Assembly (NCBI GenBank): GCA_934555895.1
Contig: CAKTFH010000001.1
Location: forward strand, 1 to 64,000
Length of the DNA: 64,000 nt
DNA from: an uncultured Muribaculaceae bacterium
GTDB taxonomy: Bacteria; Bacteroidota; Bacteroidia; Bacteroidales; Muribaculaceae
Direction of reading: 5' to 3'
The stretch's first letter is position 1, and each line of letters starts with the position of its first letter. Both the position numbers and the translations under genes were made by a program. The notes beneath the pieces were generated by a model. It was not told the DNA's origin and ran no database searches. It was given only the letters and a program-made list of their open reading frames with translations. Of this stretch, positions 1 to 64,000 are shown in pieces.

Positions 1-2
1 AG

Positions 3-77
3 TGGGCGCTGAGGGATTCGAACCCCCGACCCTCTGCTTGTAAGGCAGACGCTCTGAACCAGCTGAGCTAAGCGCCC
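3..77 (-). tRNA. tRNA-Val (anticodon UAC)
   Basis: Read on the minus strand, the segment folds as a full cloverleaf. The acceptor arms GGGCGCT and GCGCCC pair, the D-arm contains AGCTCAGCTGGTTCAGAGC, the anticodon loop is CTTACAA and the T-loop is GGTTCGAATCC. The anticodon at loop positions 34-36 is UAC, which reads valine codons. No CCA tail is encoded after the discriminator A. A Bacteroidota promoter lies directly upstream at 98-129. Confidence 0.97.
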
Positions 78-97
78 TTCTCGCCTCAAAAGCGTTG

Positions 98-129
98 CAA
101 AGGTAGGGACATTTTTTTATCCTTGCAAA
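98..129 (-). promoter_or_regulatory. promoter of tRNA-Val
   Basis: On the minus strand TTTG (complement of 126-129) is followed after 20 bp by TACCTTTG (complement of 98-105). This matches the Bacteroidota sigma-ABfr consensus TTTG-N19-21-TAnnTTTG. Transcription should start just upstream of the tRNA. Confidence 0.8.
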
Positions 130-160
130 CTTTCGGCCGATTTTTTCAAAAAAAATTTCA

Positions 161-168
161 TAACTTTG
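161..168 (+). promoter_or_regulatory. -7 element of the purB promoter
   Basis: TAACTTTG matches the TAnnTTTG -7 element and lies 69 bp upstream of the purB ATG. I do not see a convincing TTTG at the expected -33 distance. It is divergent from the tRNA-Val promoter. Confidence 0.55.
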
Positions 169-236
169 CATCCGTCAAGGCCTCCTAACGAGCGCCGGCA
201 CTATCTATAACCAACGCCATCACCAATTTATTGAAC

Positions 237-1610
237 ATGGAACTGAGCACATTAACTGCCATCTCTCCTGTCGACGGACGCTACCGCGGGAAAACCGCCG
301 GGCTCGACCGCTATTTTTCGGAATTCGCCCTCATCCGCTATCGCGTGAAAGTGGAAGTGGAATATTTCATAGCCCTGGCAGAGCTCCCGCTCCCACAGCT
401 AGCCTCACTGAGCATGGAGCTTGAAGGAACGAAACTCACCAAAGCCGAAATCTTCGAGCGCCTGCGTTCCATATACAAAAATTTCTCGCTCGACGATGCA
501 AAGCGTATAAAGGAGCATGAGTCTGTCACAAACCACGATGTGAAGGCTGTGGAATATTTCATCAAGGAGAAATTCGACAGCATGGGACTGGAGAAGTGGA
601 AGGAATTCATTCACTTCGGCCTCACATCACAGGATATAAACAACACCTCGGTGCCCATGAGCGTGCGCGACGCGCTGCACGAGTCGTTCATTCCTCTGCT
701 CAACGAGCTCATCACCGCTCTCGAGGAGCGAGCCAACGAATGGGCCGATATCCCCATGCTCGCCAAGACCCACGGCCAACCAGCGTCGCCCACACGCCTC
801 GGCAAAGAGATAATGGTGTATGTGTATCGCCTGCGCCAACAGCTCCACATGCTCGAGGATGTGCCTGTGAGCGGAAAATTCGGAGGCGCCACCGGCAACT
901 TCAACGCCCACCACGCAGCATATCCCGGCTACGACTGGCCCGCTTTCGCAGCCGGATTCCTGGCTGACCATCTCGGCATACAGCGTGAAGCCTACACCAC
1001 ACAGATTTCCAACTACGACAACCTGGCCGCCCTTTTCGACGCCCTGCGCCGCATCAATACCATCATCCTCGACCTCGACCGCGATGTGTGGATGTATGTG
1101 AGCATGGAATATTTCAAGCAGAAAATAAAGGCAGGCGAGGTAGGTTCATCGGCGATGCCCCACAAGGTGAACCCCATCGACTTCGAGAACTCGGAGGGCA
1201 ACCTCGGCATAGCCAACGCCATCTACGCACACCTTGCTCAGAAGCTCCCCGTATCGCGTCTGCAGCGCGACCTCACCGACTCCACTGTGCTCCGCAATGT
1301 GGGCGTGCCCATGGCTCACTCGGTGATTGCCATCAACTCCACGCTGAAAGGCCTTGGCAAACTGCTGCTCAACCGCACCGCCATCGACCGCGACCTGTCG
1401 AACATGTGGAACGTGGTGGCCGAAGGCATACAGACCATCCTGCGCCGTGAAGGTTATCCACATCCCTATGAGACACTCAAGGCCCTCACCCGCACAAATG
1501 CAACCGTCACCGCCGAGAGCATATCGGCGTTCATCGACACTCTCGAGGTGTCCGACGCCGTGAAAGAGGAGCTCCACCGCCTCTCGCCCTCGACCTACAC
1601 CGGATTCTAA
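237..1610 (+). CDS. purB: adenylosuccinate lyase
   Basis: Adenylosuccinate lyase catalyses two fumarate-releasing steps of purine synthesis: SAICAR to AICAR, and adenylosuccinate to AMP. The protein begins MELSTLTAISPVDGRY, the usual start of the long (E. coli-type, about 456 aa) PurB subfamily, and has 457 residues here. The fumarase/aspartase superfamily signature SSAMPHKVNP lies near residue 304, and TSQDINNT and KTHGQPA are the other conserved blocks. I chose ATG 237 rather than an in-frame TTG two codons upstream. The gene is monocistronic, with a strong hairpin terminator directly after the stop. Confidence 0.97.
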   Translation: MELSTLTAISPVDGRYRGKTAGLDRYFSEFALIRYRVKVEVEYFIALAELPLPQLASLSMELEGTKLTKAEIFERLRSIYKNFSLDDAKRIKEHESVTNHDVKAVEYFIKEKFDSMGLEKWKEFIHFGLTSQDINNTSVPMSVRDALHESFIPLLNELITALEERANEWADIPMLAKTHGQPASPTRLGKEIMVYVYRLRQQLHMLEDVPVSGKFGGATGNFNAHHAAYPGYDWPAFAAGFLADHLGIQREAYTTQISNYDNLAALFDALRRINTIILDLDRDVWMYVSMEYFKQKIKAGEVGSSAMPHKVNPIDFENSEGNLGIANAIYAHLAQKLPVSRLQRDLTDSTVLRNVGVPMAHSVIAINSTLKGLGKLLLNRTAIDRDLSNMWNVVAEGIQTILRREGYPHPYETLKALTRTNATVTAESISAFIDTLEVSDAVKEELHRLSPSTYTGF

Positions 1611-1631
1611 AGACAAACGAAACGACATAAC

Positions 1632-1679
1632 ACATGGGAGGATGCATTGCAGCTGCAGCGCATCCTCCCATGTCTTTTT
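1632..1679. terminator. terminator after purB
   Basis: A perfect 14-bp inverted repeat (1632-1645 with 1660-1673) is followed by CTTTTT. It sits between convergent purB and the glycerophosphodiesterase gene and may serve both. Confidence 0.85.
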
Positions 1680-1699
1680 GCTTATTTACTCACTTCTTA

Positions 1700-2512
1700 T
1701 TATTTGGCGAGGCGCTCCTTGCGCATCTGCATGGCCCGCACCGGAGCGTCGGTGGTGACATAGTCGACACCCATATCGAAAAACTCGCCGAGGTCGGCGT
1801 CAGAGGTAACGGTCCATACATTCGTGGTCATACCGCAGTCGTGCGCCGAGGCGTTCCATCCGGCATTGCTGCGGTATTCATTCATATGGTAATCCAGGCC
1901 TGTGTAACCCTTCTTTTTAAGTTCTTCGGGAGCCACACCGCCCTTAAGATAGGCCACCTTTGCCTCCGGATCGTCGGCCATTACCTGCAGACAGGCGTCT
2001 TCGTTGAACGAGATATACTCCACTCGGTCCTGCAGTTTGGCAACTTTAACGGCCTTGACCGTCGCTGTGGCCGCGGAGCGGTTCAGGGCCGCGTTGCCGT
2101 GGTCCTTTATCTCAATGATAAGTTTCGTCGGGCTTTCAGGAGCGCTGATGAGGATATCGAGGAAGTCCTGCAGTTCGGGCATATGCTCGCCGTTGGCCAG
2201 CACCAGCTCCTTGCATCGGTCCGACGATGATTCGCGTATGGTCACGCCGCCATACGATGCGTCGTGGTTTGCCATAAGCTTGCCGTCGGTGGTAAGCCAT
2301 ACATCGGTTTCCGAGCCGTAGCATCCGGTCTCTATGGCCTTGCGGAGCGAAGCGCGCGAATTCTGCGCCGAGCCTTCGGTATTCCAGAAACCACGGTGGG
2401 CTATTACCTCGGGCACTTTCGGTGAATCGGCCACATCGGCACCAGACATTACACCTGCCGGAATAAGCACGACTAATGTGAGAAGAGATTTTTTAAGAGC
2501 ACTGAATATCAT
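1700..2512 (-). CDS. secreted glycerophosphodiester phosphodiesterase
   Basis: The protein is a 270-residue GDPD-family enzyme that would cleave glycerophosphodiesters into an alcohol and glycerol 3-phosphate. The TIM-barrel active-site residues are visible: His39-Arg40-Gly41 in IAHRGFW, Glu68 and Asp70 in SETDVW, and His83 in ANHD. An N-terminal signal (MIFSALKKSLLTLVVLIPAG) predicts export to the periplasm or envelope. I start at ATG 2512: the open frame extends to 2665, but a -7 element (CTTG-N20-TAATTTTG) lies at 2540-2571, inside that extension, so the longer N-terminus would precede the transcription start. It is divergent from the bile-salt-hydrolase-family gene. The substrate cannot be told from sequence. 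Confidence 0.92.
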   Translation of the reverse strand: MIFSALKKSLLTLVVLIPAGVMSGADVADSPKVPEVIAHRGFWNTEGSAQNSRASLRKAIETGCYGSETDVWLTTDGKLMANHDASYGGVTIRESSSDRCKELVLANGEHMPELQDFLDILISAPESPTKLIIEIKDHGNAALNRSAATATVKAVKVAKLQDRVEYISFNEDACLQVMADDPEAKVAYLKGGVAPEELKKKGYTGLDYHMNEYRSNAGWNASAHDCGMTTNVWTVTSDADLGEFFDMGVDYVTTDAPVRAMQMRKERLAK

Positions 2513-2539
2513 GATGTGATTTGGTTTATGTGAATGTTG

Positions 2540-2571
2540 CAAAATTAGCACTTCCTCAGCCCGGCGGCAAG
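2540..2571 (-). promoter_or_regulatory. promoter of the GDPD gene
   Basis: On the minus strand CTTG (complement of 2568-2571) precedes TAATTTTG (complement of 2540-2547) by 20 bp, matching the Bacteroidota promoter. The position supports ATG 2512 as the start. Confidence 0.65.
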
Positions 2572-2680
2572 CAAATTTGTTCAAAAAATCGGTTTTTTTG
2601 TATCGGCTGCGCAACCGACATGGCTTTCCAAGTGTTTTTCTAAATGCAAGGGACAATAATGTCAACTATTTGCTTTAGCT

Positions 2681-3730
2681 ATGAAACACTTCTCACTCAC
2701 AGCGGCCGTGACCGCCATGGTCCTCGGCTCAGCAATCTTTTCTCCCGTCGACACCGAAGCGTGTTCGAGGGTAATCTATAAAGGCACCGACTCGCTCACC
2801 GTGGTGGGGCGTTCGCTCGACTGGAAGACGCCTATTCCCACAAATCTTTATGTGTATCCCCGCGGCATGACAAAAAAGAGCTCCGACGCCAAGGGAGCGT
2901 TTGAATGGACCTCGACCTACGGCGCCGTATATGCCGTGGGCTACGATGGAGGCATAACCGAGGGCATGAACGAAATGGGACTGGTGATAAACGGTCTGTT
3001 CTGCAAAGGCACAGTCTACAACAACGGTGACACCGAGGGGCGCCCCCCCATGTCTTTGGCTATGTTCGTGGGGTGGCTACTTGACATGAACGCCACCACA
3101 CAGCAGTGCGTGGATGTGCTCAAGGAGCATAACTTCTCTATAGGAGGCGCCACCTTCGACGGAGGCACCGTGTCGGCCCTCCACTGGGGCATAACCGACA
3201 GCACAGGCCACTCGGTGGTGGTGGAATTTGACCACGGCGACATACGCATCTACGAGATGGGCGAATACCGCGCCATGACCAACGACCCCAACTGGCCGGC
3301 GATGACGGCCATCATCGACTACTGGGAGAAAATCGGCGGACAGAACATGCTTCCGGGCGGTGTCACAAGTCCGAGCCGCTGCGTGAGGGCCAATTATTTC
3401 GCCCACCACGTGAAGCCCACGGCAGACCCCGACCTTGCCGTATCGATCACACGCAGCATCGTGGCCGACGCATCGGTGCCTTACACTTATATGATTGAGG
3501 GCGAGCCCAACCTCTCGTCCACTCAGTGGCGCTCATTCGCCGACCTCAAGAATTTGCGTTACTACTTCGACATAGTCACCGACAGCGGTATCTACTATGT
3601 GGACCTCACGCGCCTCGATCTCTATCCGGGAGCTCCCGTGCTTAAACTTGACACATCCCAAGCCACCAATCTCACCGGCTGTGCCAACTCCCATCTGAAA
3701 CGCTCCGCACCCTTCACCCCGATGTATTGA
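2681..3730 (+). CDS. choloylglycine hydrolase family protein (bile salt hydrolase / penicillin acylase-like)
   Basis: This is a 349-residue Ntn-hydrolase of the linear amide C-N hydrolase family, which cleaves amide bonds of conjugated bile salts or penicillin V. After a signal peptide ending near residue 27, Cys28 (TEACSR) becomes the N-terminal nucleophile. Arg44 and Asp47 in GRSLDW have exactly the spacing of Arg18 and Asp21 in characterised enzymes (Cys2 numbering), Asn201 in MTNDPNWP matches Asn175, and the SPSRCVRA segment (230-237) supplies the conserved Arg. The gap between the last two is shorter than in Gram-positive enzymes, as I recall for the Gram-negative cluster. Export to the periplasm is predicted. 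Motifs alone do not separate bile salt from penicillin substrates; a host-gut lifestyle would favour bile salts. Confidence 0.9.
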   Translation: MKHFSLTAAVTAMVLGSAIFSPVDTEACSRVIYKGTDSLTVVGRSLDWKTPIPTNLYVYPRGMTKKSSDAKGAFEWTSTYGAVYAVGYDGGITEGMNEMGLVINGLFCKGTVYNNGDTEGRPPMSLAMFVGWLLDMNATTQQCVDVLKEHNFSIGGATFDGGTVSALHWGITDSTGHSVVVEFDHGDIRIYEMGEYRAMTNDPNWPAMTAIIDYWEKIGGQNMLPGGVTSPSRCVRANYFAHHVKPTADPDLAVSITRSIVADASVPYTYMIEGEPNLSSTQWRSFADLKNLRYYFDIVTDSGIYYVDLTRLDLYPGAPVLKLDTSQATNLTGCANSHLKRSAPFTPMY

Positions 3731-3773
3731 CACTTTCTGGCTTTATCATTGCTGTATATCAGCATATTATATC

Positions 3774-3808
3774 CGGTGCGGCCTATATGGCCGCACCGTT
3801 TTCATTTT
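3774..3808 (+). terminator. terminator after the choloylglycine hydrolase gene
   Basis: A 10-bp perfect stem (3774-3783 with 3789-3798, 5-nt loop) is followed by TTTTCATTTT. Confidence 0.85.
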
Positions 3809-3835
3809 ACATATGCCATAATTATGCATTAAATC

Positions 3836-3850
3836 AATCACACTGTGATT
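3836..3850. promoter_or_regulatory. palindromic operator candidate
   Basis: AATCACACTGTGATT is a 7+1+7 inverted repeat lying about 17 bp upstream of the -33 element of the 3940 promoter. Symmetry and position fit a dimeric regulator site. I do not find the same sequence in front of the paralogues at 34437-43988. Confidence 0.4.
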
Positions 3851-3867
3851 AAAATAAGCCGTTTTAA

Positions 3868-3898
3868 TTGGCAAAATGAAATTAATAGCATATTTTTG
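3868..3898 (+). promoter_or_regulatory. promoter of the 1435-aa secreted protein gene
   Basis: TTG (3868-3870), 20 bp, then TATTTTTG (3891-3898) match the Bacteroidota consensus. The start codon follows 41 bp later. Confidence 0.65.
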
Positions 3899-3939
3899 CA
3901 AGCAGAATTCCAATATCTTATCACCAAACAATTCATTTA

Positions 3940-6900
3940 ATGCGACAATTACTGCTGACAGCTGTTACGCTGCTGTCGTCGGTCTCGGCAACGACGATGG
4001 CACAGGCACCCGCACCGACTCTGCACGGCAACCTCATCTACTCTTCCGCATGGGGTTCGTCGGACGGAGACAATGCCGGTATCTACAAATTCAACGCCGA
4101 TGCGACAGGCGATGTCACCCTTGAGTACAAGCCTGCCGACGGCTACATCTACGCCAACGGTGGCGCCGTCTATGTCGACGGCAAATATTATGTGCTCGCC
4201 CATGAGCCCAAGACCGGCAGCGTAAAGACAAACACCCTTTACACCTACGATGCCAACGACTGGACTCTCCTCGACAAGAAGGACGCCCCTCTCACCACCT
4301 CGGCCAACGACCTCACATGGTGCCCGGTCGACAACAAGGTCTACGGAGTGTTCATGAACGAGACCTCGAGCGGTTTCGTCTTCGGAACGCTCGACCTTAC
4401 CGACGGCACTGTGGATGTCATCAGCCCCGTCAGCCTTACTGACGATCTCGGACCGATGCCCGTCATGGCGCTTGCCGCCAACGACAGCGGCGATATCTAT
4501 GGCATCGGTGCCGACGGCAATCTCTACCGCTTTGACCGCACCGACGGCGAGGCTACCCTTATCGGCGCTACCGGATTTGTGCCGGCACGCTGGAATCAGT
4601 CGGCATGCTTCGACTTCACGGACAAGAAAATGTATTGGGCGGCCTGCAACAACGACATGTCGGCCCTCTTCACCGTCGACACTACTACCGGCTCGGCCAC
4701 AAACGTGCGCACATTCACTCACGACGAGGAATTCGTGGGCCTGTACTCGCTGAGCAGCATCGCAGACCTGAAAGGGCCGCAGGCGCCCGAGAACTTCGAG
4801 GTGAACCTGCAGGGCGCTTCGCTCACAGGCACGGTATCGTTCAACATGCCTTCGACCACCATTTCCGGCGAAACCCTCTCAGGCAGCGTGAAATACACCC
4901 TCGAGGACAACGGCACAATCATTTTGGAAGGCGAGGCAGCACCCGGCGAAGCCGTGACCTGCGAAGTGGCCTTCTCCGATGGGGCGCACACTCTCGTGGC
5001 ATATGCTTCGACGGCCGACGGCCGCGGCGCTTCGGCACGCCTGAACGTTTACGCCGGCAATGACATCCCGGCCACTCCTACCGGCGTAAATGCCGTAAAG
5101 GAGGGTCAGACAGTGCGGATAAGCTGGAATGCTGTCACCGCCGGCGCCCATAACGGCTATCTGGGAGAGGCCATCACCTACACCGTGAAGCGCCTGCCCG
5201 ACGGCAAGGTCATCGCCTCAGGTATCTCAGCCACAAGCTGCACCGACAGCGAGCTCCCCGCAGCGCTCGGCGACTACACCTACAGCGTCACTGCCGTCTG
5301 CGGCAGCATGGCAGGCATCCCCGCCGCATCCGCCCCGATTTCGCTGGGTTCCTCCTACGAGACACCCGTAAGCATGGATCTGACAGATGAGGAAAAATTC
5401 GGTCTCTTCACAGTGGTCGATGCCAACAACGACGGCAAGACATGGACATGGTCGATTAACGGCACTAACTGTGTCTACAACCGCACGGAAGCATCCGACG
5501 ACTGGCTTATTACTCCACTGATTAATCTTAAAGCCGGCAATCAGTACACTCTCGTCGCCGAAATGCGCTCGGGCAACAGCCGCTATGCCGAGACATACGA
5601 AATAAAGGCCGGCCACAGCGCCATTGTCGACGACATGACAATCACTGTGGTAGAGCCGACATCGATTTCGGTAAACACCCGCGCTCCATACTCAGTGATA
5701 TTCACACCTGAATCAGACGGGGCATATTGCTTCGGCATACACTGCACAAGTCCGAAAAACCAATATAATCTGTATGTCTACACCGTTTCGGTATCGGAAG
5801 GCGTATCGACCGGTGCGCCCGTCGCTTCGGAATCGATAAAAGCGACTGCAGCAGCCGAAGGCGCCCTCGAAGCCACAATAGTGGTAAAGGCACCTGAAAA
5901 AGCTGTTGACGGTACGGAGCTCACGGAGCTCACCAAAGCGGAACTCACCAATGTGACCACCGGAACTGTAGCCGGCACCATCGATAACCCGACCCCAGGT
6001 GCGGAAGTGACTTTTGTCGACACAAACGCCGTAAACGGCAACAATGATTATTCCGTGGCGTTCTACAACGCATCCGGCAAAGGTTATGCGGCCACCGCAA
6101 GCGTGTATGTCGGAGAAGACACACCTGTGGCAGCTGCCGATGTAATTGTCAAGCAAGCAGGCGACAAGGCGGTCATAAGCTGGACAGCACCTTCGCAGGG
6201 CGTCAACGGAGGCTATGTGAACTCTGCGAACCTTACATATCGAGTAGTGAGTCTGACTACCGGGAGCGACATCGCCACCGGCCTGAAGGAATGCATCTGT
6301 GAGGACGCAAGCCTCTCCACCGAGAAGCAGCAGACAATCCAGTATGCCGTTTACGCCTCGAACATCGCCGGCGAGAGCATTGCCTCCAACTCCAATGCAC
6401 TCACCTTCGGCAACGCTTATCCTGCACCGTTCGCCGAATCGTTCTCCGGCGGCAAGGAGACGGTATCGCCCTGGTCCACCGAGCAGGAAGGCGCAGGATA
6501 TCCCTCATGGTCACCTTCGACCAACTCCATCTACGACACCACCGACGGCTCGCAGGACGGTGATGCCGGATGGATCCGCTACTCCTCAAAAGGCACCATC
6601 ACCCTGCTCTCACCCATAGTCGACATCACCACGCTCACCAAACCGACGCTCAAATTCTGGTACAAGGCTGTTGACGGGGTTTCCGATGAACTCACGTTTG
6701 AAGTGGCCGTTTCAGGCGACCGCGGCATAACCCGCACCAGCAAGTTCTCTACAGTCGTGGCTGAAGAGGCATGGACTCCCGTCACTATCGACCTCGCCGA
6801 GTTCAAGGACTCGAATGAACTGCAGATATGCTTCAAGGCATCCACCACCGGCTATCAGGACATGGCCTTAGACAACATCAGAGTATTCGACCCGTGCAAT

Positions 6901-8247
6901 GTCGACCTCGGCATTATGACATTCGACGGGCCTGACTCTCTCGATGCCGGCACTACAGGCAAATACAGCGTGAAAGTGGCCAACTACGGCATTGAGACTG
7001 TGAACACCTATTCTGTAGACATTTACGGCAACGGCCGCCTCCTCACCTCGGTAGAGTGCGGAGAGATTGCCCCCGATGCAATCTCTACAATCGACATCGA
7101 TGTTCCGGTGCCTGTCAACTTCGAGGAAGTGGAACTCACCGCCAAGGTTGTCGCCGACGGCGACGAAAACACATCCAACGACGAAGCTACCATCAGCGTG
7201 AGCACCATAAGCCCGCGCTTCCCGGTTATCGACGACCTTAGCGCTGTCACAGAGGGCACCGGCGTGAAACTTTCATGGAGCCGCCCTGCTGAGCAGCGTA
7301 ATCCATCGCCCATCACCGACGACTTCGAAAGCCTGACCGACTGGGACTTCGGCGGCGTGACAGCCGACGAGCACACCGGCACAATCGGAGACTACACGGT
7401 ATATGACGCCGACGGTGCAGCGACCGTGGTAGCATCTTCATATCTGGCCCAGCCGAACGGCGGCAAACCTATGGCTTACCAGGTGAACAAGACCGGCAAC
7501 CCTTATCCCGAAGTAGACCTCAGTAGCTACAACATCAACGCTCACAGCGGAAGCAAATCGCTTATCGCATGGGGCGCTGCAGACAAGGCCAGCAGCGACT
7601 GGCTCATCCTTCCCGAACTCTTCGCAGGCGAGACCACCGTCTCGTTCTGGGCACACGCCACACCCATGTCGTGGGGCGCATCGCCTGCCGAGAAGATGGA
7701 GGTGCTCTACTCGACCACAACATCAGAGATTTCTGAATTCCAGTCATTCAGCGGAGAATTTGAAGTTCCTTCGGGCACACGCTTCGACAACGAGGCCGGT
7801 TTCAAGTATTTCTCCTTCACACTTCCCGCCGACGCCAAATATGTGGCTATCCGCTCGTCGCTCTCGACCCAGATGAATAAGTCCATCGTAATCGACGATC
7901 TGAGCTACACTCCTGCGTCGCTGCCAATGGAAACGCTTGAAATCAAGGGCTACAACATCTACCGTGACGATGTGAAGATAGGCACCTCGGATACCGAGAA
8001 TTATCTCGACACCGATGTCACCGGCTCGCATAAATACAATGTGACCACCATCTACCACCTTGGCGAGTCGTCATTCTCGAACACCGCTGACGCCTCGGTA
8101 TCGGGCATCGAGAATGTAGTGACCGGCGCTGACGGCGAGTACCGCTTCTTCAACCTCCAGGGTCTCGAAGTAAAGAATCCCGAACGCGGCAAAATCTACA
8201 TCGTTGTCGGTCCCGACGGAGCGGCAACCAAAGCCTTGCTGCGCTAA
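3940..8247 (+). CDS. secreted multidomain Fn3 / choice-of-anchor-J protein with type IX-like sorting domain
   Basis: This 1435-residue exported protein starts with a signal peptide (MRQLLLTAVTLLSS). Residues about 23-270 look like a beta-propeller, with recurring DLTDGT, DGNLYRFD and TVDTTTG type turns. Fn3-like segments follow, then choice-of-anchor-J/cleaved-adhesin-like lectin folds beginning near 473, 826 and 1125, each with an Asp-Trp-Leu-Ile-x-Pro or similar strand (DDWLITP, SDWLILP). A CARDB-like segment starts near 986. From about 1388 the C-terminus (GIENVV, FFNLQGLEVKNP, GKIYIVV) resembles a type IX secretion sorting domain. It is probably displayed at the cell surface; the ligand is unknown. 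The minus-strand gene at 36593-40882 has the same layout. Confidence 0.85.
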   Translation: MRQLLLTAVTLLSSVSATTMAQAPAPTLHGNLIYSSAWGSSDGDNAGIYKFNADATGDVTLEYKPADGYIYANGGAVYVDGKYYVLAHEPKTGSVKTNTLYTYDANDWTLLDKKDAPLTTSANDLTWCPVDNKVYGVFMNETSSGFVFGTLDLTDGTVDVISPVSLTDDLGPMPVMALAANDSGDIYGIGADGNLYRFDRTDGEATLIGATGFVPARWNQSACFDFTDKKMYWAACNNDMSALFTVDTTTGSATNVRTFTHDEEFVGLYSLSSIADLKGPQAPENFEVNLQGASLTGTVSFNMPSTTISGETLSGSVKYTLEDNGTIILEGEAAPGEAVTCEVAFSDGAHTLVAYASTADGRGASARLNVYAGNDIPATPTGVNAVKEGQTVRISWNAVTAGAHNGYLGEAITYTVKRLPDGKVIASGISATSCTDSELPAALGDYTYSVTAVCGSMAGIPAASAPISLGSSYETPVSMDLTDEEKFGLFTVVDANNDGKTWTWSINGTNCVYNRTEASDDWLITPLINLKAGNQYTLVAEMRSGNSRYAETYEIKAGHSAIVDDMTITVVEPTSISVNTRAPYSVIFTPESDGAYCFGIHCTSPKNQYNLYVYTVSVSEGVSTGAPVASESIKATAAAEGALEATIVVKAPEKAVDGTELTELTKAELTNVTTGTVAGTIDNPTPGAEVTFVDTNAVNGNNDYSVAFYNASGKGYAATASVYVGEDTPVAAADVIVKQAGDKAVISWTAPSQGVNGGYVNSANLTYRVVSLTTGSDIATGLKECICEDASLSTEKQQTIQYAVYASNIAGESIASNSNALTFGNAYPAPFAESFSGGKETVSPWSTEQEGAGYPSWSPSTNSIYDTTDGSQDGDAGWIRYSSKGTITLLSPIVDITTLTKPTLKFWYKAVDGVSDELTFEVAVSGDRGITRTSKFSTVVAEEAWTPVTIDLAEFKDSNELQICFKASTTGYQDMALDNIRVFDPCNVDLGIMTFDGPDSLDAGTTGKYSVKVANYGIETVNTYSVDIYGNGRLLTSVECGEIAPDAISTIDIDVPVPVNFEEVELTAKVVADGDENTSNDEATISVSTISPRFPVIDDLSAVTEGTGVKLSWSRPAEQRNPSPITDDFESLTDWDFGGVTADEHTGTIGDYTVYDADGAATVVASSYLAQPNGGKPMAYQVNKTGNPYPEVDLSSYNINAHSGSKSLIAWGAADKASSDWLILPELFAGETTVSFWAHATPMSWGASPAEKMEVLYSTTTSEISEFQSFSGEFEVPSGTRFDNEAGFKYFSFTLPADAKYVAIRSSLSTQMNKSIVIDDLSYTPASLPMETLEIKGYNIYRDDVKIGTSDTENYLDTDVTGSHKYNVTTIYHLGESSFSNTADASVSGIENVVTGADGEYRFFNLQGLEVKNPERGKIYIVVGPDGAATKALLR

Positions 8248-8267
8248 CCGATATTGAACCATCGTAA

Positions 8268-8309
8268 AATCCCGGCGTGTCACAATCCCGACGCGCCGGG
8301 ATTTTCATT
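8268..8309 (+). terminator. terminator after the 1435-aa protein gene
   Basis: A perfect 10-bp stem (8268-8277 with 8294-8303) is followed by a TTTTCATTT tract. Confidence 0.8.
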
Positions 8310-8436
8310 TCCACAACAACCGCTATCACAAAGAGAGCACACGATGCTCACGGTCCAAACAGGGCGAAAAGGGCTGAAACGTAAGGTTTTTAACAAATAT
8401 TTTCGCAGGCCGGGCCATAATTCGCCCGAAAAGTAT

Positions 8437-8444
8437 TACCTTTG
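8437..8444 (+). promoter_or_regulatory. -7 element of the bamD-rpoZ promoter
   Basis: TACCTTTG matches the TAnnTTTG element and lies 42 bp before the bamD ATG. No clear -33 TTTG is visible. Confidence 0.5.
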
Positions 8445-8486
8445 TGGCTTGAACAAGCCCATACTGTATTATCACAGAATAACATC

Positions 8487-9314
8487 ATGCGATTTACGCA
8501 ATTAAGGAATATATTTCCGCAGATTCTCGCCACATTGGCGGCAGTGCTACTGCTCGCCTCGTGCGGCGAGTATCAGCGTGCCCTCAAAAGCTCCGATGCG
8601 AACTACAAGTTCGACTACGCCAAGCGCGCCTTCGAAAACAAGCGCTATGTGCAGGCCTATACCCTCCTGAAAGATGTGGTGACACAGCTCAAAGGCTCCG
8701 ACAAAGCCGAAGAGTCGATGTATCTCCTTGGCCTCAGCTACTATGAGAACAAAGAGTATGCCGACGCCGCCGCTTATTTCAAGTCCTACTACCAGCGCTA
8801 CCCCAAAGGCAAATACACCGAGCTGGCCCGCTACTACGCCGGCTATGCCTTCTATCTCGACTCGCCCGAAGCCCAGCTCGACCAGTCGGAGACCATAAAG
8901 GCCATCGAGGAGCTGCAGGGATTTCTCGATTATTTCCCGAGAAGCGACAAAGTGACCTTGGCGCAGAACGCCATCTTCGAGATGCAGGACAAGCTCACGC
9001 TCAAAGAGCTGCAGAACGCCCAGCTGTATTACAACCTCGGCACCTACATGGGCAACAACTACGAGAGCGCCATCATCACCGCACGCAACGCCATCAAGGA
9101 ATATCCCTACTCAAAATACAAGGAGGAGCTCGAGATGCTGGTGCTGAAATCGCGCTTCCAGGAGGCCAACCTCTCGGTCGACGAGAAGAAGGTGGACCGT
9201 TTCCGCGATGTTGTCGACGAATACTACAGCTTCATCAACAACTATCCCGACAGCCCCTACCGCCAGGAAGCAGACAATATCCTCAAGATAGCACGCCGCT
9301 ACGTGAAGGAGTGA
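8487..9314 (+). CDS. bamD: outer membrane protein assembly factor BamD
   Basis: BamD is the essential lipoprotein of the BAM complex that inserts beta-barrel proteins into the outer membrane. The 275-residue product has a lipoprotein signal with lipobox LLASC (Cys26), followed by tetratricopeptide-like helices typical of BamD/YfiO, for example DYAKRAFENKRYVQAY, YLLGLSYYENKEYADAA and a YPDSPYRQEA segment near the end. I start at ATG 8487, since the open frame upstream (to 8442) overlaps the promoter and the signal peptide begins MRFTQLRN. rpoZ follows 43 bp downstream, an order common in Bacteroidales. Confidence 0.93.
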   Translation: MRFTQLRNIFPQILATLAAVLLLASCGEYQRALKSSDANYKFDYAKRAFENKRYVQAYTLLKDVVTQLKGSDKAEESMYLLGLSYYENKEYADAAAYFKSYYQRYPKGKYTELARYYAGYAFYLDSPEAQLDQSETIKAIEELQGFLDYFPRSDKVTLAQNAIFEMQDKLTLKELQNAQLYYNLGTYMGNNYESAIITARNAIKEYPYSKYKEELEMLVLKSRFQEANLSVDEKKVDRFRDVVDEYYSFINNYPDSPYRQEADNILKIARRYVKE

Positions 9315-9357
9315 CCACAAACGACAAAAAAAGAAACACGACATAAGGAATCTGATT

Positions 9358-9696
9358 ATGGACTACAAGAAAACAAACGCCCCCCTCAACACCGTGACAC
9401 GCGACATGATGGACCTTTGCAAGGATACGGGCAACGTTTACGAGACTGTGAGCATCATAGCCAAACGCGCCAACCAGATTGCAGGCGAAATGAAGCACGA
9501 CCTCGACAAGAAGCTTCAGGAGTTCGCTTCGCTCAACGACAATCTCGAGGAGATTTCGGAGAACCGCGAGCAGATTGAAATCTCCCGCTACTACGAGAAG
9601 CTTCCCAAACCCACGCTGATTGCGGCTCAGGAATATGTGGAAGGCAAAATCCACTACCGCAACCCCGCCAAAGACAAAATGGGTCTCGAAGATTAA
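9358..9696 (+). CDS. rpoZ: DNA-directed RNA polymerase omega subunit (Bacteroidota type)
   Basis: This 112-residue protein matches the Bacteroidota omega/RPB6-like subunit, which stabilises the beta-prime subunit of RNA polymerase. The block NVYETVSIIAKRANQIAGEM (residues 22-41) corresponds to the conserved omega helix with the ...AxRAxQI... motif, and IEISRYYEKLPKPTLIAAQE is the Bacteroidota-specific tail. It is longer than the roughly 90-residue proteobacterial omega. It is probably cotranscribed with bamD and ends at a hairpin at 9716-9758. Confidence 0.9.
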   Translation: MDYKKTNAPLNTVTRDMMDLCKDTGNVYETVSIIAKRANQIAGEMKHDLDKKLQEFASLNDNLEEISENREQIEISRYYEKLPKPTLIAAQEYVEGKIHYRNPAKDKMGLED

Positions 9697-9715
9697 TCTG
9701 CATCGACATGCAGAC

Positions 9716-9758
9716 ACAGCAGAGGGGCGCGCCGGAATCCGGTGTGCCCCTCTGCTGT
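9716..9758. terminator. hairpin between rpoZ and the 5'-nucleotidase gene
   Basis: A perfect 13-bp inverted repeat (9716-9728 with 9746-9758) lies between two convergent genes. It lacks a strong T-run, so its terminator role is inferred from position. Confidence 0.6.
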
Positions 9759-9777
9759 GCCTATACCATCAACGCGG

Positions 9778-11289
9778 TCAATGGCCCGACGGACGCATGC
9801 GGGAAGCATTGTCGGGACGGATGGTCTTCACACGCTTTATGTGGTCGATGAGGTCGAGATACACTATGCGGTCGCTTGTGGCCACGCGCCTGCCCCTGGT
9901 GAGCGGCTTCATGTAGTCGCCGCCGTTGGCCAGATAGTCGATGGTAGCCACACGGTAGGTGGCATTTGGGTCGACCGGCTTGCCGTTCACAGTGGCCGAG
10001 ATGCATTTATGGGTCTGCGGGTCGAACACCACCTCGGTACCGCGGCTCACACCGTCGCCGTTGCGCTTCGCCATCACCTCGAAAGCCTCCAGAAGGTCAG
10101 CCCCGTTTATATCCTCCACCACGATGCGGTTGTCAAACGGCTGCATCATTATTATCTGCCCCTCGGTGATATCGCCTTTGGGCAGGCTACGGCGCAGGCT
10201 TCCCTTGTTGCCTATGGCCAGATCGACTTTGCCGCCTGAGAGTTTCTCGCCCTCGGATAGGATGAAATCGGTCACGAAATTGAGCAGCGCCGGCTCGTTC
10301 GACGGCATTTCAGCCTTGCTGCGGCCTATGCGGCGAGCCATCATCTCGTCGACACCTCCGCGATATGGAGCCAGCAGGCTGTCGATGCGCGCGTCCCGCT
10401 TGCCGTCGAGACGGCTGTCGACGGTTATCTGCTTATATTGTGGAAGTTTCACGCCAAGGCTGTCGAGGTCGACCGTCACTTCCGCCACCGATGCTCCGCT
10501 CTTGGCATTCTGCGTCACCAGCACCTTGCGGCCCACAGCGTTGGTCACCCATTCCTGCCCGCTGCCGGGCTTGATTGAAGTGTGGGTATGGGCTCCGAGT
10601 ATTATGTCGATATCCTCCGATGCAGCGGCCACCTCGCGGTCGGAAGGCTCGGTGCCGTCGTAGCCCAAGTGTGTCACCGCCACCACCAGGTCAACTTTCT
10701 CGTTGTGTTTCAGGTGCCACGCAGTGGCATTGGCGGCCTTAATGGCATCGAGATAGCGAACACCGTCGTAGTTGCCGTCGGCTATCATGCCTTCGGGATT
10801 GAGATTAAGCGCTATGATGCCGACTTTCTTGCCGCCCACCTCACGGATGGCATACGGCTTGAAATACTTCTCTATCGGTGAGCCCTTGAGGTCGTAGTTG
10901 GTCGAAAGCCACTGCACATGGCTGTTGGCGAGATTTTTCGCAAGCGCATCAGCGCCGTTGTCGAAATCGTGGTTGCCCACGATGGCATAGTCATAGCCTA
11001 ACTCATCCATTAGCTTCATCTCCACCTCGCCGCCGTAGATGGTGAAATAGAGCGATCCCTGCACGGCATCGCCGGCATCTATCAGCAGAGCATCGGGATG
11101 CACAGCCCGGATACTGTCGATAAGCGCCTTACGGCGCTGAATGCCGCCGAGCCCCTTGTCGGTGGGATCAATCTGGCTGTGGGTGTCATTCGTGTGCATT
11201 ATCACAAGTTCCTCCGCGCTGAGCCACGCCGGAGCAAAAGAAATCAGTGCGGCCACAGCCGCGAATCTTATTTTGAAGTTTATTTTCAT
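9778..11289 (-). CDS. secreted 5'-nucleotidase / metallophosphatase (UshA-like)
   Basis: The 503-residue protein has a signal peptide followed by a calcineurin-like metallophosphoesterase domain: HTNDTHSQ (Asp35, His37), DAGDAVQG, GNHDFDNG and GAHTHT supply the two-metal site. The C-terminal half (about 320-500) is a 5'-nucleotidase substrate-binding domain, with LAIGNKGSLRRSLPKG, DITEGQI and ATIDYLANGGD. It should dephosphorylate nucleotides or related phosphomonoesters in the periplasm. Both domains are in one chain here; in some Bacteroides the two halves are encoded by adjacent genes. It appears monocistronic. Confidence 0.92.
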   Translation of the reverse strand: MKINFKIRFAAVAALISFAPAWLSAEELVIMHTNDTHSQIDPTDKGLGGIQRRKALIDSIRAVHPDALLIDAGDAVQGSLYFTIYGGEVEMKLMDELGYDYAIVGNHDFDNGADALAKNLANSHVQWLSTNYDLKGSPIEKYFKPYAIREVGGKKVGIIALNLNPEGMIADGNYDGVRYLDAIKAANATAWHLKHNEKVDLVVAVTHLGYDGTEPSDREVAAASEDIDIILGAHTHTSIKPGSGQEWVTNAVGRKVLVTQNAKSGASVAEVTVDLDSLGVKLPQYKQITVDSRLDGKRDARIDSLLAPYRGGVDEMMARRIGRSKAEMPSNEPALLNFVTDFILSEGEKLSGGKVDLAIGNKGSLRRSLPKGDITEGQIIMMQPFDNRIVVEDINGADLLEAFEVMAKRNGDGVSRGTEVVFDPQTHKCISATVNGKPVDPNATYRVATIDYLANGGDYMKPLTRGRRVATSDRIVYLDLIDHIKRVKTIRPDNASRMRPSGH

Positions 11290-11416
11290 AGCCGCTGTCT
11301 GGTATGTTTCCTCTCGCTAAATTACAACAAATCTCGCGAAAAGCGGTCCTCAGAAGCCCCTAAAGCCCTGTTTCGCGCCAAAATTTCCGACTTTTTCAAA
11401 AAAAATCTTGGAAAAT

Positions 11417-11447
11417 TTTGCAGGTTCAAAAATAATGCCTACCTTTG
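11417..11447 (+). promoter_or_regulatory. promoter of tRNA-Arg
   Basis: TTTG at 11417-11420 and TACCTTTG at 11440-11447, separated by 19 bp, match the Bacteroidota consensus and lie 35 bp upstream of the tRNA. Confidence 0.8.
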
Positions 11448-11482
11448 CAATCGAAATCAGCAAACAAGCCGATTCAAGGATT

Positions 11483-11559
11483 GGTTCGCTAGCTCAACTG
11501 AATAGAGCATCTGACTACGGATCAGAAGGTTACAGGTTTGAATCCTGTGCGAATCACCA
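11483..11559 (+). tRNA. tRNA-Arg (anticodon ACG)
   Basis: The acceptor arms GGTTCGC and GCGAATC pair (one G-U), the D-arm contains TAGCTCAACTGAATAGAGCA, the anticodon loop CTACGGA gives ACG, and the T-arm is ACAGGTTTGAATCCTGT. ACG (wobble inosine) reads CGU/CGC/CGA arginine codons. The CCA end is encoded (11557-11559), unlike the tRNA-Val at the start of the window. Confidence 0.96.
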
Positions 11560-11561
11560 CC

Positions 11562-11595
11562 AACTCCGAAGTGCCTCCCGCTCCGGAGTTTTTTT
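11562..11595 (+). terminator. terminator of tRNA-Arg
   Basis: A 7-bp stem (AACTCCG 11562-11568 with CGGAGTT 11584-11590) runs into TTTTTTT. Confidence 0.85.
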
Positions 11596-11681
11596 GTATC
11601 CCCATTCCACACTTCCCTCGCCGCCCCGCCCCCACAGCGCCCCCGCCTGCCCCGACGCCACCGGCGCACGCCCCTACGGAT

Positions 11682-11711
11682 GGGTCAGCTGCAAAACGGG
11701 TCAGCTGCAAA
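11682..11711. repeat. two tandem copies of a 14-bp sequence
   Basis: GGGTCAGCTGCAAA occurs at 11682-11695 and again at 11698-11711, a 16-bp period. Each copy contains the palindrome CAGCTG. It lies in the 290-bp non-coding stretch between tRNA-Arg and the VanZ-like gene; I see no gene there. Confidence 0.6.
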
Positions 11712-11761
11712 TATTTCAGCTCATCGCAATTTGTTCCCTCGATGGTCTAATTTGCAAAATT

Positions 11762-11804
11762 GTTCCTTCGAAGGAACAAAAAAATCCTGCACACAAGCAG
11801 GATT
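11762..11804 (-). terminator. terminator after the VanZ-like gene
   Basis: Read on the minus strand, AATCCTGC (complement 11797-11804), a 6-nt loop and GCAGGATT run into TTTTTTT, a classical terminator. It is followed by a perfect 16-bp palindrome GTTCCTTCGAAGGAAC (11762-11777). Confidence 0.85.
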
Positions 11805-11849
11805 GAATTTGCTTTTATCGTGGTGAAAGTTACGCGCCTGACGGAGGCA

Positions 11850-12269
11850 TCAGCGGCGGGAGGGGTGGCGGAGGAGGATGGCCATCACGGCGAGGGAGCC
11901 GATGGTGTCGGCTACGAAATCGGCGAAGTCGGTCGAACGGCCCAGGTTCATTGTGCCCTGCGCTATCTCGATGGCGCCTCCCAACGCTATAGCAATCACT
12001 GCGCAAAGGGCTGTCTGCCATACGGCGAGCGGACGGTGTCGTGTCATGCGCCAGTCGGCCCAAAGCACTAAAGTGACACCGCCGAACATCGCGGCATGCA
12101 CTAGTTTGTCGGCTCCCGGGAACAACGGAATGTCGTTGTCGGGGAGAGGCTGGGGAGCGAGGGTGAGCCACAGCACGGCTCCCACGGTGATAACCGTGAG
12201 GAGCCATGCGGGCAAGCGGCGGCGCCACCATGTCATGGCATGCGCAACGTGTCGTCTGACTTTTCTCAT
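11850..12269 (-). CDS. VanZ family membrane protein
   Basis: This 139-residue protein has about four hydrophobic segments (for example LPAWLLTVITVGAVLWLTLA) and the VanZ-like features: PxxDKLxHxxxFxxL (GADKLVHAAMFGGVTL, about residues 52-67) and the acidic EIAQGTMNLGRSTDFADFVA segment near the last helix. VanZ-like proteins are inner-membrane proteins, one of which confers low-level teicoplanin resistance; the function of most, including this one, is not known. It is 39 bp downstream of ilvA on the same strand and could end that transcript. Confidence 0.85.
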   Translation of the reverse strand: MRKVRRHVAHAMTWWRRRLPAWLLTVITVGAVLWLTLAPQPLPDNDIPLFPGADKLVHAAMFGGVTLVLWADWRMTRHRPLAVWQTALCAVIAIALGGAIEIAQGTMNLGRSTDFADFVADTIGSLAVMAILLRHPSRR

Positions 12270-12308
12270 TTCGCAGTATGCTTTGTGGTAGTCACCGCCC
12301 TGAGTGCG

Positions 12309-13511
12309 TCAGTCGAGCACACGATAACCGGCATCCTTGAGAGCCTTGCGGATGCTCTCGATATGCTCGTGGTTGCGTGTCTCGAGTTCCAGATGCAGAT
12401 TGCATGCGTTGATATCGGTGGATGCGCCAACCCTCTCATGGTTCACCGAAAGGATGTTGCCCCCTTCGTCAGCCACCACTTTCAGCACACCCTGCAGCAT
12501 GCCCGGCTTGTCGAGCAACTCGAGTTCGAGCTGGCACACACGGCCACTCTTGGCAAGACCGCGATTGATGATGCGATTAAGCACATTCACATCGATGTTG
12601 CCGCCGCTAACCAGACACACCGTCTTTTTACCCTGCAGAGGCAGATGACCAAACATAGCCGCGGCCACAGCTGCGGCGCCGGCACCCTCAGCCACAAGCT
12701 TCTGCTTCTCGAGCAAGGTAAGTATTGCGGCTGCTATCTCGTCGTCGCTCACGGCCACGATTTCATCCACATATTTGCTACAGAACTCGAATGTGTTCTC
12801 GCCCGGCTCCTTCACGGCGATGCCGTCGGCTATGGTCTTTACCGAGGGGAGAAGCTCGCGTTTGCCGTCGGCCAGCGACTTTACCATCGACGCGGCCCCT
12901 GCGGCCTGCACGCCATAGACCTTGATGTCGGGACGCAGAGTCTTTACTGCGAATGCCACACCCGAAATGAGGCCGCCTCCGCCCACGGGCACCACGATTG
13001 CCTCCACATCGGGCATCTCCTCAATAATCTCAAGGCCTATGGTGCCCTGACCGGCTATCACCAGAGGGTCGTCGAACGGATGCACAAATGTATAGCCATG
13101 CTTGTCACGAAGTTCGATGGCCTTCTTGTATGCGTCGTCGTATACGCCGGGGACAAGGCAAACCTCGGCGCCAAGGCGGCGTGTAGCCTCGATTTTCGAC
13201 AGCGGAGCTCCGGCAGGCAGACATATCAGCGACTTTATGCCGTTGTGGGTGGCGCCGAGGGCCACGCCCTGTGCATGATTTCCTGCCGAGCAGGCTATCA
13301 CACCACGGCTCTTCTCCTCGTCGGAGAGCTGCGATATCTTATAGTATGCTCCACGAAGCTTGAACGATCCTGTGTACTGAAGATTTTCGGGTTTGAGATA
13401 CACCGAGCAATCTTCGGTCAGAGTCACCGGACCGATAATTTTCGGGTGGCGGGCCACATCTTTCAGCACCATCTGTGCTTTATAAACTTCGCCAATGCTT
13501 AATTCTGCCAT
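12309..13511 (-). CDS. ilvA: threonine ammonia-lyase (threonine dehydratase) with ACT domain
   Basis: The enzyme deaminates threonine to 2-oxobutyrate, the first step towards isoleucine. The 400-residue product contains the PLP lysine in SFKLRGA (Lys51), the SAGNHAQG substrate loop (about 74-81), the glycine-rich PVGGGGLISG phosphate-binding loop (about 170) and a C-terminal ACT domain (about 325-400, LELELLDKPGMLQGV) that probably senses amino acids. The length fits the medium form. I start at ATG 13511 (MAELSIGEVYKAQ) rather than at the upstream in-frame start at 13553. It lies 47 bp behind the nfnB-like gene and probably shares its transcript. Confidence 0.93.
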   Translation of the reverse strand: MAELSIGEVYKAQMVLKDVARHPKIIGPVTLTEDCSVYLKPENLQYTGSFKLRGAYYKISQLSDEEKSRGVIACSAGNHAQGVALGATHNGIKSLICLPAGAPLSKIEATRRLGAEVCLVPGVYDDAYKKAIELRDKHGYTFVHPFDDPLVIAGQGTIGLEIIEEMPDVEAIVVPVGGGGLISGVAFAVKTLRPDIKVYGVQAAGAASMVKSLADGKRELLPSVKTIADGIAVKEPGENTFEFCSKYVDEIVAVSDDEIAAAILTLLEKQKLVAEGAGAAAVAAAMFGHLPLQGKKTVCLVSGGNIDVNVLNRIINRGLAKSGRVCQLELELLDKPGMLQGVLKVVADEGGNILSVNHERVGASTDINACNLHLELETRNHEHIESIRKALKDAGYRVLD

Positions 13512-13558
13512 TTTATTGATTTCGATAAATGAATTTATCAGATTAGTTACCATTTAAA

Positions 13559-15028
13559 TTAAATAGTGCCGTTGGCTATAGCCTCATGCATGGCGGCTGC
13601 GGCACGACGGCCGTCGCCCATGGCAAGTATCACCGTAGCTCCTCCGCGCACTATGTCGCCGCCGGCATAGAGCGTCGGAATCGATGTGCGCAAAGTATCG
13701 TCATCGACAGCAAGAGTGCCGCGGCGCGTCACCTCGAGACCTTCGATTGAATTAGGTATAAGCGGGTTAGGCGATACACCCACGCTCACTATCACCTGGT
13801 CGACCTCAATCTCGCGGATATCGCCCTCGACAGGCACCGGCGAGCGGCGCCCGGAAGCATCCGGCTCGCCGAGAGTCATATGCTGCACACGCATGGCCTT
13901 CACGCGACCCCGCTCGTCACCTATATATTCCACGGGGTTGAACAGTGTCATAAAGTTGACGCCCTCCTCCTTGGCATGACGCACCTCCTCCACACGGGCA
14001 GGCATCTCCTCCTCACTGCGACGATAGACTATGAACACATCCTCAGCACCCATACGGCGTGCCGTGCGACACGAGTCCATGGCGGTGTTGCCGCCTCCTA
14101 TCACAGCCACACGTTTGCCCTTTATCACAGGAGTATCCCAGCCTGAGCGGCCGGCACCCATGAGATTCACACGCGTGAGATATTCGTTGCTCGACATCAC
14201 TCCCACGAGATTTTCGCCCGGTATGCCCATGAAGCGAGGCAGTCCCGCGCCTGACGCCACAAACACACCGCGGAATCCATCGGTCGTCAGGTCGTCATAG
14301 CTGAGTGTCTTACCCACGATACAATCGGTTTGGAACTTCACGCCCGTCTGCTCCAGAGCGCGAATCTCCACATCCACCACCTCGTTTGGCAGGCGGAACT
14401 CCGGAATACCGTATTTCAGCACACCGCCTATCTCATGCAGAGCCTCGAATACATGCACATCATAGCCTCGACGGGCCATATCGCCGGCAAACGACAGCGC
14501 AGCCGGCCCGGAGCCCACCACAGCTATCTTCACTCCATTGGGAGCCTCCACACAAGGTGCCTCGCTTTTGCCTGACAGGCGCGATGCATCGGCTGCAAAA
14601 CGCTCAAGATAGCCGATGGCCACGGGTGGTTTCTTCATCCGGTTATAAATGCATTTCGATTCGCACTGGCGCTCCTGCGGACACACACGACCACAGACAG
14701 CGGGGAGTGCCGAGGTCTCCTTGAGCACAGTGGCTGCCTGGAGAAATTCCCCCCGCTCTATATTCTTTATGAATCCGGGGATGTTGATGCCTACCGGACA
14801 GCCCGTCACACACTGGGGGTCGGGACAGTCGAGACAGCGGGTGGCCTCGGTGACGGCCTGCTCCTCGCTGAGACCCTGATTCACTTCCTCGTTGCAGGTG
14901 ATGCGATAGGACGGCTCGAGCTCGGTCATGCGCACACGCGGTATGGCGGTACGTTCCTTCGCTGTGTGGCTGTTTCTGAGTTCCTCACGCCAGCCGGCAT
15001 CGCGTGGCGAAATCGTATTTTCGTTCAT
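13559..15028 (-). CDS. nfnB: NADPH-dependent glutamate synthase-type oxidoreductase / NfnB-like subunit
   Basis: The 489-residue flavoprotein belongs to the GltD-like family. The N-terminus carries cysteine clusters for two [4Fe-4S] centres (CLDCPDPQCVTGCP; CGRVCPQERQCESKC), followed by an FAD-binding GxGxxG region (VVGSGPAALSFAGD) and a NAD(P)H-binding one (VAVIGGGNTAMDSCR). It is commonly annotated as the homotetrameric glutamate synthase (gltA). Because an NfnA-like FAD/[2Fe-2S] subunit gene lies 30 bp upstream, the pair more likely forms an electron-bifurcating NADH-dependent ferredoxin:NADP+ oxidoreductase, or a sulfide-dehydrogenase-type complex. There is no large GOGAT subunit nearby. 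The choice between these is inference. Confidence 0.88.
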   Translation of the reverse strand: MNENTISPRDAGWREELRNSHTAKERTAIPRVRMTELEPSYRITCNEEVNQGLSEEQAVTEATRCLDCPDPQCVTGCPVGINIPGFIKNIERGEFLQAATVLKETSALPAVCGRVCPQERQCESKCIYNRMKKPPVAIGYLERFAADASRLSGKSEAPCVEAPNGVKIAVVGSGPAALSFAGDMARRGYDVHVFEALHEIGGVLKYGIPEFRLPNEVVDVEIRALEQTGVKFQTDCIVGKTLSYDDLTTDGFRGVFVASGAGLPRFMGIPGENLVGVMSSNEYLTRVNLMGAGRSGWDTPVIKGKRVAVIGGGNTAMDSCRTARRMGAEDVFIVYRRSEEEMPARVEEVRHAKEEGVNFMTLFNPVEYIGDERGRVKAMRVQHMTLGEPDASGRRSPVPVEGDIREIEVDQVIVSVGVSPNPLIPNSIEGLEVTRRGTLAVDDDTLRTSIPTLYAGGDIVRGGATVILAMGDGRRAAAAMHEAIANGTI

Positions 15029-15058
15029 TATCGTCGTAAATAGTTGAAAAAACTGTTC

Positions 15059-15835
15059 TCAGCCGCGAAGGCGCATTATCATCTCGTCGAAATCCACCTG
15101 ATGGGCGTCGAACTCGGGACCGTCGACACACACGAAGCGCATCTTGCCACCCACCGTCACACGGCAGGCGCCACACATGCCCGTGCCGTCGACCATGATG
15201 GTGTTGAGCGAGCATATGGTGGGCACATCATATTTCTTGGTAAGCAGCGACACGAATTTCATCATCACGGCCGGGCCGATGGTGCACACAAGGTCGACTT
15301 TCTCGCGGCCTATCACCTCCTCAAGGCCGGCGGTTACCAGACCCTTATTGCCATATGAACCGTCGTCGGTCATTATTATCACCTCGTCGGAGTGCTCGCG
15401 CACCTGCTCTTCGAGAATTATGAGGTCTTTGGTGCGTGCGGCGAGAATAGAAATCACTCTGTTGCCCGCAGCCTTCATAGCTTTTAGGATGGGGAGCAGC
15501 GGGGCCACGCCCACTCCGCCTCCGCAGCACACCACAGTACCGTAGTGCCCCACGGCGGTCGCACGCCCGAGCGGGCCAGCCACATCATGAAGGCAGTCGC
15601 CCGGTTCCTTGGCACAAATCTTTGCTGTTGATTCACCCACGGCCTGCACCACCAGCGTGATGGTGCCCCGTGCTTCGTCGGCATCGGCGATTGTCAGAGG
15701 TATACGTTCTCCCTTCTCATCGCAAATCACAATCACAAAGTGGCCCGGCTTGCGCGAACGCGCTATCAGAGGTGCATCCACCACCAGTTTCACCACTTTT
15801 TCTGAAAAATGCTCTTTCTCGAGTATCCTGTTCAT
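15059..15835 (-). CDS. nfnA: FAD/NAD-binding, [2Fe-2S] oxidoreductase subunit (NfnA-like)
   Basis: The 258-residue product has a ferredoxin-reductase fold like dihydroorotate dehydrogenase electron-transfer subunits. It has an FAD-binding barrel (about 1-95, with RIPLTIADAD), an NAD-binding half (CCGGGVGVAPLLPI) and a C-terminal cysteine cluster for a [2Fe-2S] centre (CSLNTIMVDGTGMCGACR plus a later Cys in RFVCVDGP). It forms a complex with the downstream NfnB-like protein. I start at ATG 15835 (MNRILEKEHF); the open frame to 15910 runs into the promoter at 15908-15938, so the longer form is excluded. Confidence 0.88.
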   Translation of the reverse strand: MNRILEKEHFSEKVVKLVVDAPLIARSRKPGHFVIVICDEKGERIPLTIADADEARGTITLVVQAVGESTAKICAKEPGDCLHDVAGPLGRATAVGHYGTVVCCGGGVGVAPLLPILKAMKAAGNRVISILAARTKDLIILEEQVREHSDEVIIMTDDGSYGNKGLVTAGLEEVIGREKVDLVCTIGPAVMMKFVSLLTKKYDVPTICSLNTIMVDGTGMCGACRVTVGGKMRFVCVDGPEFDAHQVDFDEMIMRLRG

Positions 15836-15907
15836 TTTCGGGAAGTAAAAGCGCATATGCCACAACGGCGCAATCTGCGGCGCCACGGGCGAACTGCTAT
15901 GTCCCTG

Positions 15908-15938
15908 CAAAGTTAACTATTTTCCACTCGCCCACAAA
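15908..15938 (-). promoter_or_regulatory. promoter of the nfnA-nfnB-ilvA operon
   Basis: On the minus strand TTTG (complement 15935-15938), 19 bp, TAACTTTG (complement 15908-15915) match the Bacteroidota consensus. The predicted leader is about 65 nt. Confidence 0.75.
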
Positions 15939-16023
15939 TTTAATTTGATACCGCCAATGTAAACATTGACGACATGAGGGAAGTTATATTTTAAGTGGGA
16001 TAAAAGTTTATTTATGAGAGACA

Positions 16024-17403
16024 ATGCCTCAGAACTCAACATCTGGCATACATAGAATCAGGGAAAGGCGCCACAACCGATTACGTGGCCGCTTCGAGCA
16101 CGCCTTTAACGGCATGCCGCCTTATGTGGCACTGATGGTGCTCGCCTTCGTCACGGGGCTACTCTCCGGGGCCGGAGCATTCATACTCAAGACCCTGATA
16201 AGGTGGCTGTCGGCTCCCATAGTGGCGCATATGCACCCTCACTCAGGCAACTGGGCACTACTCGCCATGCCCATAGCAGGCATTATGCTCACAGGCATCT
16301 ATCAGCGTTATGTGCTACATAAAGAAATATACCACGGCACCGACCGCCTCAACCGTGCCATAGCCGAGCGACACTACCGTTTGGCAGGCGACCTCACCTA
16401 TGCGCCCATAATCGCAAGCACGCTCACACTGGGTTTCGGCGGTTCGGCCGGCGGCGAGGGACCTATAGCGTATACCGGAGCAGCTATCGGCAGCAACCTC
16501 GGCAAAATGCTGAAAGCCACTCCGGCTATGATGAAAATAATGCTGGCATGCGGCGCCACGGCAGGTATCGCCGGCATCTTCATGGCACCGGTGGGAGGAG
16601 TGCTTTTCTCGCTCGAAGTGTTGTCGGTAACACTCACCGCGGGAGCGCTCGTGGCACTGTTTATGGCCGCCGTGACAGCTGCCCTCACCGCTTTCATGCT
16701 CTCGGGCTGTGTCACCGACCTGCCTTTCACCGCTGCAGCCCCGTTTGAGTGGAATCTTATGCCGTGGGTGCTTTTGCTCGGAGTTTGCTGTGGCCTATAT
16801 TCGTTCTACTACTCCTCGGTGATGACTTTCATGAAGCGGTGGTTCGCCTCGATGCGCAATCCTTGGATGATGAACCTCATCTCAGGCAGTATTCTGGCCG
16901 TGCTCGTATTTGTGTTTCCGCCGCTTTTCGGAGAAGGATACGATTTCATGGGCCATGTGCTGAGCGGCGACACCTCTGTTTTTGCAGCCTACAGCCTGTT
17001 TGCCACCGATGGAGCCGACACATCCACTCCCCTGCTCATAGCTTTCGGGGTGATAGCAGTGAAGGCATTCGCCTGTGCATCCACCAACAGCGGCGGAGGC
17101 GTGGCAGGCGACTTCGCCCCCACGCTCATGGCGGGATGTGTGACAGGCTATCTTGTAGGAGCCGTGCTCAATCTTATCTTCGGACTGTCGCTGCCGGTGG
17201 GCACATTCGCCTTCATCGGCATGGCGGGAGTGATGGCCGGCGCCGTGCGTGCGCCCTTCATGGCAATCTTCATCACAGTGGAGATGACACAGACCTACAC
17301 GCTGCTGCTTCCGGTTGTGGCAGCTGCAGCCATAAGCTATCTCTGCACGCTTTTACTGCACAAGCTGTTCCATCGCCCTACGGCACTTCCGGGCACTTAC
17401 TGA
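16024..17403 (+). CDS. ClC-family chloride channel/transporter
   Basis: The 459-residue membrane protein shows the ClC selectivity-filter blocks: GSAGGEGP (about residues 140-147, with the gating glutamate), the GIFMAPVGGVLFSLEV segment, and a Gly-rich NSGGGVAGDFAPTL block before the last helices. About ten or more hydrophobic segments are present. There is no C-terminal CBS pair, so it is a compact form. By alignment with the E. coli transporter motif (LFIIEE), the internal proton-pathway glutamate (Glu203) is a valine (LFSLEV), as in ClC channels. It ends 6 bp before the stop of the convergent mutS2 gene. Confidence 0.9.
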   Translation: MPQNSTSGIHRIRERRHNRLRGRFEHAFNGMPPYVALMVLAFVTGLLSGAGAFILKTLIRWLSAPIVAHMHPHSGNWALLAMPIAGIMLTGIYQRYVLHKEIYHGTDRLNRAIAERHYRLAGDLTYAPIIASTLTLGFGGSAGGEGPIAYTGAAIGSNLGKMLKATPAMMKIMLACGATAGIAGIFMAPVGGVLFSLEVLSVTLTAGALVALFMAAVTAALTAFMLSGCVTDLPFTAAAPFEWNLMPWVLLLGVCCGLYSFYYSSVMTFMKRWFASMRNPWMMNLISGSILAVLVFVFPPLFGEGYDFMGHVLSGDTSVFAAYSLFATDGADTSTPLLIAFGVIAVKAFACASTNSGGGVAGDFAPTLMAGCVTGYLVGAVLNLIFGLSLPVGTFAFIGMAGVMAGAVRAPFMAIFITVEMTQTYTLLLPVVAAAAISYLCTLLLHKLFHRPTALPGTY

Positions 17404-17409
17404 TAATGC

Positions 17410-19866
17410 TCAGGCGAGAGTGACGACAGTGATTCCGGCGCCCCCGAACTGCACATGCTCGTCGCGGTACGACGCCACTCCGGGCACAGTGTCAAGATAC
17501 TGGCGCAGAGCCACACGCAGGGCTCCAGTGCCGGTGCCGTGAAGTATGCGCACTTCTCCCTGATTGAACTGAATGGCATCGTCGATAAAGTATGTCACAG
17601 CCTGGATAGCCTCGTCGGCACGCATGCCGCGCACATCGATCTCGCGCTTGAACTGCAGCTGACGCTCGCGCATGAGGTCGGCCGTGGAGCTGCTCACAAA
17701 CGAGGATGCCGCTCCGGCACCCGACTGCGGCCGGCTCATGGTGCGGCGTAGGCGCGATAGTTTTACCTTTGTCTTGAGCATACCGAAAGCTACCATGGCA
17801 TCCTTGCCCTCGATAGAGAGCACAGTGCCGGGAGTGCCGTTTCCATCGAGCTTCACATTGTCGCCCACAGCGATGGGGGCTTCGGCAGCGCCCGACGCCT
17901 GACGGTTTTCCGACGGCTTTTTCTTCCTTTTCGGAGCTTTGTCGAGCAGTTTCGGATCGGCCTCGGTGTGCTGCGTGAGACGCGCCTTTTCCTGAGCCAT
18001 GCGCTCGCGAGTCTGGCGTGTGCGCTCTTTGTCGGCCTGCGCCTCGCGTATCTCGCGTATGGCACGTTCTATGGCGGCGTTGCTCCCTTCCAGTATGCGG
18101 TTTGCCTCGTCCTTGGCTTCGGCAAGAATCTCACGGCGCTTGCCACGCAGAGTCTCGGCCTCCTCTTCATAGCGTGCCAGCACCTGCTCCACTTTTTTCT
18201 CTTTCTGCCGTATAGCCATGCGCTTGTTCTCCCAATAGCGGCGGTCGCGGGCTATATCGAGCAGATATTTGTCCATATTTATATAGTCGGAACCGACAAT
18301 TTCAGCCGCCTCGTCGATGATTGAAGCTGGAAGACCCGTCTTACGGGCGATTTCTATGGCGAACGAACTTCCGGCATTGCCTATCGATAGGCGGAAAAGC
18401 GGCTTCATCTGCTGGCGGTCGTAGAGCATCGAACCATTCACCAGACCCTCGGTGTCGTCGGCGAAGTGCTTGAGGTTCTGATAGTGGGTGGTCACCACTC
18501 CCCACATGCGCTTATTGTTGAACTCCTTGAGAATGGCCTGTGCTATAGCGCCGCCAATCTGCGGCTCGGTGCCTCCACCAAACTCATCGATGAGAATGAG
18601 CGACGACTCACGGCCGTGTGAAAGAAATTCCTTCATGTTGCGCAGATGCGACGAGTAGGTCGAGAGGTCGTTCTCTATGCTCTGGTCGTCGCCGATATCA
18701 ATGAATATGTCTGCAAAGAAGCCCATATGCGAGTTTTCATACACCGTGGGGAGCATGCCGCACTGGAGCATATACTGCACGATTCCAACCGTCTTGAGCG
18801 TCACCGATTTGCCACCGGCATTCGGACCCGATATCACAAGTATTCGCTGGCCGGCATTGAGGGTGATGTCGAGCGGCACTATCTCCTTACCCTGCTTGCG
18901 CAGGCTTTCGAGAAGCACCGGATGCTCGGCATGATACCACTCCAGTTCCTGCTTTTCGGAGACATGCGGCATTGTTGCGCCTGTTATGCCTGCATAATCG
19001 GCCTTGGCCATTATGAAGTCGAGACGCCCGAGCACGCCGTAACTCTCGATTATCTGCTCGATATGCGGCCGCATCATGGCCGTAAGTTCGGCGAAGATGC
19101 GTATTATCTCGCGCCGCTCTTCAAGCTCGAGCTCACGGGCGCGGTTGTTCACCTCAACAATTTCGGCCGGCTCGATGAAGAAAGTTTTGCCCGTGGCCGA
19201 CTCGTCGTGCACAATGCCGTTGATTTTGCGCTTATGCATCGGCGCCACAGGCAGCACAAGGCGTCCGTCGCGCACGGTAGGAGTGGCGTCCTTCTCAAGG
19301 TAACCGTTCTCTACTGCACGGGCCATGACCCTACGCATCACAGAATTGACAGTGGCCGACACCCTCGACAGCTCCGAGCGTATCTTAGCCAGTTCAGGCG
19401 AGGCATTGTCGAGCACATTGCCATAGGGGTCAAGCACCCTGTCAATGGCGCGACAAAGCTCTGGGAATACCCACAGCCCCTGGCACATATCGGTAAGCAG
19501 AGGATATGGATTTGTCGCTCCGTCGGCCGAAGCATCGTTGAAAAACCGGCTCACATCGGCCATGGTGGAGAGCGTGCGTCTGATAGCCATAAGCTCGTCT
19601 CCGCTCAGGCTCGCGCCCTCTATGCGGCAACGCTTCAGCGCCGCAGTAGAGTCGGTAAGACCGCCCATCGGCAGCGGCGAACCCGAAGAGGCTATGGCAG
19701 CCATCTCGGCTGTGCGCAGCAGCTCGGGATGAACCGCATCGAAATCGTCAGAGAACGCCATGGCATCGACATGCGCGCGCCCCAGCGACGAGCCGCACAG
19801 TTCACGCAGCCGCGCACGCACGGCATCGAAGCCTATCTTTCTTTCAAATACAGAGGGATATATCAA
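17410..19866 (-). CDS. mutS2: endonuclease MutS2 (ribosome-collision / recombination ATPase)
   Basis: MutS2 is a MutS-like ATPase with a C-terminal Smr nuclease domain, implicated in limiting recombination and in splitting collided ribosomes. Visible features are the core and lever helices, Walker A GPNAGGKS near residue 345, Walker B LILIDEFGGG, a long charged coiled-coil (about 500-600, KEKKVEQVLARYEEEAETLR) and a C-terminal Smr domain with IDVRGMRADEA and HGTGTGAL. I start at the TTG codon at 19866, giving (M)IYPSVFERKIGF, the family N-terminus. The longer frame to 20043 begins upstream of the promoter at 19944-19975. Product: 818 residues. Confidence 0.92.
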   Translation of the reverse strand: MIYPSVFERKIGFDAVRARLRELCGSSLGRAHVDAMAFSDDFDAVHPELLRTAEMAAIASSGSPLPMGGLTDSTAALKRCRIEGASLSGDELMAIRRTLSTMADVSRFFNDASADGATNPYPLLTDMCQGLWVFPELCRAIDRVLDPYGNVLDNASPELAKIRSELSRVSATVNSVMRRVMARAVENGYLEKDATPTVRDGRLVLPVAPMHKRKINGIVHDESATGKTFFIEPAEIVEVNNRARELELEERREIIRIFAELTAMMRPHIEQIIESYGVLGRLDFIMAKADYAGITGATMPHVSEKQELEWYHAEHPVLLESLRKQGKEIVPLDITLNAGQRILVISGPNAGGKSVTLKTVGIVQYMLQCGMLPTVYENSHMGFFADIFIDIGDDQSIENDLSTYSSHLRNMKEFLSHGRESSLILIDEFGGGTEPQIGGAIAQAILKEFNNKRMWGVVTTHYQNLKHFADDTEGLVNGSMLYDRQQMKPLFRLSIGNAGSSFAIEIARKTGLPASIIDEAAEIVGSDYINMDKYLLDIARDRRYWENKRMAIRQKEKKVEQVLARYEEEAETLRGKRREILAEAKDEANRILEGSNAAIERAIREIREAQADKERTRQTRERMAQEKARLTQHTEADPKLLDKAPKRKKKPSENRQASGAAEAPIAVGDNVKLDGNGTPGTVLSIEGKDAMVAFGMLKTKVKLSRLRRTMSRPQSGAGAASSFVSSSTADLMRERQLQFKREIDVRGMRADEAIQAVTYFIDDAIQFNQGEVRILHGTGTGALRVALRQYLDTVPGVASYRDEHVQFGGAGITVVTLA

Positions 19867-19943
19867 AGCAGTAGAATAATTATCGGTTTTCAGTGTATCG
19901 GCCGTTAACGGCGCGCCATACAGGTTAAACAACCTTCCGATTG

Positions 19944-19975
19944 CAAAGTTACAACAACTTTGCCAACCTCCCAAG
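19944..19975 (-). promoter_or_regulatory. promoter of mutS2
   Basis: On the minus strand CTTG (complement 19972-19975) and TAACTTTG (complement 19944-19951) are 20 bp apart. The -7 element lies 78 bp upstream of the TTG start. Confidence 0.65.
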
Positions 19976-20135
19976 GGTCCTGGAATTGCCATTCTGAAAA
20001 TAGCGGCAAAAACGGCGACGGCGATGCAACTATTTCGCGGCATGTGGTGTTATTCTTTTACAATGAGGGAAACAAGGGCTGTGGCGCCCGCATTCCTGAC
20101 AAACGCAACAACATGTTTCACAAAATATTTATATT

Positions 20136-20690
20136 ATGAAGACCTTACAAATCAATTTCTGGGGACAGTCCAAATATTGGTGGGTTGTCCTGTTGGCAGG
20201 GATACTCCTCGTGCTCGGCGGTTTTGCTTATTGGTTCTGGCCCGCAGCCGGATATGCCATAGCATCTCAGATTTTCGGCTGGCTTCTCGTGCTGGTCGGC
20301 ATCGTTCAGATTTGCGTTTCAGCTGGAATCAATCGTCCACGGGGCTGGGGATGGTGGCTTGCCGGTGGCATTATCGACCTCTTCGTAGGTTTCCTGCTTG
20401 TGCGCAGCATCATCCTCTCTGAAATCGTGTTCCCCTACTTCCTGGCAGTGGTATTCATCTTCTGGGGCATAGCTTCAATCATAGCTTCGGTAAGTTCACG
20501 TGCCAACAAGTACTGGTGGATGTACCTCATCAACGGTGTACTGCTCCTTATCATAGGTTTCTTCTTCATGGAGGCCGGATATCTGCAGGACATGATGATG
20601 GTAAGCTTCCTCGCCGCTTTGGCATTTATCTATTGGGGATTCGCCCTGGCAATGACCTCGTACGACATGAAGCCCACCCGCACCGAATAA
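20136..20690 (+). CDS. HdeD-family (DUF308) membrane protein
   Basis: The 184-residue protein has six hydrophobic segments in three similar pairs (WWVVLLAGILLVLGGFAYW; GWLLVLVGIVQI; WWLAGGIIDLFVGFLLV; FLAVVFIFWGIASIIA; WWMYLINGVLLLIIGFFF; FLAALAFIYWGFALAM), the pattern of HdeD/DUF308 proteins. HdeD of E. coli is an inner-membrane acid-resistance protein; the role in Bacteroidales is not established. It is a single gene ending at a strong terminator. Confidence 0.85.
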   Translation: MKTLQINFWGQSKYWWVVLLAGILLVLGGFAYWFWPAAGYAIASQIFGWLLVLVGIVQICVSAGINRPRGWGWWLAGGIIDLFVGFLLVRSIILSEIVFPYFLAVVFIFWGIASIIASVSSRANKYWWMYLINGVLLLIIGFFFMEAGYLQDMMMVSFLAALAFIYWGFALAMTSYDMKPTRTE

Positions 20691-20713
20691 GTGCTGTTGA
20701 AATATAATCCAAA

Positions 20714-20778
20714 GCATCCGGACCCGAGCCGATTACGCCACAAAACAGGCAGTGCCGTAAGTCCGGATGCATTTTTTT
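20714..20778 (+). terminator. terminator after the HdeD-like gene
   Basis: A perfect 10-bp stem (GCATCCGGAC 20714-20723 with 20761-20770) with a long loop is followed by a run of seven T. Confidence 0.85.
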
Positions 20779-20823
20779 GATTTTTTAGTGATTCACATGG
20801 TGCGCAAATCGCAGACGATTTGT

Positions 20824-20831
20824 TATTTTTG
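20824..20831 (+). promoter_or_regulatory. -7 element upstream of the Trp/Gly-rich protein gene
   Basis: TATTTTTG matches the -7 element. It would give a leader of roughly 120 nt that includes the hairpin at 20858-20878. Confidence 0.45.
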
Positions 20832-20857
20832 TAAAAATAAACGCGTTGCATGATTAA

Positions 20858-20878
20858 ACCGTAGCACCCCGCTACGGT
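20858..20878 (+). promoter_or_regulatory. leader hairpin
   Basis: ACCGTAGC and GCTACGGT form a perfect 8-bp stem with an ACCCC loop in the predicted 5' leader. No T-run follows, so it is not an obvious terminator. Confidence 0.5.
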
Positions 20879-20942
20879 CTAATCTGTGTATAACATAACA
20901 ACACCCCCTGCGTGGCCTCCACGAAGGTTTAAATATATAAGG

Positions 20943-20949
20943 AAAGGAG
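20943..20949 (+). promoter_or_regulatory. strong Shine-Dalgarno sequence
   Basis: AAAGGAG ends 9 nt before the ATG at 20959. A near-consensus site is unusual in Bacteroidota, where most starts, including others in this window, lack one. Confidence 0.7.
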
Positions 20950-20958
20950 AACAGCACC

Positions 20959-22278
20959 ATGACAATCCGCAAGAGCATAACCCGCCTCGGTGCGCTGGCT
21001 ATCGCCGCCCTCGTCGGGTGGACTTCGGCCTATGCCCAGAGCTATTACGACGATGACATTTATTACGATGCCCGCAAAACTGCTAAAAAAGAGAAAAAAA
21101 ACACTGATAAGCAGCACAAGCAACAGCCGCAGGAGCAGCAATATTACTACGACGGCGCCAACTATGTGCCCTGGAACAATGTAGGCGAATATCAGAGCGC
21201 CGACACATATCAGCCCACAGGCACATCGACCCGCGATGTGGACGAATACAACCGCCGCACACCCTCGAAATACGACCCGAACCGCCCTGATTCGATCACC
21301 CTCAGGCAGTTCGAGCAGATGAGCAACACCCGCAATCTCGCCCGCTTCCACGATTCGGAGGTGGCCAAGAACGCATATGCCGACAACGCCGTCGATGACC
21401 CCAACTATGCAGCAGCAGGGGCCGCCCCGGAGGCCTACGGCATACAGCCGTCGGTAAGCATAAACTTCATAGGCAGCTACTACGACCCGTTCTATGCCAG
21501 CTACTACAACCCCTGGCGTTACAGCTGGTGGGGCTATGACCCCGTGCTGGGCTACAATTATCCCTGCTGGGGCCATGCGGCAATGTGGGGCCCGTCGTGG
21601 AGCTGGGGATTAGGCTGGGGAGTGCCTAACTGGGGCTGGAACTATCCCATGTGGGGCTGGACTCCAGGATGGGGACCGTCATGGGGCTGGGGACCTGGAT
21701 GGGACTGGGGTCCAGGATGGGGTCCGGGCTGGGGTGGCGGACACCACCATACATGGACCTCGAGCGGAGCATTCGCACCTAATCGCACCCCCGGGAACTC
21801 TTCCACAGGCAACTACCGCCCCAACGGCAACCCGAGTTCGGGCTTCAACGCCAACGGCACACGCGGTAATCGCTACAACAGCTTAGGTAATCGCGGTTCG
21901 GCAGCTTCGTCGAACGGCACACGCGGCAGCTACAGCGGTTCGGGCGCAATGGGAACCGAGCGTCCCGGATACCGTCAGCCCACAGCACGACCAGGCAGTA
22001 ACAGTTCGGTCGGCGGCAGCTACAGCGCCCCGGCACGCGGCCGCGCAGGTTACAGCACAAGCGGCACCAGCGATCCGCGCCAGAGCTTCCCGGCCACTAA
22101 CTCAAGCAGCAGCCGTGGCTCAAGCTACAGCACTCCGAGCTACAACAACAGCAGCCGCGGTTCGAGCTACAGCACCGGAGGAAGCCGTGGCGGATACTCC
22201 GGAGGCGGCAGTTACGGCGGCGGTGCAAGCCGTGGCAGCAGCGGTGGAGGAGGCGGCACACGTGGCCGCGGCCGATAA
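20959..22278 (+). CDS. secreted low-complexity Trp/Gly- and Ser/Gly-rich protein
   Basis: I do not recognise a catalytic family. The 439-residue product has a signal peptide (about residues 1-27), a charged Tyr/Gln-rich stretch (YYDDDIYYDARK, KKEKKNTDKQHKQQPQEQ), a middle part, then a Trp/Gly repeat zone (about 220-260, units such as WGWGPGWDWGPGWGPGW) ending in GGGHHH. The C-terminal 170 residues are Ser/Gly/Arg/Asn-rich (SRGSSYSTPSYNNSSRGSS). The composition suggests a disordered or matrix-like envelope protein. It is the first gene of a likely transcript with the FadL-like porin 77 bp downstream. Confidence 0.75.
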   Translation: MTIRKSITRLGALAIAALVGWTSAYAQSYYDDDIYYDARKTAKKEKKNTDKQHKQQPQEQQYYYDGANYVPWNNVGEYQSADTYQPTGTSTRDVDEYNRRTPSKYDPNRPDSITLRQFEQMSNTRNLARFHDSEVAKNAYADNAVDDPNYAAAGAAPEAYGIQPSVSINFIGSYYDPFYASYYNPWRYSWWGYDPVLGYNYPCWGHAAMWGPSWSWGLGWGVPNWGWNYPMWGWTPGWGPSWGWGPGWDWGPGWGPGWGGGHHHTWTSSGAFAPNRTPGNSSTGNYRPNGNPSSGFNANGTRGNRYNSLGNRGSAASSNGTRGSYSGSGAMGTERPGYRQPTARPGSNSSVGGSYSAPARGRAGYSTSGTSDPRQSFPATNSSSSRGSSYSTPSYNNSSRGSSYSTGGSRGGYSGGGSYGGGASRGSSGGGGGTRGRGR

Positions 22279-22355
22279 CCGCAACCCCGCCACTGACACT
22301 CATCTCCTCTCTTCCATCGCCCCCTATAGTTCAACTCACGTAAATTCATGGGATC

Positions 22356-24014
22356 ATGAAAAATATAACACGCATCGCCCAGACACTGGCTCTCGTAGCG
22401 CTCCCATTCACTGTGGCAGCGCAGAGCTCGGTAGATATGCTCGGCATCAACGACACTGAGCTCCGAGGCACAGCACGATTCATGTCGATGGCCGGAGCTT
22501 TCACCGCACTCGGCGGCGACCTCAGCACACTCACACAGAATCCTGCGGGCATAGGCACATACCGCGGCAGCGATGTGGGCCTCACGCTCGACCTAAGTTT
22601 CTTATCCAACAAATCGGAGGGGATACGCAACACATATTCACTGAGCAATACACACTTCGATGTAAACAATTTCGGATATGTGGGCACCATGAACTTCGGA
22701 CCCAACTCCACCATGCAGACCTTCTCGTGGGGCGTGAGCTACAACCGTCTCAAATCGTTTACACGAGATTACAAAGGTGGTGGCATGCCGCTCGAGACAT
22801 CTATGAGCAACTACATCGCCCTGATGACCGACAACGTGAACCCCTCCGACATGAACTTCAACAACGAGACCGGCTACGACCCCTATCAGGACACGAGAAT
22901 CAACTGGATAAGTATCCTCGGCTACAGCAGCCTCATCATCAACCCCTCGGAGGTTATCGACCAGAAGACCGGAGCAGTGACAGGCTATGTGTACGACGGA
23001 CTCTTCCAGTATCCCATACACGACTCGGGCGGTAATCTCCTCATCGCCCCCACCACCGGCCTCGCAGCTTTCGATGTGCGTGAGCGCGGATATACCGACG
23101 AATACAACATCGACTTCGGCGGCAATGTGGCCAATGTGGTCAACTGGGGCATCGGCTTCGGCATCACCGATATGACCCACGAGATGCAGACCTCATACGA
23201 GGAGAGACTTGTAGGCGCCAACGTGGCAGGAGCCAACGACGGCGACCCCATCCGTGAAGGCGACTGCGACTGGCAGATCGACAACTGGAAGCGCACCACC
23301 GGCACCGGTTTCAACCTAAAACTTGGTGTGATCATCAAGCCCATCCAGGAGTTCCGCATCGGCCTGGCCGTGCACACCCCCACATGGTATTCGCTCACCA
23401 CCACCTATCAGGGATCGGTGCGTTATGGCGACAACTACGGCGCTAAAGCCGACGAAATCACCAACACCGCACGCTACGACTGGAACATGCGCTCACCCTG
23501 GCGCCTCATGGCAGGTGTTGCAGCAGTGATTGGAGGCCGCGGCATCATCAGCGCCGACTATGAATATACCGCCTTCAACAAGATGCATTCTTCAAACATC
23601 GACGGCTCCTTCAACAACTATAACGACTGTGTGGCCTCCGACTTCCGCTCCACCAACACCCTGCGCCTCGGTGCCGAGTTCCGCGTCACACCACAATTCA
23701 GCCTGCGCCTCGGCTATTCATACGTGTCAGGCAATGTGAAGAAAGATGTGGAGGACAACAATTACGAAATCTATACCTCAGGTACATATCTGGGCTACAC
23801 CTTCAATCAGTCGTCGAACTACATCACAGCCGGCCTCGGATATCGCACCGGCGGTTTCTACGCCGACCTGGCATACGTGAACCGCCAACGCACCAGCACC
23901 TACCACTGCTTCACCCCGTTCCAGGACTACGACGGCTACTGGACCCTCGCTCCCCAGTCGAAAATCAAAGAGAGTGCCAATCAGCTCGCCCTCACCGTAG
24001 GGTATAAATTCTGA
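22356..24014 (+). CDS. FadL/OmpP1/TodX-type outer membrane transporter
   Basis: The 552-residue protein has a signal peptide (ending near ...VAAQ) and the FadL-family N-terminus: a short hatch with [28 protein letters not shown] (here about residues 43-70), equivalent to the GRAGxxxAxxDDxxxxxxNPAG motif. Alternating aromatic strands follow ([33 protein letters not shown]) up to a terminal Phe (LTVGYKF), the C-terminal signature of barrels inserted by BAM. FadL-type porins take up hydrophobic compounds such as fatty acids. The substrate here is unknown. Confidence 0.87.
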
Positions 24015-24033
24015 TAAAGATAAAAAAATTCCT

Positions 24034-25119
24034 ATGGGGAAAAAGACATCGAGAACCGGTTCACACCCCTCCTCGCCCATCGACAAAAGCGTCGAGCGCC
24101 TTCAGGGCATGGTGGTGCGCAACACCGGCAACAGCTACGGAGTGCTCCTCACACCTTCCCTCCGACAGGAGGAGGCCGGGGAGCGCTCCGCAGTGTGTGG
24201 TTACCCTCTCCCCACCGCCGGCGACAGCGAGATAGTCGACTGCCGCATCAAAGGCACATTCCGCCTAAAAGGCATACGCACCACCAACCCCGTGGCCGTG
24301 GGCGACCGCGTGACGCTACTCCGCAACCCCGACGGCACAGCTTACATCACTGAAATAGCACCGCGACACAACTACATCATACGCCGCGCATCCAATCTCT
24401 CGAAAGAGGCCAGCATACTTGCTGCCAATGTCGACCAGGCGTGCCTCGTGGCCACTGTGGCGCATCCCGTGACCTCAACCACCTTCATCGACCGTTTTCT
24501 GGCCACCACCGAGGCCTACCGCGTGCCGGCGGTGCTGGTGATAAACAAAGTTGACCTCCTTGCCGACGATACGGAGAACCTCGAGCTGCTCGAAGCCCTG
24601 GCTTATCTATACCGCAGCATCGGTTACAAGGTGCTTGAAGTGTCGGCCGCCACAGGCGAAGGCATCGACGCCCTGCGCGAGGCCCTCGCGGGAAAAATAA
24701 CACTGCTTTCTGGCAACTCGGGCGTGGGGAAATCCACGCTCATCAACCGACTCATTCCCGGACTCAACCTCCGCACAGGCGACATATCCGATGTACACGA
24801 CACCGGCATGCACACCACCACCTTTTCGGAGATGTTCCCACTGCCGGGCAACAATGCCGGATGGCTCATCGACACACCCGGTGTAAGAGGATTCGGTACG
24901 ATTGAGTTCGACCAGTATGAGGTGTCGCACTTCTTCCCGGAGATATTCAGTCTGTCGCCGAAATGCCGCTACGGCAACTGCACCCACACCCACGAGCCGG
25001 CATGCGCAGTGCGCGAAGCCCTCGAGAACAACTACATAGCACTCTCGCGCTACAACTCCTATCTCAGTATCCTCGCCGATATCAATCCTGAGAAATATCG
25101 CCCGCCGCAGGGCGAATAA
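24034..25119 (+). CDS. rsgA: ribosome small-subunit biogenesis GTPase RsgA
   Basis: RsgA is a circularly permuted GTPase that checks 30S subunit maturation. The OB-fold begins at [13 protein letters not shown] (about residue 24). The G-motifs appear in permuted order: NKVDLL (G4), GNSGVGKST (G1, about 228) and DTPGVRG (G3). A C-terminal zinc knuckle carries [14 protein letters not shown]. Compared with the family there are about 24 extra residues at the N-terminus and a roughly 20-residue insertion in the OB-fold ([19 protein letters not shown]). It starts 19 bp after the FadL-like gene. Confidence 0.93.
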
Positions 25120-25184
25120 ATGCGGCTGCACAACAACAAAAAATAAAGCCGCCCCTCCGAACCACTCTTTCACATTTTCCTATT

Positions 25185-25943
25185 ATGTCGTCAAGGCTTA
25201 TAAAAATCGCCATAGCATGCGCGTTGCTCGTTCTCACCGGATGCGGCAGTAAGCGTCATGCCGAGTCTACACCAGCCGGCGACTATAAACCTGCGGGCAA
25301 CACATCAGGCACAGCAACCCCACCCTTCACTGAATGGCAGTCAGACGAAATGGCCGACGCACTTGTAAAAGAAGCCATGAAATGGATAGGTACAGCCTAC
25401 CGTTACGGAGGCGACAGCCGCCGTGGCACCGACTGCTCGGGGCTTGTGATGAGCGTATATCGCGATGTGTGCGGCATTAAACTGCCGCGAACCACACGCG
25501 AACAGCTCGCTTACTGCTCCCGGCTCAAGAAAGGACAGGAACAGGCCGGCGACCTCATATTTTTCGGAAGCGGCAAAGACCCCGCGCAGGTTTCACATGT
25601 GGGCATATGCATTGGCAACGGCGAGATGGTGCATGCATCCTCGAGCCGCGGGGTGGTGGTGAGCACGTTCACATCGGGCTATTGGGGCGAACGCTTCCGC
25701 TGGAGCGGCCGAGTGGATGGCGCACCGCTCTCATGGGCCAATGTAAACGGCGTCAAACCCTCCAAAGGCAAGAAAAACAAGAAGAGCAAACAGCCGAAAC
25801 AACCCACGCTCGCCTCGCAGCCGCCTTCAACAAGCACATCCCCCATGCCACCCTCCGGCACGGTGGTTGAAATGGACCTCCTCGACTTCATCATCAGTCA
25901 GAAAACCGACAGCATCCTCAACACCCTCTCCCCAGAGCCCTGA
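25185..25943 (+). CDS. NlpC/P60 family lipoprotein (peptidoglycan endopeptidase)
   Basis: The 252-residue lipoprotein (lipobox LTGC, Cys20) has an NlpC/P60 domain at about residues 55-180. The catalytic Cys84 lies in TDCSGLV and the catalytic His138 in SHVGICIGNG, followed by MVHASSSRGV. Such enzymes cut D-gamma-glutamyl-meso-diaminopimelate bonds in peptide stems. The C-terminal 60 residues are Lys- and Pro/Ser/Thr-rich (KGKKNKKSKQPKQP), probably disordered. It follows rsgA after 65 bp and ends before a bidirectional hairpin. Confidence 0.9.
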   Translation: MSSRLIKIAIACALLVLTGCGSKRHAESTPAGDYKPAGNTSGTATPPFTEWQSDEMADALVKEAMKWIGTAYRYGGDSRRGTDCSGLVMSVYRDVCGIKLPRTTREQLAYCSRLKKGQEQAGDLIFFGSGKDPAQVSHVGICIGNGEMVHASSSRGVVVSTFTSGYWGERFRWSGRVDGAPLSWANVNGVKPSKGKKNKKSKQPKQPTLASQPPSTSTSPMPPSGTVVEMDLLDFIISQKTDSILNTLSPEP

Positions 25944-26012
25944 CATCGCTTGTTTAGCAAATGGAAAGTTTTCAGCTAAGCGTTTGAGCAGAAACTGACA
26001 TATCAAAATAGC

Positions 26013-26054
26013 AATCGCCCCCGGGAGCATGGCAGGATGCTTGCGGGGGCGATT
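26013..26054. terminator. hairpin between convergent NlpC/P60 and TlpA-like genes
   Basis: An 11-bp perfect stem (AATCGCCCCCG 26013-26023 with 26044-26054) encloses a 20-nt loop. It lies between two gene ends. Confidence 0.65.
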
Positions 26055-26073
26055 GACTTATGTGGTGGGGAAA

Positions 26074-27153
26074 TTATTTGGCGGGAATGGAGTCGGCGGG
26101 AGCGGCAGGGTTGGGAAGGGTGCCGGCGAAATAGGCGGCAACATCGGCGCGAAGCTCGGCATCCTGCTTGTCACGCGACAGGATGGTGCCATCTGGTCCG
26201 AACAGAATTATGCAGGGGATGCCGCTGATGCCGTAGATGTCGGTGGGCACGCTTTGGGCGTTCACAATCTGAGGCCAGGGGAGCTGATGCTGAGCCATGG
26301 CAGCGGCGGTGTTCTCGGGCTCATCCCACACGGCCACACCAAGCACCTCCAGGCCCTTGGGACCGTATTCGCCGAGTATCTCTTTCAGCACCTTTGTCTC
26401 GCGAATGCACGGACCGCACCACGATGCCCAGAAATCGACGAGCACCGGCTTGCCTTTGCCCACATAATCGCTGAGGCTCTGCGAGGTGGAGTCGGTGGTG
26501 ATGGTAAAATCAACGAACTTCTTTCCCACAGAGGTCTTCTCCTTGTTCACGGCGGCCTCCACAAGCTTGTTCACACGGGTATAGTTCTTGAGCGAAGGGT
26601 GCTCCTCAAGTGCCTTCTGAAGCTCGGGAAGCTCCATGGCGTATGCTTTGTCGAGGAAGAGCATGTATCCTAAGGGATTATCGAGATTGGCAGAGCATAC
26701 CGAGTCGATATATGCATTGTATTCAGCCTCTATCGCCTGGCGCACGGCCACACCGGTCGAATCGTCGGGTGCAGCCTGGAAGCGCTCGCCGAAAGTGTTG
26801 ATGCGGGCCGAAACCTCATTATTCAGGTCATTAAGAGGTGTGCCCTTGGCCTCGCGGTCGGCATAAGTTATCACTCCCGGCTCAAGCATGAACACGCCCA
26901 TGCGGCTGCCATCCACAATGAGACGCACCACGGCGGGATTTTCCACCGAGCCGGTGAATGTGGCCGCGCCGTTTTCCACTGTCACAGAATCGAGCTTTTC
27001 GCCAGTGTCGAAATTCACCAGAAACGCAGTGGCGCCATTGGCCTCAGCAGGCAGCGTTGCATTGATTGTGAAGGTGTTATCCACCTTCGATTTCGAACCG
27101 CATGACGCCACAAGCAGTGCGACTGCAGCAATCGCGAGCAATTTGATTTTCAT
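26074..27153 (-). CDS. TlpA-like thiol-disulfide oxidoreductase lipoprotein with DUF4369-type N-domain
   Basis: The 359-residue lipoprotein (lipobox VASC, Cys18) has an N-terminal beta-rich domain of the DUF4369 type (TINATLPAEANGATAFLVNF), a helical linker, and a C-terminal TlpA/ResA-type thioredoxin domain with the active site WCGPC (about residue 245) and the cis-proline segment ISGIPCIILFGPDG. An extra Cys precedes Ile-Ile in that segment. It probably reduces or exchanges disulfides in the envelope. This architecture is common and multicopy in Bacteroidota. It ends in an Ala/Pro-rich tail. Confidence 0.9.
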   Translation of the reverse strand: MKIKLLAIAAVALLVASCGSKSKVDNTFTINATLPAEANGATAFLVNFDTGEKLDSVTVENGAATFTGSVENPAVVRLIVDGSRMGVFMLEPGVITYADREAKGTPLNDLNNEVSARINTFGERFQAAPDDSTGVAVRQAIEAEYNAYIDSVCSANLDNPLGYMLFLDKAYAMELPELQKALEEHPSLKNYTRVNKLVEAAVNKEKTSVGKKFVDFTITTDSTSQSLSDYVGKGKPVLVDFWASWCGPCIRETKVLKEILGEYGPKGLEVLGVAVWDEPENTAAAMAQHQLPWPQIVNAQSVPTDIYGISGIPCIILFGPDGTILSRDKQDAELRADVAAYFAGTLPNPAAPADSIPAK

Positions 27154-27331
27154 TTTTTGGAAAATATTTTAAACTTTTATAACTTTATATTTATTTTTGG
27201 AGAACTTCCAAACCACAAAGTAACACAATTTTTGTTGTTATATAAAAAGAGAGCGTGTGAATTTATCACAAAAATCCGCATTCTCTCCTGAAGCAAGGGA
27301 TTATTTTTCGTTTCAACTACTACTACCCGAT

Positions 27332-28981
27332 ATGGCACAACAACTTATTCCGGCTATAGCCGACAGTCTGCGCAGCCGATGGCATGATCTCATGCTTTCC
27401 GACTTTCAAGGCGTCACCTACACCGGCGCCGAAGTAGCTGCAGGAATAGAGAAGATACACATTATACTTCGCCGCGCCGGAGTGAAACCAGGCGACAAGG
27501 TGGCGCTCTGCGCCCGCAACTCGGCCGCCTGGGCCGTCACGTTCCTCGGCGCCCTCACCTACGGCGCCACCGTGGTGCCGTTGCTCCACGAATTCCACCC
27601 CGACAACATCGAGCATCTGCTGTGCCACGCCGAGGCCACGGTGCTCTTCACCGAGAAGAGCATATTCGAGAAACTCAGCGACGACCGCCTGCCGGGCCTC
27701 AAGGCCGCGGTGCTCATCCCCGATCTCACTCCGGCACTCTGCCGCGACAGCCGTCTGGCCGAAACCCTACGCGACCTCGACCGCATATATCACGAAAACT
27801 ATCCCGGCGGCCTGACCGCCAACCATCTCACCTACACCTCACCCAAGCCCGAAACTCTCGCGCTGATAAACTACACCTCCGGGTCTACCGGCAACTCCAA
27901 GGGCGTGATGCTCACCTATGCCAATCTCTGGAGCAATGTGCGCTTCGGCCTTAAGAAAATCGACTTCCTGCATCCCGGCGACGGAATGCTGAGCATGCTT
28001 CCGCTGGCCCACATGTACGGTCTGGTGTTCGAGTTTCTCTTCCCATTCTGCCGCGGTTGCCACATCACTTTCCTTGGCCGCGTGCCCTCGCCGGCCGTGG
28101 TGCTGAAAGCCTTCGCTCAGGTCAAACCCAAACTTGTCATCACCGTGCCGCTCGTAATCGAGAAGATAGTACGCGCCAACGTGTTTCCGCGTCTGCGCAC
28201 ACCGGCCATGAAGGTGCTCACCGCCATTCCCGGCGTGCGCACCATCATCTACCGCAAGGTGCGCGCACAGCTCATAAAGGCTTTCGGAGGCAAGCTGCAG
28301 CAGCTCATCCTCGGCGGAGCCGCCATTAGCAGCGATGTGGAAAGCTTCCTCCGCCGCATCCGTTTCCCGTTCACTGTGGGCTACGGCATGACCGAGTGCG
28401 CGCCGCTCGTCACCTACGAATGGTGGGCCACCCAGCGCCCGCATTCATGCGGCCGTCTCGTCGACGGCATGAAGGCCCGCGTCGATTCTCCCGACCCCGT
28501 GAACACCCCCGGCGTGCTCCATGTGAAGGGTTCCAACGTGATGATGGGCTACTACAAGAACCCCGACGCCACGGCCGAAGCACTTTCGCCCGACGGATGG
28601 CTCAACACCGGCGACATATGCACCATCGACCCCGATGGCTATGTGTATCTGCGCGGACGCAACAAAAGCATGATTCTCGGACCTTCGGGTCAGAACATCT
28701 ACCCCGAGGAGATTGAGTCTGAGCTCAACAACCTTCCCCTCGTGGCCGAATCGGTGGTGGTGGACCGCGACGGCAAGATAGTGGCGCTTGTGCACCCCGA
28801 CTATGAGGCCGCGCGCCTGCAGCACCTCAGCGAGGCCGACGCCGACGCTCGCGTGAAAGAACTCCTGCCCGAACTCAACCGACGCCTGCCCGCCTACAGC
28901 CGCGTCTCGTCCATCGAGATTCAGCATGAGCCCTTCGAGAAAACCCCGAAGCACTCCATCCGCCGCTTCCTCTACAAGTAA
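27332..28981 (+). CDS. long-chain acyl-CoA synthetase (AMP-binding)
   Basis: The 549-residue ANL-superfamily ligase activates a fatty acid as acyl-AMP and transfers it to CoA. Core motifs are present: the P-loop YTSGSTGNSKGVML, VGYGMTECAP (A5), NTGDICTIDPDGYVYLRGR (A7/A8) and a C-terminal domain ending with Lys in EKTPKHSIRRF (A10). I start at ATG 27332 (MAQQLIPAIADSL), since the family begins shortly before the LTDYKG/LSDFQG strand and the upstream 25 codons look like leader. An in-frame start at 27257 is the alternative. It is a single gene with a strong terminator. Confidence 0.9.
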   Translation: MAQQLIPAIADSLRSRWHDLMLSDFQGVTYTGAEVAAGIEKIHIILRRAGVKPGDKVALCARNSAAWAVTFLGALTYGATVVPLLHEFHPDNIEHLLCHAEATVLFTEKSIFEKLSDDRLPGLKAAVLIPDLTPALCRDSRLAETLRDLDRIYHENYPGGLTANHLTYTSPKPETLALINYTSGSTGNSKGVMLTYANLWSNVRFGLKKIDFLHPGDGMLSMLPLAHMYGLVFEFLFPFCRGCHITFLGRVPSPAVVLKAFAQVKPKLVITVPLVIEKIVRANVFPRLRTPAMKVLTAIPGVRTIIYRKVRAQLIKAFGGKLQQLILGGAAISSDVESFLRRIRFPFTVGYGMTECAPLVTYEWWATQRPHSCGRLVDGMKARVDSPDPVNTPGVLHVKGSNVMMGYYKNPDATAEALSPDGWLNTGDICTIDPDGYVYLRGRNKSMILGPSGQNIYPEEIESELNNLPLVAESVVVDRDGKIVALVHPDYEAARLQHLSEADADARVKELLPELNRRLPAYSRVSSIEIQHEPFEKTPKHSIRRFLYK

Positions 28982-29004
28982 ACATCCTTCAAGGACATAA
29001 AAAT

Positions 29005-29049
29005 AGCGATGCGTCAAGATTCTCGATTTTGACGCATCGCTTTGCTTTT
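29005..29049. terminator. terminator after the acyl-CoA synthetase gene
   Basis: A 13-bp perfect stem (29005-29017 with 29029-29041) is followed by TTGCTTTT. It may serve the convergent GH43-like gene too. Confidence 0.85.
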
Positions 29050-29088
29050 CGTCGGTGTATTGAGGGCGCTGTAAGAATAGTCCTCAGA

Positions 29089-30060
29089 TTATGGCCAGAC
29101 CACCTCGCGCTTCGAAAGAAGCCAGGTGCGGCCCTTGGTGTCGTTGCCCTGATAGAAGAGCCAGGTGCGGCCTGTGGCCTCGTCGTTAAAGATGTGGGGA
29201 TGACCGCTCTCGCTGCTGTTCCACGAGCCGGGCGCTCCCACGGGTAGGAAAGGCACATCGGAGAGGCGCTCCCACTTCACGCCGTCGGCGCTGCGGGCTA
29301 TGCCTATCTGCTGTGGCCAGTTGTTGTAGGCGCCGGCATAAAACATATAGAGCCACTTGCCACGCTTTATCACCGACGGTGCCTCGATGCACTCGCCCTC
29401 CCACGGTAATTCGGGGAACAGGATGGAGGCGTCGCAGGCCTGGGTCCAGGAGTCGCGCGAGAAGTCGGTGCCGGCGGGAGCCTTGGCCACACCGAGTATC
29501 TGCTTCACACCGTCGGGGGTGCGGCTTGCGAAATAAAGGAAATACTCTCCGTCTTTCTCGGCCACTTCGGCATCGATGGCACGGCCGTTGTTCCAGTCGC
29601 CTGTCGGCGAGAAAATCGGGTTGGAGGCATCGCGGGTGAAATTCAGTCCGTCGGTCGACCACGCATGGCAGATGGCGTCCTTGGGGCCGTTGCCATATGT
29701 CTGATAGAAGATATGCACCGTGTCGTTGCGCACCAGCGCGCAGGGAGCGCACAAACCCTTGGCCTCGTAGGGGCCACCGGGAAGCATCTCGCCCACGCGC
29801 TTCCAGTTGTTGAGGTCGCGGCTTTCAGCTATGGCAATTGCCCAGCCGTCGCCCTTCACATTGCGGCGCGGGGGCTCGGAATAATACATCAGATAACGTC
29901 CGCCGAAATTCACCACATGGGGGTCTTTGGCGTACGGCACGCCCACACGCACCGTGTCGGCATACATCATAGGATTGTCGCCCGCAGGAGCCAGCACCTG
30001 GCCCCACGCTGTCGCGCTTGTGGCCGCCATCAGAAGGGCGGCAGCAATAAATCTGTTCAT
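29089..30060 (-). CDS. secreted GH43-like glycosidase
   Basis: The 323-residue product has a signal peptide (MNRFIAAALLMAATSATAWG) and a five-bladed beta-propeller glycosidase pattern. The candidate catalytic base is the Asp in YAKDPHVV, the pKa modulator the Asp in RAIDAEV, and the general acid the Glu in CIEAPSV. Repeating blade motifs (YLMYYSE, HIFYQTY, YFLYFAS, WLYMFYAGA, WLFYQGN) are clear. This fits family GH43 or a close clan-F relative acting on arabinan, xylan or galactan side chains. It stands alone, without susC/susD partners, so the substrate is unknown. Confidence 0.82.
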   Translation of the reverse strand: MNRFIAAALLMAATSATAWGQVLAPAGDNPMMYADTVRVGVPYAKDPHVVNFGGRYLMYYSEPPRRNVKGDGWAIAIAESRDLNNWKRVGEMLPGGPYEAKGLCAPCALVRNDTVHIFYQTYGNGPKDAICHAWSTDGLNFTRDASNPIFSPTGDWNNGRAIDAEVAEKDGEYFLYFASRTPDGVKQILGVAKAPAGTDFSRDSWTQACDASILFPELPWEGECIEAPSVIKRGKWLYMFYAGAYNNWPQQIGIARSADGVKWERLSDVPFLPVGAPGSWNSSESGHPHIFNDEATGRTWLFYQGNDTKGRTWLLSKREVVWP

Positions 30061-30115
30061 CTTGAAAAGTGGTTAAAGAGTATCTTTCTTTGTTAACGGC
30101 AAAAAGCCCGAAATA

Positions 30116-30146
30116 TTGGTGCAATAACAGAATTTTCGTACCTTTG
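30116..30146 (+). promoter_or_regulatory. promoter of typA
   Basis: TTG (30116-30118), 20 bp, TACCTTTG (30139-30146) match the Bacteroidota consensus, 38 bp before the ATG. Confidence 0.7.
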
Positions 30147-30184
30147 CACCCTGATAACAGAAGTATAAGACAACTCGGTTCCCA

Positions 30185-31984
30185 ATGCAGAACATTCGCA
30201 ACATCGCCATTATCGCCCACGTGGACCATGGCAAAACCACGCTGGTGGATAAAATGCTATTAGCCGGAAACCTCTTTCGTGAGAATCAGAATGCCGGCGA
30301 ACTGATACTCGACAACAACGACCTCGAGCGAGAGAGAGGCATAACAATCCTCTCCAAAAACGTTTCCATCAACTATAAAGGCACAAAGATAAACATCATC
30401 GACACTCCGGGACACGCCGACTTCGGCGGCGAGGTGGAGCGTGTGCTCAACATGGCCGACGGCTGCCTGCTGCTGGTCGACGCCTTCGAAGGCCCCATGC
30501 CCCAGACCAGATTCGTGCTCCAGAAGGCCATACAGATGGGCCTCAAGCCCGTGGTGGTGATCAACAAGGTCGACAAGCCCAACTGCCGCCCCGACGAGGT
30601 GCAGGAGATGGTGTTCGACCTCATGTTCAACCTCGACGCCACTGAAGACCAGCTCGACTTCCCCACCATCTACGGCTCGGCCAAGAACGGATGGATGAGC
30701 CTCGACTGGAACAAGCCCACCACAGACATCACACCCCTACTCGACACCATACTCGAGCACATACCCGCCCCTACCACCTATGAGGGCGACCCCCAGATGC
30801 TCATCACATCGCTCGACTACTCCAACTACGTGGGCCGCATCGCCGTGGGCCGCGTGCACCGCGGCACCCTCCGCGAAGGCATGGAGATAGGCCTCTGCAA
30901 ACGCGATGGCACAGTGAGCCGCCAGCGCATCAAGGAGCTCCACACCTTCGAGGGTATGGGCCGCAAGAGGGTGAGCGAGGTCAGCTCGGGTGATATATGC
31001 GCCCTCGTGGGCCTCGACAACTTCGAGATAGGCGACACCGTGACCACCGTCGACAATCCCGAGGCACTCCCCCGCATCGCCATCGACGAGCCCACGATGT
31101 CGATGACATTCACCATCAACGACAGTCCCTTCTTCGGCAAGGACGGCAAATACGTTACCTCGCGCCACATTCAGGACCGCCTCACCCGCGAGCTCGACAA
31201 GAACCTCGCCCTGCGCGTGGAGAAAACCGACCGCGAGGACGCATGGGTGGTCTACGGACGTGGTGTGCTCCACCTGTCGGTGCTCATAGAGACCATGCGC
31301 CGCGAGGGCTACGAGCTGCAGGTAGGCCAGCCTCAGGTAATCATCAAGGAAATCGACGGCGTGAAATGCGAGCCTGTGGAGATGCTCACCATCAATGTCA
31401 CCGAGGAATACGCCTCGAAGATGATCGACATGGTGACACGCCGCAAAGGCGACCTCGTGAGCATGACCACTCAGAACGACCGCGTGCACATGGAGTTCCA
31501 GATTCCTTCGCGCGGCATCATCGGCCTTCGCAACAATGTGCTTACAGCATCGGCCGGCGAAGCCATCATGGCCCACCGCTTCCTCGAGTTCCAGCCCTGG
31601 AAGGGCGACATCGAGCGCCGCACCAACGGCTCGCTCATAGCCATGGAGGCCGGTACCGCCTACGCCTACGCCATCGACAAGCTGCAGGACCGCGGACGAT
31701 TCTTCATCTTCCCTCAGGAGGAGGTCTACGCCGGCCAGGTGGTTGGCGAGAGCGCCAAAGACAAGGACATCGTGATAAATGTCACCAAATCGAAGAAGCT
31801 CACCAACATGCGTGCCTCAGGCGCCGACGAGAAGGCAAAAATCGTGCCTCCCGTTGTGTTCTCCCTCGAGGAGTCTCTCGAATACATCAAGGAGGACGAA
31901 TATGTGGAGGTGACTCCCAACCATCTGCGCCTCCGTAAAATAATCCTCGACGAGCTCGAGCGCAAACGCGCCAACAAAGCATAA
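30185..31984 (+). CDS. typA: translational GTPase TypA/BipA
   Basis: TypA is an EF-G-like GTPase that assists 50S ribosome assembly and stress adaptation. The 599-residue length is normal. G1 is AHVDHGKTTLVDKML near residue 10, the switch region carries ERGITI, G3 is DTPGHADFGGEVER and G4 is NKVDK. The TypA-specific C-terminal domain is intact, with SRGIIGLRNNVLTASAGEA. hisS follows after 44 bp and is probably cotranscribed. Confidence 0.97.
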   Translation: MQNIRNIAIIAHVDHGKTTLVDKMLLAGNLFRENQNAGELILDNNDLERERGITILSKNVSINYKGTKINIIDTPGHADFGGEVERVLNMADGCLLLVDAFEGPMPQTRFVLQKAIQMGLKPVVVINKVDKPNCRPDEVQEMVFDLMFNLDATEDQLDFPTIYGSAKNGWMSLDWNKPTTDITPLLDTILEHIPAPTTYEGDPQMLITSLDYSNYVGRIAVGRVHRGTLREGMEIGLCKRDGTVSRQRIKELHTFEGMGRKRVSEVSSGDICALVGLDNFEIGDTVTTVDNPEALPRIAIDEPTMSMTFTINDSPFFGKDGKYVTSRHIQDRLTRELDKNLALRVEKTDREDAWVVYGRGVLHLSVLIETMRREGYELQVGQPQVIIKEIDGVKCEPVEMLTINVTEEYASKMIDMVTRRKGDLVSMTTQNDRVHMEFQIPSRGIIGLRNNVLTASAGEAIMAHRFLEFQPWKGDIERRTNGSLIAMEAGTAYAYAIDKLQDRGRFFIFPQEEVYAGQVVGESAKDKDIVINVTKSKKLTNMRASGADEKAKIVPPVVFSLEESLEYIKEDEYVEVTPNHLRLRKIILDELERKRANKA

Positions 31985-32028
31985 ACACTCTTTTCCAACA
32001 TAAATAAACAGCCCCTTTCACACACATT

Positions 32029-33387
32029 ATGAAGCCCTCGATACCCAAAGGCACGCGCGATTTCTCGCCAGCCGAAATGGCACGCCGCAACTACATCTTC
32101 GACACCATCCGCGATGTGTTCCGCCTCTTCGGCTACAACCCCATCGAGACTCCCGCCATGGAGAACCTCTCCACCCTCATGGGAAAATACGGCGAGGAGG
32201 GCGACAAGCTCCTCTTCAAGATTCTCAACTCGGGAGACTTCCTCCGCGGCGTCGACCCTAAGCTCATCGAGGAGGGCAACACCACACGCCTCGCCACCCA
32301 GCTGTGTGAGAAAGGACTGCGCTACGACCTCACGGTGCCCTTCGCACGCTATGTGGTGCAGCACCGTGCCGAGCTGCAGCTCCCATTCAAGCGCTATCAG
32401 ATACAGCCCGTGTGGCGCGCCGACCGTCCGCAGAAAGGCCGCTACCGCGAGTTCTACCAGTGCGACGCCGATGTGGTGGGCTCCGACTCGCTGCTCAACG
32501 AGGTGGAGCTGCTGCAGCTCATCGACGAGGTATTTCGCCGTCTGGGCATACGCATCACCCTCAAGCTCAACAACCGCAAGGTGCTCGCCGGCATCGCCGA
32601 GCTCATCGGTGCTCCCGACCGCCTCGTCGACATCACCGTGGCTATTGACAAAATCGACAAGATCGGCATCGACAACGTAAACGCCGAGCTCGCCGAGCGC
32701 GGACTTTCCGACGAGGCCATCGCCCGTCTGCAGCCCATACTCGCCATCAGCGGCACGCTCGACGAGCGCCTGGCAGCTCTCGAGACACTGCTCGCCACGA
32801 GCGAGACAGGCTCGCTGGGCGTGAAGGAGCTGCGCGAGGTCACATCGGCAACCATCGACCTCGGACTCGACGCCGAGCTCGACCTCGATGTGAGCCTGGC
32901 ACGCGGCCTCAACTACTACACCAGCACCATCATCGAGGTTAAAGCCCGCGATGTGGAGATAGGCTCAATCACCGGCGGCGGCCGCTACGACAACCTCACC
33001 GGAGTGTTCGGCATGCCGGGCCTCTCGGGTGTGGGCATCTCGTTCGGCGCCGACCGCATCTACGATGTGCTCAACACCCTCGAGCTCTATCCCGCCGGCA
33101 CAAGCGCCGCCACCCAAGTGATGTTCGTCAACTTCGGTCCCGCCGAGGCAGCAGCATCGATGGCCATGATGAAAGAACTCCGCGCCAAGGGCATATCATG
33201 CGAACTCTATCCCGATGCCGCCAAGATGAAGAAGCAGATGGCCTATGCCAACGCCACTGCGGTGCCGTTCGTGGCCATGGTGGGAGAAACAGAAATGGCC
33301 GCCGGACGCCTCGCACTCAAGAACATGACCACAGGCGAACAGCTCACCCTCACCCCTGCCGAGGCAGCGGGCGCCATCAAAGGCTGA
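32029..33387 (+). CDS. hisS: histidyl-tRNA synthetase
   Basis: This 452-residue class II aminoacyl-tRNA synthetase charges tRNA-His. Motif 1 includes [20 protein letters not shown], motif 2 is [20 protein letters not shown], the histidine A motif is [12 protein letters not shown], and motif 3 lies in [15 protein letters not shown]-terminal anticodon-binding domain (about 360-450, [15 protein letters not shown]) is complete. It lies downstream of typA. Confidence 0.97.
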
Positions 33388-33437
33388 CAGACGAAGCACT
33401 TTAAGCTTTTTTAAGCCGGCGCCCTACTATTTTTTGT

Positions 33438-33445
33438 TACCTTTG
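33438..33445 (+). promoter_or_regulatory. -7 element of the beta-barrel gene
   Basis: TACCTTTG lies 29 bp before the ATG at 33475. No clear -33 element is visible. Confidence 0.5.
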
Positions 33446-33474
33446 CCGGAAACATCACATAAGAAATCCACATA

Positions 33475-34119
33475 ATGAAACACCTTGCACGGCTCATCGC
33501 CGCCATCGCCATAATTGCCGCAGCCACAACGCCCGCACGCGCCGAGTTCCGCTGGGGTCCCACCGCAGGAGCAGCATTCACTACCCTCAACTTCAAGCAG
33601 GACCTTTTCGAGGTGAACAATGCAGTCGGTCCCATGGCCGGTGTGATGGGCGAACTTATGTTTCCCGGCATAGGATTCGGCGTGGATTTCGGCGCCATGT
33701 ATACTATGCAGGGAGCCACACTCAACCTCGGCCAGCGCGAATTGTGGCGTGCCGACGGCTTCGGAAAGGAGCGTGCCATGCTCCATACACTCTCAATCCC
33801 CCTGGATGTACGCTTCAAATGGACTCGCATGAACGGCATCGAAGACTGGATAGCGCCATATGTGTTCGGCGGCCCGGTGTTTGACTTCACCGTAGCTCAC
33901 AGCGGCATCTCATCCGACATCAAGGGCACCCCGGATCCAATGCAGTATGCTGCAGGCGCAATCTCGCTACAGTGCGGCTTCGGTCTGGAATTGCTCAAAC
34001 GCTGGCAGGTGCAGTTCTCCCACGTGTGGGGCATGACCTACATGCTCAAGGCCCGCAAGCTCACCGATTTCTCGGCCCGCGAGCGCTACTGGACCCTCCG
34101 CCTCGCCTACCTCTTCTAA
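33475..34119 (+). CDS. PorT-like outer membrane beta-barrel protein
   Basis: This 214-residue exported protein has a signal peptide (MKHLARLIAAIAIIAAATTPARA) followed by alternating amphipathic strands (WGPTAGAAFTTLNF; GIGFGVDFGAMYTMQG; LSIPLDVRFKW; GLELLKRWQVQFSHVWGMTY) and a C-terminal Phe (LRLAYLF). This is the pattern of the PorT/outer membrane beta-barrel domain of about 200 residues in Bacteroidota. The specific function is unknown. A perfect hairpin follows the gene. Confidence 0.8.
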   Translation: MKHLARLIAAIAIIAAATTPARAEFRWGPTAGAAFTTLNFKQDLFEVNNAVGPMAGVMGELMFPGIGFGVDFGAMYTMQGATLNLGQRELWRADGFGKERAMLHTLSIPLDVRFKWTRMNGIEDWIAPYVFGGPVFDFTVAHSGISSDIKGTPDPMQYAAGAISLQCGFGLELLKRWQVQFSHVWGMTYMLKARKLTDFSARERYWTLRLAYLF

Positions 34120-34154
34120 TTCCAGGCCGCCCCCCTCTCCATTCCAAAAACATA

Positions 34155-34205
34155 CAGGAAGCTATGCCAACGACGCCCTACGTTCCGCATAGCTTCCTGC
34201 TTTGT
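34155..34205. terminator. terminator after the beta-barrel gene
   Basis: CAGGAAGCTATGC (34155-34167) pairs perfectly with 34187-34199. CTTTGTT follows on the plus strand; on the minus strand the stem runs into TATGTTTTT. Confidence 0.7.
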
Positions 34206-34357
34206 TATCAAGAACAATGTCTCGGTGGGGAGTCCATCATTTCTTTGGGATTTCTCTTGATTTCTTTGTCACTATTGCCTATTTCTTTGTCGTACAAATT
34301 GAATGCGAGCTAAGTAACAACACATTATTTATCATTTTCAGAGAAACTTCAGAGAAA

Positions 34358-34400
34358 CTCCCCCGGGAGCAGCGCGGTGAAGCGCGAGCTCCCGGGGGAG
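34358..34400 (-). terminator. probable terminator of the adhesin-like gene cluster
   Basis: CTCCCCCGGGAGC (34358-34370) pairs perfectly with 34388-34400, and GCGC pairs inside the 17-nt loop. It lies just after the stop of the 34437 gene. On the minus strand only TTTCTC follows. Confidence 0.6.
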
Positions 34401-34436
34401 GGAATATGATTTATTATTGAGGAGTGCTACGCGGCG

Positions 34437-36542
34437 TCAGCGTACGACAAGCTTGGACGCTGTGTGGGAACCGTCGGCATGCACCTCTGTGCGGATAACA
34501 ACCGTGCCGGGAGCCGGTGCCATCAGCCTACGACCGGAGAGATCTGTGAAAATCACCGAAACAATCGGGGAAAGGTTCTCGACATCTTTGCTGACATTTT
34601 CAACTCCAGACAAAATGCCAACCTCCATAATCTCAGATTCAGCTCCTTCATATACGATGCCAAAGAAATCCTGATAGTCGGTCCGAACAGAATAGCCATA
34701 TTCGCTGTCAGGATTCAAACCTGCAAAAGTATAAGAAGTGGCGTCGGTTACAGTTGCTGATTCTCCCTTTACATAGGATTTCTGTCCCGGGAGGAGTGTC
34801 TGGCTGATCTTGATGTTGTCAAGCATGAACTTCTTGAGCAATTTCGAATCGATATGCACTTCCATTCCATCGCTTACACCCGAGAGAGTCACTGTCTGTT
34901 CCACAATTCCATCAGCAGGAACAGGTATTACGGTAACAGCATCAGGATTATAGTCGCCGGCATAAACAAGGATTTCATCCTCCCCGGGCTTACTGCTCTG
35001 CAGTCGGAACGAAACAGTAGCGGAACCCTCGGCAAAGCCCAGCGGCGGCGTTGTCATCTCACCTCCACCGTAATTGCGTCCGGCAATAACCATCCCGTCA
35101 AATGTACCGAACATTCCGGTGGCTGCAATTGCCGAATTCACTCTCCAACCCGGCATTGCGGTATAATCATCAGCCGAAATACGCTCTATCGGGGAATCAA
35201 ACGTACCCTCGGTAGATTTATCGAAATCGTCTTCAAGGATGACCATCTCTACGGGTTCGCCCTGAGCGATGGTAAGATTGCGTATGAAAAATTTCTTAAG
35301 CTTGGTGGAATCGAAATGAACATTGCATTCCTTGCTGCCTCCAGAGATTTCGAAGGTCTCTGAAACATTTCCGTTATCGGGAATCGTCACAGCCTTAATC
35401 TTATCTGACGAGAATGTGCCGGCATATACATTGATCACATCACCGGGAGTAGCCTGAAATTCTACAGTCACAGTCATTCTGCCGTTATTGGCCGACAAAT
35501 CCACTGCCGGAGAAATAAGGTAACCGCCCATCGGACGGCCGCCACGTATCTGACCGTCGGGCACACCAAACATGCCCTGTGCCACCAGGCATGTAAATCC
35601 GTCCCATCCATTTGATGCCGTATATCCATCAAAAGAATCCACCTCTACAGGCTCGTCAAAAGTGCCCTCAGTGCATTTGTCGCCATTCTCAGACAGCGGA
35701 GTCGAGCCATCGCATTTTACGATCTCATAGTTGGTCACCACATAAGAGCATGCCTTGGGATTAGCCTCCCAGTTGGCCGTATATGAATCGGAGGCAACCG
35801 CCGTAGCGCCCGTCAGCGATGTAGGAATCAAGTCATTCAGCCGCAGCACTTCGGAAGGAAGAGACACTTCATTGCCAGCGACAGTCTTTACCGCCGCATA
35901 GTAATTGCTTGAAGCATCAAGACCCGTCACCTTTATAGATGTCACATCGGCTCCTACGGCCTCATCTTTTTTAACATAGACATTCGGACGATACGTGTTT
36001 TCCACGCGAGTGATGGTGAGAGTGCCCGGAGCCGAAGGTTGTTCGCCTTGCGGACCTGCCTGTATATAGAGACATTCCGTGAACTCGTCAAGAGGGTATC
36101 CTCCGAACACACTGTTGGAAGACAATTGGTTGTAGGGCGCGAGCTGTCCGACATAGATATCCCCGCGGAAAATAGACGATACCTGATGCTCAGCATTTGC
36201 CTGGCGGAAAATCAAAGGCAAAGTCTGCGCGTTGTCAACACCGTCAGTTCCTGATACATTGAAACTGAACACTACCTCATCCAAATGACCATCCACAGCA
36301 GGAGTGTAGAGCGTAGGATTATCTTTATTGATTGCCAGATTTACATTCTGAGCCTCTGATACACTTGCTCCAAGATTCCATACAGACACCAGATATCCGG
36401 TAGCGCCTTCTACAGTATTCCACGACAATGTCAGAGATTGTCCGTCATAGTCGGTCTGCGTAAGTACTGACGGAGCCTCGACAGCCCGTGCGCCGACAGC
36501 CACAATCAGCAGGCTGGCAGCATAAAACATTCGTTTAAACAT
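34437..36542 (-). CDS. secreted protein with duplicated lectin-like domain, Fn3 and type IX-like sorting domain
   Basis: This 701-residue exported protein has a signal peptide (MFKRMFYAASLLIVAVGARA), an Fn3-like domain (SLTLSWNTVEGATGYLVSV), a middle Fn3-like portion, then two tandem copies of a domain of roughly 140 residues. Both copies begin with (C/S)TEGTFD, contain GMFG-x-x-DG, an (I/V)YAG strand and a DS-x-x-LKKF end. Another Fn3 strand (SYTFAGLNPDSEYGYSV) precedes a C-terminal sorting domain (SGVENVS, FTDLSGRRLMAPAPGT). It lies 50 bp downstream of the 1429-aa gene and is probably part of the same transcript. Surface display is inferred; the ligand is unknown. Confidence 0.8.
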   Translation of the reverse strand: MFKRMFYAASLLIVAVGARAVEAPSVLTQTDYDGQSLTLSWNTVEGATGYLVSVWNLGASVSEAQNVNLAINKDNPTLYTPAVDGHLDEVVFSFNVSGTDGVDNAQTLPLIFRQANAEHQVSSIFRGDIYVGQLAPYNQLSSNSVFGGYPLDEFTECLYIQAGPQGEQPSAPGTLTITRVENTYRPNVYVKKDEAVGADVTSIKVTGLDASSNYYAAVKTVAGNEVSLPSEVLRLNDLIPTSLTGATAVASDSYTANWEANPKACSYVVTNYEIVKCDGSTPLSENGDKCTEGTFDEPVEVDSFDGYTASNGWDGFTCLVAQGMFGVPDGQIRGGRPMGGYLISPAVDLSANNGRMTVTVEFQATPGDVINVYAGTFSSDKIKAVTIPDNGNVSETFEISGGSKECNVHFDSTKLKKFFIRNLTIAQGEPVEMVILEDDFDKSTEGTFDSPIERISADDYTAMPGWRVNSAIAATGMFGTFDGMVIAGRNYGGGEMTTPPLGFAEGSATVSFRLQSSKPGEDEILVYAGDYNPDAVTVIPVPADGIVEQTVTLSGVSDGMEVHIDSKLLKKFMLDNIKISQTLLPGQKSYVKGESATVTDATSYTFAGLNPDSEYGYSVRTDYQDFFGIVYEGAESEIMEVGILSGVENVSKDVENLSPIVSVIFTDLSGRRLMAPAPGTVVIRTEVHADGSHTASKLVVR

Positions 36543-36592
36543 AATTGGGTTTTATATAAGTGATGAATAATAGGGAACATATCACAGAATTA

Positions 36593-39500
36593 TTATCTGA
36601 TTACACGCTTCTGACCGCCTATGATGTAGATGCCGGGAGCGAGGGCGCGGATGTCGGCCTCGGTTGCGGCACGCTTCAAAAGGATACCCTGCATGGTGTA
36701 GATGTCGGAAGTCGCAGACTCAACTGAACCTACAGTCACGTTATCCACACCGCCGAGCTCATCGACAAGTATTTCAGCCGAATGGGCGCTCTCGCCGAGA
36801 TGATACAGGGCCGAGAGGCGGTAGCGGGCGCCGTCGACTGCCACTTCAGCCGAAGTGGCGTCGGGACCGAGGGTCTGCAGCAGCACTCCGTCGCGATAGA
36901 GGTTATAGCCTGTGAGCACAAGGTCGACCGGAGCCGAACTTTCGGGTATCAGTTTCACATCGTCGATGCAGAGCGCGAACTTATCAACCGAAGTACAGCG
37001 GATAGCGAAGTAGCGCGCACCCTCGGGGATATCGAGGATATAACGGGTCCAGTCGACGGGCACCTCCACCTCGGGAGTCCATGCCTGGAAATCCTCCACG
37101 GCAGTGCCGGTGTAGGAAATCATGATTATCATGCTCTCCAGACCGTAGTTGTCGGTATATGATTTGGCATAGAACATCACATCCTGCGCTTCGCCGGTGA
37201 GGCGGGGCGACACGAGCCAGTCATCGTTCTTGAGGTCGAGGTCGCAGAAGGCACACATCATCTGCGCGCCGCGATGAGGCGCACACAAAGTGGGGAGTCC
37301 GTCCTCATCCACAAGCGGCAGCCCGGCCTCTCCGGGATTGAACACCTGATAGGCCATCTTGGCGCCGGCGTTCTCATATTCGTAGGGATTGCCATCGCCG
37401 TCGAGCAGACCTATGGTGCGTGTGCCGTCGATATCGTGCATAGTCCAGTCGCCCACATTGTCGATGATGAAGGGAGCATACGATTCGAATCCGTCGGTCA
37501 CGGGAGCCCTCACGCCTTCTGTGGCGGGACGTTTCCATGTGAGCACGGCCTTGTCGCCATCCTTGTAACCCTGAAGCACGGGCACGGGATAGTGGGGAAG
37601 CTCCACAATCACTTCCTTCACGGCCGAGGCGTCGTTTTCGATATTGCCGTCGGTCGGAGCCGAGACAGTGAAGCTGTAGTTCTCATAAGCCTCGTAGCTT
37701 AGGTCGGCCACATCTGTGAGCACCACATCCACTGAAGCCGATGCAGCGAGACGGGCGATAGTCTCGCTTGCCACCTCCTTGCCGCTGCGCAGCAGGCTCA
37801 CCTTCACATCTGCCACATCGTCGACACCAACGTTGGCCACCGTCGCGGTGAAGCCTGCCGGCTCACCGGGAACCATGGCATCGGGCACCGTAAGCAGTCC
37901 GGCGGCCACATCATAGCGGTGACGGTCGCTGATGCTCACACGGTCGATGTGCATATGGTTGTAGTAGGCCTCGCCGGCCAGTCCATGGAACATCACCTGT
38001 ACATATTTCTCGCCCTTGTAGGCATCGAGCGGTATGCGCACCACGTTCCATCCGGGAGTGAACGAGGCATCGCTCATGAGGCGTGTCCACACAGGTTCGG
38101 GCTCACCCTCGCCGGTGCGCACGCTCACGGTGAGGCGGCTGTCGTTGTCGGATGTGGCATATATATAAAATTCGGCCACTGGATACTCCGCATCGTCTAT
38201 GCACACCATCGGGGTGGTGAGGGTGCAGTTCTGACCGGCCTCACCTGGAGCGAATGTCATTACACCGCCGTCACCGTCCACCGGGTCGGCATTCGGACGG
38301 CTACCTTCGGCATCGATATACCAACAGCCCTTCTGATTGTCGAGCAGCACACCAAGCCATGGGCCTTTCATTTCCAGAGCATCCTTAAACGAGTCGCTCC
38401 ACGGCAGCCCGTAAGGTTTGCCCATGGTGAAGTGCTCGCTCTCGGCAGGCTGACTTGTACCGGCAGCCGAGTGGGCGTACACACGATAGAACATCAGTGC
38501 CTGGTCCACTCCATCGACGAGCCCAAGTTCATCCACGGCCGACATGCCTTTTATGTTTTCGGCAACATACTGACCATCGAAAGAGCGTCGCACCGAATAG
38601 GTAAGAGCCTCAGCATTAAGCACACCTCCCTTTTCCCCGGCTTCGGGAGCGCTCCATGAAATCACAGGACGCCCCTCGCTGTCGAATGTCAGACATACAT
38701 CTTTGGGCGAGAGCGGCACATCTACTCCGAGATAGGTCTTCACGGTAGCCGGGATGCCGTAGCCGTCGCTGTTGAGGCAACGCACCTCATAGGTGTTGTA
38801 ACCCTGCGAGCCGGTAAGCCCCTCCACTTTCACTTTCGAGCCGGGCACCACATCGTCGATTTGCTTCTGGCGCCGCCCCGAGCGGTAAATCTGCACGGTT
38901 ATATTCTCCTCCAGAGGCATGCCGTCGAGGCAGAGCGAGGGAGCTGTAAACTCAATTGTGGCATTAAGCGCGCCACCGGCGGCGGGAGTCACAGTCACAT
39001 CGGCCGGTGTGGCCGGAGTAGTGAGCAGACCGCCGCGCTCTATCTTCACATTGTCAATGGCCACATACAGATTCTGGCCCTCAGTCATAGCATGGAAACC
39101 CACATACCACTGGCCTGCCTCAGAGGGAATCAGATAGCCGTCAACGGTCTGCCCCGGAGTGGCATATTCCACCGGAGGAGTCACCTCCATAGTCATCTCA
39201 CCGGCCAGGCGGTTCATGCCGGCGCGAATCTCGAGAGTCTCGGGATAGCTTATGCCCGCTGTCGCCACCTTTGCCTGAACATGATAATAACTGTCGGTGG
39301 CAAGATCGAAGCCGGGAGTGAAGAGCCAGTCGTCCATCTTTCCGTAACCACTCTTATACTGAGTGCGCATATCTTCATCGAGGTCCTCGAAATACCAGGT
39401 ACATCCGTCACCGTTCGCATCCACAATCATGAAATCTTCAACTCCGGCTCCTTCGCTGAAATTGGCGGTATAAGGGAGCTTGTAGCCTGGGCCCATGAGC

Positions 39501-40882
39501 ACCTTATTGGAAGCTAATGAGGCACTTGCGAGATTTTCGGCAATAGCCTTCACCTCCACATAACACTGTGTGGGTTCCTGAGCCGTGACCGCGGTCTCAA
39601 AATGCGTCTCGGCAGTGGTTGTCACCTCCGATACATCACCTTTGTGAAACGTCACCTCATAGGTGAGTTTGGCCGGGTCGATGACGCCTCCGTTGGCACC
39701 CCCGTCGGGTGCCTTCCATGTGGCGCTGAAAGTGTCGGCACTGCGCATGGCCACGAGGTCGGTTACAGCTTTGGGAGTGTCGTTGCCCACAAAGAAATAC
39801 ACTGTGGCAGGCTCTCCGCCGCCAATGGTCACCGAAGCCATGTGCATACCATCGGAGAGGGCATTGAAGCTGAACTCCACACCTTTGCCGGGAGCTCCTT
39901 CTACAGGCACAAGACGCACACCGTCGACCACAAGCATACATCCGGTCACATCGCCCTTCAGCGGCAGTCCCGAAATAGTGGCGGAAGGCAGGGTGAAGTT
40001 TATATTGGCCATATAGCCGTCGCCATCGGTACCGACTGAGGCAGCAAGATCTTTAACGGCAGCCGGTGTAGTGTCGGCATCGGGTGCCACCGGCTCGATA
40101 TATGCGCCGGTCACCACTTCATCCTGCGGGAAGTCGCCCACAAGACTGACCGATGGAGCGTCGGCACTGACATCCACGCTGAAGAGCGCTGTCTGGTCTT
40201 CCGCGTCGCGCCGGCACCAGTAGAGCACACGTGTCTGCGGGTCGATGCATGCGCTCTGCGAGCCGGCCGAGGGGAGTTTGGTGTCGAACACCACGGTTTC
40301 CTCACCGGTGCTCTTGTCGAGCATCATCAGCTGTCCCTCGCCGTTGATGGCAAAGATACAGCCATAGGCGTCGGCAGCCACCGCATTGTAGCCGCCGCAA
40401 CGGCGAAGCGATGTAAACTCGCCGCTCAGGGGGTCCATCCACCCGAAATAATAGAGCGAGTTGTCGGTAGTGAAACTTCCGTACAGGCGCCCGGTAGTGC
40501 GGTCGTAGGCCATATCGGTGGCGTGCCAGTTGCCGGGCACCTTGAAGTTGTTGCGCGGAATCCAGGTTGCTGCATCATAGAGATACATGCGGTAGGTGTC
40601 GCCAAGCCCGAGACCGTCGTTGTTGCTGATGTAGTGGTACATGCCGCCTACATTGTCACCGCCCCCGTTCACGGCGATGAACCGGCTCTCTTTCTGCATC
40701 TCGAGCGTCAGCGGCGCCTCAGCCTTGAAGCTGTAGATGCCCGACACATAGTCGACCCACGCGGCGGGGCCCACTATGTTGCCGTGAATCACCGGCGCTT
40801 CGGCTGCAGCACTGCCCGACACCGCGCCAATCAGCACCATGCAGGCCGTTATGCTTTTTTTGAATAAATTCTTGCTCATCAT
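36593..40882 (-). CDS. secreted multidomain Fn3 / choice-of-anchor-J protein, paralogue of the 3940 gene
   Basis: The 1429-residue protein has a signal peptide (residues about 1-27) and an N-terminal propeller-like region opening with APVIHGNIVGPAAW, which parallels APTLHGNLIYSSAW of the 3940 protein. Choice-of-anchor-J/cleaved-adhesin-like domains begin near residues 464, 823 and 1128, and a CARDB-like segment near 990. From about 1376 a sorting domain carries IYTMQGILLKR and APGIYIIGGQK. Boundaries agree within about 12 residues with the paralogue, so the whole gene was duplicated. It follows the 999-aa gene after a strong hairpin. ATG 40879 is an equally possible start. Confidence 0.85.
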   Translation of the reverse strand: MMSKNLFKKSITACMVLIGAVSGSAAAEAPVIHGNIVGPAAWVDYVSGIYSFKAEAPLTLEMQKESRFIAVNGGGDNVGGMYHYISNNDGLGLGDTYRMYLYDAATWIPRNNFKVPGNWHATDMAYDRTTGRLYGSFTTDNSLYYFGWMDPLSGEFTSLRRCGGYNAVAADAYGCIFAINGEGQLMMLDKSTGEETVVFDTKLPSAGSQSACIDPQTRVLYWCRRDAEDQTALFSVDVSADAPSVSLVGDFPQDEVVTGAYIEPVAPDADTTPAAVKDLAASVGTDGDGYMANINFTLPSATISGLPLKGDVTGCMLVVDGVRLVPVEGAPGKGVEFSFNALSDGMHMASVTIGGGEPATVYFFVGNDTPKAVTDLVAMRSADTFSATWKAPDGGANGGVIDPAKLTYEVTFHKGDVSEVTTTAETHFETAVTAQEPTQCYVEVKAIAENLASASLASNKVLMGPGYKLPYTANFSEGAGVEDFMIVDANGDGCTWYFEDLDEDMRTQYKSGYGKMDDWLFTPGFDLATDSYYHVQAKVATAGISYPETLEIRAGMNRLAGEMTMEVTPPVEYATPGQTVDGYLIPSEAGQWYVGFHAMTEGQNLYVAIDNVKIERGGLLTTPATPADVTVTPAAGGALNATIEFTAPSLCLDGMPLEENITVQIYRSGRRQKQIDDVVPGSKVKVEGLTGSQGYNTYEVRCLNSDGYGIPATVKTYLGVDVPLSPKDVCLTFDSEGRPVISWSAPEAGEKGGVLNAEALTYSVRRSFDGQYVAENIKGMSAVDELGLVDGVDQALMFYRVYAHSAAGTSQPAESEHFTMGKPYGLPWSDSFKDALEMKGPWLGVLLDNQKGCWYIDAEGSRPNADPVDGDGGVMTFAPGEAGQNCTLTTPMVCIDDAEYPVAEFYIYATSDNDSRLTVSVRTGEGEPEPVWTRLMSDASFTPGWNVVRIPLDAYKGEKYVQVMFHGLAGEAYYNHMHIDRVSISDRHRYDVAAGLLTVPDAMVPGEPAGFTATVANVGVDDVADVKVSLLRSGKEVASETIARLAASASVDVVLTDVADLSYEAYENYSFTVSAPTDGNIENDASAVKEVIVELPHYPVPVLQGYKDGDKAVLTWKRPATEGVRAPVTDGFESYAPFIIDNVGDWTMHDIDGTRTIGLLDGDGNPYEYENAGAKMAYQVFNPGEAGLPLVDEDGLPTLCAPHRGAQMMCAFCDLDLKNDDWLVSPRLTGEAQDVMFYAKSYTDNYGLESMIIMISYTGTAVEDFQAWTPEVEVPVDWTRYILDIPEGARYFAIRCTSVDKFALCIDDVKLIPESSAPVDLVLTGYNLYRDGVLLQTLGPDATSAEVAVDGARYRLSALYHLGESAHSAEILVDELGGVDNVTVGSVESATSDIYTMQGILLKRAATEADIRALAPGIYIIGGQKRVIR

Positions 40883-40917
40883 TTCATCTGATTAAAACTG
40901 GTTATTGAAACCGGAAA

Positions 40918-40949
40918 GAAAAAGGCGCGCCGTTTAGCGCGCCTTTTTC
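40918..40949. terminator. terminator between the 999-aa and 1429-aa secreted protein genes
   Basis: GAAAAAGGCGCGC (40918-40930) pairs perfectly with GCGCGCCTTTTTC (40937-40949), 6-nt loop. On the minus strand it ends in TTTTTC, so it should stop or reduce readthrough into the 1429-aa gene. Confidence 0.85.
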
Positions 40950-40988
40950 TATTGTAATAGAAGTATGCCTATTCCTTGGGAAACGAGG

Positions 40989-43988
40989 TTACTTAACCTG
41001 TACTTTTGCTGTAGTAGCGGAAGTAGTCACCACATAGGTGCCGGCGGCAAGTGCCACTTCGGCAGAACCTGTGCCTTTGGCAACGATGCGGCCTGCCATA
41101 TCGGCTACCATATAGTCGCCTTCGCCGGTGATGACAACTGTGTTGCCTACCACCTTCACGCCGCTTTCAGCAGCCATAGTGCCCTGAATGCCGCTCGGGT
41201 CGCTGATGAGAATGCCGTTTGAAGCATGAGCCTCACCGTTGTTGTAAACGGCCTTCACAGTGTAGGTGCCGCGAGGTGCGTCGGCAGCGACTGTAAAGCT
41301 GGTCTCGGTGAGAACCTCGCTGTTGACCTTCTCGCCATCGCAATATACATTGTAGCCCAGCAATGTTGTGGGCTCGCCACCGTTGGCGGGAGCTGCACGA
41401 TAGTGGATATCGTCGATAGCAAGACCAGCGCAATAATTGGCAGTGTAATGTATTGCGAAATACTTGGTTCCCTCAGGCAGAGGAACACTAAGTTCAACCC
41501 ATTGGTATGAGGTGTTTTCATATGAGATGCTGAACCCGTCTACAGGCTGGAAGGACGACGGTTCATTGTCTGTGGTAGAATACATCACCTCGAATTTCTC
41601 AAGATCTCCGGCAGGAGTCAGATATTTGAATGAGATTATCTGAGTCTCATCAACAGGGAGCTCAGGTGAAATCAACCAATCATCGGAATCACCCATTGCT
41701 GATACAAACAGGAAGCAGTTGTCTCCTACAGCAGGCACGAATTTAGCTGTGATAGCAACAGGATCAACTACAACACCGCCGATAGGCTGCTTGTCAAGAG
41801 GGAATTTAGAAGGATCATTCACATTGAACTGATATGTATTACTGCCATCGCCGTCGATAAATACCCAGCCGTCTTTACCCTCTGTTGCAAGGTTATCATA
41901 GTTGGAGAAATCCTCCACGAGGTCCTGGATGCCGTCGTTGTAGGGCAGTTCGCCTACAGCATCCCAAGAAAGCACGTTGTCGGTCAATGTAAGTTCGTCA
42001 ACGCCGGGGAAGAGGAATATCTCGATTTCCGATGCACCGGTATTGTTCTCCTGGTTGAGGTCGCTGCCGGTAACGGTTGCCACAATGTTCTGCACACCAC
42101 CCTCAACATCTTCGGGGAGGGTTACAGGGATAGTGAATGTCTGCGAAGAGAAGCCTTCAAGGCCTTCATGCTCGAGATATGCGAGCTGAAGTTCACCGAG
42201 TGTAAGTTCAAGAGAGAATGGCTCGCTGAAGTAGTCGCCGGTGTTGCTTACACTCACCTTTACATCAAAAGAGGAGTTGGGGTAGAATTTCTTGCTTGAC
42301 TTCACAGAGTTTACAACGAGGTCTACAGGCATAATCTCACGCACCTGCACCTTATCGATGGCATTGTGTGCGCCCGACTCATCGCCTTTTGTCACTTCAA
42401 ACTGCACTTTGATGTACTCGCAATCAACATAGTCGGCCAAGCTTACGGTGAAGTTAACCCACTCGTTGGTACCGGGAAGTGCATTCACATCAATAGCATC
42501 GATAGGCTCAAATTCGCCACCATCGCGTGATATCAGTACACGGAATGCATTGGTAACAAATTGTGCGGGATCGAGATCAAGGTATTCGAACGAAAGAATG
42601 GGATTGACAGCATCCACCATAGAGATACGGCCAGAAGTCAGAGTATGAACATCTGTAACATCATAGCTGTAAGGAGCGCAAACCATCATACCGTTATCCC
42701 CGTCGAATGATGAGAACTTAACCGATGTATAATCGGGAAGATATACGGTGAATGACGAAGAGTTACTCCATGCCGAAGTTGACTCCCATGTTCCATAAGT
42801 GGCGCTATAATCAGGCCAGCTCTCTACAAAAGGCATTTTGGCGGGAGGACCGGCTACCACATCATTTGAAGTATAGGAACGGCTTTCTTTATCAAGTACA
42901 CAAGTGTAGACAAGATAGTTGTAAACGCCCTCGATAGTTATGCCGGTATCGGTAAATCCCGGATCAGTGAGTCCCTCTGCAATCAGCACCTGCTGACGAG
43001 TCTTCACATTTGTACGATAAACGTTATAGCGAAGAGTCTCTGGGTTCACCCAACCGTTATGCACGCCGGTACCACTGAAAGGAGGCCAAGTTACATTCAC
43101 AGTGATGCCGTCTTCCTGAGTCTCAGCAGTTACGCTCTCTACATTCATCGGCTGGTCAGCACCAACGAGTGCATCCTCATTGTTCATATAGGAAGAGACT
43201 TTACCACCGTCGTAATAAAGCACAAGTTTATAGGTATATATCTCGCCCTCCTCGAGTACTGGATCATTGTCGAGATATGAAATCTCCTGACCCGGCTCAA
43301 CATCCTCAAATGTGGCAATCACATCAGGATCACCCCAATAGTCAGTTCGGAGCTGACGGGTAATCTCTATTTTTGTGATTTTATCGGTGATGGTAGTAGT
43401 GCCTCCGTCGGTAGTTGTAGGAGCCTTGAATTTGATTGTAACCTCCTTGGCTCCCTGAGCTCCGGGAATAAGGACATACTCGGTAGCAGGGTCAATGGTT
43501 TTACCAACCTTGACAGACTTACCATTGTTGCTGCCGTTATAAGGGGTGCCGTCAGGCCCGTTGAGCACCGACACAATCTTGTAATAATAATATTTGCCAT
43601 GCTCCGGAGCGTCTTCCTCCCATGTCATCTCTTCAAGGCGGCCTACCTTGCCGAATTCATGAAGTTTTACTGAGGTCTCAGAATCAAAATACTCACCTTC
43701 GTTACGGTAAAGGATCAGGTTATCGCAGCCTTCGAAATCCTCGATGTCATCATAACTTGGCATCCAATAGGCTGCATTAGGAGTGGTGAACGAAATCTTC
43801 ACCTTGTCGGTGGCGGCATCATATGTCACCGAGAGGTCTGTCACACCATAAGCATAGGGGGTGTCACCATCCTCTGCCGCACGCTTGATCACACTGCCCG
43901 CTGCATCGTCGCCCGAAAGAGCGGCCACAGCAGTGCCACCGCATAGAAGTGCGGCACAGCCTAAAATTGAGTAAAATACTTTCTTCAT
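40989..43988 (-). CDS. secreted multidomain Fn3 / lectin-fold protein with sorting domain
   Basis: This 999-residue exported protein starts with MKKVFYSILGCAALLCGG. It has several Fn3-like segments (about 45-390), a choice-of-anchor-J-like domain from about 395 (PFVESWPDYSATYGTWES), a CARDB-like segment (VDLVVNSVKSSKKFYPNSSF), a second lectin-like fold with DDWLISPELPVDE, a final Fn3 strand (LLGYNVYCDGEKV) and a C-terminal sorting domain (DYMVADMAGRIVAKG, AAGTYVV). It lacks the N-terminal propeller of its larger relatives. Codon use is visibly less GC-rich than in neighbouring housekeeping genes. Surface location is inferred. Confidence 0.82.
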   Translation of the reverse strand: MKKVFYSILGCAALLCGGTAVAALSGDDAAGSVIKRAAEDGDTPYAYGVTDLSVTYDAATDKVKISFTTPNAAYWMPSYDDIEDFEGCDNLILYRNEGEYFDSETSVKLHEFGKVGRLEEMTWEEDAPEHGKYYYYKIVSVLNGPDGTPYNGSNNGKSVKVGKTIDPATEYVLIPGAQGAKEVTIKFKAPTTTDGGTTTITDKITKIEITRQLRTDYWGDPDVIATFEDVEPGQEISYLDNDPVLEEGEIYTYKLVLYYDGGKVSSYMNNEDALVGADQPMNVESVTAETQEDGITVNVTWPPFSGTGVHNGWVNPETLRYNVYRTNVKTRQQVLIAEGLTDPGFTDTGITIEGVYNYLVYTCVLDKESRSYTSNDVVAGPPAKMPFVESWPDYSATYGTWESTSAWSNSSSFTVYLPDYTSVKFSSFDGDNGMMVCAPYSYDVTDVHTLTSGRISMVDAVNPILSFEYLDLDPAQFVTNAFRVLISRDGGEFEPIDAIDVNALPGTNEWVNFTVSLADYVDCEYIKVQFEVTKGDESGAHNAIDKVQVREIMPVDLVVNSVKSSKKFYPNSSFDVKVSVSNTGDYFSEPFSLELTLGELQLAYLEHEGLEGFSSQTFTIPVTLPEDVEGGVQNIVATVTGSDLNQENNTGASEIEIFLFPGVDELTLTDNVLSWDAVGELPYNDGIQDLVEDFSNYDNLATEGKDGWVFIDGDGSNTYQFNVNDPSKFPLDKQPIGGVVVDPVAITAKFVPAVGDNCFLFVSAMGDSDDWLISPELPVDETQIISFKYLTPAGDLEKFEVMYSTTDNEPSSFQPVDGFSISYENTSYQWVELSVPLPEGTKYFAIHYTANYCAGLAIDDIHYRAAPANGGEPTTLLGYNVYCDGEKVNSEVLTETSFTVAADAPRGTYTVKAVYNNGEAHASNGILISDPSGIQGTMAAESGVKVVGNTVVITGEGDYMVADMAGRIVAKGTGSAEVALAAGTYVVTTSATTAKVQVK

Positions 43989-44312
43989 CTAAAAACGTAT
44001 AAAAAATTAAATAATAATCGGTTTAAAATCGATATGCAACGCCGGTAACAACATATGGCAAACCTTTTGGAACCAGACGCTCAACCGCCCGCAGAAAAAA
44101 AACATTTCATAAGCGGATTGCATATTATTTGTATACAAACACCATGTGATGATTGACTGAATGGATGCATTCCAGCTATCGCGCTGTCACGACGACGCAA
44201 AAACGCACCCATCAATGGCACAAAGATAGATATTTTTAGCGAATCAAAAACATTTTGCACACATTTTTTATTAAAAAAGTTGCATCTTCCGGTTCTCCGG
44301 CATTATATGCTG
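43989..44312. other. long leader / intergenic region before the adhesin-like cluster
   Basis: This 324-bp AT-rich stretch contains a minus-strand -7 element TATCTTTG (complement of 44221-44228). That would give the 999-aa gene a leader of about 225 nt. A short CCGG hairpin followed by TTTTTT near 44283-44305 probably ends the glycerate kinase transcript. No gene is seen. Confidence 0.5.
44221..44228 (-). promoter_or_regulatory. -7 element, candidate promoter of the adhesin-like cluster
   Basis: The complement reads TATCTTTG. TTTG upstream on the minus strand is 16 bp away, shorter than the usual 19-21, so the promoter is only tentative. Confidence 0.4.
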
Positions 44313-45455
44313 TCAAAAAAGCTTCAACAGCTCTCTTACAGCCCCTTCCACATTTCTGCGGGCCACGGCGCTGTTCATGGCTTCGGCCTCCGATTCACCA
44401 TGAGTATTGACACATACCACATCTGCAAATCCGGCGGCAAGCAAAGCCTGTTTGTCGGCCACTCGGCCTGCGACGGCCACAACCGGCACACCATGGCGGG
44501 CGGCGAGCCTGAGCACTCCCGCAGGTGCCTTGCCATGGAGGGTCTGTGTATCTATGCTCCCCTCTCCGGTGATGACCAGAGCGGCATCACGCAGTTCGCG
44601 TTCCACACCCGTTAGCCGCAGCACAGCGTCTATTCCCTGCACAAATCTTGCATTGAAAAAAGCCATCAGAGCGGCGCCCACCCCACCGGCCGCACCGGCT
44701 CCCGGCTGACAGCTCACATCATGCCCCACACAGCGGCATACCACATCGCCGTAATGCCGGAGGGCAGCATCGAGCTCAGCCACCATAGCGGGTGTGGCAC
44801 CTTTCTGAGGGCCGAACACCGCCGATGCTCCCTGTGGGCCGCAGAGCGGATTGTCGACATCGCATATCACAGTACACTCACAGGCCAATATATCGCGGCG
44901 CGCATGGCTAATATCTATTTCGGCAAGGTCGGCAAGCGATGCTCCACCATCGGGCAGCACGCGGCCAGAAGCATCAAGCAGCCGCATTCCGAGGGCGCTC
45001 AGCATTCCCGCACCGCCGTCGTTAGTGGCGCTTCCGCCGATTCCCACTATGAAACGGCGTGCGCCCCGTTCCCGGGCGGCAAGCATCATCTCGCCTAGGC
45101 CACGACTTGTAGCGGTTAGCGGATTGCGGTTCTCAGGCGCCACGAGCGTAAGGCCACTCCCCTGTGCCATCTCCACTATCCCGGTGGGCACGCCTTCACA
45201 ATCCACGATACCTACTGCGGCACGCACCTCCCGGCCATCGGGACCGGTGACCGCAGTCTCGAACATCTGCGCCTCCAAAGCCCCGGCGATAACGGCCAAG
45301 GTGCCCTCGCCGCCGTCGGCTATGCCGCGTGCCCACACATCGAAGCCGGCCGCACGAGCGCCCCGGGCAGCCGCCTCGGCCACCTCGGCCGAGGTCAGCG
45401 ACCCCTTGAAAGAATCGGTGGCCACTACCACCTTACGCCCGGGGAGTTCGGTCAT
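44313..45455 (-). CDS. glycerate kinase
   Basis: This 380-residue protein is of the GarK/GlxK glycerate kinase family, which phosphorylates D-glycerate to a phosphoglycerate. Diagnostic segments are VVATDSFKGSLTSAEV near the N-terminus, GIADGGEGT, GIGGSATNDGGAGMLSALG in the middle, and VITGEGSIDTQTLHGKAP near residue 285. I start at ATG 45455 (MTELPGRKVVV); the open frame extends to 45518 but that overlaps the preceding ATPase gene. The start lies 4 bp after the ATPase stop, so the two are cotranscribed. Confidence 0.92.
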   Translation of the reverse strand: MTELPGRKVVVATDSFKGSLTSAEVAEAAARGARAAGFDVWARGIADGGEGTLAVIAGALEAQMFETAVTGPDGREVRAAVGIVDCEGVPTGIVEMAQGSGLTLVAPENRNPLTATSRGLGEMMLAARERGARRFIVGIGGSATNDGGAGMLSALGMRLLDASGRVLPDGGASLADLAEIDISHARRDILACECTVICDVDNPLCGPQGASAVFGPQKGATPAMVAELDAALRHYGDVVCRCVGHDVSCQPGAGAAGGVGAALMAFFNARFVQGIDAVLRLTGVERELRDAALVITGEGSIDTQTLHGKAPAGVLRLAARHGVPVVAVAGRVADKQALLAAGFADVVCVNTHGESEAEAMNSAVARRNVEGAVRELLKLF

Positions 45456-45459
45456 ACGC

Positions 45460-48330
45460 TCAGCGGACAGCTTTTTTTGAAGTGACCAGATGCCACAGCT
45501 CGCGCACCCACACCACAAGCGACGAGGCCGCCACTATGATGAGGAAATCGCAAGTACCCGATGGGTTGAAGCCCCATGAGGAGGTGTGCAGCATCGGCTC
45601 CACATTGAAGAACAGGTAGGCTATCTCGGTGATGAAGAGCTGACCCGCCACTATCACAACCACAATGGTCCAGAAACCGTTGCTCATACGCAGCCGGAAC
45701 AGGCTCTCGCCGGTGGCGAAGGCGCGGGTGTTGAACATATACCAGAAGTGGGTCCACACGAATATCGAGAAGAGTAGCGTGGCCTCATAACCAGTCATGA
45801 GCGACTCGGCGCCAGGGTGCACATGCAGCATCTGCACCAGAGATGTGATGTCGGCATGGGTGAACAGCCAGTAAAAACCAAAGGTTATGGCGAAAAAGAG
45901 CGTACCCACGCCGAACAGCTCCCAGCACATCGGTCCGGTAAGGATGGAGGCGCGGCGGTTGCGCGGCTTCTCGTTCATCACGCTGCGCGACGGCGGCAGC
46001 GACGCAAGAGCCATCGCGCCGAATGTGTCCATAATCAGATTCACCCACAGCATCTGAGTGACCGACAGCGGCGACTCGGAGCCTATGAAAGAGCCGAAAA
46101 GTACCAGCAGGCAGGCAGCCACATTGACTGTGAGCTGAAACAGCAGGAAGCGCTGTATGTTGCGGTAGAGCGAGCGTCCCCACATCACGGCACGACCTAT
46201 CGAGGAGAACGAATTGTCGATGATGGTGATGTCCGAAGCCTCCTTGGCCACCGAGGTGCCGTCGCCCATCGACAGGCCCACATGGGCGGCCTTGAGCGCC
46301 GGAGCATCGTTGGTGCCGTCGCCGGTGACGGCCACCACCTCGCCGCGCTTCTGCAGGGCCTCCACAAGGCGTTTCTTATCAAGCGGACGCGCACGGGCTA
46401 TAATCTTAAGGTCGCCGACACGCTCACGCAATTGCTCGTCGCTCAGAGCGGCCACTTCGGGACCGGTGATGATGTTGCGGTCGGAGTCGGTGGCATCGTT
46501 CCACAGCCCTATCTGACGGCCGATCTCCTTGGCTGTACCGGGAGTATCGCCTGTCACAATCTTCACTTTCACACCGGCATCGAGCACCTCTCGCACAGCG
46601 TCGGGCACATCGCCGCGCACAGGGTCGGAGATGGCCACCACACCAAGGAAATGCAGGCCGCCGGCCACCACACGCCCGTCGGCTATGGCCGCTTCGCCAT
46701 CGGAGAGCTCCTGCCAGGCGAAACCGAGGGTACGCATGGCCTGCGCCTGATAGCCGAGCAACATGGCATCGAGTTCGGAACGGGTCACACCATCGGTGTG
46801 GGCGCACATGCCGAACACTATTTCCGGAGCACCCTTCACATAAAGGATGCGACGCCCCGAGGCCGACTTCACCACGGTAGCCATATATTTCCGCTCTGTG
46901 GTGAAGGGTAGTTCCTCAAGACGCACGACACCATCGCGAAGCTTAGAGTAATCTGCACCGCGGGTGTCGAGCCATAGCAACAGGGCGCCCTCGGTGGGAT
47001 TGCCGAGCACCGTAGGCGTTGCGCCGGTGCGGTCGAGCTGCGCGGTGGAGTTCACCGCTATGCCTTCATAGAGAACCTCGTCGGAGGGGTTGCCGAAGAA
47101 ATCGGCATGCGCTACCTGCATGCGGTTCTGGGTGAGAGTGCCGGTCTTATCGGTGCAAATCACGGTGGTAGCGCCCATGGTCTCGCAGGCGTGCATCTTA
47201 CGCACCAGATTATTGGTCTTGAGCATGCGGCTCATGCTGTAGGCCAGCGAGAGGGTCACGGCCATAGGGAGTCCCTCGGGCACAGCCACTACAATAAGAG
47301 TGACGGCCACCATAAGCGTCTGCAAGGTGTGGCTCAGGAGGTCCGACCACTCTGCGGTGCCTGCGTCGGCAGGATGCAGCAGGGCGAATGAACCGCAAAC
47401 CGTACCAATGAAAAACGCCGTAAAAATCACGACCGATGCGATGCAGGCTTTTTTGCTCCATCCGCCGAATTTCTTTATCACAAGCAGGAAAAACAGCGCC
47501 ACAGGCACCACTATGGCCCATGCCTGCCAGTTGCTCCAGCCGAGGAATCCCACAAGCTGTGCGGCTATCACCAGACCGGCCACCACATAACTGCCATTGG
47601 CTATGAGACGCCCCAGGCCTGAGAGCTGCTCGTCGAGAGGAGTCTTCACGGAGTCGTCGATCTGTGCCTCCTTGTAGACCTTGCCGGCCTCGGTGGAGTC
47701 GCCCACGGCAGTAACACGCATTACGCCGTGCCCCTCCATCACCTTGGTACCGCGCAGCACATGGTCAGATGGATATGTGGCCTCAGAGTCGAAATGTTCA
47801 GGGTCGGTGGTCTTGACGCAGATTGGTTCGCCGGTAAGCGTGCTTTCATCGACGCTCAGTGTCACAGCGTCGAGCAGCACACCGTCGGCAGGAATCTCGT
47901 CGCCGGTAGATATGGTCACGATGTCATCCACCACCACATCGCGGCGAGGTACGGTGGTCATGCCACCGCTGCGAAGCACCTCCACCGGCTCGTCATCGTT
48001 CACACGGTTGAGAATCTTGAAAGCCTCGTTGGCCTTCTGCTCGAATATGAAAGCGAGACCCGTGGCAAGCAATATGGCTATGATTATACCCGCCGGTTCA
48101 AAAAACACCTGCCATCCGTGGCCCGCGACATAATATTCATAGCAGGCAATACCTATCGAGAGGGCGCCCGCTATAAGCAGAATCATTATAAGCGGGTCGG
48201 AGAATTTCTCTAAAAACAGTTTCCACCAGGGCTCGCGGGCCGGTGGCGTGAGCACGTTGGCGCCATGCTCGCGACGGCTCTCGACCACCTGCTCAGGGGT
48301 GAGGCCGCCGTAGCGATGAGATTGTGACAT
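45460..48330 (-). CDS. calcium-translocating P-type ATPase (PMCA type)
   Basis: This 956-residue P2-type ATPase pumps cations, probably Ca2+, out of the cytoplasm. It shows an N-terminal cation ATPase domain, the STLTGEP actuator loop, the phosphorylation site DKTGTLTQNRM, the nucleotide-binding KGAPEIVF, the hinge VTGDGTNDAPALK, and a C-terminal transmembrane domain with NLIMDTFGAMALA and helix-6-like WVNLIMD residues typical of the PMCA group. About ten hydrophobic segments are present. It lies between a small membrane-anchored protein (33 bp upstream) and glycerate kinase. Confidence 0.93.
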   Translation of the reverse strand: MSQSHRYGGLTPEQVVESRREHGANVLTPPAREPWWKLFLEKFSDPLIMILLIAGALSIGIACYEYYVAGHGWQVFFEPAGIIIAILLATGLAFIFEQKANEAFKILNRVNDDEPVEVLRSGGMTTVPRRDVVVDDIVTISTGDEIPADGVLLDAVTLSVDESTLTGEPICVKTTDPEHFDSEATYPSDHVLRGTKVMEGHGVMRVTAVGDSTEAGKVYKEAQIDDSVKTPLDEQLSGLGRLIANGSYVVAGLVIAAQLVGFLGWSNWQAWAIVVPVALFFLLVIKKFGGWSKKACIASVVIFTAFFIGTVCGSFALLHPADAGTAEWSDLLSHTLQTLMVAVTLIVVAVPEGLPMAVTLSLAYSMSRMLKTNNLVRKMHACETMGATTVICTDKTGTLTQNRMQVAHADFFGNPSDEVLYEGIAVNSTAQLDRTGATPTVLGNPTEGALLLWLDTRGADYSKLRDGVVRLEELPFTTERKYMATVVKSASGRRILYVKGAPEIVFGMCAHTDGVTRSELDAMLLGYQAQAMRTLGFAWQELSDGEAAIADGRVVAGGLHFLGVVAISDPVRGDVPDAVREVLDAGVKVKIVTGDTPGTAKEIGRQIGLWNDATDSDRNIITGPEVAALSDEQLRERVGDLKIIARARPLDKKRLVEALQKRGEVVAVTGDGTNDAPALKAAHVGLSMGDGTSVAKEASDITIIDNSFSSIGRAVMWGRSLYRNIQRFLLFQLTVNVAACLLVLFGSFIGSESPLSVTQMLWVNLIMDTFGAMALASLPPSRSVMNEKPRNRRASILTGPMCWELFGVGTLFFAITFGFYWLFTHADITSLVQMLHVHPGAESLMTGYEATLLFSIFVWTHFWYMFNTRAFATGESLFRLRMSNGFWTIVVVIVAGQLFITEIAYLFFNVEPMLHTSSWGFNPSGTCDFLIIVAASSLVVWVRELWHLVTSKKAVR

Positions 48331-48363
48331 AGTTGCAGTTTTTGATTTGACTGGGATTACCGG

Positions 48364-48804
48364 TTATTTTTCAAGAGCGGGAAGGTTGGTGAGAGCGCGT
48401 GTGCTTTCGAGGATGGGGAGGTTGGTCTCGGTGGGCACATAAATCACGGTTTTATCGCTTAGGTCTGACTGCTGGCGCACCCACAGATACTGGATATAGG
48501 TAGGTGTGATGCTGCCGTTCTCAATACGTATAGCCTCGGCGGCACCTTTGGCGCGCTCCACCTCTGCCTGAGCGTTAAGCTTTTCGGCCTCGAGATTAGC
48601 CTTAGCCTCCTCGATTTTGATTTTCCGGTTCTGCTCAGCCTTTGCAAACTCGGCCTTGCCCTCCATCTCCTGCGACCATACATTATACCAGGGGCGGATA
48701 AATGCGAGGCTTACAATCAGCACCACGACTATTACCACCGACCATACAACACCTTTAATCATCCCGGGAGTGAAGTTCACACTATTGTTTGAATTGTTGT
48801 ACAT
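48364..48804 (-). CDS. small membrane-anchored protein resembling the C-terminal part of SPFH/prohibitin proteins
   Basis: The 146-residue protein has one N-terminal transmembrane segment (VVWSVVIVVVLIVSLAFI, about 19-36), an Ala/Glu/Lys-rich coiled coil (about 50-100, with KIEEAKANLEAEKLNAQAEV) and a tail (TPTYIQYLWVRQQSDLSDKT) like the end of stomatin/prohibitin-type proteins. The band-7 (SPFH) domain itself is absent, so it looks like a reduced relative rather than a protease-associated scaffold. It is the first gene of a likely operon with the calcium ATPase and glycerate kinase. The function is unknown. Confidence 0.72.
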   Translation of the reverse strand: MYNNSNNSVNFTPGMIKGVVWSVVIVVVLIVSLAFIRPWYNVWSQEMEGKAEFAKAEQNRKIKIEEAKANLEAEKLNAQAEVERAKGAAEAIRIENGSITPTYIQYLWVRQQSDLSDKTVIYVPTETNLPILESTRALTNLPALEK

Positions 48805-48841
48805 TTTTAATTTTTGAAATTAGCAGTTTGTTTGAGGTTCG

Positions 48842-48872
48842 CAAAATTACTTTTTTATGTGTGAACATGCAA
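48842..48872 (-). promoter_or_regulatory. promoter of the SPFH-like gene, calcium ATPase and glycerate kinase operon
   Basis: On the minus strand TTG (complement 48870-48872), 20 bp, TAATTTTG (complement 48842-48849) fit the consensus, 38 bp before the ATG. Confidence 0.6.
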
Positions 48873-48893
48873 TGTGTTTCAAAAGTTTTATCG

Positions 48894-48901
48894 TAACTTT
48901 G
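48894..48901 (+). promoter_or_regulatory. -7 element of the DUF2851 gene
   Basis: TAACTTTG lies 38 bp before ATG 48940. It supports that start rather than the longer frame beginning at 48874. Confidence 0.55.
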
Positions 48902-48939
48902 AGGCAACCCACAGTCATAAACTCTTTAACCGCACGCCA

Positions 48940-50232
48940 ATGGAACAGCTCTTGCAATTTGTGTGGCAACACCGGCTTGCCCTCAGGCCGGGAATGACCA
49001 CTGTCGACGGGCGCAGTGTGACCGTGGTGAACCAGGGTAAGCTCAACACCGACGCCGGGCCCGACTTTTTCAATGCCACCGTGATAATCGATGGGCAGAC
49101 CTGGGCAGGCAATGTGGAGATTCATGTGAAGGCCTCCGACTGGCTGCGTCACCATCACGACGCCGACCCGGCCTACGATTCGGTTATACTTCATGTAGTG
49201 CAGCAGAGCGATATGCAGATATGCCGCCGCGACGGCTCGCCTATCCCGCAGATTACACTCAACTGCACCCCGGAAGCCGCACAGCGTTGCAACCTGCTGC
49301 TGATGGAGGCCGCAAGAGCGCTCCCCTGCCGCAACATAATCGCCGCACTCCCGTCAATCTACCGCACCGACTGGCTCACGGCCCTGGCCATGGAACGCCT
49401 CTACCGCAAGGCCGAGCGCGTGCTCGCCATTGTAAAGCAGACCGCCGGACACTGGGAGGGGGCCGCCTACGTGACCCTGGCGCGCGGACTCGGGTTCGGG
49501 CTCAACAGCGAGCCGTTCGAACTCCTGGCAAAACAGATGCCGCTGGCGTTTCTCAACAAACATGCCGACGAGCTCACATCGGTGGAGGCGCTGCTGTTCG
49601 GCGGCGCGGGGCTCATTCCTCCTCCAAAGCCAGACGGAAGCAACGGCGCGGCCTATGCCGCCCACCTGCGCGAGGAATATGTTTTTTTAGCGAATAAGTT
49701 TTCACTCAGTCCGGTGAAGCCGGCATGGAAGATGGCCCGCACGAGGCCACAGAACTTTCCTCACCGCCGTGTGGCGGCGCTTGCCGAAATGATTCACCGA
49801 GGATTTTATCTCATAGGTAGGCTCACCGACTGCCGCACAATCGACGACATGCGTCAGCTTTTCAACATCGAACTGCAGGGATTCTGGTCAACCCACTACA
49901 CTTTTTCCGATCAGGCACAGGTATGCCGCTCACGCGCACTGAGCCGCGACTCAATCGACACACTGCTCATAAATGTGGCCATACCGCTGCTGTTCGCCCG
50001 CTACATGTCGCGCGACGACGATACCGGCATGGAGGGCGCCGTGGAGCTCCTGAGGCAGCTCGGCGCCGAAAACAACGCCATAACGCGCCTCTTCGCCGAG
50101 GCCGGGCTGAAAGCCGACGACGCCTTTGCATCGCAGGCGCTCATAGAGCTGCGACGCGAGTACTGTGAGAAAAACAAATGCATTTATTGTCGCTTCGGCC
50201 ATCGCATGCTATCGGCCGAAATAGCGCATTGA
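48940..50232 (+). CDS. DUF2851 family protein
   Basis: The 430-residue product matches the DUF2851 family, present across Bacteroidota and of unknown function. Characteristic blocks are MEQLLQFVWQHRL at the start, VNQGKLNTDAGPDFFNATV, WAGNVEIHVKASDWLRHHH and YDSVILHVV (about residues 40-100), and a C-terminal CIYCRFGHRML with two cysteines. There is no signal peptide or membrane segment, so it is cytoplasmic. I start at ATG 48940 because the promoter lies within the longer frame. It is convergent with tatC. Confidence 0.85.
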   Translation: MEQLLQFVWQHRLALRPGMTTVDGRSVTVVNQGKLNTDAGPDFFNATVIIDGQTWAGNVEIHVKASDWLRHHHDADPAYDSVILHVVQQSDMQICRRDGSPIPQITLNCTPEAAQRCNLLLMEAARALPCRNIIAALPSIYRTDWLTALAMERLYRKAERVLAIVKQTAGHWEGAAYVTLARGLGFGLNSEPFELLAKQMPLAFLNKHADELTSVEALLFGGAGLIPPPKPDGSNGAAYAAHLREEYVFLANKFSLSPVKPAWKMARTRPQNFPHRRVAALAEMIHRGFYLIGRLTDCRTIDDMRQLFNIELQGFWSTHYTFSDQAQVCRSRALSRDSIDTLLINVAIPLLFARYMSRDDDTGMEGAVELLRQLGAENNAITRLFAEAGLKADDAFASQALIELRREYCEKNKCIYCRFGHRMLSAEIAH

Positions 50233-50255
50233 ACCGTGCGCCCGGGCATCACGCT

Positions 50256-51107
50256 TCAGGCAGGCAGCGCGGTATCGGCGGCTGCATCGCTCTCGTCCTC
50301 CTCGTCGGGAGCCTTGCTCCGTGCGAGCAATATCGAGAGCTCATAGAGCATATAGATGGGCACAAACACTACCATGAGTGTGAAGGGGTCGCCGGTAGGT
50401 GTGATAATGGCCGAAAGCACCAACAGTCCTGTAACAGCCTGGCGGCGGTACTGACGCAGGAAGTCGGAGGTTACGAGACCCATGCGCGAGAGTATCCAAA
50501 CCACAAACGGCAGCTCGAACACTATTCCCATCACGAACACAAGCATCAGGAAGTTGTCGATATAGGAATTGAGCGAAATCATGTTGGTGATGTCGGTGCT
50601 CAGCTCATATTCGGCCAGGAATCGGAAAGTAAAGGGGAAGACCACCAGATAGCCTACCGCACAGCCGAGATAGAACATCGGCACGCCGAACAGCAGCAGC
50701 GCCACCACGCTGCGGCGCTCTTTGTCGTAGAGTGCCGGACGGATGAAGAGCCACAACTCGGTCACAAGATAGGGGAAAAGCAGCAGGAACGCCAGGCAGA
50801 ATGAGGTGCTGATGTGGGTTGTGAACTGCGAGGCGAGTTTCACATTGATGATATTTACCTTGAAATCGGCCCCGAAATCGGGGAAAAACGAGCCATAGTG
50901 GCCCAGACCGCCCAGCCAGCGGTAAAGGATGAAATCAGATGAGGTGGGTCCGAGGATGAACGGATTGAAGATGTGTGGCATAGCCGCGAAGCATATGCCC
51001 ACAAGCACAAGATACACGATGACAAGCCGCATCAGCACCCAGCGGAGCACCTCGAGATGCGACCAGAATGTCATTTCAGTTTCCTTGGTTTCCTTGATTT
51101 CCGACAT
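50256..51107 (-). CDS. tatC: twin-arginine translocase subunit TatC
   Basis: TatC is the polytopic receptor that binds twin-arginine signals of folded export substrates. The 283-residue protein has the N-terminal TFWSHLEVLRWVLMR motif and six hydrophobic segments (for example LVIVYLVLVGICFAAMP, FCLAFLLLFPYLVTELW, FLMLVFVMGIVFELPFVVWIL). The C-terminal tail is acidic (KAPDEEDESDAAAD). It is the last gene of the minus-strand cluster that holds tatA and a Tat-dependent oxidoreductase. No tatB is seen, so a minimal TatA-TatC system is likely. Confidence 0.95.
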   Translation of the reverse strand: MSEIKETKETEMTFWSHLEVLRWVLMRLVIVYLVLVGICFAAMPHIFNPFILGPTSSDFILYRWLGGLGHYGSFFPDFGADFKVNIINVKLASQFTTHISTSFCLAFLLLFPYLVTELWLFIRPALYDKERRSVVALLLFGVPMFYLGCAVGYLVVFPFTFRFLAEYELSTDITNMISLNSYIDNFLMLVFVMGIVFELPFVVWILSRMGLVTSDFLRQYRRQAVTGLLVLSAIITPTGDPFTLMVVFVPIYMLYELSILLARSKAPDEEDESDAAADTALPA

Positions 51108-51160
51108 TATCGTAAAAAGTTCTAAAATTATATTGCAGTGATTGAGAAAGAGAAAGGGAG

Positions 51161-51198
51161 GGCATGAAGCCGTACCGCTGTCGGCACGGCTTCATGCC
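51161..51198 (-). terminator. hairpin between the DUF1080 genes and tatC
   Basis: GGCATGAAGCCGT (51161-51173) pairs perfectly with 51186-51198. On the minus strand it is not followed by a clean T-run, so partial termination or RNA stabilisation is possible. Confidence 0.55.
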
Positions 51199-51210
51199 TT
51201 TAAAGTGTTA

Positions 51211-52110
51211 TCAATTGAGAGGTTTGATACGTACGTTGCGGTACCATACATCGTCGCCATGGTCCTGGAAACCGATATAGCCCTTGTGCTCGTCGCCGCC
51301 CATGTTGTTGAGCAAGTCGAAAGCATAGGGGAAGTCGCCGCCCTTGCGGAACTTCGAATCCTGAAGCATCTGGGTCCATTTCGGAGTCCAGAGGTGGTAT
51401 TCAACCACGTTGGCGCCGTTCTGACCATGGATTACAGTACCTTTGTAGACCTTGATGCTGCCCTTGTTCCACTCTCCGTAGGGGTTGGCGTTCTGGGGCT
51501 TGGCGGGAATCATGTCGTAGAGCGAAGCGCTCTGGCGGTTGCCGTCCACGCCGAGACCGGCATCGATATGGTTGGCATTGTCGAGCACCTGATATTCCGA
51601 TGCCGACTGCCAGATGGGCAGATATTCGTCCTTGCCGTCGGCACCGGGGGCCATCACCTCCTGAGCGAGATAGAACACGCCTGAGTTGCCTCCCTTCGAT
51701 ACCTTGTATTCGAACTCGAGATCGAAGTTATCGAACTTGTTGGCGAAGATAAGGTCGCCTCCACCTTCGGCCTGGGCCTCGCCTGTGCCCGAGCCTTTGA
51801 GATGGATAGCTCCATCCTCAACATTCCAGCTTGCGGGAGCCTCGGCCTGACCGTAACCGCGCCAGCCGTTGAGGGTCTTTCCGTCGAAGAGTGTAATCCA
51901 GCCGTCGGCGTCGGGAGTGTAGGCTGTCATGTCCACATTGGGGCCGTCGACAACTTTGGCGGGGGGAAGCTCGTCGGTTGCAGCCCCCTCCTGATTGCAG
52001 ATGCAGTCGGGGCAACCGCACTGGCAGCCGCAGTTGCATTTCTTATTGTTATTGCAGGCCATGAGCAAAGGAAGAGCTGCGGCCACCAACATTATGTTTT
52101 TTATCTTCAT
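51211..52110 (-). CDS. DUF1080 (3-keto-disaccharide hydrolase family) lipoprotein with Cys-rich N-terminus
   Basis: The 299-residue lipoprotein (lipobox LMAC, Cys19) carries seven further cysteines within residues 25-38 in mostly C-x-C spacing. The DUF1080/PF06439 concanavalin-like domain follows (about 65-299), with ITLFDGKTLNGWRGYG, WNVEDGAIHLKG, GNSGVFYLAQEV, ASEYQVLDNANH and GYIGFQDHGDDVWYRNVRI. Family members hydrolyse or eliminate 3-keto-glycosides. It lies 45 bp after a second DUF1080 gene, with which it shares SASLYDMIPAKPQN, inside the Tat-oxidoreductase cluster. Envelope location is predicted. Confidence 0.88.
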   Translation of the reverse strand: MKIKNIMLVAAALPLLMACNNNKKCNCGCQCGCPDCICNQEGAATDELPPAKVVDGPNVDMTAYTPDADGWITLFDGKTLNGWRGYGQAEAPASWNVEDGAIHLKGSGTGEAQAEGGGDLIFANKFDNFDLEFEYKVSKGGNSGVFYLAQEVMAPGADGKDEYLPIWQSASEYQVLDNANHIDAGLGVDGNRQSASLYDMIPAKPQNANPYGEWNKGSIKVYKGTVIHGQNGANVVEYHLWTPKWTQMLQDSKFRKGGDFPYAFDLLNNMGGDEHKGYIGFQDHGDDVWYRNVRIKPLN

Positions 52111-52155
52111 CGCGTTGTTTTTAGATAATTGATTGATACTTTACAGATAGCTGAA

Positions 52156-52965
52156 TTATTTCAGTTCCCTGACCGTGATATTGCGATACTGCACACGGTC
52201 GCCGTGGTCCTGCAGACCGATGTAACCCATGTGGTTCTTGCCGCCGCAGTTGTTGAGCAGGGCGAAAGCGGCAGGCCAGTTTTTCTCGGAAAATTTCGAG
52301 GCCTGCAGCAGTGCGGTCCACTCGGGGGTGTTGAGGGTGTATTCCACCACTTTCTCACCGTTCTGCCAGTGCTCCACTTTATTGTCTTTCACCACAATGC
52401 GCGCATGATTCCATTCACCGTAGGGCTTGGAATTCTGGGGCTTGGCGGGAATCATGTCGTAGAGTGATGCGCTCTTGCGGTTGCCGTCCACACCGAGCTT
52501 GGCGTCGGGATGGTTCTCGTTGTCGAGCACCTGGTATTCGGGAGCTGATATATATATGGGCTGGAAAAACTTCTCTCCCTTCTCGTTCACGCCCTGCACT
52601 TCCTGAGCGTAGAAGAAGATACCGGAGTTGGAGCCTTTGTCGACTTTCCAGTCGAGGTCGAGCACGAAGTTGCCGAACGGATGCGCGAAGATGATGTCGC
52701 CACCCTCTTTGTTGGAGGGTGTATATGTGAGAGCACCCTCTTCAATCGACCATTTTGCGGGGAGATGGTCTTTGCCGTAGCCGCGCCAGCCGTCGGTTGA
52801 AGTGCCGTCGAAGAGCACCAGAGCGCCCCCTTCCTGGTTTACGGTGACGGGGGTCTGGGGATAGCCTGCTGTGTTGTGCAGCAGAAGAGTAGCCTGCTTA
52901 TGGCCGCAGGAGGTGGCGAGAGCCGCCACGGCAATTGCTGCTGCCGACAGGAATATCTTGTTCAT
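52156..52965 (-). CDS. DUF1080 (3-keto-disaccharide hydrolase family) lipoprotein
   Basis: This 269-residue lipoprotein (lipobox ATSC, Cys20) is a paralogue of the next gene downstream. The PF06439 domain shows LVLFDGTSTDGWRGYG, WSIEEGALTYTPSN, GSNSGIFFYAQEV, APEYQVLDNENH, KSASLYDMIPAKPQN and YIGLQDHGDRVQYRNITVREL. It lacks the cysteine cluster of its paralogue, so the two are probably not redundant. It follows the Tat-exported oxidoreductase after 148 bp, a gap that contains GC-rich inverted repeats (53048-53055 with 53079-53086). Confidence 0.88.
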   Translation of the reverse strand: MNKIFLSAAAIAVAALATSCGHKQATLLLHNTAGYPQTPVTVNQEGGALVLFDGTSTDGWRGYGKDHLPAKWSIEEGALTYTPSNKEGGDIIFAHPFGNFVLDLDWKVDKGSNSGIFFYAQEVQGVNEKGEKFFQPIYISAPEYQVLDNENHPDAKLGVDGNRKSASLYDMIPAKPQNSKPYGEWNHARIVVKDNKVEHWQNGEKVVEYTLNTPEWTALLQASKFSEKNWPAAFALLNNCGGKNHMGYIGLQDHGDRVQYRNITVRELK

Positions 52966-53113
52966 TTTCAGTTTTAGCGTTTTATGATTGGTTGTATATG
53001 GTGTGTGGCTTCGGGTGACATTGCGGTGCCACCCTTCTAAAGCGAGCCAGCCGGCAACCGGCGGAGAAGCTGTCTCGCGCCGGCTGCCGTCTGTGTTATC
53101 GCGTCATTCAGTT

Positions 53114-54592
53114 TCAGGCGGGCATATCAGGCAGCGACCAGCCGGGACGGTAGGTGTGCTTGATAAGCTCCTGGGCGTAGGCCTGTGCGTTCACGGGATC
53201 GGTCCAGGTCTTGTCGAAAGTCGGGTGACCGTTGTGAATCTTGAAGCCGTCTTTGATTACGGTGCGGAGTGTCTCGTCGGGACCGATGTTGGTGAAGGCC
53301 ATATTCTCGCCGTCCCACTCGAGCACCTTGTTGAGACCCTGCAGACGCACTGCGAGCACGCCCATTACAACCATTTCATTGAACGGTCCGGCTTCGCTGA
53401 AATCGGAGTTACACGGAGTGCGGCTGCTCTTGTCCTCCTTGCAGGCACGCACCCAGTCCATCTCATGGCTTACGGGCACGCGGCGTGCTACCTTGGGAGC
53501 GTTGGGCACACGGCCCGAGAGAAGCCAGGGCTGCTGACCGTAGCATCCGCAGATGAGGGTGTCTTTTGTGCCGTGGAAGATGGTGAGGCCACCGCCTGCC
53601 TGCATGAGCTGACGGCCCTGGGGGAAGCCTTCGGGACGGTCGGGCATCATGCCGCCGTCGTACCAGTGCACCTCTACCTCGGGCATAGCCACCTTGGGCA
53701 TATTGTCGCGGGCAGGGAATATCATCTTCACGTGCTGTGCCTGAGGAGCGCATGCATTAAGCAGGAGTGTCGACGAGCCTTCTACTTTTGTGGGGTAGCC
53801 GAGCTTGAGGGCCTTGAAGGGCTGGTGCATGATGTGGCATGCCATATCACCGAGGGCACCTGTACCGTAATCCCACCATCCGCGCCAGTTCCAGGGCTGA
53901 TAGATGCTATTGTAGGGATTGAGCTTGGCAGGACCGGTGAAGAGGTCCCAGTTGAGGTTCTTGGGTATCTTGTCGACATTTTCAGGCACGTTCAGACCCT
54001 GGGGCCAGATGGGGCGGTCGGTGGCGCATTCCACTTTATAGACATCGCCGATCTCACCGTTCCATATCCAGTCGCACACGGTGGCTGTGCCATCCCACGA
54101 CGCACCCTGATTACCCATCTGTGTAGCCACACCTGTTTTTTCGGCGAGCTTTGTGAGCAGACGGCTTTCATACACCGAGTGGGTAAGAGGCTTCTGGCAA
54201 TAAACATGCTTGCCGAGCTCCATGGCGTTCGCTGTCACCAGACAGTGGGTGTGGTCGGCTGTAGCACAGATTACGGCATCGATGTCATTGTTCATCTCGT
54301 CGTACATCTTACGGTAGTCCCAGTAACGCTTTGCGTTGGGGAATTCGTCGAACACGCCTTTGGCATAATCCCAGTTCACATCGCAGAGTGCCACGATGTT
54401 CTCTGTATCCTTCACTGCATTGATGTTGGCATGACCCATGCCTCCGATACCCACCACTGCGATATTAAGTTTATCGCTTGGAGCGGTGTGACCGAACGAC
54501 TTGCCGAGCACTGTGTTGGGCACCACAGCGAGGCCCAAGGCGCCGAGAGCGCCTGTTTTGAGGAACTGTCTCCTCGAGATTTCTCCAGACAT
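53114..54592 (-). CDS. Tat-exported Gfo/Idh/MocA family oxidoreductase
   Basis: The 492-residue protein begins with a twin-arginine signal (SRRQFLK at about residues 6-12, then a weakly hydrophobic stretch to VLG), so it should be exported folded with its cofactor. The Rossmann fold starts at NIAVVGIGGMGHANINA, and the family K-P motif is HVYCQKPLTHSVYES. The C-terminal dehydrogenase half has W/N-rich segments (PWNWRGWWDYGTGALGDMA, CHIMHQPFKAL). A role in oxidising a sugar or glycoside in the periplasm is inferred from the neighbouring DUF1080 genes. I start at ATG 54592, since the Tat signal begins there. Confidence 0.9.
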   Translation of the reverse strand: MSGEISRRQFLKTGALGALGLAVVPNTVLGKSFGHTAPSDKLNIAVVGIGGMGHANINAVKDTENIVALCDVNWDYAKGVFDEFPNAKRYWDYRKMYDEMNNDIDAVICATADHTHCLVTANAMELGKHVYCQKPLTHSVYESRLLTKLAEKTGVATQMGNQGASWDGTATVCDWIWNGEIGDVYKVECATDRPIWPQGLNVPENVDKIPKNLNWDLFTGPAKLNPYNSIYQPWNWRGWWDYGTGALGDMACHIMHQPFKALKLGYPTKVEGSSTLLLNACAPQAQHVKMIFPARDNMPKVAMPEVEVHWYDGGMMPDRPEGFPQGRQLMQAGGGLTIFHGTKDTLICGCYGQQPWLLSGRVPNAPKVARRVPVSHEMDWVRACKEDKSSRTPCNSDFSEAGPFNEMVVMGVLAVRLQGLNKVLEWDGENMAFTNIGPDETLRTVIKDGFKIHNGHPTFDKTWTDPVNAQAYAQELIKHTYRPGWSLPDMPA

Positions 54593-54645
54593 GATAATGT
54601 TAGATTTATTGGTAAGAAAACATGTTTGTTTCAAGCCATAAAAGT

Positions 54646-54667
54646 GCTGTGCGGCAAGCCGCACAGC
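54646..54667 (-). terminator. hairpin between tatA and the Tat-exported oxidoreductase
   Basis: GCTGTGCGGC and GCCGCACAGC (54646-54655 with 54658-54667) form a perfect 10-bp repeat with almost no loop. On the minus strand ACTTTTATGG follows, so it may be a partial terminator after tatA. Confidence 0.55.
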
Positions 54668-54672
54668 TATGC

Positions 54673-54885
54673 TTATTTCTCAGTTTTTTCAGGTTCCTTG
54701 CCGGCTTTCTCGATGTCACTTTCGATATTGTTGACACCCTCCTTGAAGTTGCGGATACCCTTGCCGATGCCGCGCATCAGCTCGGGAATCTTCTTGCCTC
54801 CGAAAAGCAGAAGCACTATGAGGGCGATTACAATTATTTCGCCTGTTCCGAGATTGCCGAGAAACAATAAGATGTTGCTGTTCAT
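54673..54885 (-). CDS. tatA: twin-arginine translocase subunit TatA
   Basis: TatA forms the translocation pore of the Tat system. The 70-residue protein has a short N-terminus, a single transmembrane helix (EIIVIALIVLLLFGG, about 16-30), the hinge GGKKIPELMRGIGKGI and an amphipathic helix followed by a charged tail (EKAGKEPEKTEK). It lies 80 bp upstream of the Tat-dependent oxidoreductase gene and about 3.5 kb upstream of tatC, so the two translocase genes bracket the presumed substrate. Confidence 0.95.
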   Translation of the reverse strand: MNSNILLFLGNLGTGEIIVIALIVLLLFGGKKIPELMRGIGKGIRNFKEGVNNIESDIEKAGKEPEKTEK

Positions 54886-54963
54886 ATTATTCTAAATTAT
54901 GTATTACTTGATGTTTATTTGCAGTGAGTGTAGTGAATCGCGAAGAGAGCCGTGGGGCGACCC

Positions 54964-56043
54964 TCACCGCATGGTCTGCTTGCGCAGGAGGCCGTAGCCG
55001 TCGGTGGCGTGGGCGCGGCGGTAGTGTATCTGCTCAAGCTCCTCGGCGGTGCCGGCCACGGGCATGTCGTGGGTCCAGGCGTCGTCGAGACATTCCCAGG
55101 CGAACTCCGAGGCCACGGCGGCGTCACGCATCGACGGCAGACGCGGGTCGCGCTCGCCCTTCTCTATGGAGTCGGCCATCACATCGATGAGCTTGTCGAT
55201 GTTCTTGCCGCCGTAGGGGCGCTCGATGCGCTCGGTGCGGTTCACGCCATGTATCTCCACCACGGCGGTCTTGAAGTCGTGGCTCATGCGGGCTATGCCT
55301 TTCGAGCCTATGACATCCATATATGAGTTGTGGGTCTGCACTTTCGAGAGCTGGCCGTAGTTGTGTCCCTGAGTGATGTCAAACACCACACCGTTTTCAA
55401 AAGTGCCGTGAGCCTGAAGCCACCAGGGGTCTTTGTATTCCCACATGCGCACGGCCTGCGCGTGTTTTGTCTTATATTCCGAGTGTGCCAGCCAGCGGGC
55501 CACATCCACATAGTGCATGCCGCAGTCGTGGAATGCCGGGCCTTCGGCCTCGTGACCTTCACCCGGCGACAACCCCGGGGTCATGTGGCATATGCGCAAT
55601 ATGGCGAGGTCGCCGAGCTCGCCCGAGCGGATGCAGTCATCGAGCTCCTTGAGATACCACGAATTGCGTATGTAAAGATTCACGGCCGCAATAATCGGAG
55701 CGTTTTCCACCACCTTTACCGTTTCCCATTCATTAGCAGGGGTATCGCCGATAGGCTTTTCGGCAATTATATGTTTACCTGCGGCCACAGCCTTGCGTAT
55801 CTGCGATGGACGCGAGTCGGCCAGTGCCGACAGCACTACAAGGTCTATGCCAGGGTCGTTGAAAATCTCGTCTTCATCAGTTACTATACGGGCCATTGGA
55901 GCCCGGCGACGGATGTCGTCGTGAGCAGCTTCATTAAGCTCGCATATCGCCGATACTTCCCATCTTTCGCTTTTCAGAAATTCGTTCAGATAGAAACCAC
56001 CCATTCGACCGAGCCCTATTATTCCTGCTTTAAAAGTTTTCAT
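54964..56043 (-). CDS. cytoplasmic Gfo/Idh/MocA family oxidoreductase
   Basis: This 359-residue NAD(P)-dependent oxidoreductase has a Rossmann motif AGIIGLGRMGGFYL near the N-terminus and the family motif HIIAEKPIGDTPAN (about residue 95). A conserved FHDCGMHYVDVARWL segment resembles the GxxxDxxxxxxH active-site region. No signal is present, so it acts in the cytoplasm, unlike the Tat-exported relative two genes downstream. It is the first gene of the cluster. I use ATG 56043 rather than an in-frame TTG at 56049. The substrate, possibly a 3-keto sugar, is inferred from context. Confidence 0.88.
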   Translation of the reverse strand: MKTFKAGIIGLGRMGGFYLNEFLKSERWEVSAICELNEAAHDDIRRRAPMARIVTDEDEIFNDPGIDLVVLSALADSRPSQIRKAVAAGKHIIAEKPIGDTPANEWETVKVVENAPIIAAVNLYIRNSWYLKELDDCIRSGELGDLAILRICHMTPGLSPGEGHEAEGPAFHDCGMHYVDVARWLAHSEYKTKHAQAVRMWEYKDPWWLQAHGTFENGVVFDITQGHNYGQLSKVQTHNSYMDVIGSKGIARMSHDFKTAVVEIHGVNRTERIERPYGGKNIDKLIDVMADSIEKGERDPRLPSMRDAAVASEFAWECLDDAWTHDMPVAGTAEELEQIHYRRAHATDGYGLLRKQTMR

Positions 56044-56167
56044 TGGCAAGTGATCTGCCGCCTTCCGACGGCAGAAATGTGATTCTCAGTTGGTTGTACA
56101 CTTCAGTTCATGCTTCGGAGCGGCCTGTGGCAACCGCAGACCGAAGCACCCCCTATTTTTGGTGTTT

Positions 56168-56175
56168 CAAAGTTA
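56168..56175 (-). promoter_or_regulatory. -7 element of the oxidoreductase/Tat/DUF1080 cluster
   Basis: The complement reads TAACTTTG. It lies about 125 bp upstream of ATG 56043. No clean TTTG is visible at the -33 distance. Confidence 0.5.
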
Positions 56176-56313
56176 CAGTTATTTTTTATTCGGAAGCCTT
56201 GAACCAAACCATTTTTAACTATTTTTAACTGCCGATTCACCATCTTCGGCGCCGGCTTTCCTCCCGCGCCGCTCCGCACGGGCGTAGCATACGCATGCAT
56301 CAGGCATTTACAA

Positions 56314-56345
56314 TTTGCATATGTGAATAAAAAATGGTAACTTTG
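56314..56345 (+). promoter_or_regulatory. promoter of pnp
   Basis: TTTG (56314-56317), 20 bp, TAACTTTG (56338-56345) match the Bacteroidota consensus exactly, 36 bp before the ATG. Confidence 0.8.
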
Positions 56346-56381
56346 CGCGATTTATAGACGTTATAACATTTTAGAATACCA

Positions 56382-58637
56382 ATGAACCCTATCAAAAAGA
56401 CCATCACCCTGCCCGATGGCCGCGAGATAACTCTCGAGACCGGCAAACTCGCCAAGCAGGCTGATGGAGCAGTGGAGCTCCGCATGGGCAACACCATGCT
56501 GCTGGCCACTATCGTTTCCGCCAAAGAGGCGGGAGAGGGCGTGGATTTCATGCCCCTTACCGTAGATTATAAGGAGAAATTCTCTTCGGCAGGCCGCTTC
56601 CCCGGCGGTTTCCTCAAACGCGAAGGAAGAGCCTCCGATTACGAGATACTCACATCGCGCCTCGTTGACCGCGTGATGCGTCCTCTCTTCCCCGACAACT
56701 ATCATGCTGAGACATTCGTGAACATCACCATGTTCTCGGCCGACGGCGTGGAGATGCCCGACAGCCTCGCAGGCCTCGCAGCATCGGCAGCCATCACCTG
56801 CTCCGACATCCCGTTCAACGGCCCTATCTCGGAAGTGCGTGTGGCCCGCATCGACGGCAAATTTGTTATCAATCCCACCTACGAGCAGCTTGAGAAAGCC
56901 GACATGGAACTCATGGTAGGCGCTACCGCTGACAACATCATGATGGTGGAAGGCGAGATGAACGAGGTGTCGGAGACCGACCTTCTCGAAGCACTCAAGT
57001 TCGCCCACGAAGAAATAAAGAAACACTGCGCCGTGCAGCTCGAGCTTGCAGAGGCCGCAGGCAAAACCGTAAAACGCGAATACTGCCACGAAGTAAACGA
57101 CGAAGACCTACGCAAGGATGTGCACGACAAGTGCTACGACAAGGCCTACGCCGTGGCCAAAGCCGGCAGCGCCGACAAGCACTGGCGCCAGGACTCGTTC
57201 GACGCCATCTGCGACGAATATATCGAAAGCCTCCCCGAAGAGGAGCGCGACGAGAAAGCACCCCTGGTGAAGCGCTACTACCACGATGTGGAGCGCGAAG
57301 CCGTGCGCCGCTGCATCCTCGACGAAGGCATCCGTCTCGACGGCCGCAAAACCACCGAAATCCGTCCCATCTGGTGTGAGACCGACTACATCCCCGGCCC
57401 TCACGGATCGGCAGTCTTCACCCGCGGCGAGACACAGAGCCTCTCCACCGTCACCCTCGGCACCAAGCTCGACGAGAAGATTCTCGACGATGTGCTCAAC
57501 CAGGGCCGCGAACGCTTCCTGCTCCATTACAACTTCCCCCCCTTCTCCACAGGCGAGGCACGCCCAACCCGTGGCGTCGGACGCCGCGAAATCGGTCACG
57601 GCAATCTCGCACACCGCGCCCTCAAGCGCATGCTCCCCGATGATTTCCCCTACGTTTGCCGCGTAGTGAGCGACATACTCGAGAGCAACGGTTCATCGTC
57701 GATGGCCACCGTATGCGCCGGCACACTCGCACTACTTGACGCAGGCGTGAAACTCAAACGCCCCGTCAGCGGCATCGCCATGGGCCTTATCACCGACAAC
57801 GCCACCGGCAAATACGCCATACTCTCCGACATCCTCGGCGACGAGGACCACCTCGGCGACATGGACTTCAAGGTAACCGGCACACGCAACGGCATCACCG
57901 CCACACAGATGGATATCAAGTGCGACGGCCTCAGCTACGAGGTGCTCGAGAAAGCCCTCAACCAGGCACGCGACGGACGCATGCACATACTCGACATCAT
58001 CGACCAGACCATCCCCGCTCCCCGCGAGGACTACAAGCCCCATGTGCCCCGCATCGTCACAATGCTCATACCCAAAGACCTCATCGGCGCCGTCATTGGC
58101 CCGGGCGGAAAAATCATTCAGGGCATTCAGGAGGCATCGGGCGCCACAGTCAGCATCGACGAGATACCCGAAGGCGGCTACATCGAAGTGGCAGCACCCA
58201 ACCGCGACTCTATCGACAAGGCCCTCGAGATGATCAACGCCATCGTAGAGCTTCCCGAGGAGGGCAAGGTTTACACCGGCAAGGTACAGACCATCCAGGA
58301 CTTCGGTGCCTTCATCGAGTTCATGCCCAACCGCGACGGCCTGCTCCACATTTCAGAAATTGCATGGGAGCGTCTCCCCGACATGGCCGCATCCGGCCTC
58401 AAGGAAGGCGACGAAGTGACCGTGAAACTCATCGAAATTGACAAGAAGACCGGCAAATACCGTCTGTCGATGCGTGCCCTGCAGCCTAAACCAGAAGGCT
58501 ACGTGGAGCCCGAACCCCGTCAGCGCGGACCGCGTCGCGAAGGCGGAGACCGTCCCCGTCGCGAGGGTGCTGACCGCGGTGACCGTCGTCCCCGCCGTGA
58601 AGGCGACCGTGGTGACCGCCGTCCCCGTCACGAATAA
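56382..58637 (+). CDS. pnp: polyribonucleotide nucleotidyltransferase
   Basis: PNPase degrades RNA phosphorolytically from the 3' end. The 751-residue protein has two RNase PH-like domains (the second with [15 protein letters not shown] and [21 protein letters not shown]), a KH domain with [15 protein letters not shown] (about 568-582), an S1 domain (from about 626, [15 protein letters not shown]) and, unusually, a roughly 35-residue Arg/Gly/Asp/Pro-rich tail from about residue 715 ([16 protein letters not shown] repeats). The tail probably adds RNA affinity or is disordered. It is monocistronic, with its own promoter and terminator. Confidence 0.97.
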
Positions 58638-58691
58638 TCCACGTCACAAACGACACACTGGCGGCCCCGCCGCCTCTGACCCCCATAGCGA

Positions 58692-58743
58692 AGCCGCGTC
58701 TCCCAGCCCACCAGGCTGCAGAGACGCGGCTCCCCTTTTTTTA
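58692..58743 (+). terminator. terminator of pnp
   Basis: AGCCGCGTCTC (58692-58702) pairs perfectly with 58721-58731, and an eight-T run follows CCCC. Confidence 0.9.
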
Positions 58744-58822
58744 TGCTTAGACCATAAACACATTTAAAAAACACAATCATCCAAATTCTATAATCAAAAG
58801 TTTTTGTCCCGGCGCGGCGGCT

Positions 58823-59071
58823 TCAGCCGTCGCCTGTGTGTCCGTCTGAACAGCCCGAGCTAAACTTCATAGATGAGCAAGAGAACCGGGGGATATAAAA
58901 TTGAAACCGGGCTCGATTCACATCGGTCCCGGCTCCGTCCTTATTGGCATTTGTATATGAAACAAACTTATCAGTATCCTTAGTGGCTTTAGTTAAATTC
59001 TCGTAATCGGCAGTGTGTCGTGCCTTTATCGCGCATAGCCTCCGGAAATCCGCCGGTGTCTGCGCCCGGCA
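58823..59071 (-). pseudogene. possible gene remnant (82 codons, no start codon)
   Basis: The frame ends at TGA 58823-58825 and is open back to a TAG at 59072-59074. Its middle reads KARHTADYENLTKATKDTDK and continues with FVSYTNANKDGAGTDVNRAR, which has a normal protein composition but AT-ending codons unlike neighbouring genes. The only ATG lies near the end (SSMKFSSG), so it is either a remnant or not coding. I do not recognise a family. Confidence 0.3.
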
Positions 59072-59085
59072 CTACCGCCTGGCCA

Positions 59086-59149
59086 CTCATTCATTCACTT
59101 ATCATTCAATTATTACTCCAATTAATCAATCATTCATTCAATCATTCAA
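59086..59149. repeat. degenerate ATTC/ATCA tetranucleotide tract
   Basis: The stretch contains repeated TCATTCA, ATCATTCA and AATCA units, an AT-rich microsatellite-like tract in non-coding DNA. Confidence 0.6.
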
Positions 59150-59545
59150 ATTCTCAATATCTTCAAGTAGATGTTATCTTTTTCAATTGTCGCCAAAAGA
59201 AGTGAGCGCACAAAAGCCTGCCTACAGCACCTCAGGACCGCTTCGAGTGTCCTGGCGCCGACGGCTAACGGGGAGTTTCATACATGTCGAGAGTCAAAGT
59301 GTCATTCGAAAATCTCTATGTATCACGTTTTCCCTGATAAAGCATCCGGAACTCTGTCCGGTGGTATTGTTGCCGTAGCCCGTAAAACGGGAAAGTGGCG
59401 CGATTAAGGTTTTGTGCTTTCTTTTAGCGAAGCAAAATAACTAAAGTTCGTCGAAATAAGGTTAACATTTTTTGTTAAAAAAACCAAACTGTAGCCTCAC
59501 TCACTACATATAGACCGAAATTACCATCAAAAATGAGTGAGTGCC

Positions 59546-60874
59546 TCAGTTAGCCTGAAGCCGCCACACCCGACGGGTTGTTTTGGTCACAGCGAAATGC
59601 CGCGAAGCACGCAGGCCCACCACCCACACCGGCACACCGTTGCACTCCAGCACCCACACAGAACTTTTGGCCGTCAGCGGCACCCGCGCCTCGGCTATGA
59701 TGGAGCTCACGGGCCGCGTGCCCTTCATGCCGAAAGGCGCAAGGCGGTCGCCGTGGCGCCACTGGCGCAGTTCCCAACGGGCATCGGCGGGCAGAGCATC
59801 GGCGTCGAGCCAGAGCACATCGTTGCGGCCGCGCTCTGGTGCGAAATCGGCCATATCGAGCAGCACGGCCTCTATATGCGGCTTTTGCGGAAGCGCATCC
59901 TCATCAATCCGGGCGAGCACACCTCTGTCGAGCAGAAAGCGCGCCCCGTCGGCACCCTCGAAAATGCGTCCCGAGGCCTCTGGCGCATCGAGCACCCTCT
60001 CCACGGTAGCCTGATGCAAGGCGCCGTCGAGCATATGGTAAAGCAACTGCGCGGCATCGGCTCCTTCTTCCGACAGAAGCCGGCGTATATCTATGCCCCC
60101 TCCCTCGGCGGCATAAAGTCTGCGCCTCTCCTCCACAAGACGGCGAAGCAGGCGCAGCTCGTTGCGGAGGTTATGCAGCGAGCGCGACACCCCCGCGGCA
60201 AAGCCCGGCAGAGACGCTTCAAGCGCCGGCAGAGCCTCAAGCCGCACGGCATTGCGACGCACATCGGCCACAAGATTTGTCGAATCAGTCACATATCCCA
60301 CCCCCTTTGCGGCAAGATAGTCCACAAGCGTTGCCTTAGGCACTTCGAGAAAGGGCCTGAGGATATAGCCGCGGCGCGATGGTATGCCGGCAAGACCGCG
60401 CATACCGCTTCCACGATGCAGGTTCAGCAGCATGGTCTCCACATTGTCGCCCTCGTGATGGGCTGTCAGCAGAGGCACATCACGTTGTGCGTTTCCATAC
60501 TGCAGTTCTTCCACAGCCATGGCATGTTCGGCAGCGAACCAATCGTAGCGCAGCTCACGGGCCGCCATCTCCACCGACTCACCGGTGGCTTGCATACGCT
60601 CCGGCACATCGAAATGCCTCACCCTCAGCTCAGCTCCGAGGGTGTCGGCGAGCTCGCGGCAGAAACACTCGTCGCGGTCACTCTCTGCGCCACGCAGATG
60701 AAAATTGCAGTGCAGAGCCCTCACGCGGCAGCCCACGGCGCATGCAGCCGTAAGCAAAGCCGACGAGTCGGCTCCACCGCTGAAAGCCACCAACACTGCC
60801 CCGGCTTCGGGCACGCCGGCTTCCCGCAAAGTCCGGCGGAGAATCTGCTCTATGTCATCGGAGCGTCTGTCCAT
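59546..60874 (-). CDS. tilS: tRNA(Ile)-lysidine synthase
   Basis: TilS modifies C34 of the CAU-anticodon tRNA-Ile to lysidine so that it reads AUA. The 442-residue protein has the N-type ATP pyrophosphatase P-loop VAFSGGADSSAL (about 28-39), the ALHCNFHLRGAESDRDE block, the LTAHHEGDNVETMLLNL motif (about 135-150) and a C-terminal TilS domain (WRLRQWRHGDRLAPFGMKGT-type segment). It starts 6 bp after the stop of the upstream MINPP-like gene, so the two are cotranscribed. Confidence 0.94.
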   Translation of the reverse strand: MDRRSDDIEQILRRTLREAGVPEAGAVLVAFSGGADSSALLTAACAVGCRVRALHCNFHLRGAESDRDECFCRELADTLGAELRVRHFDVPERMQATGESVEMAARELRYDWFAAEHAMAVEELQYGNAQRDVPLLTAHHEGDNVETMLLNLHRGSGMRGLAGIPSRRGYILRPFLEVPKATLVDYLAAKGVGYVTDSTNLVADVRRNAVRLEALPALEASLPGFAAGVSRSLHNLRNELRLLRRLVEERRRLYAAEGGGIDIRRLLSEEGADAAQLLYHMLDGALHQATVERVLDAPEASGRIFEGADGARFLLDRGVLARIDEDALPQKPHIEAVLLDMADFAPERGRNDVLWLDADALPADARWELRQWRHGDRLAPFGMKGTRPVSSIIAEARVPLTAKSSVWVLECNGVPVWVVGLRASRHFAVTKTTRRVWRLQAN

Positions 60875-60880
60875 TTGCCG

Positions 60881-62152
60881 TCAGGGCTGCATGATAAGCG
60901 GCAGGCAGCGCGTCAGATAATCACGGGCCTCGCTCCAGGGGGTATAGATTCTGTCGGAATTGGGCAGCAGGGGCACAGGCCGCTCGTTGAGGTCGACACG
61001 CACGCACCAGTCCTTTTTATCGGTGCGGAACAGCACTATCTGCAGATTGGCAGCCATCGGCACTATATCAAAATCCTTCCAGTGGAGCGCCACGGTATCG
61101 TAATAGTTGGTCATATAGTAGCATCCTTTCAGGCGCATGAGCGACAGCAGCGGCATCAGGGTCTCAGCATGGCCGAATCGGAGTCGTGCCCCATATGGAG
61201 CCTTGCCCATCTCCACCGCCTCGTCGATGGTGGTGATTATGTCGAGCAGCAGATCGGAAGCTATTAGGGCCGGCTCCTGCGAGAGCACCGTGGCGGTGCG
61301 GCGCAGATAATGCCCGAGATTCTCACAGGCCCAGAGGGAGTTCAGCTCCTCTAACGTGAAGAAACGTGTTATATCGAAATCGAGGCCCATAGCAGGAAGT
61401 CCCGCAAGCACCTTGTATTCAGTCCAGCTCAACTGCTGTGCCTCGGCTGCCGAGAGAAAGTTTTCGGAAGTCACGAGGCGTCGCGCCGGCGAAGCCGGTG
61501 CCGTGGTGTCAAAAAACATATTATACGGCGGCTCCCACTCGCGGCTGTCGGCCCACTCGATGTAGGCCTTGTCGGTGTCGAAGGGGCGCATCAGCGGCGA
61601 ATTCTGATGCCCGGCCGAGGTGTAGAGCTCCACATGGTGGTTCAACCGGTCGAGCTGATGGGTGAACTCATACATGCTCATCACGCACCGGGGCGAATAG
61701 CTGCTGATGGCACTCACGCTGCCGTCGGTGAACAGCATCGGGTATGCCATGAACATGCGCGACGCTATACCGCGCTGCTCGGCCATGCCTAGCGAGTCGA
61801 GGGCACCCCAGCGGTTGCGCGATGTCTCCGACACATAACGGGCTATTCCCAGCAACTCTTTACCCAACGGCGAAAGCACTCCGGCGCTGTCGGCACGCTG
61901 CAGTGCCTCTGTAAGTTCGGTGGTTGTGCGCGAAGAAGAGAGGAACCGCGCACCGTGGCGCCCCACATGGTTCACCATCACGGGCGTGAGCGAGTCGGGA
62001 TATGCAGCGGGAGCTTCCGGAGCCGGATAAGGCATAGCCGAGCCCAGACACTGAGTGGCGGTATAGGTGGTGGCGGTAGGGTCGGCGGCAAAGACACCGA
62101 GCCCTGCGCAGGCCATCACTGCCATAATCAATATTTTGTGCAGCATGTTCAC
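60881..62152 (-). CDS. secreted histidine-phosphatase, MINPP-type (phytase-like)
   Basis: The 423-residue exported protein (signal peptide about 1-22) belongs to the histidine acid phosphatase clade 2. The catalytic motif is NHVGRHGARFLSS (about 61-73), and the distal motif is GHAETLMPLL with His-Ala-Glu rather than His-Asp, the pattern of multiple inositol polyphosphate phosphatases. MINPPs remove phosphates from inositol hexakisphosphate and related compounds; a homologue is known from Bacteroides thetaiotaomicron. The location is periplasm, surface or vesicles. ATG 62146 is an alternative start. It is the first gene of a two-gene unit with tilS. Confidence 0.88.
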   Translation of the reverse strand: MNMLHKILIMAVMACAGLGVFAADPTATTYTATQCLGSAMPYPAPEAPAAYPDSLTPVMVNHVGRHGARFLSSSRTTTELTEALQRADSAGVLSPLGKELLGIARYVSETSRNRWGALDSLGMAEQRGIASRMFMAYPMLFTDGSVSAISSYSPRCVMSMYEFTHQLDRLNHHVELYTSAGHQNSPLMRPFDTDKAYIEWADSREWEPPYNMFFDTTAPASPARRLVTSENFLSAAEAQQLSWTEYKVLAGLPAMGLDFDITRFFTLEELNSLWACENLGHYLRRTATVLSQEPALIASDLLLDIITTIDEAVEMGKAPYGARLRFGHAETLMPLLSLMRLKGCYYMTNYYDTVALHWKDFDIVPMAANLQIVLFRTDKKDWCVRVDLNERPVPLLPNSDRIYTPWSEARDYLTRCLPLIMQP

Positions 62153-62172
62153 GATAATCTTATAAGAATAAT

Positions 62173-62180
62173 TAATTTTG
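62173..62180 (+). promoter_or_regulatory. -7 element of the TPR-folP-cdaA transcript
   Basis: TAATTTTG matches the -7 element and lies 48 bp before ATG 62229. No clear -33 TTTG is visible. Confidence 0.4.
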
Positions 62181-62228
62181 CATAAGCAACTTCAGCGGCA
62201 TATGCGCCTTCAAAAATAATAAAATCCG

Positions 62229-62498
62229 ATGAATCCTCAAAGTATAAAACAACTCATAGCGGAAAAATCCCCCGAAGAGGCTCTCGAAGCGCTCAGCGCT
62301 CTCATCGCCGATAATCCGGGCGACGCCTCGCTGCTGGTGGAGCGCGGCAAGCTCTACTGGCGCCTCGACCGCCGCGGCGAGAGCATCAGCGACTATGAGC
62401 GGGCAGCGCAGCTCGACCCCTCGGGACCGGCCACGCTGCTGCTCGAGCATACCCGCGCCATTATGGATTTCTTCAATCCTGACCTGCTCAATCCCTGA
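62229..62498 (+). CDS. small tetratricopeptide-repeat protein
   Basis: The 89-residue cytoplasmic protein contains two helix-turn-helix TPR-like units: SPEEALEALSALIADNPGDASLLVERGK, then LYWRLDRRGESISDYERAAQLDPSG, with the typical A-x-x-DP spacing. It likely binds a partner protein; the role is unknown. It precedes folP by 49 bp, an arrangement I recall from other Bacteroidales, and may share its transcript. Confidence 0.85.
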   Translation: MNPQSIKQLIAEKSPEEALEALSALIADNPGDASLLVERGKLYWRLDRRGESISDYERAAQLDPSGPATLLLEHTRAIMDFFNPDLLNP

Positions 62499-62547
62499 TT
62501 TTTTTCGTAACTTCGCGCACCGGAGTCACAGACCGCATCCTCATAGC

Positions 62548-63402
62548 ATGACAATGAAACCTTTCAGCCTCAACCTTCACGGCCGCATAGTGGAGTTCAC
62601 CACCCCGCAGGTGATGGGCATCCTCAACACCACCCCCGACTCGTTTCACTCACCCTCGCGGGCCTACGAGGCCGAGGCGGCAGTGGAAGCGGCGCGCCTC
62701 ATGATAGGCGAGGGCGCTGATATCATCGATGTGGGTGGCTACTCCACACGCCCCGGAGCCGCCGAGGTAAGCCTCGAAGAGGAGTTGCGCCGCGTGCGTC
62801 TCGGCGTTGAGGCCGTGAGAAGCATTTCGGCCGATATCCCCGTGTCGGTCGACACATTCCGCGCCGAGGTAGCCCGTATGGCAGTAACCGAATGGGGCGC
62901 CGACATTATCAACGACATATCAGGAGGCAATCTCGACCCCGAAATGCACGCCACAGTGGCCGAACTTCATGTGCCATACATACTCATGCACATGCGCGGC
63001 ACCCCGGCCGACATGCAGACCCTCACCTCCTATCCCGACGGAGTAGTGGCCGGCGTAGCAGCCGAGCTCAGCCGTCCGCTCGAGCGCCTGCGCCGCATGG
63101 GAGTGGCCGATATAATAATAGACCCCGGTTTCGGCTTCGCCAAAACCCTGGAGCAGAACTATGAACTACTCGCCGGCCTGCCTGTGCTCGCCGACCTGCT
63201 CGAATGCCCTATACTTGCGGGCATGTCGCGCAAATCGATGATAACACGCCTTTGCGGAATACCCTCCACCGAAGCGCTGCCCGGCACTATAGCGCTGCAC
63301 ACGGCGGCTATGCTCGCCGGAGCCGCCATTGTGCGCGTGCACGATGTGAAGGAGGCCGTGCAGGCCCGCGATGTCACCGCCATGCTGCTGAAACACCAGT
63401 AA
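62548..63402 (+). CDS. folP: dihydropteroate synthase
   Basis: FolP joins para-aminobenzoate to the pterin pyrophosphate in folate synthesis and is the sulfonamide target. The 284-residue product shows MGILNTTPDSF near residue 23, the DVGGYSTRPGA loop, the DINDISGG-type strand, LMHMRGTPADMQ, and DPGFGFAKT and AGMSRKSM as the pterin- and phosphate-binding segments. I start at ATG 62548 (MTMKPFSLNLHG); ATG 62554 is possible, and the longer frame to 62395 overlaps the TPR gene in another frame. cdaA follows 37 bp downstream. Confidence 0.95.
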   Translation: MTMKPFSLNLHGRIVEFTTPQVMGILNTTPDSFHSPSRAYEAEAAVEAARLMIGEGADIIDVGGYSTRPGAAEVSLEEELRRVRLGVEAVRSISADIPVSVDTFRAEVARMAVTEWGADIINDISGGNLDPEMHATVAELHVPYILMHMRGTPADMQTLTSYPDGVVAGVAAELSRPLERLRRMGVADIIIDPGFGFAKTLEQNYELLAGLPVLADLLECPILAGMSRKSMITRLCGIPSTEALPGTIALHTAAMLAGAAIVRVHDVKEAVQARDVTAMLLKHQ

Positions 63403-63439
63403 CGTTTATCCAACAACCGTCAAACAAGCCCTCAATACC

Positions 63440-64000
63440 GTGATAGAATCATTCGGCATAAAAGACATGCTCGACATAGTGATAGTGGCGCTCATGCTCT
63501 ACTATCTCTACAAGATAATGAAAGAGTCGGGCACCATCAACATCTTCTACGGTGTGCTCGCCTTCATCCTGGTGTGGGTGGTAGCGGCCGAAATCCTGGA
63601 GATGAAGCTCATCGGCACCATACTTGACAAAGTCATGAGCATCGGACTACTGATACTCGTGATTATCTTTCAGGACCAGATAAAGCGCTTCCTCGTGGAA
63701 CTCGGCTCGAAAAAGCGATGGAAATTTCTCAGCAACCTGTTCCACAACCGCGACAAGACCGATGCAGGCGACATGCACGAGCACGTGATGTCGATAGTGT
63801 ATGCCTGCATGAGCATGTCGAAAAGCAAGACCGGCGCGCTCATTGTAATACAGCAGGATGTGCCGCTCGACAACTATGAGAAGAGCGGCGACCTTATCAA
63901 CGCCGAAATCAACTCGCGACTCATCGAGAACATCTTCTTCAAGAACTCGCCACTCCACGACGGCGCCATGATCATCGACGGAGGCCGCATCAAGGCCGCC
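63440..64000 (+). CDS. cdaA: diadenylate cyclase CdaA (5' part, cut by the window end)
   Basis: The open frame runs off the window; 187 codons are seen. The membrane-bound cyclase makes cyclic di-AMP from two ATP. The N-terminus, (M)IESFGIKDMLDIVIVALML, is read from a GTG at 63440, and two or three hydrophobic segments follow (MLYYLYKIMKES; FILVWVVAAEIL; GLLILVIIFQDQIKRFL). The DAC domain begins after about residue 95 and includes KTGALIVIQ and the catalytic HDGAMIIDGG loop at the window edge. ATG 63467 is the alternative start. The folP-cdaA order is common in Bacteroidales. Confidence 0.92.
   Translation, partial: MIESFGIKDMLDIVIVALMLYYLYKIMKESGTINIFYGVLAFILVWVVAAEILEMKLIGTILDKVMSIGLLILVIIFQDQIKRFLVELGSKKRWKFLSNLFHNRDKTDAGDMHEHVMSIVYACMSMSKSKTGALIVIQQDVPLDNYEKSGDLINAEINSRLIENIFFKNSPLHDGAMIIDGGRIKAA

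Follow-up and report, generated by a model that had tools for sequence, protein, structure and literature searches.

The window, a stretch of 64,000 nucleotides from an uncultured Muribaculaceae bacterium, carries six minus-strand genes in a row between positions 50256 and 56043. Their content and order, first proposed in a sequence-only reading, are borne out by the open reading frames and by Pfam and NCBIfam profiles. The first gene (54964..56043) encodes a Gfo/Idh/MocA oxidoreductase in which no signal peptide was seen (hereafter GfoCyt). It starts at ATG 56043, the ORF list opening instead further upstream at TTG 56049. The protein matches PF01408 (GFO_IDH_MocA) with 57.2 bits (cut-off 24) and resembles the "disaccharide 3-dehydrogenase" family BT_2159_fam (NF058563), for which its 593.4 bits fall below the cut-off of 650 and the next family reaches 106.4. 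Flanked by both Gfo genes lies tatA (54673..54885; 70 aa), recognized by TatA_B_E PF02416 (58.9 bits, cut-off 21) and tatAE TIGR01411 (65.9, cut-off 53.9). Then come the gene for an exported Gfo enzyme, assigned as a glycoside 3-dehydrogenase of the BT_2158 family (GfoTat, 53114..54592), those for two lipoproteins of the 3-keto-glycoside lyase/hydratase family, DUF1080a (52156..52965) and DUF1080b (51211..52110), and finally tatC (50256..51107), whose 283-aa product scores 203.7 bits against PF00902 (cut-off 25.1) and 153.4 against tatC TIGR00945 (cut-off 132.7). A PNPase-like gene diverges upstream on the plus strand from 56382, and a convergent plus-strand gene ends downstream at 50232.

The exported Gfo exceeds the cut-off of BT_2158_fam (NF058561) with 863.2 bits against 750, in agreement with the earlier assignment to a 3-keto pathway, and also matches the Pfam GFO_IDH_MocA profile (63.6 bits, cut-off 24). 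Its nearest PDB entries are 8tdf (E 1.3e-234) and 8tdh (E 2.4e-228). The N-terminus, MSGEISRRQFLK, contains the twin-arginine signal SRRQFLK, and the Tat signal claimed for this protein exceeds both curated cut-offs, by a narrow margin for TAT_signal PF10518 (23.0 bits, cut-off 22.7) and with 20.1 bits against 16.7 for TAT_signal_seq TIGR01409. A six-frame scan of the window for arginine pairs at most 30 codons from a start and followed by a hydrophobic stretch returned 10 matches, of which only that at 54574 (minus strand) looks Tat-like by eye, as expected from the claim that the window holds no other such signal.

The two lipoproteins, with visually read lipoboxes ATSC (DUF1080a) and LMAC (DUF1080b), match PF06439 (3keto-disac_hyd) with 171.1 and 160.9 bits, respectively (cut-off 26.8), "hydrolase" being simply the Pfam label. 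PDB relatives of DUF1080a are 4hxc, 8rr2 and 8tda. DUF1080a belongs to a supported set (99*) of seven copies, all from tandem pairs, and DUF1080b to a supported set (99*) of eight rows that includes the other copies of tandem pairs; the DUF1080b subclade has a Cys-rich segment immediately after the lipobox. Both copies retain 46 near-invariant polar or aromatic residues, including the His of QDHGD, which by offset arithmetic would correspond to H275. According to the available passage of PMC13273386, a change of H275 deprives the B. thetaiotaomicron lyase of its hydration activity, and the protein named in that passage is probably the DUF1080 protein BT2157.

The interleaved gene order was found in 16 distinct relatives, and since it recurs in related genomes the six-gene arrangement is more than chance. 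In all 16, the slot after DUF1080 is taken by a TIM-barrel gene, whereas the window has its second DUF1080 there; searched at E 1e-5 with a profile built from the relatives, the 64 kb of the window yielded no TIM-barrel gene. In the two loci scanned (L001, L008), the relatives' TIM-barrel protein is a PF01261 (AP_endonuc_2) lipoprotein.

Judged by its gene families, the locus is of the 3-keto glycoside-utilization type known from BT2159-BT2156 of Bacteroides, with tatA and tatC interleaved. Both loci encode an exported BT_2158-family dehydrogenase, DUF1080 and, in the window below the family cut-off, a BT_2159-like enzyme, but the window has the two tat genes and a duplicated DUF1080 and is devoid of the TIM-barrel gene, which we take to be BT2156 in the B. 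thetaiotaomicron operon. We know of no tat genes in that operon. Oxidation, elimination, hydration and reduction by enzymes of such families are reported both for an alternative pathway that breaks down glycans with broad specificity (Nasseri et al. 2024) and for a non-hydrolytic route of glucoside use (Kastner et al. 2024). The PDB entries 8tda, 8tdf, 8tdh and 8rr2, near relatives of the window proteins, presumably stem from these two studies. The chemistry is already known, and the locus is best read as a variant of a known pathway that includes the putative general translocase of the cell. In the available text of a review (PMC12385236), the B. thetaiotaomicron operon is given as BT2159-BT2156, and glucosinolate conversion in vitro requires BT2158, a periplasmic glycoside 3-dehydrogenase according to the accessible part of PMC11300592, plus either BT2156 or BT2157. 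Since either suffices with BT2158, this requirement fits a second DUF1080 replacing the TIM-barrel protein in its slot. We estimate at roughly 0.75 the probability that the window holds a 3-keto locus interleaved with a general Tat system, which would export its client Gfo in folded form.

Whether Tat genes repeatedly adjoin DUF1080 and Gfo genes in other genomes was a check suggested by the sequence-only reading; in relatives they do, in several arrangements. BT_2158-type linkage comes in three orders, namely the interleaved one, GfoTat-DUF1080-TIM followed by TatA-TatC, and TatA-TatC-GfoCyt-GfoTat-DUF1080, and in a fourth linked order (L206) a paralogous Gfo with a Tat signal stands in place of BT_2158. 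Tat-free loci of the form GfoCyt-GfoTat-DUF1080-TIM also occur (L169, L189). The 54 comparison loci are biased to the window's lineage because its own peptides served as queries. In a sample of 148 Bacteroidales genomes, TatC was present in 125 and BT_2158 in 35 (over cut-offs); the two lie at most 10 kb apart in 4 of the 35, a count in which draft contigs may conceal some linked cases, and at this frequency order-wide linkage was rejected as support for a dedicated Tat system. Two genomes with BT_2158 (G084, G092) gave no TatC match in the profile search. Among 80 regions surrounding TatC (one place per genome, taken in handle order from the 125 genomes until 80 were reached, with G046 and G099 skipped and many regions interrupted by short contigs), a 3-keto locus was found in 3 (L055, L069, L080). 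In a sample of 119 genomes from the family of G002, presumably Muribaculaceae, BT_2158 exceeded the cut-off in 14 and TatC was found in 107, with linkage within 10 kb in 5 of the 14 (G002, G004, G162, G243, G250), a proportion inflated by G002 and G004, whose linkage was known beforehand. G259 is also linked, its BT_2158 match being truncated by a contig end and below cut-off, and in G234 the two genes lie 18 kb apart. A limited search of the open-licence literature found no prior report of tat genes in 3-keto loci, which is weak evidence.

The earlier proposal was that of a self-contained pathway with Tat dedicated to one dehydrogenase. The tat genes do interleave with the client gene in the 16 relatives too. 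In Bacillus subtilis (phoD-tatAd-tatCd), Tat genes likewise adjoin the gene of a Tat client, but that translocase serves nearly this one client, whereas the window's relatives combine a single TatC with multiple candidates. Where Tat genes are linked, in G001, G002, G004, G162, G243 and G250, each genome has 3-11 candidates, including in all six an aldo/keto reductase with a Tat signal and 4Fe-4S domains, and the five within the family sample (all but G001) have a single TatC. The candidates total 36, of which 19 are Gfo/Idh/MocA enzymes and 17 are others, among which GH5 is represented. Weak matches (E up to 1) were accepted, TIGR01409 and PF10518 being used for G001, G002 and G004; TIGR01409 alone was used for G162, G243 and G250, so that their counts may be low, including that of G162, whose mere three candidates would favor dedication. 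Matches with no start or a very short frame (G002 C25, G004 C8, G250 C31) were removed, as were by eye G162 C14 (NuoJ-type-like) and G004 C9 (Sec-like N-terminus); G003, with one match that is ferredoxin-like by eye, was excluded. Ferredoxin-like proteins account for five of the 36 and perhaps have no N-terminal signal, since their arginine pair is internal to a longer open frame, and without them the Gfo/Idh/MocA share is 19 of 31. In this client survey, L142 falls slightly below the metallo-beta-lactamase cut-off. Moreover, most TatC-bearing Bacteroidales genomes do not carry BT_2158. Dedication thus did not hold up in the relatives, appears unsupported for the window's own system, and is in our view highly improbable; by extension from the relatives, this system may well have other clients.

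The linkage could also be neutral, the tat genes having entered the locus once and then been inherited. The interleaved TatCs do group together with support, in a set of 23 rows that includes 19 counted as interleaved (L003 and L153 among them although they lie on cut contigs, that of L003 reading DUF1080-TIM-TatC), and infrequent linkage across Bacteroidales points the same way. However, linked TatCs as a whole do not form one clade (AU p 3.7e-5), nor do the dehydrogenases from interleaved loci (AU p 1.6e-4), and the three BT_2158 orders, together with the fourth built on a paralogous Gfo, also count against it. We therefore regard neutral co-location as unlikely. Even taken by themselves, the interleaved TatCs fail the test for a strict clade (AU p 7.0e-4); L008, L012, L020 and L023 are placed among them in the TatC tree, and none of 20 further TatCs from the family of G002, hand-picked down the score list with known linked genomes excluded, falls among the interleaved rows. 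The TatC clade test was run without 12 near-duplicates from Parabacteroides and Prevotella and without the bulk of the order-level rows, L013, L014 and L151 have long branches, and all trees are quick and midpoint-rooted, so that repeated gain, loss and in-place exchange are indistinguishable in them. More tentatively, and with the odds against it, the 3-keto locus may travel with its own TatA/TatC lineage as a portable "self-exporting" cassette that forms the sole Tat system of a few members of the window's family, the usual TatA-TatC having been displaced and the dehydrogenase and lyase genes swapped in place. Differential loss of an old duplicate is a possible alternative to such transfer.

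In the favored reading, that of a general Tat system set within a 3-keto locus, the BT_2158-type dehydrogenase would fold round its nicotinamide cofactor in the cytoplasm and be exported folded by TatAC. Once in the periplasm, it would oxidize disaccharides or plant glycosides at the C3 position of their glucosyl unit. The DUF1080 lipoproteins, probably a diverged paralogue pair occupying the place of the relatives' DUF1080 and TIM-barrel lyase, would then remove the aglycone by elimination, followed by hydration. The resulting 3-keto-glucose would be reduced by the exported enzyme or, following uptake, by the BT_2159-like GfoCyt. The former seems at least as likely to us; it would close the redox cycle of the exported enzyme, for which a trapped cofactor would then be enough. 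The glucose-fructose oxidoreductase of Zymomonas, a Gfo/Idh/MocA enzyme that Tat exports with its cofactor bound and that runs an internal redox cycle, shares its family and the predicted Tat export with the window enzyme and differs in its reaction. The Tat system would serve further clients, and the place of its genes would keep the exporter near one of the Gfo/Idh/MocA enzymes, the largest group among its clients. Several points count against this reading: Tat-BT_2158 linkage is uncommon across Bacteroidales, G084 and G092 have BT_2158 with no TatC match, three spacers contain strong hairpins, GfoCyt lies below its family cut-off and the Tat signal barely above Pfam's. In addition, the available text of PMC12385236 has B. 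fragilis with BT2157 and BT2158 alone leaving glucosinolates unconverted unless BT2156 or BT2159 is supplied, and in the accessible part of PMC11501099 deletion of BT2157 or BT2158 does not impair growth on raffinose-family sugars.

Alternatively, most of the reduction may fall to GfoCyt: either 3-keto-glucose or the keto-disaccharide would be imported and reduced inside, and the exported enzyme would re-oxidize its cofactor by other means. Since only one step differs, this and the favored reading are not mutually exclusive. GfoCyt also occurs in Tat-free loci (L162, L169, L189) and on that ground is part of the pathway. The family nearest to it carries the name disaccharide 3-dehydrogenase, and BT2159 could substitute for BT2156 in conferring the activity on B. 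fragilis, as far as the available text of PMC12385236 goes. However, GfoCyt is present in only 13 of the 16 interleaved relatives (absent from L013, L014, L017), and the six genes encode no obvious re-oxidation partner for the exported enzyme, which leaves this route rather doubtful.

The locus links a general protein exporter with a single metabolic pathway, and the simple reason that we offer is that the first enzyme must exit folded around its cofactor. If Tat genes repeatedly join 3-keto dehydrogenases, the Tat system that gut bacteria retain may be determined in part by their carbon metabolism, and Gfo/Idh/MocA enzymes would form the main, though little-studied, class of Tat clients in these bacteria.

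Three spacers of the locus form strong minus-strand hairpins (z scores relative to dinucleotide shuffles), so that the six genes may not share one transcript and co-regulation can only be presumed. The spacer before tatC (51108..51210) has a 17-pair hairpin with one G-U pair (-34.6 kcal/mol, z -6.6), that between tatA and the dehydrogenase gene (54593..54672) a 9-pair hairpin (-22.8 kcal/mol, z -4.5) that is terminator-like in the terminator scan, and that between the dehydrogenase gene and DUF1080a (52966..53113) strong hairpins (-53.8 kcal/mol, z -5.5). Rfam gave no match between 48000 and 58800 at E 0.1. Among eight relatives tried, the pre-tatC spacer reached z -3.7 in L001, -2.9 in L004, -5.5 in L009 and -2.2 in L152, was near zero in L002 (-0.1) and L015 (-0.7), and was too short and left unfolded in L006 and L150; the hairpin was thus not upheld as a general conserved feature. 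Terminator-like sites number 8 against 5.6 expected (sd 2.4), and sigma-70-type sites in the promoter scan 7 against 4.0 (sd 2.1). A TANNTTTG site lies upstream of the locus at 56168-56175 (minus strand), where no upstream partner element was seen by eye at the usual spacing; across the window, TANNTTTG is enriched (37 against 17.35).

The locus comprises six minus-strand genes; a PNPase-like gene diverges from it on one side and a plus-strand gene converges on it on the other. The six encode a cytoplasmic Gfo/Idh/MocA enzyme (GfoCyt, 54964-56043), TatA (54673-54885), an exported Gfo/Idh/MocA enzyme with the twin-arginine signal SRRQFLK (53114-54592), the DUF1080 (PF06439) lipoproteins DUF1080a (52156-52965) and DUF1080b (51211-52110), and TatC (50256-51107). 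This content and order, as given by a sequence-only reading, are borne out by open reading frames and, in agreement with each other, by Pfam and NCBIfam. The exported enzyme scores 863.2 bits with BT_2158_fam “glycoside 3-dehydrogenase”, over the cut-off of 750; for GfoCyt the best match is BT_2159_fam “disaccharide 3-dehydrogenase”, at 593.4 bits under the cut-off of 650. Solved structures 8tdf and 8tdh are close relatives of the exported dehydrogenase and 4hxc, 8rr2 and 8tda, among others, of both DUF1080 proteins, while none was related to GfoCyt at E 1e-20. The window was also said to hold no second twin-arginine signal, and indeed, of its 10 arginine-pair matches judged by eye, only that of the exported dehydrogenase resembles one.

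Both the pathway and the exporter are known; it is their packaging that is unusual and recurrent. BT2158 is described as a periplasmic glycoside 3-dehydrogenase required for disaccharide and glucosinolate metabolism (PMC11300592). BT2157 has been named a 3-ketotrehalose hydrolase, and hydrolysis of 3'-ketolactose has been proposed as the function of a DUF1080 protein from Caulobacter (PMC9007349). In a B. thetaiotaomicron lyase, which we infer to be BT2157, the H275N exchange is reported to abolish hydration activity (PMC13273386). According to a review, glucosinolate conversion in vitro requires BT2158 together with one of BT2156 and BT2157; in B. fragilis, BT2157 and BT2158 were not enough, and BT2156 or BT2159 was needed as well (PMC12385236). 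Growth on raffinose-family sugars is reported to be unimpaired by deletion of BT2157 or BT2158 (PMC11501099), and TatA and TatC have been reported for seven Bacteroides strains (PMC6281302).

In the proposed scheme, oxidation at C3 would be followed by elimination, hydration and re-reduction. Since this cycle would restore the cofactor, an enzyme exported with its cofactor bound could turn over without cofactor supply, which would account for the reliance on Tat. GfoCyt, for its part, might use keto sugars or disaccharides taken up into the cytoplasm. In this phylum, lipoproteins bound for the cell surface carry acidic residues in a row after the lipidated cysteine. Neither DUF1080 lipoprotein has such a run, which points to a predicted periplasmic location for both.

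To place this arrangement among relatives, 54 loci were retrieved with the window's TatC, and profiles from the first matches were then applied to them and to loci added later. The interleaved order (TatA, dehydrogenase, TatC) is found in 18 loci. Leaving aside the window itself and L055, which duplicates L002, these represent 16 distinct relatives. All 16 carry a gene for a TIM-barrel lipoprotein, which is AP_endonuc_2 in the two loci scanned (L001, L008), and 13 carry GfoCyt (absent from L013, L014 and L017); in L150 GfoCyt is broken across two frames. A profile search found no TIM match within the 64 kb of the window, which has two DUF1080 genes. Elsewhere the order is dehydrogenase, DUF1080 and TIM, then TatA and TatC (L046, L069, L080, L154); the TIM-to-TatA junction is direct in L080, there is a gap in L069 and L154, and the gap in L046 contains an ApbE gene. 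L151 reads TatA, TatC, GfoCyt, dehydrogenase, DUF1080. At L206:553-4822, one strand carries genes for a paralogous Tat-signal Gfo enzyme, DUF1080 and ApbE and, directly after them, tatA and tatC. Both gene groups are present in L008, on opposite strands with other genes intervening, and L169 and L189 are Tat-free loci with GfoCyt, dehydrogenase, DUF1080 and TIM. Three genomes have a second cluster, distant from TatC, in which a pair of Gfo enzymes with Tat signals precedes a DUF1080-like protein (L135 in G002, L139 in G001, L145 in G004); Pfam scans covered the Gfo pair in L135 and the final gene of both L135 and L145.

The anticipated linkage of Tat to DUF1080 and Gfo genes in relatives does recur, but in a limited set of lineages. 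Among 148 Bacteroidales genomes, TatC exceeded its cut-off in 125 and BT_2158 in 35, and in four of these 35 (G002, G019, G030, G124) the two lay within 10 kb on one contig. This is above chance, though the genomes are related, since by our estimate the probability that a random place in a 2-4 Mb genome and a given gene are no more than 10 kb apart is only about 0.5-1 %. In the family of G002, TatC is found in 107 of 119 genomes and BT_2158 in 14, of which five are linked (G002, G004, G162, G243, G250; a count that includes G002 and G004, known beforehand to be linked), plus the contig-cut G259. Two drafts in which gaps are possible, G084 and G092, have BT_2158 over the cut-off and no TatC match.

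A translocase dedicated to the one dehydrogenase, as had been proposed, fails in relatives. In six of them with linked Tat, Tat-signal profiles followed by protein identification gave 3-11 candidate clients each, of which Gfo/Idh/MocA enzymes are the largest class: 6 of 11 in G001, 5 of 8 in G002, 3 of 6 in G004, 1 of 3 in G162, 2 of 5 in G243 and 2 of 3 in G250 (19 of 36 pooled). Each of the six also counts among its candidates an aldo/keto reductase that contains 4Fe-4S domains (L170, L171, L173, L174, L175, L176). Outside these two classes there are 11 candidates: five are ferredoxin-like, two belong to GH5, two to the enolase superfamily and one to DUF4434, and one weakly matches the metallo-beta-lactamase family. 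The 119-genome family sample covers five of the six relatives as well as G259, and each of these has one TatC. With several candidate clients and a single TatC, the linked Tat must therefore be the general translocase of these genomes. In G001, G004, G162 and G243 the aldo/keto reductase has a ferredoxin-like arginine-pair match some 0.65 kb away.

In the TatC tree, 19 rows counted as interleaved, two of them cut contigs, form with L008, L012, L020 and L023 a supported set of 23 (99*). A single clade was rejected for all linked TatC rows (AU p 3.66e-5) and for the interleaved rows alone (p 7.02e-4). The dehydrogenase tree has a supported split with interleaved rows on both sides, and a single grouping of its 17 interleaved rows was rejected (p 1.64e-4), which would mean that the layout either outlived exchange of the dehydrogenase or arose repeatedly. 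None of twenty further TatCs from the family of G002, hand-picked at about every fifth row of the family list, groups among the interleaved rows, and TatA adjoins TatC in 19 of the 20 within the stretch examined. When they are added, the tree places the interleaved TatCs of the window, L001, L002, L003, L015, L152 and L153 in a supported set of their own (97*). Such a pattern would be expected if a cassette had displaced the usual Tat pair; alternatively, differential loss may have produced the separate set. The TatC of L039, titled a Clostridiales MAG and probably a misassigned contig, groups with Muribaculaceae-titled TatCs.

DUF1080a and DUF1080b fall into two separate supported sets (99*) of a 47-protein tree, each holding one copy of the tandem pairs from L160 and L162-L166. 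Of 130 columns that hardly vary among 25 single-copy relatives, 25 are changed in DUF1080a and 14 in DUF1080b, several of these changes being shared with their tandem counterparts, and both retain 46 near-invariant polar or aromatic residues. We read the pair as probable specialised lyases or hydratases. In L164-L166 the second DUF1080 copy lies within a frame of 559-561 aa whose start resembles the TIM lipoprotein (in L165, Pfam finds AP_endonuc_2, then DUF1080); the presence of both domains in one frame suggests that the two lyase types act jointly. Directly behind its lipobox, at residues about 19-40, DUF1080b has a cysteine run with repeated CxC, possibly a metal-binding or disulfide-rich tether. 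Within its subclade, L151, L160, L162 and L163 have such a segment too, and at least two CxC occur in the first 75 residues of 93 of the best 120 of 4730 relatives, a list that favours the trait as these are the nearest to DUF1080b.

Three spacers of the locus contain strong hairpins (51108-51210, z -6.6; 52966-53113, z -5.5; 54593-54672, z -4.5), that before tatC having 17 pairs. Across the whole window, TANNTTTG, which we take to be the promoter motif of the organism's phylum, occurs 37 times against 17.35 expected.
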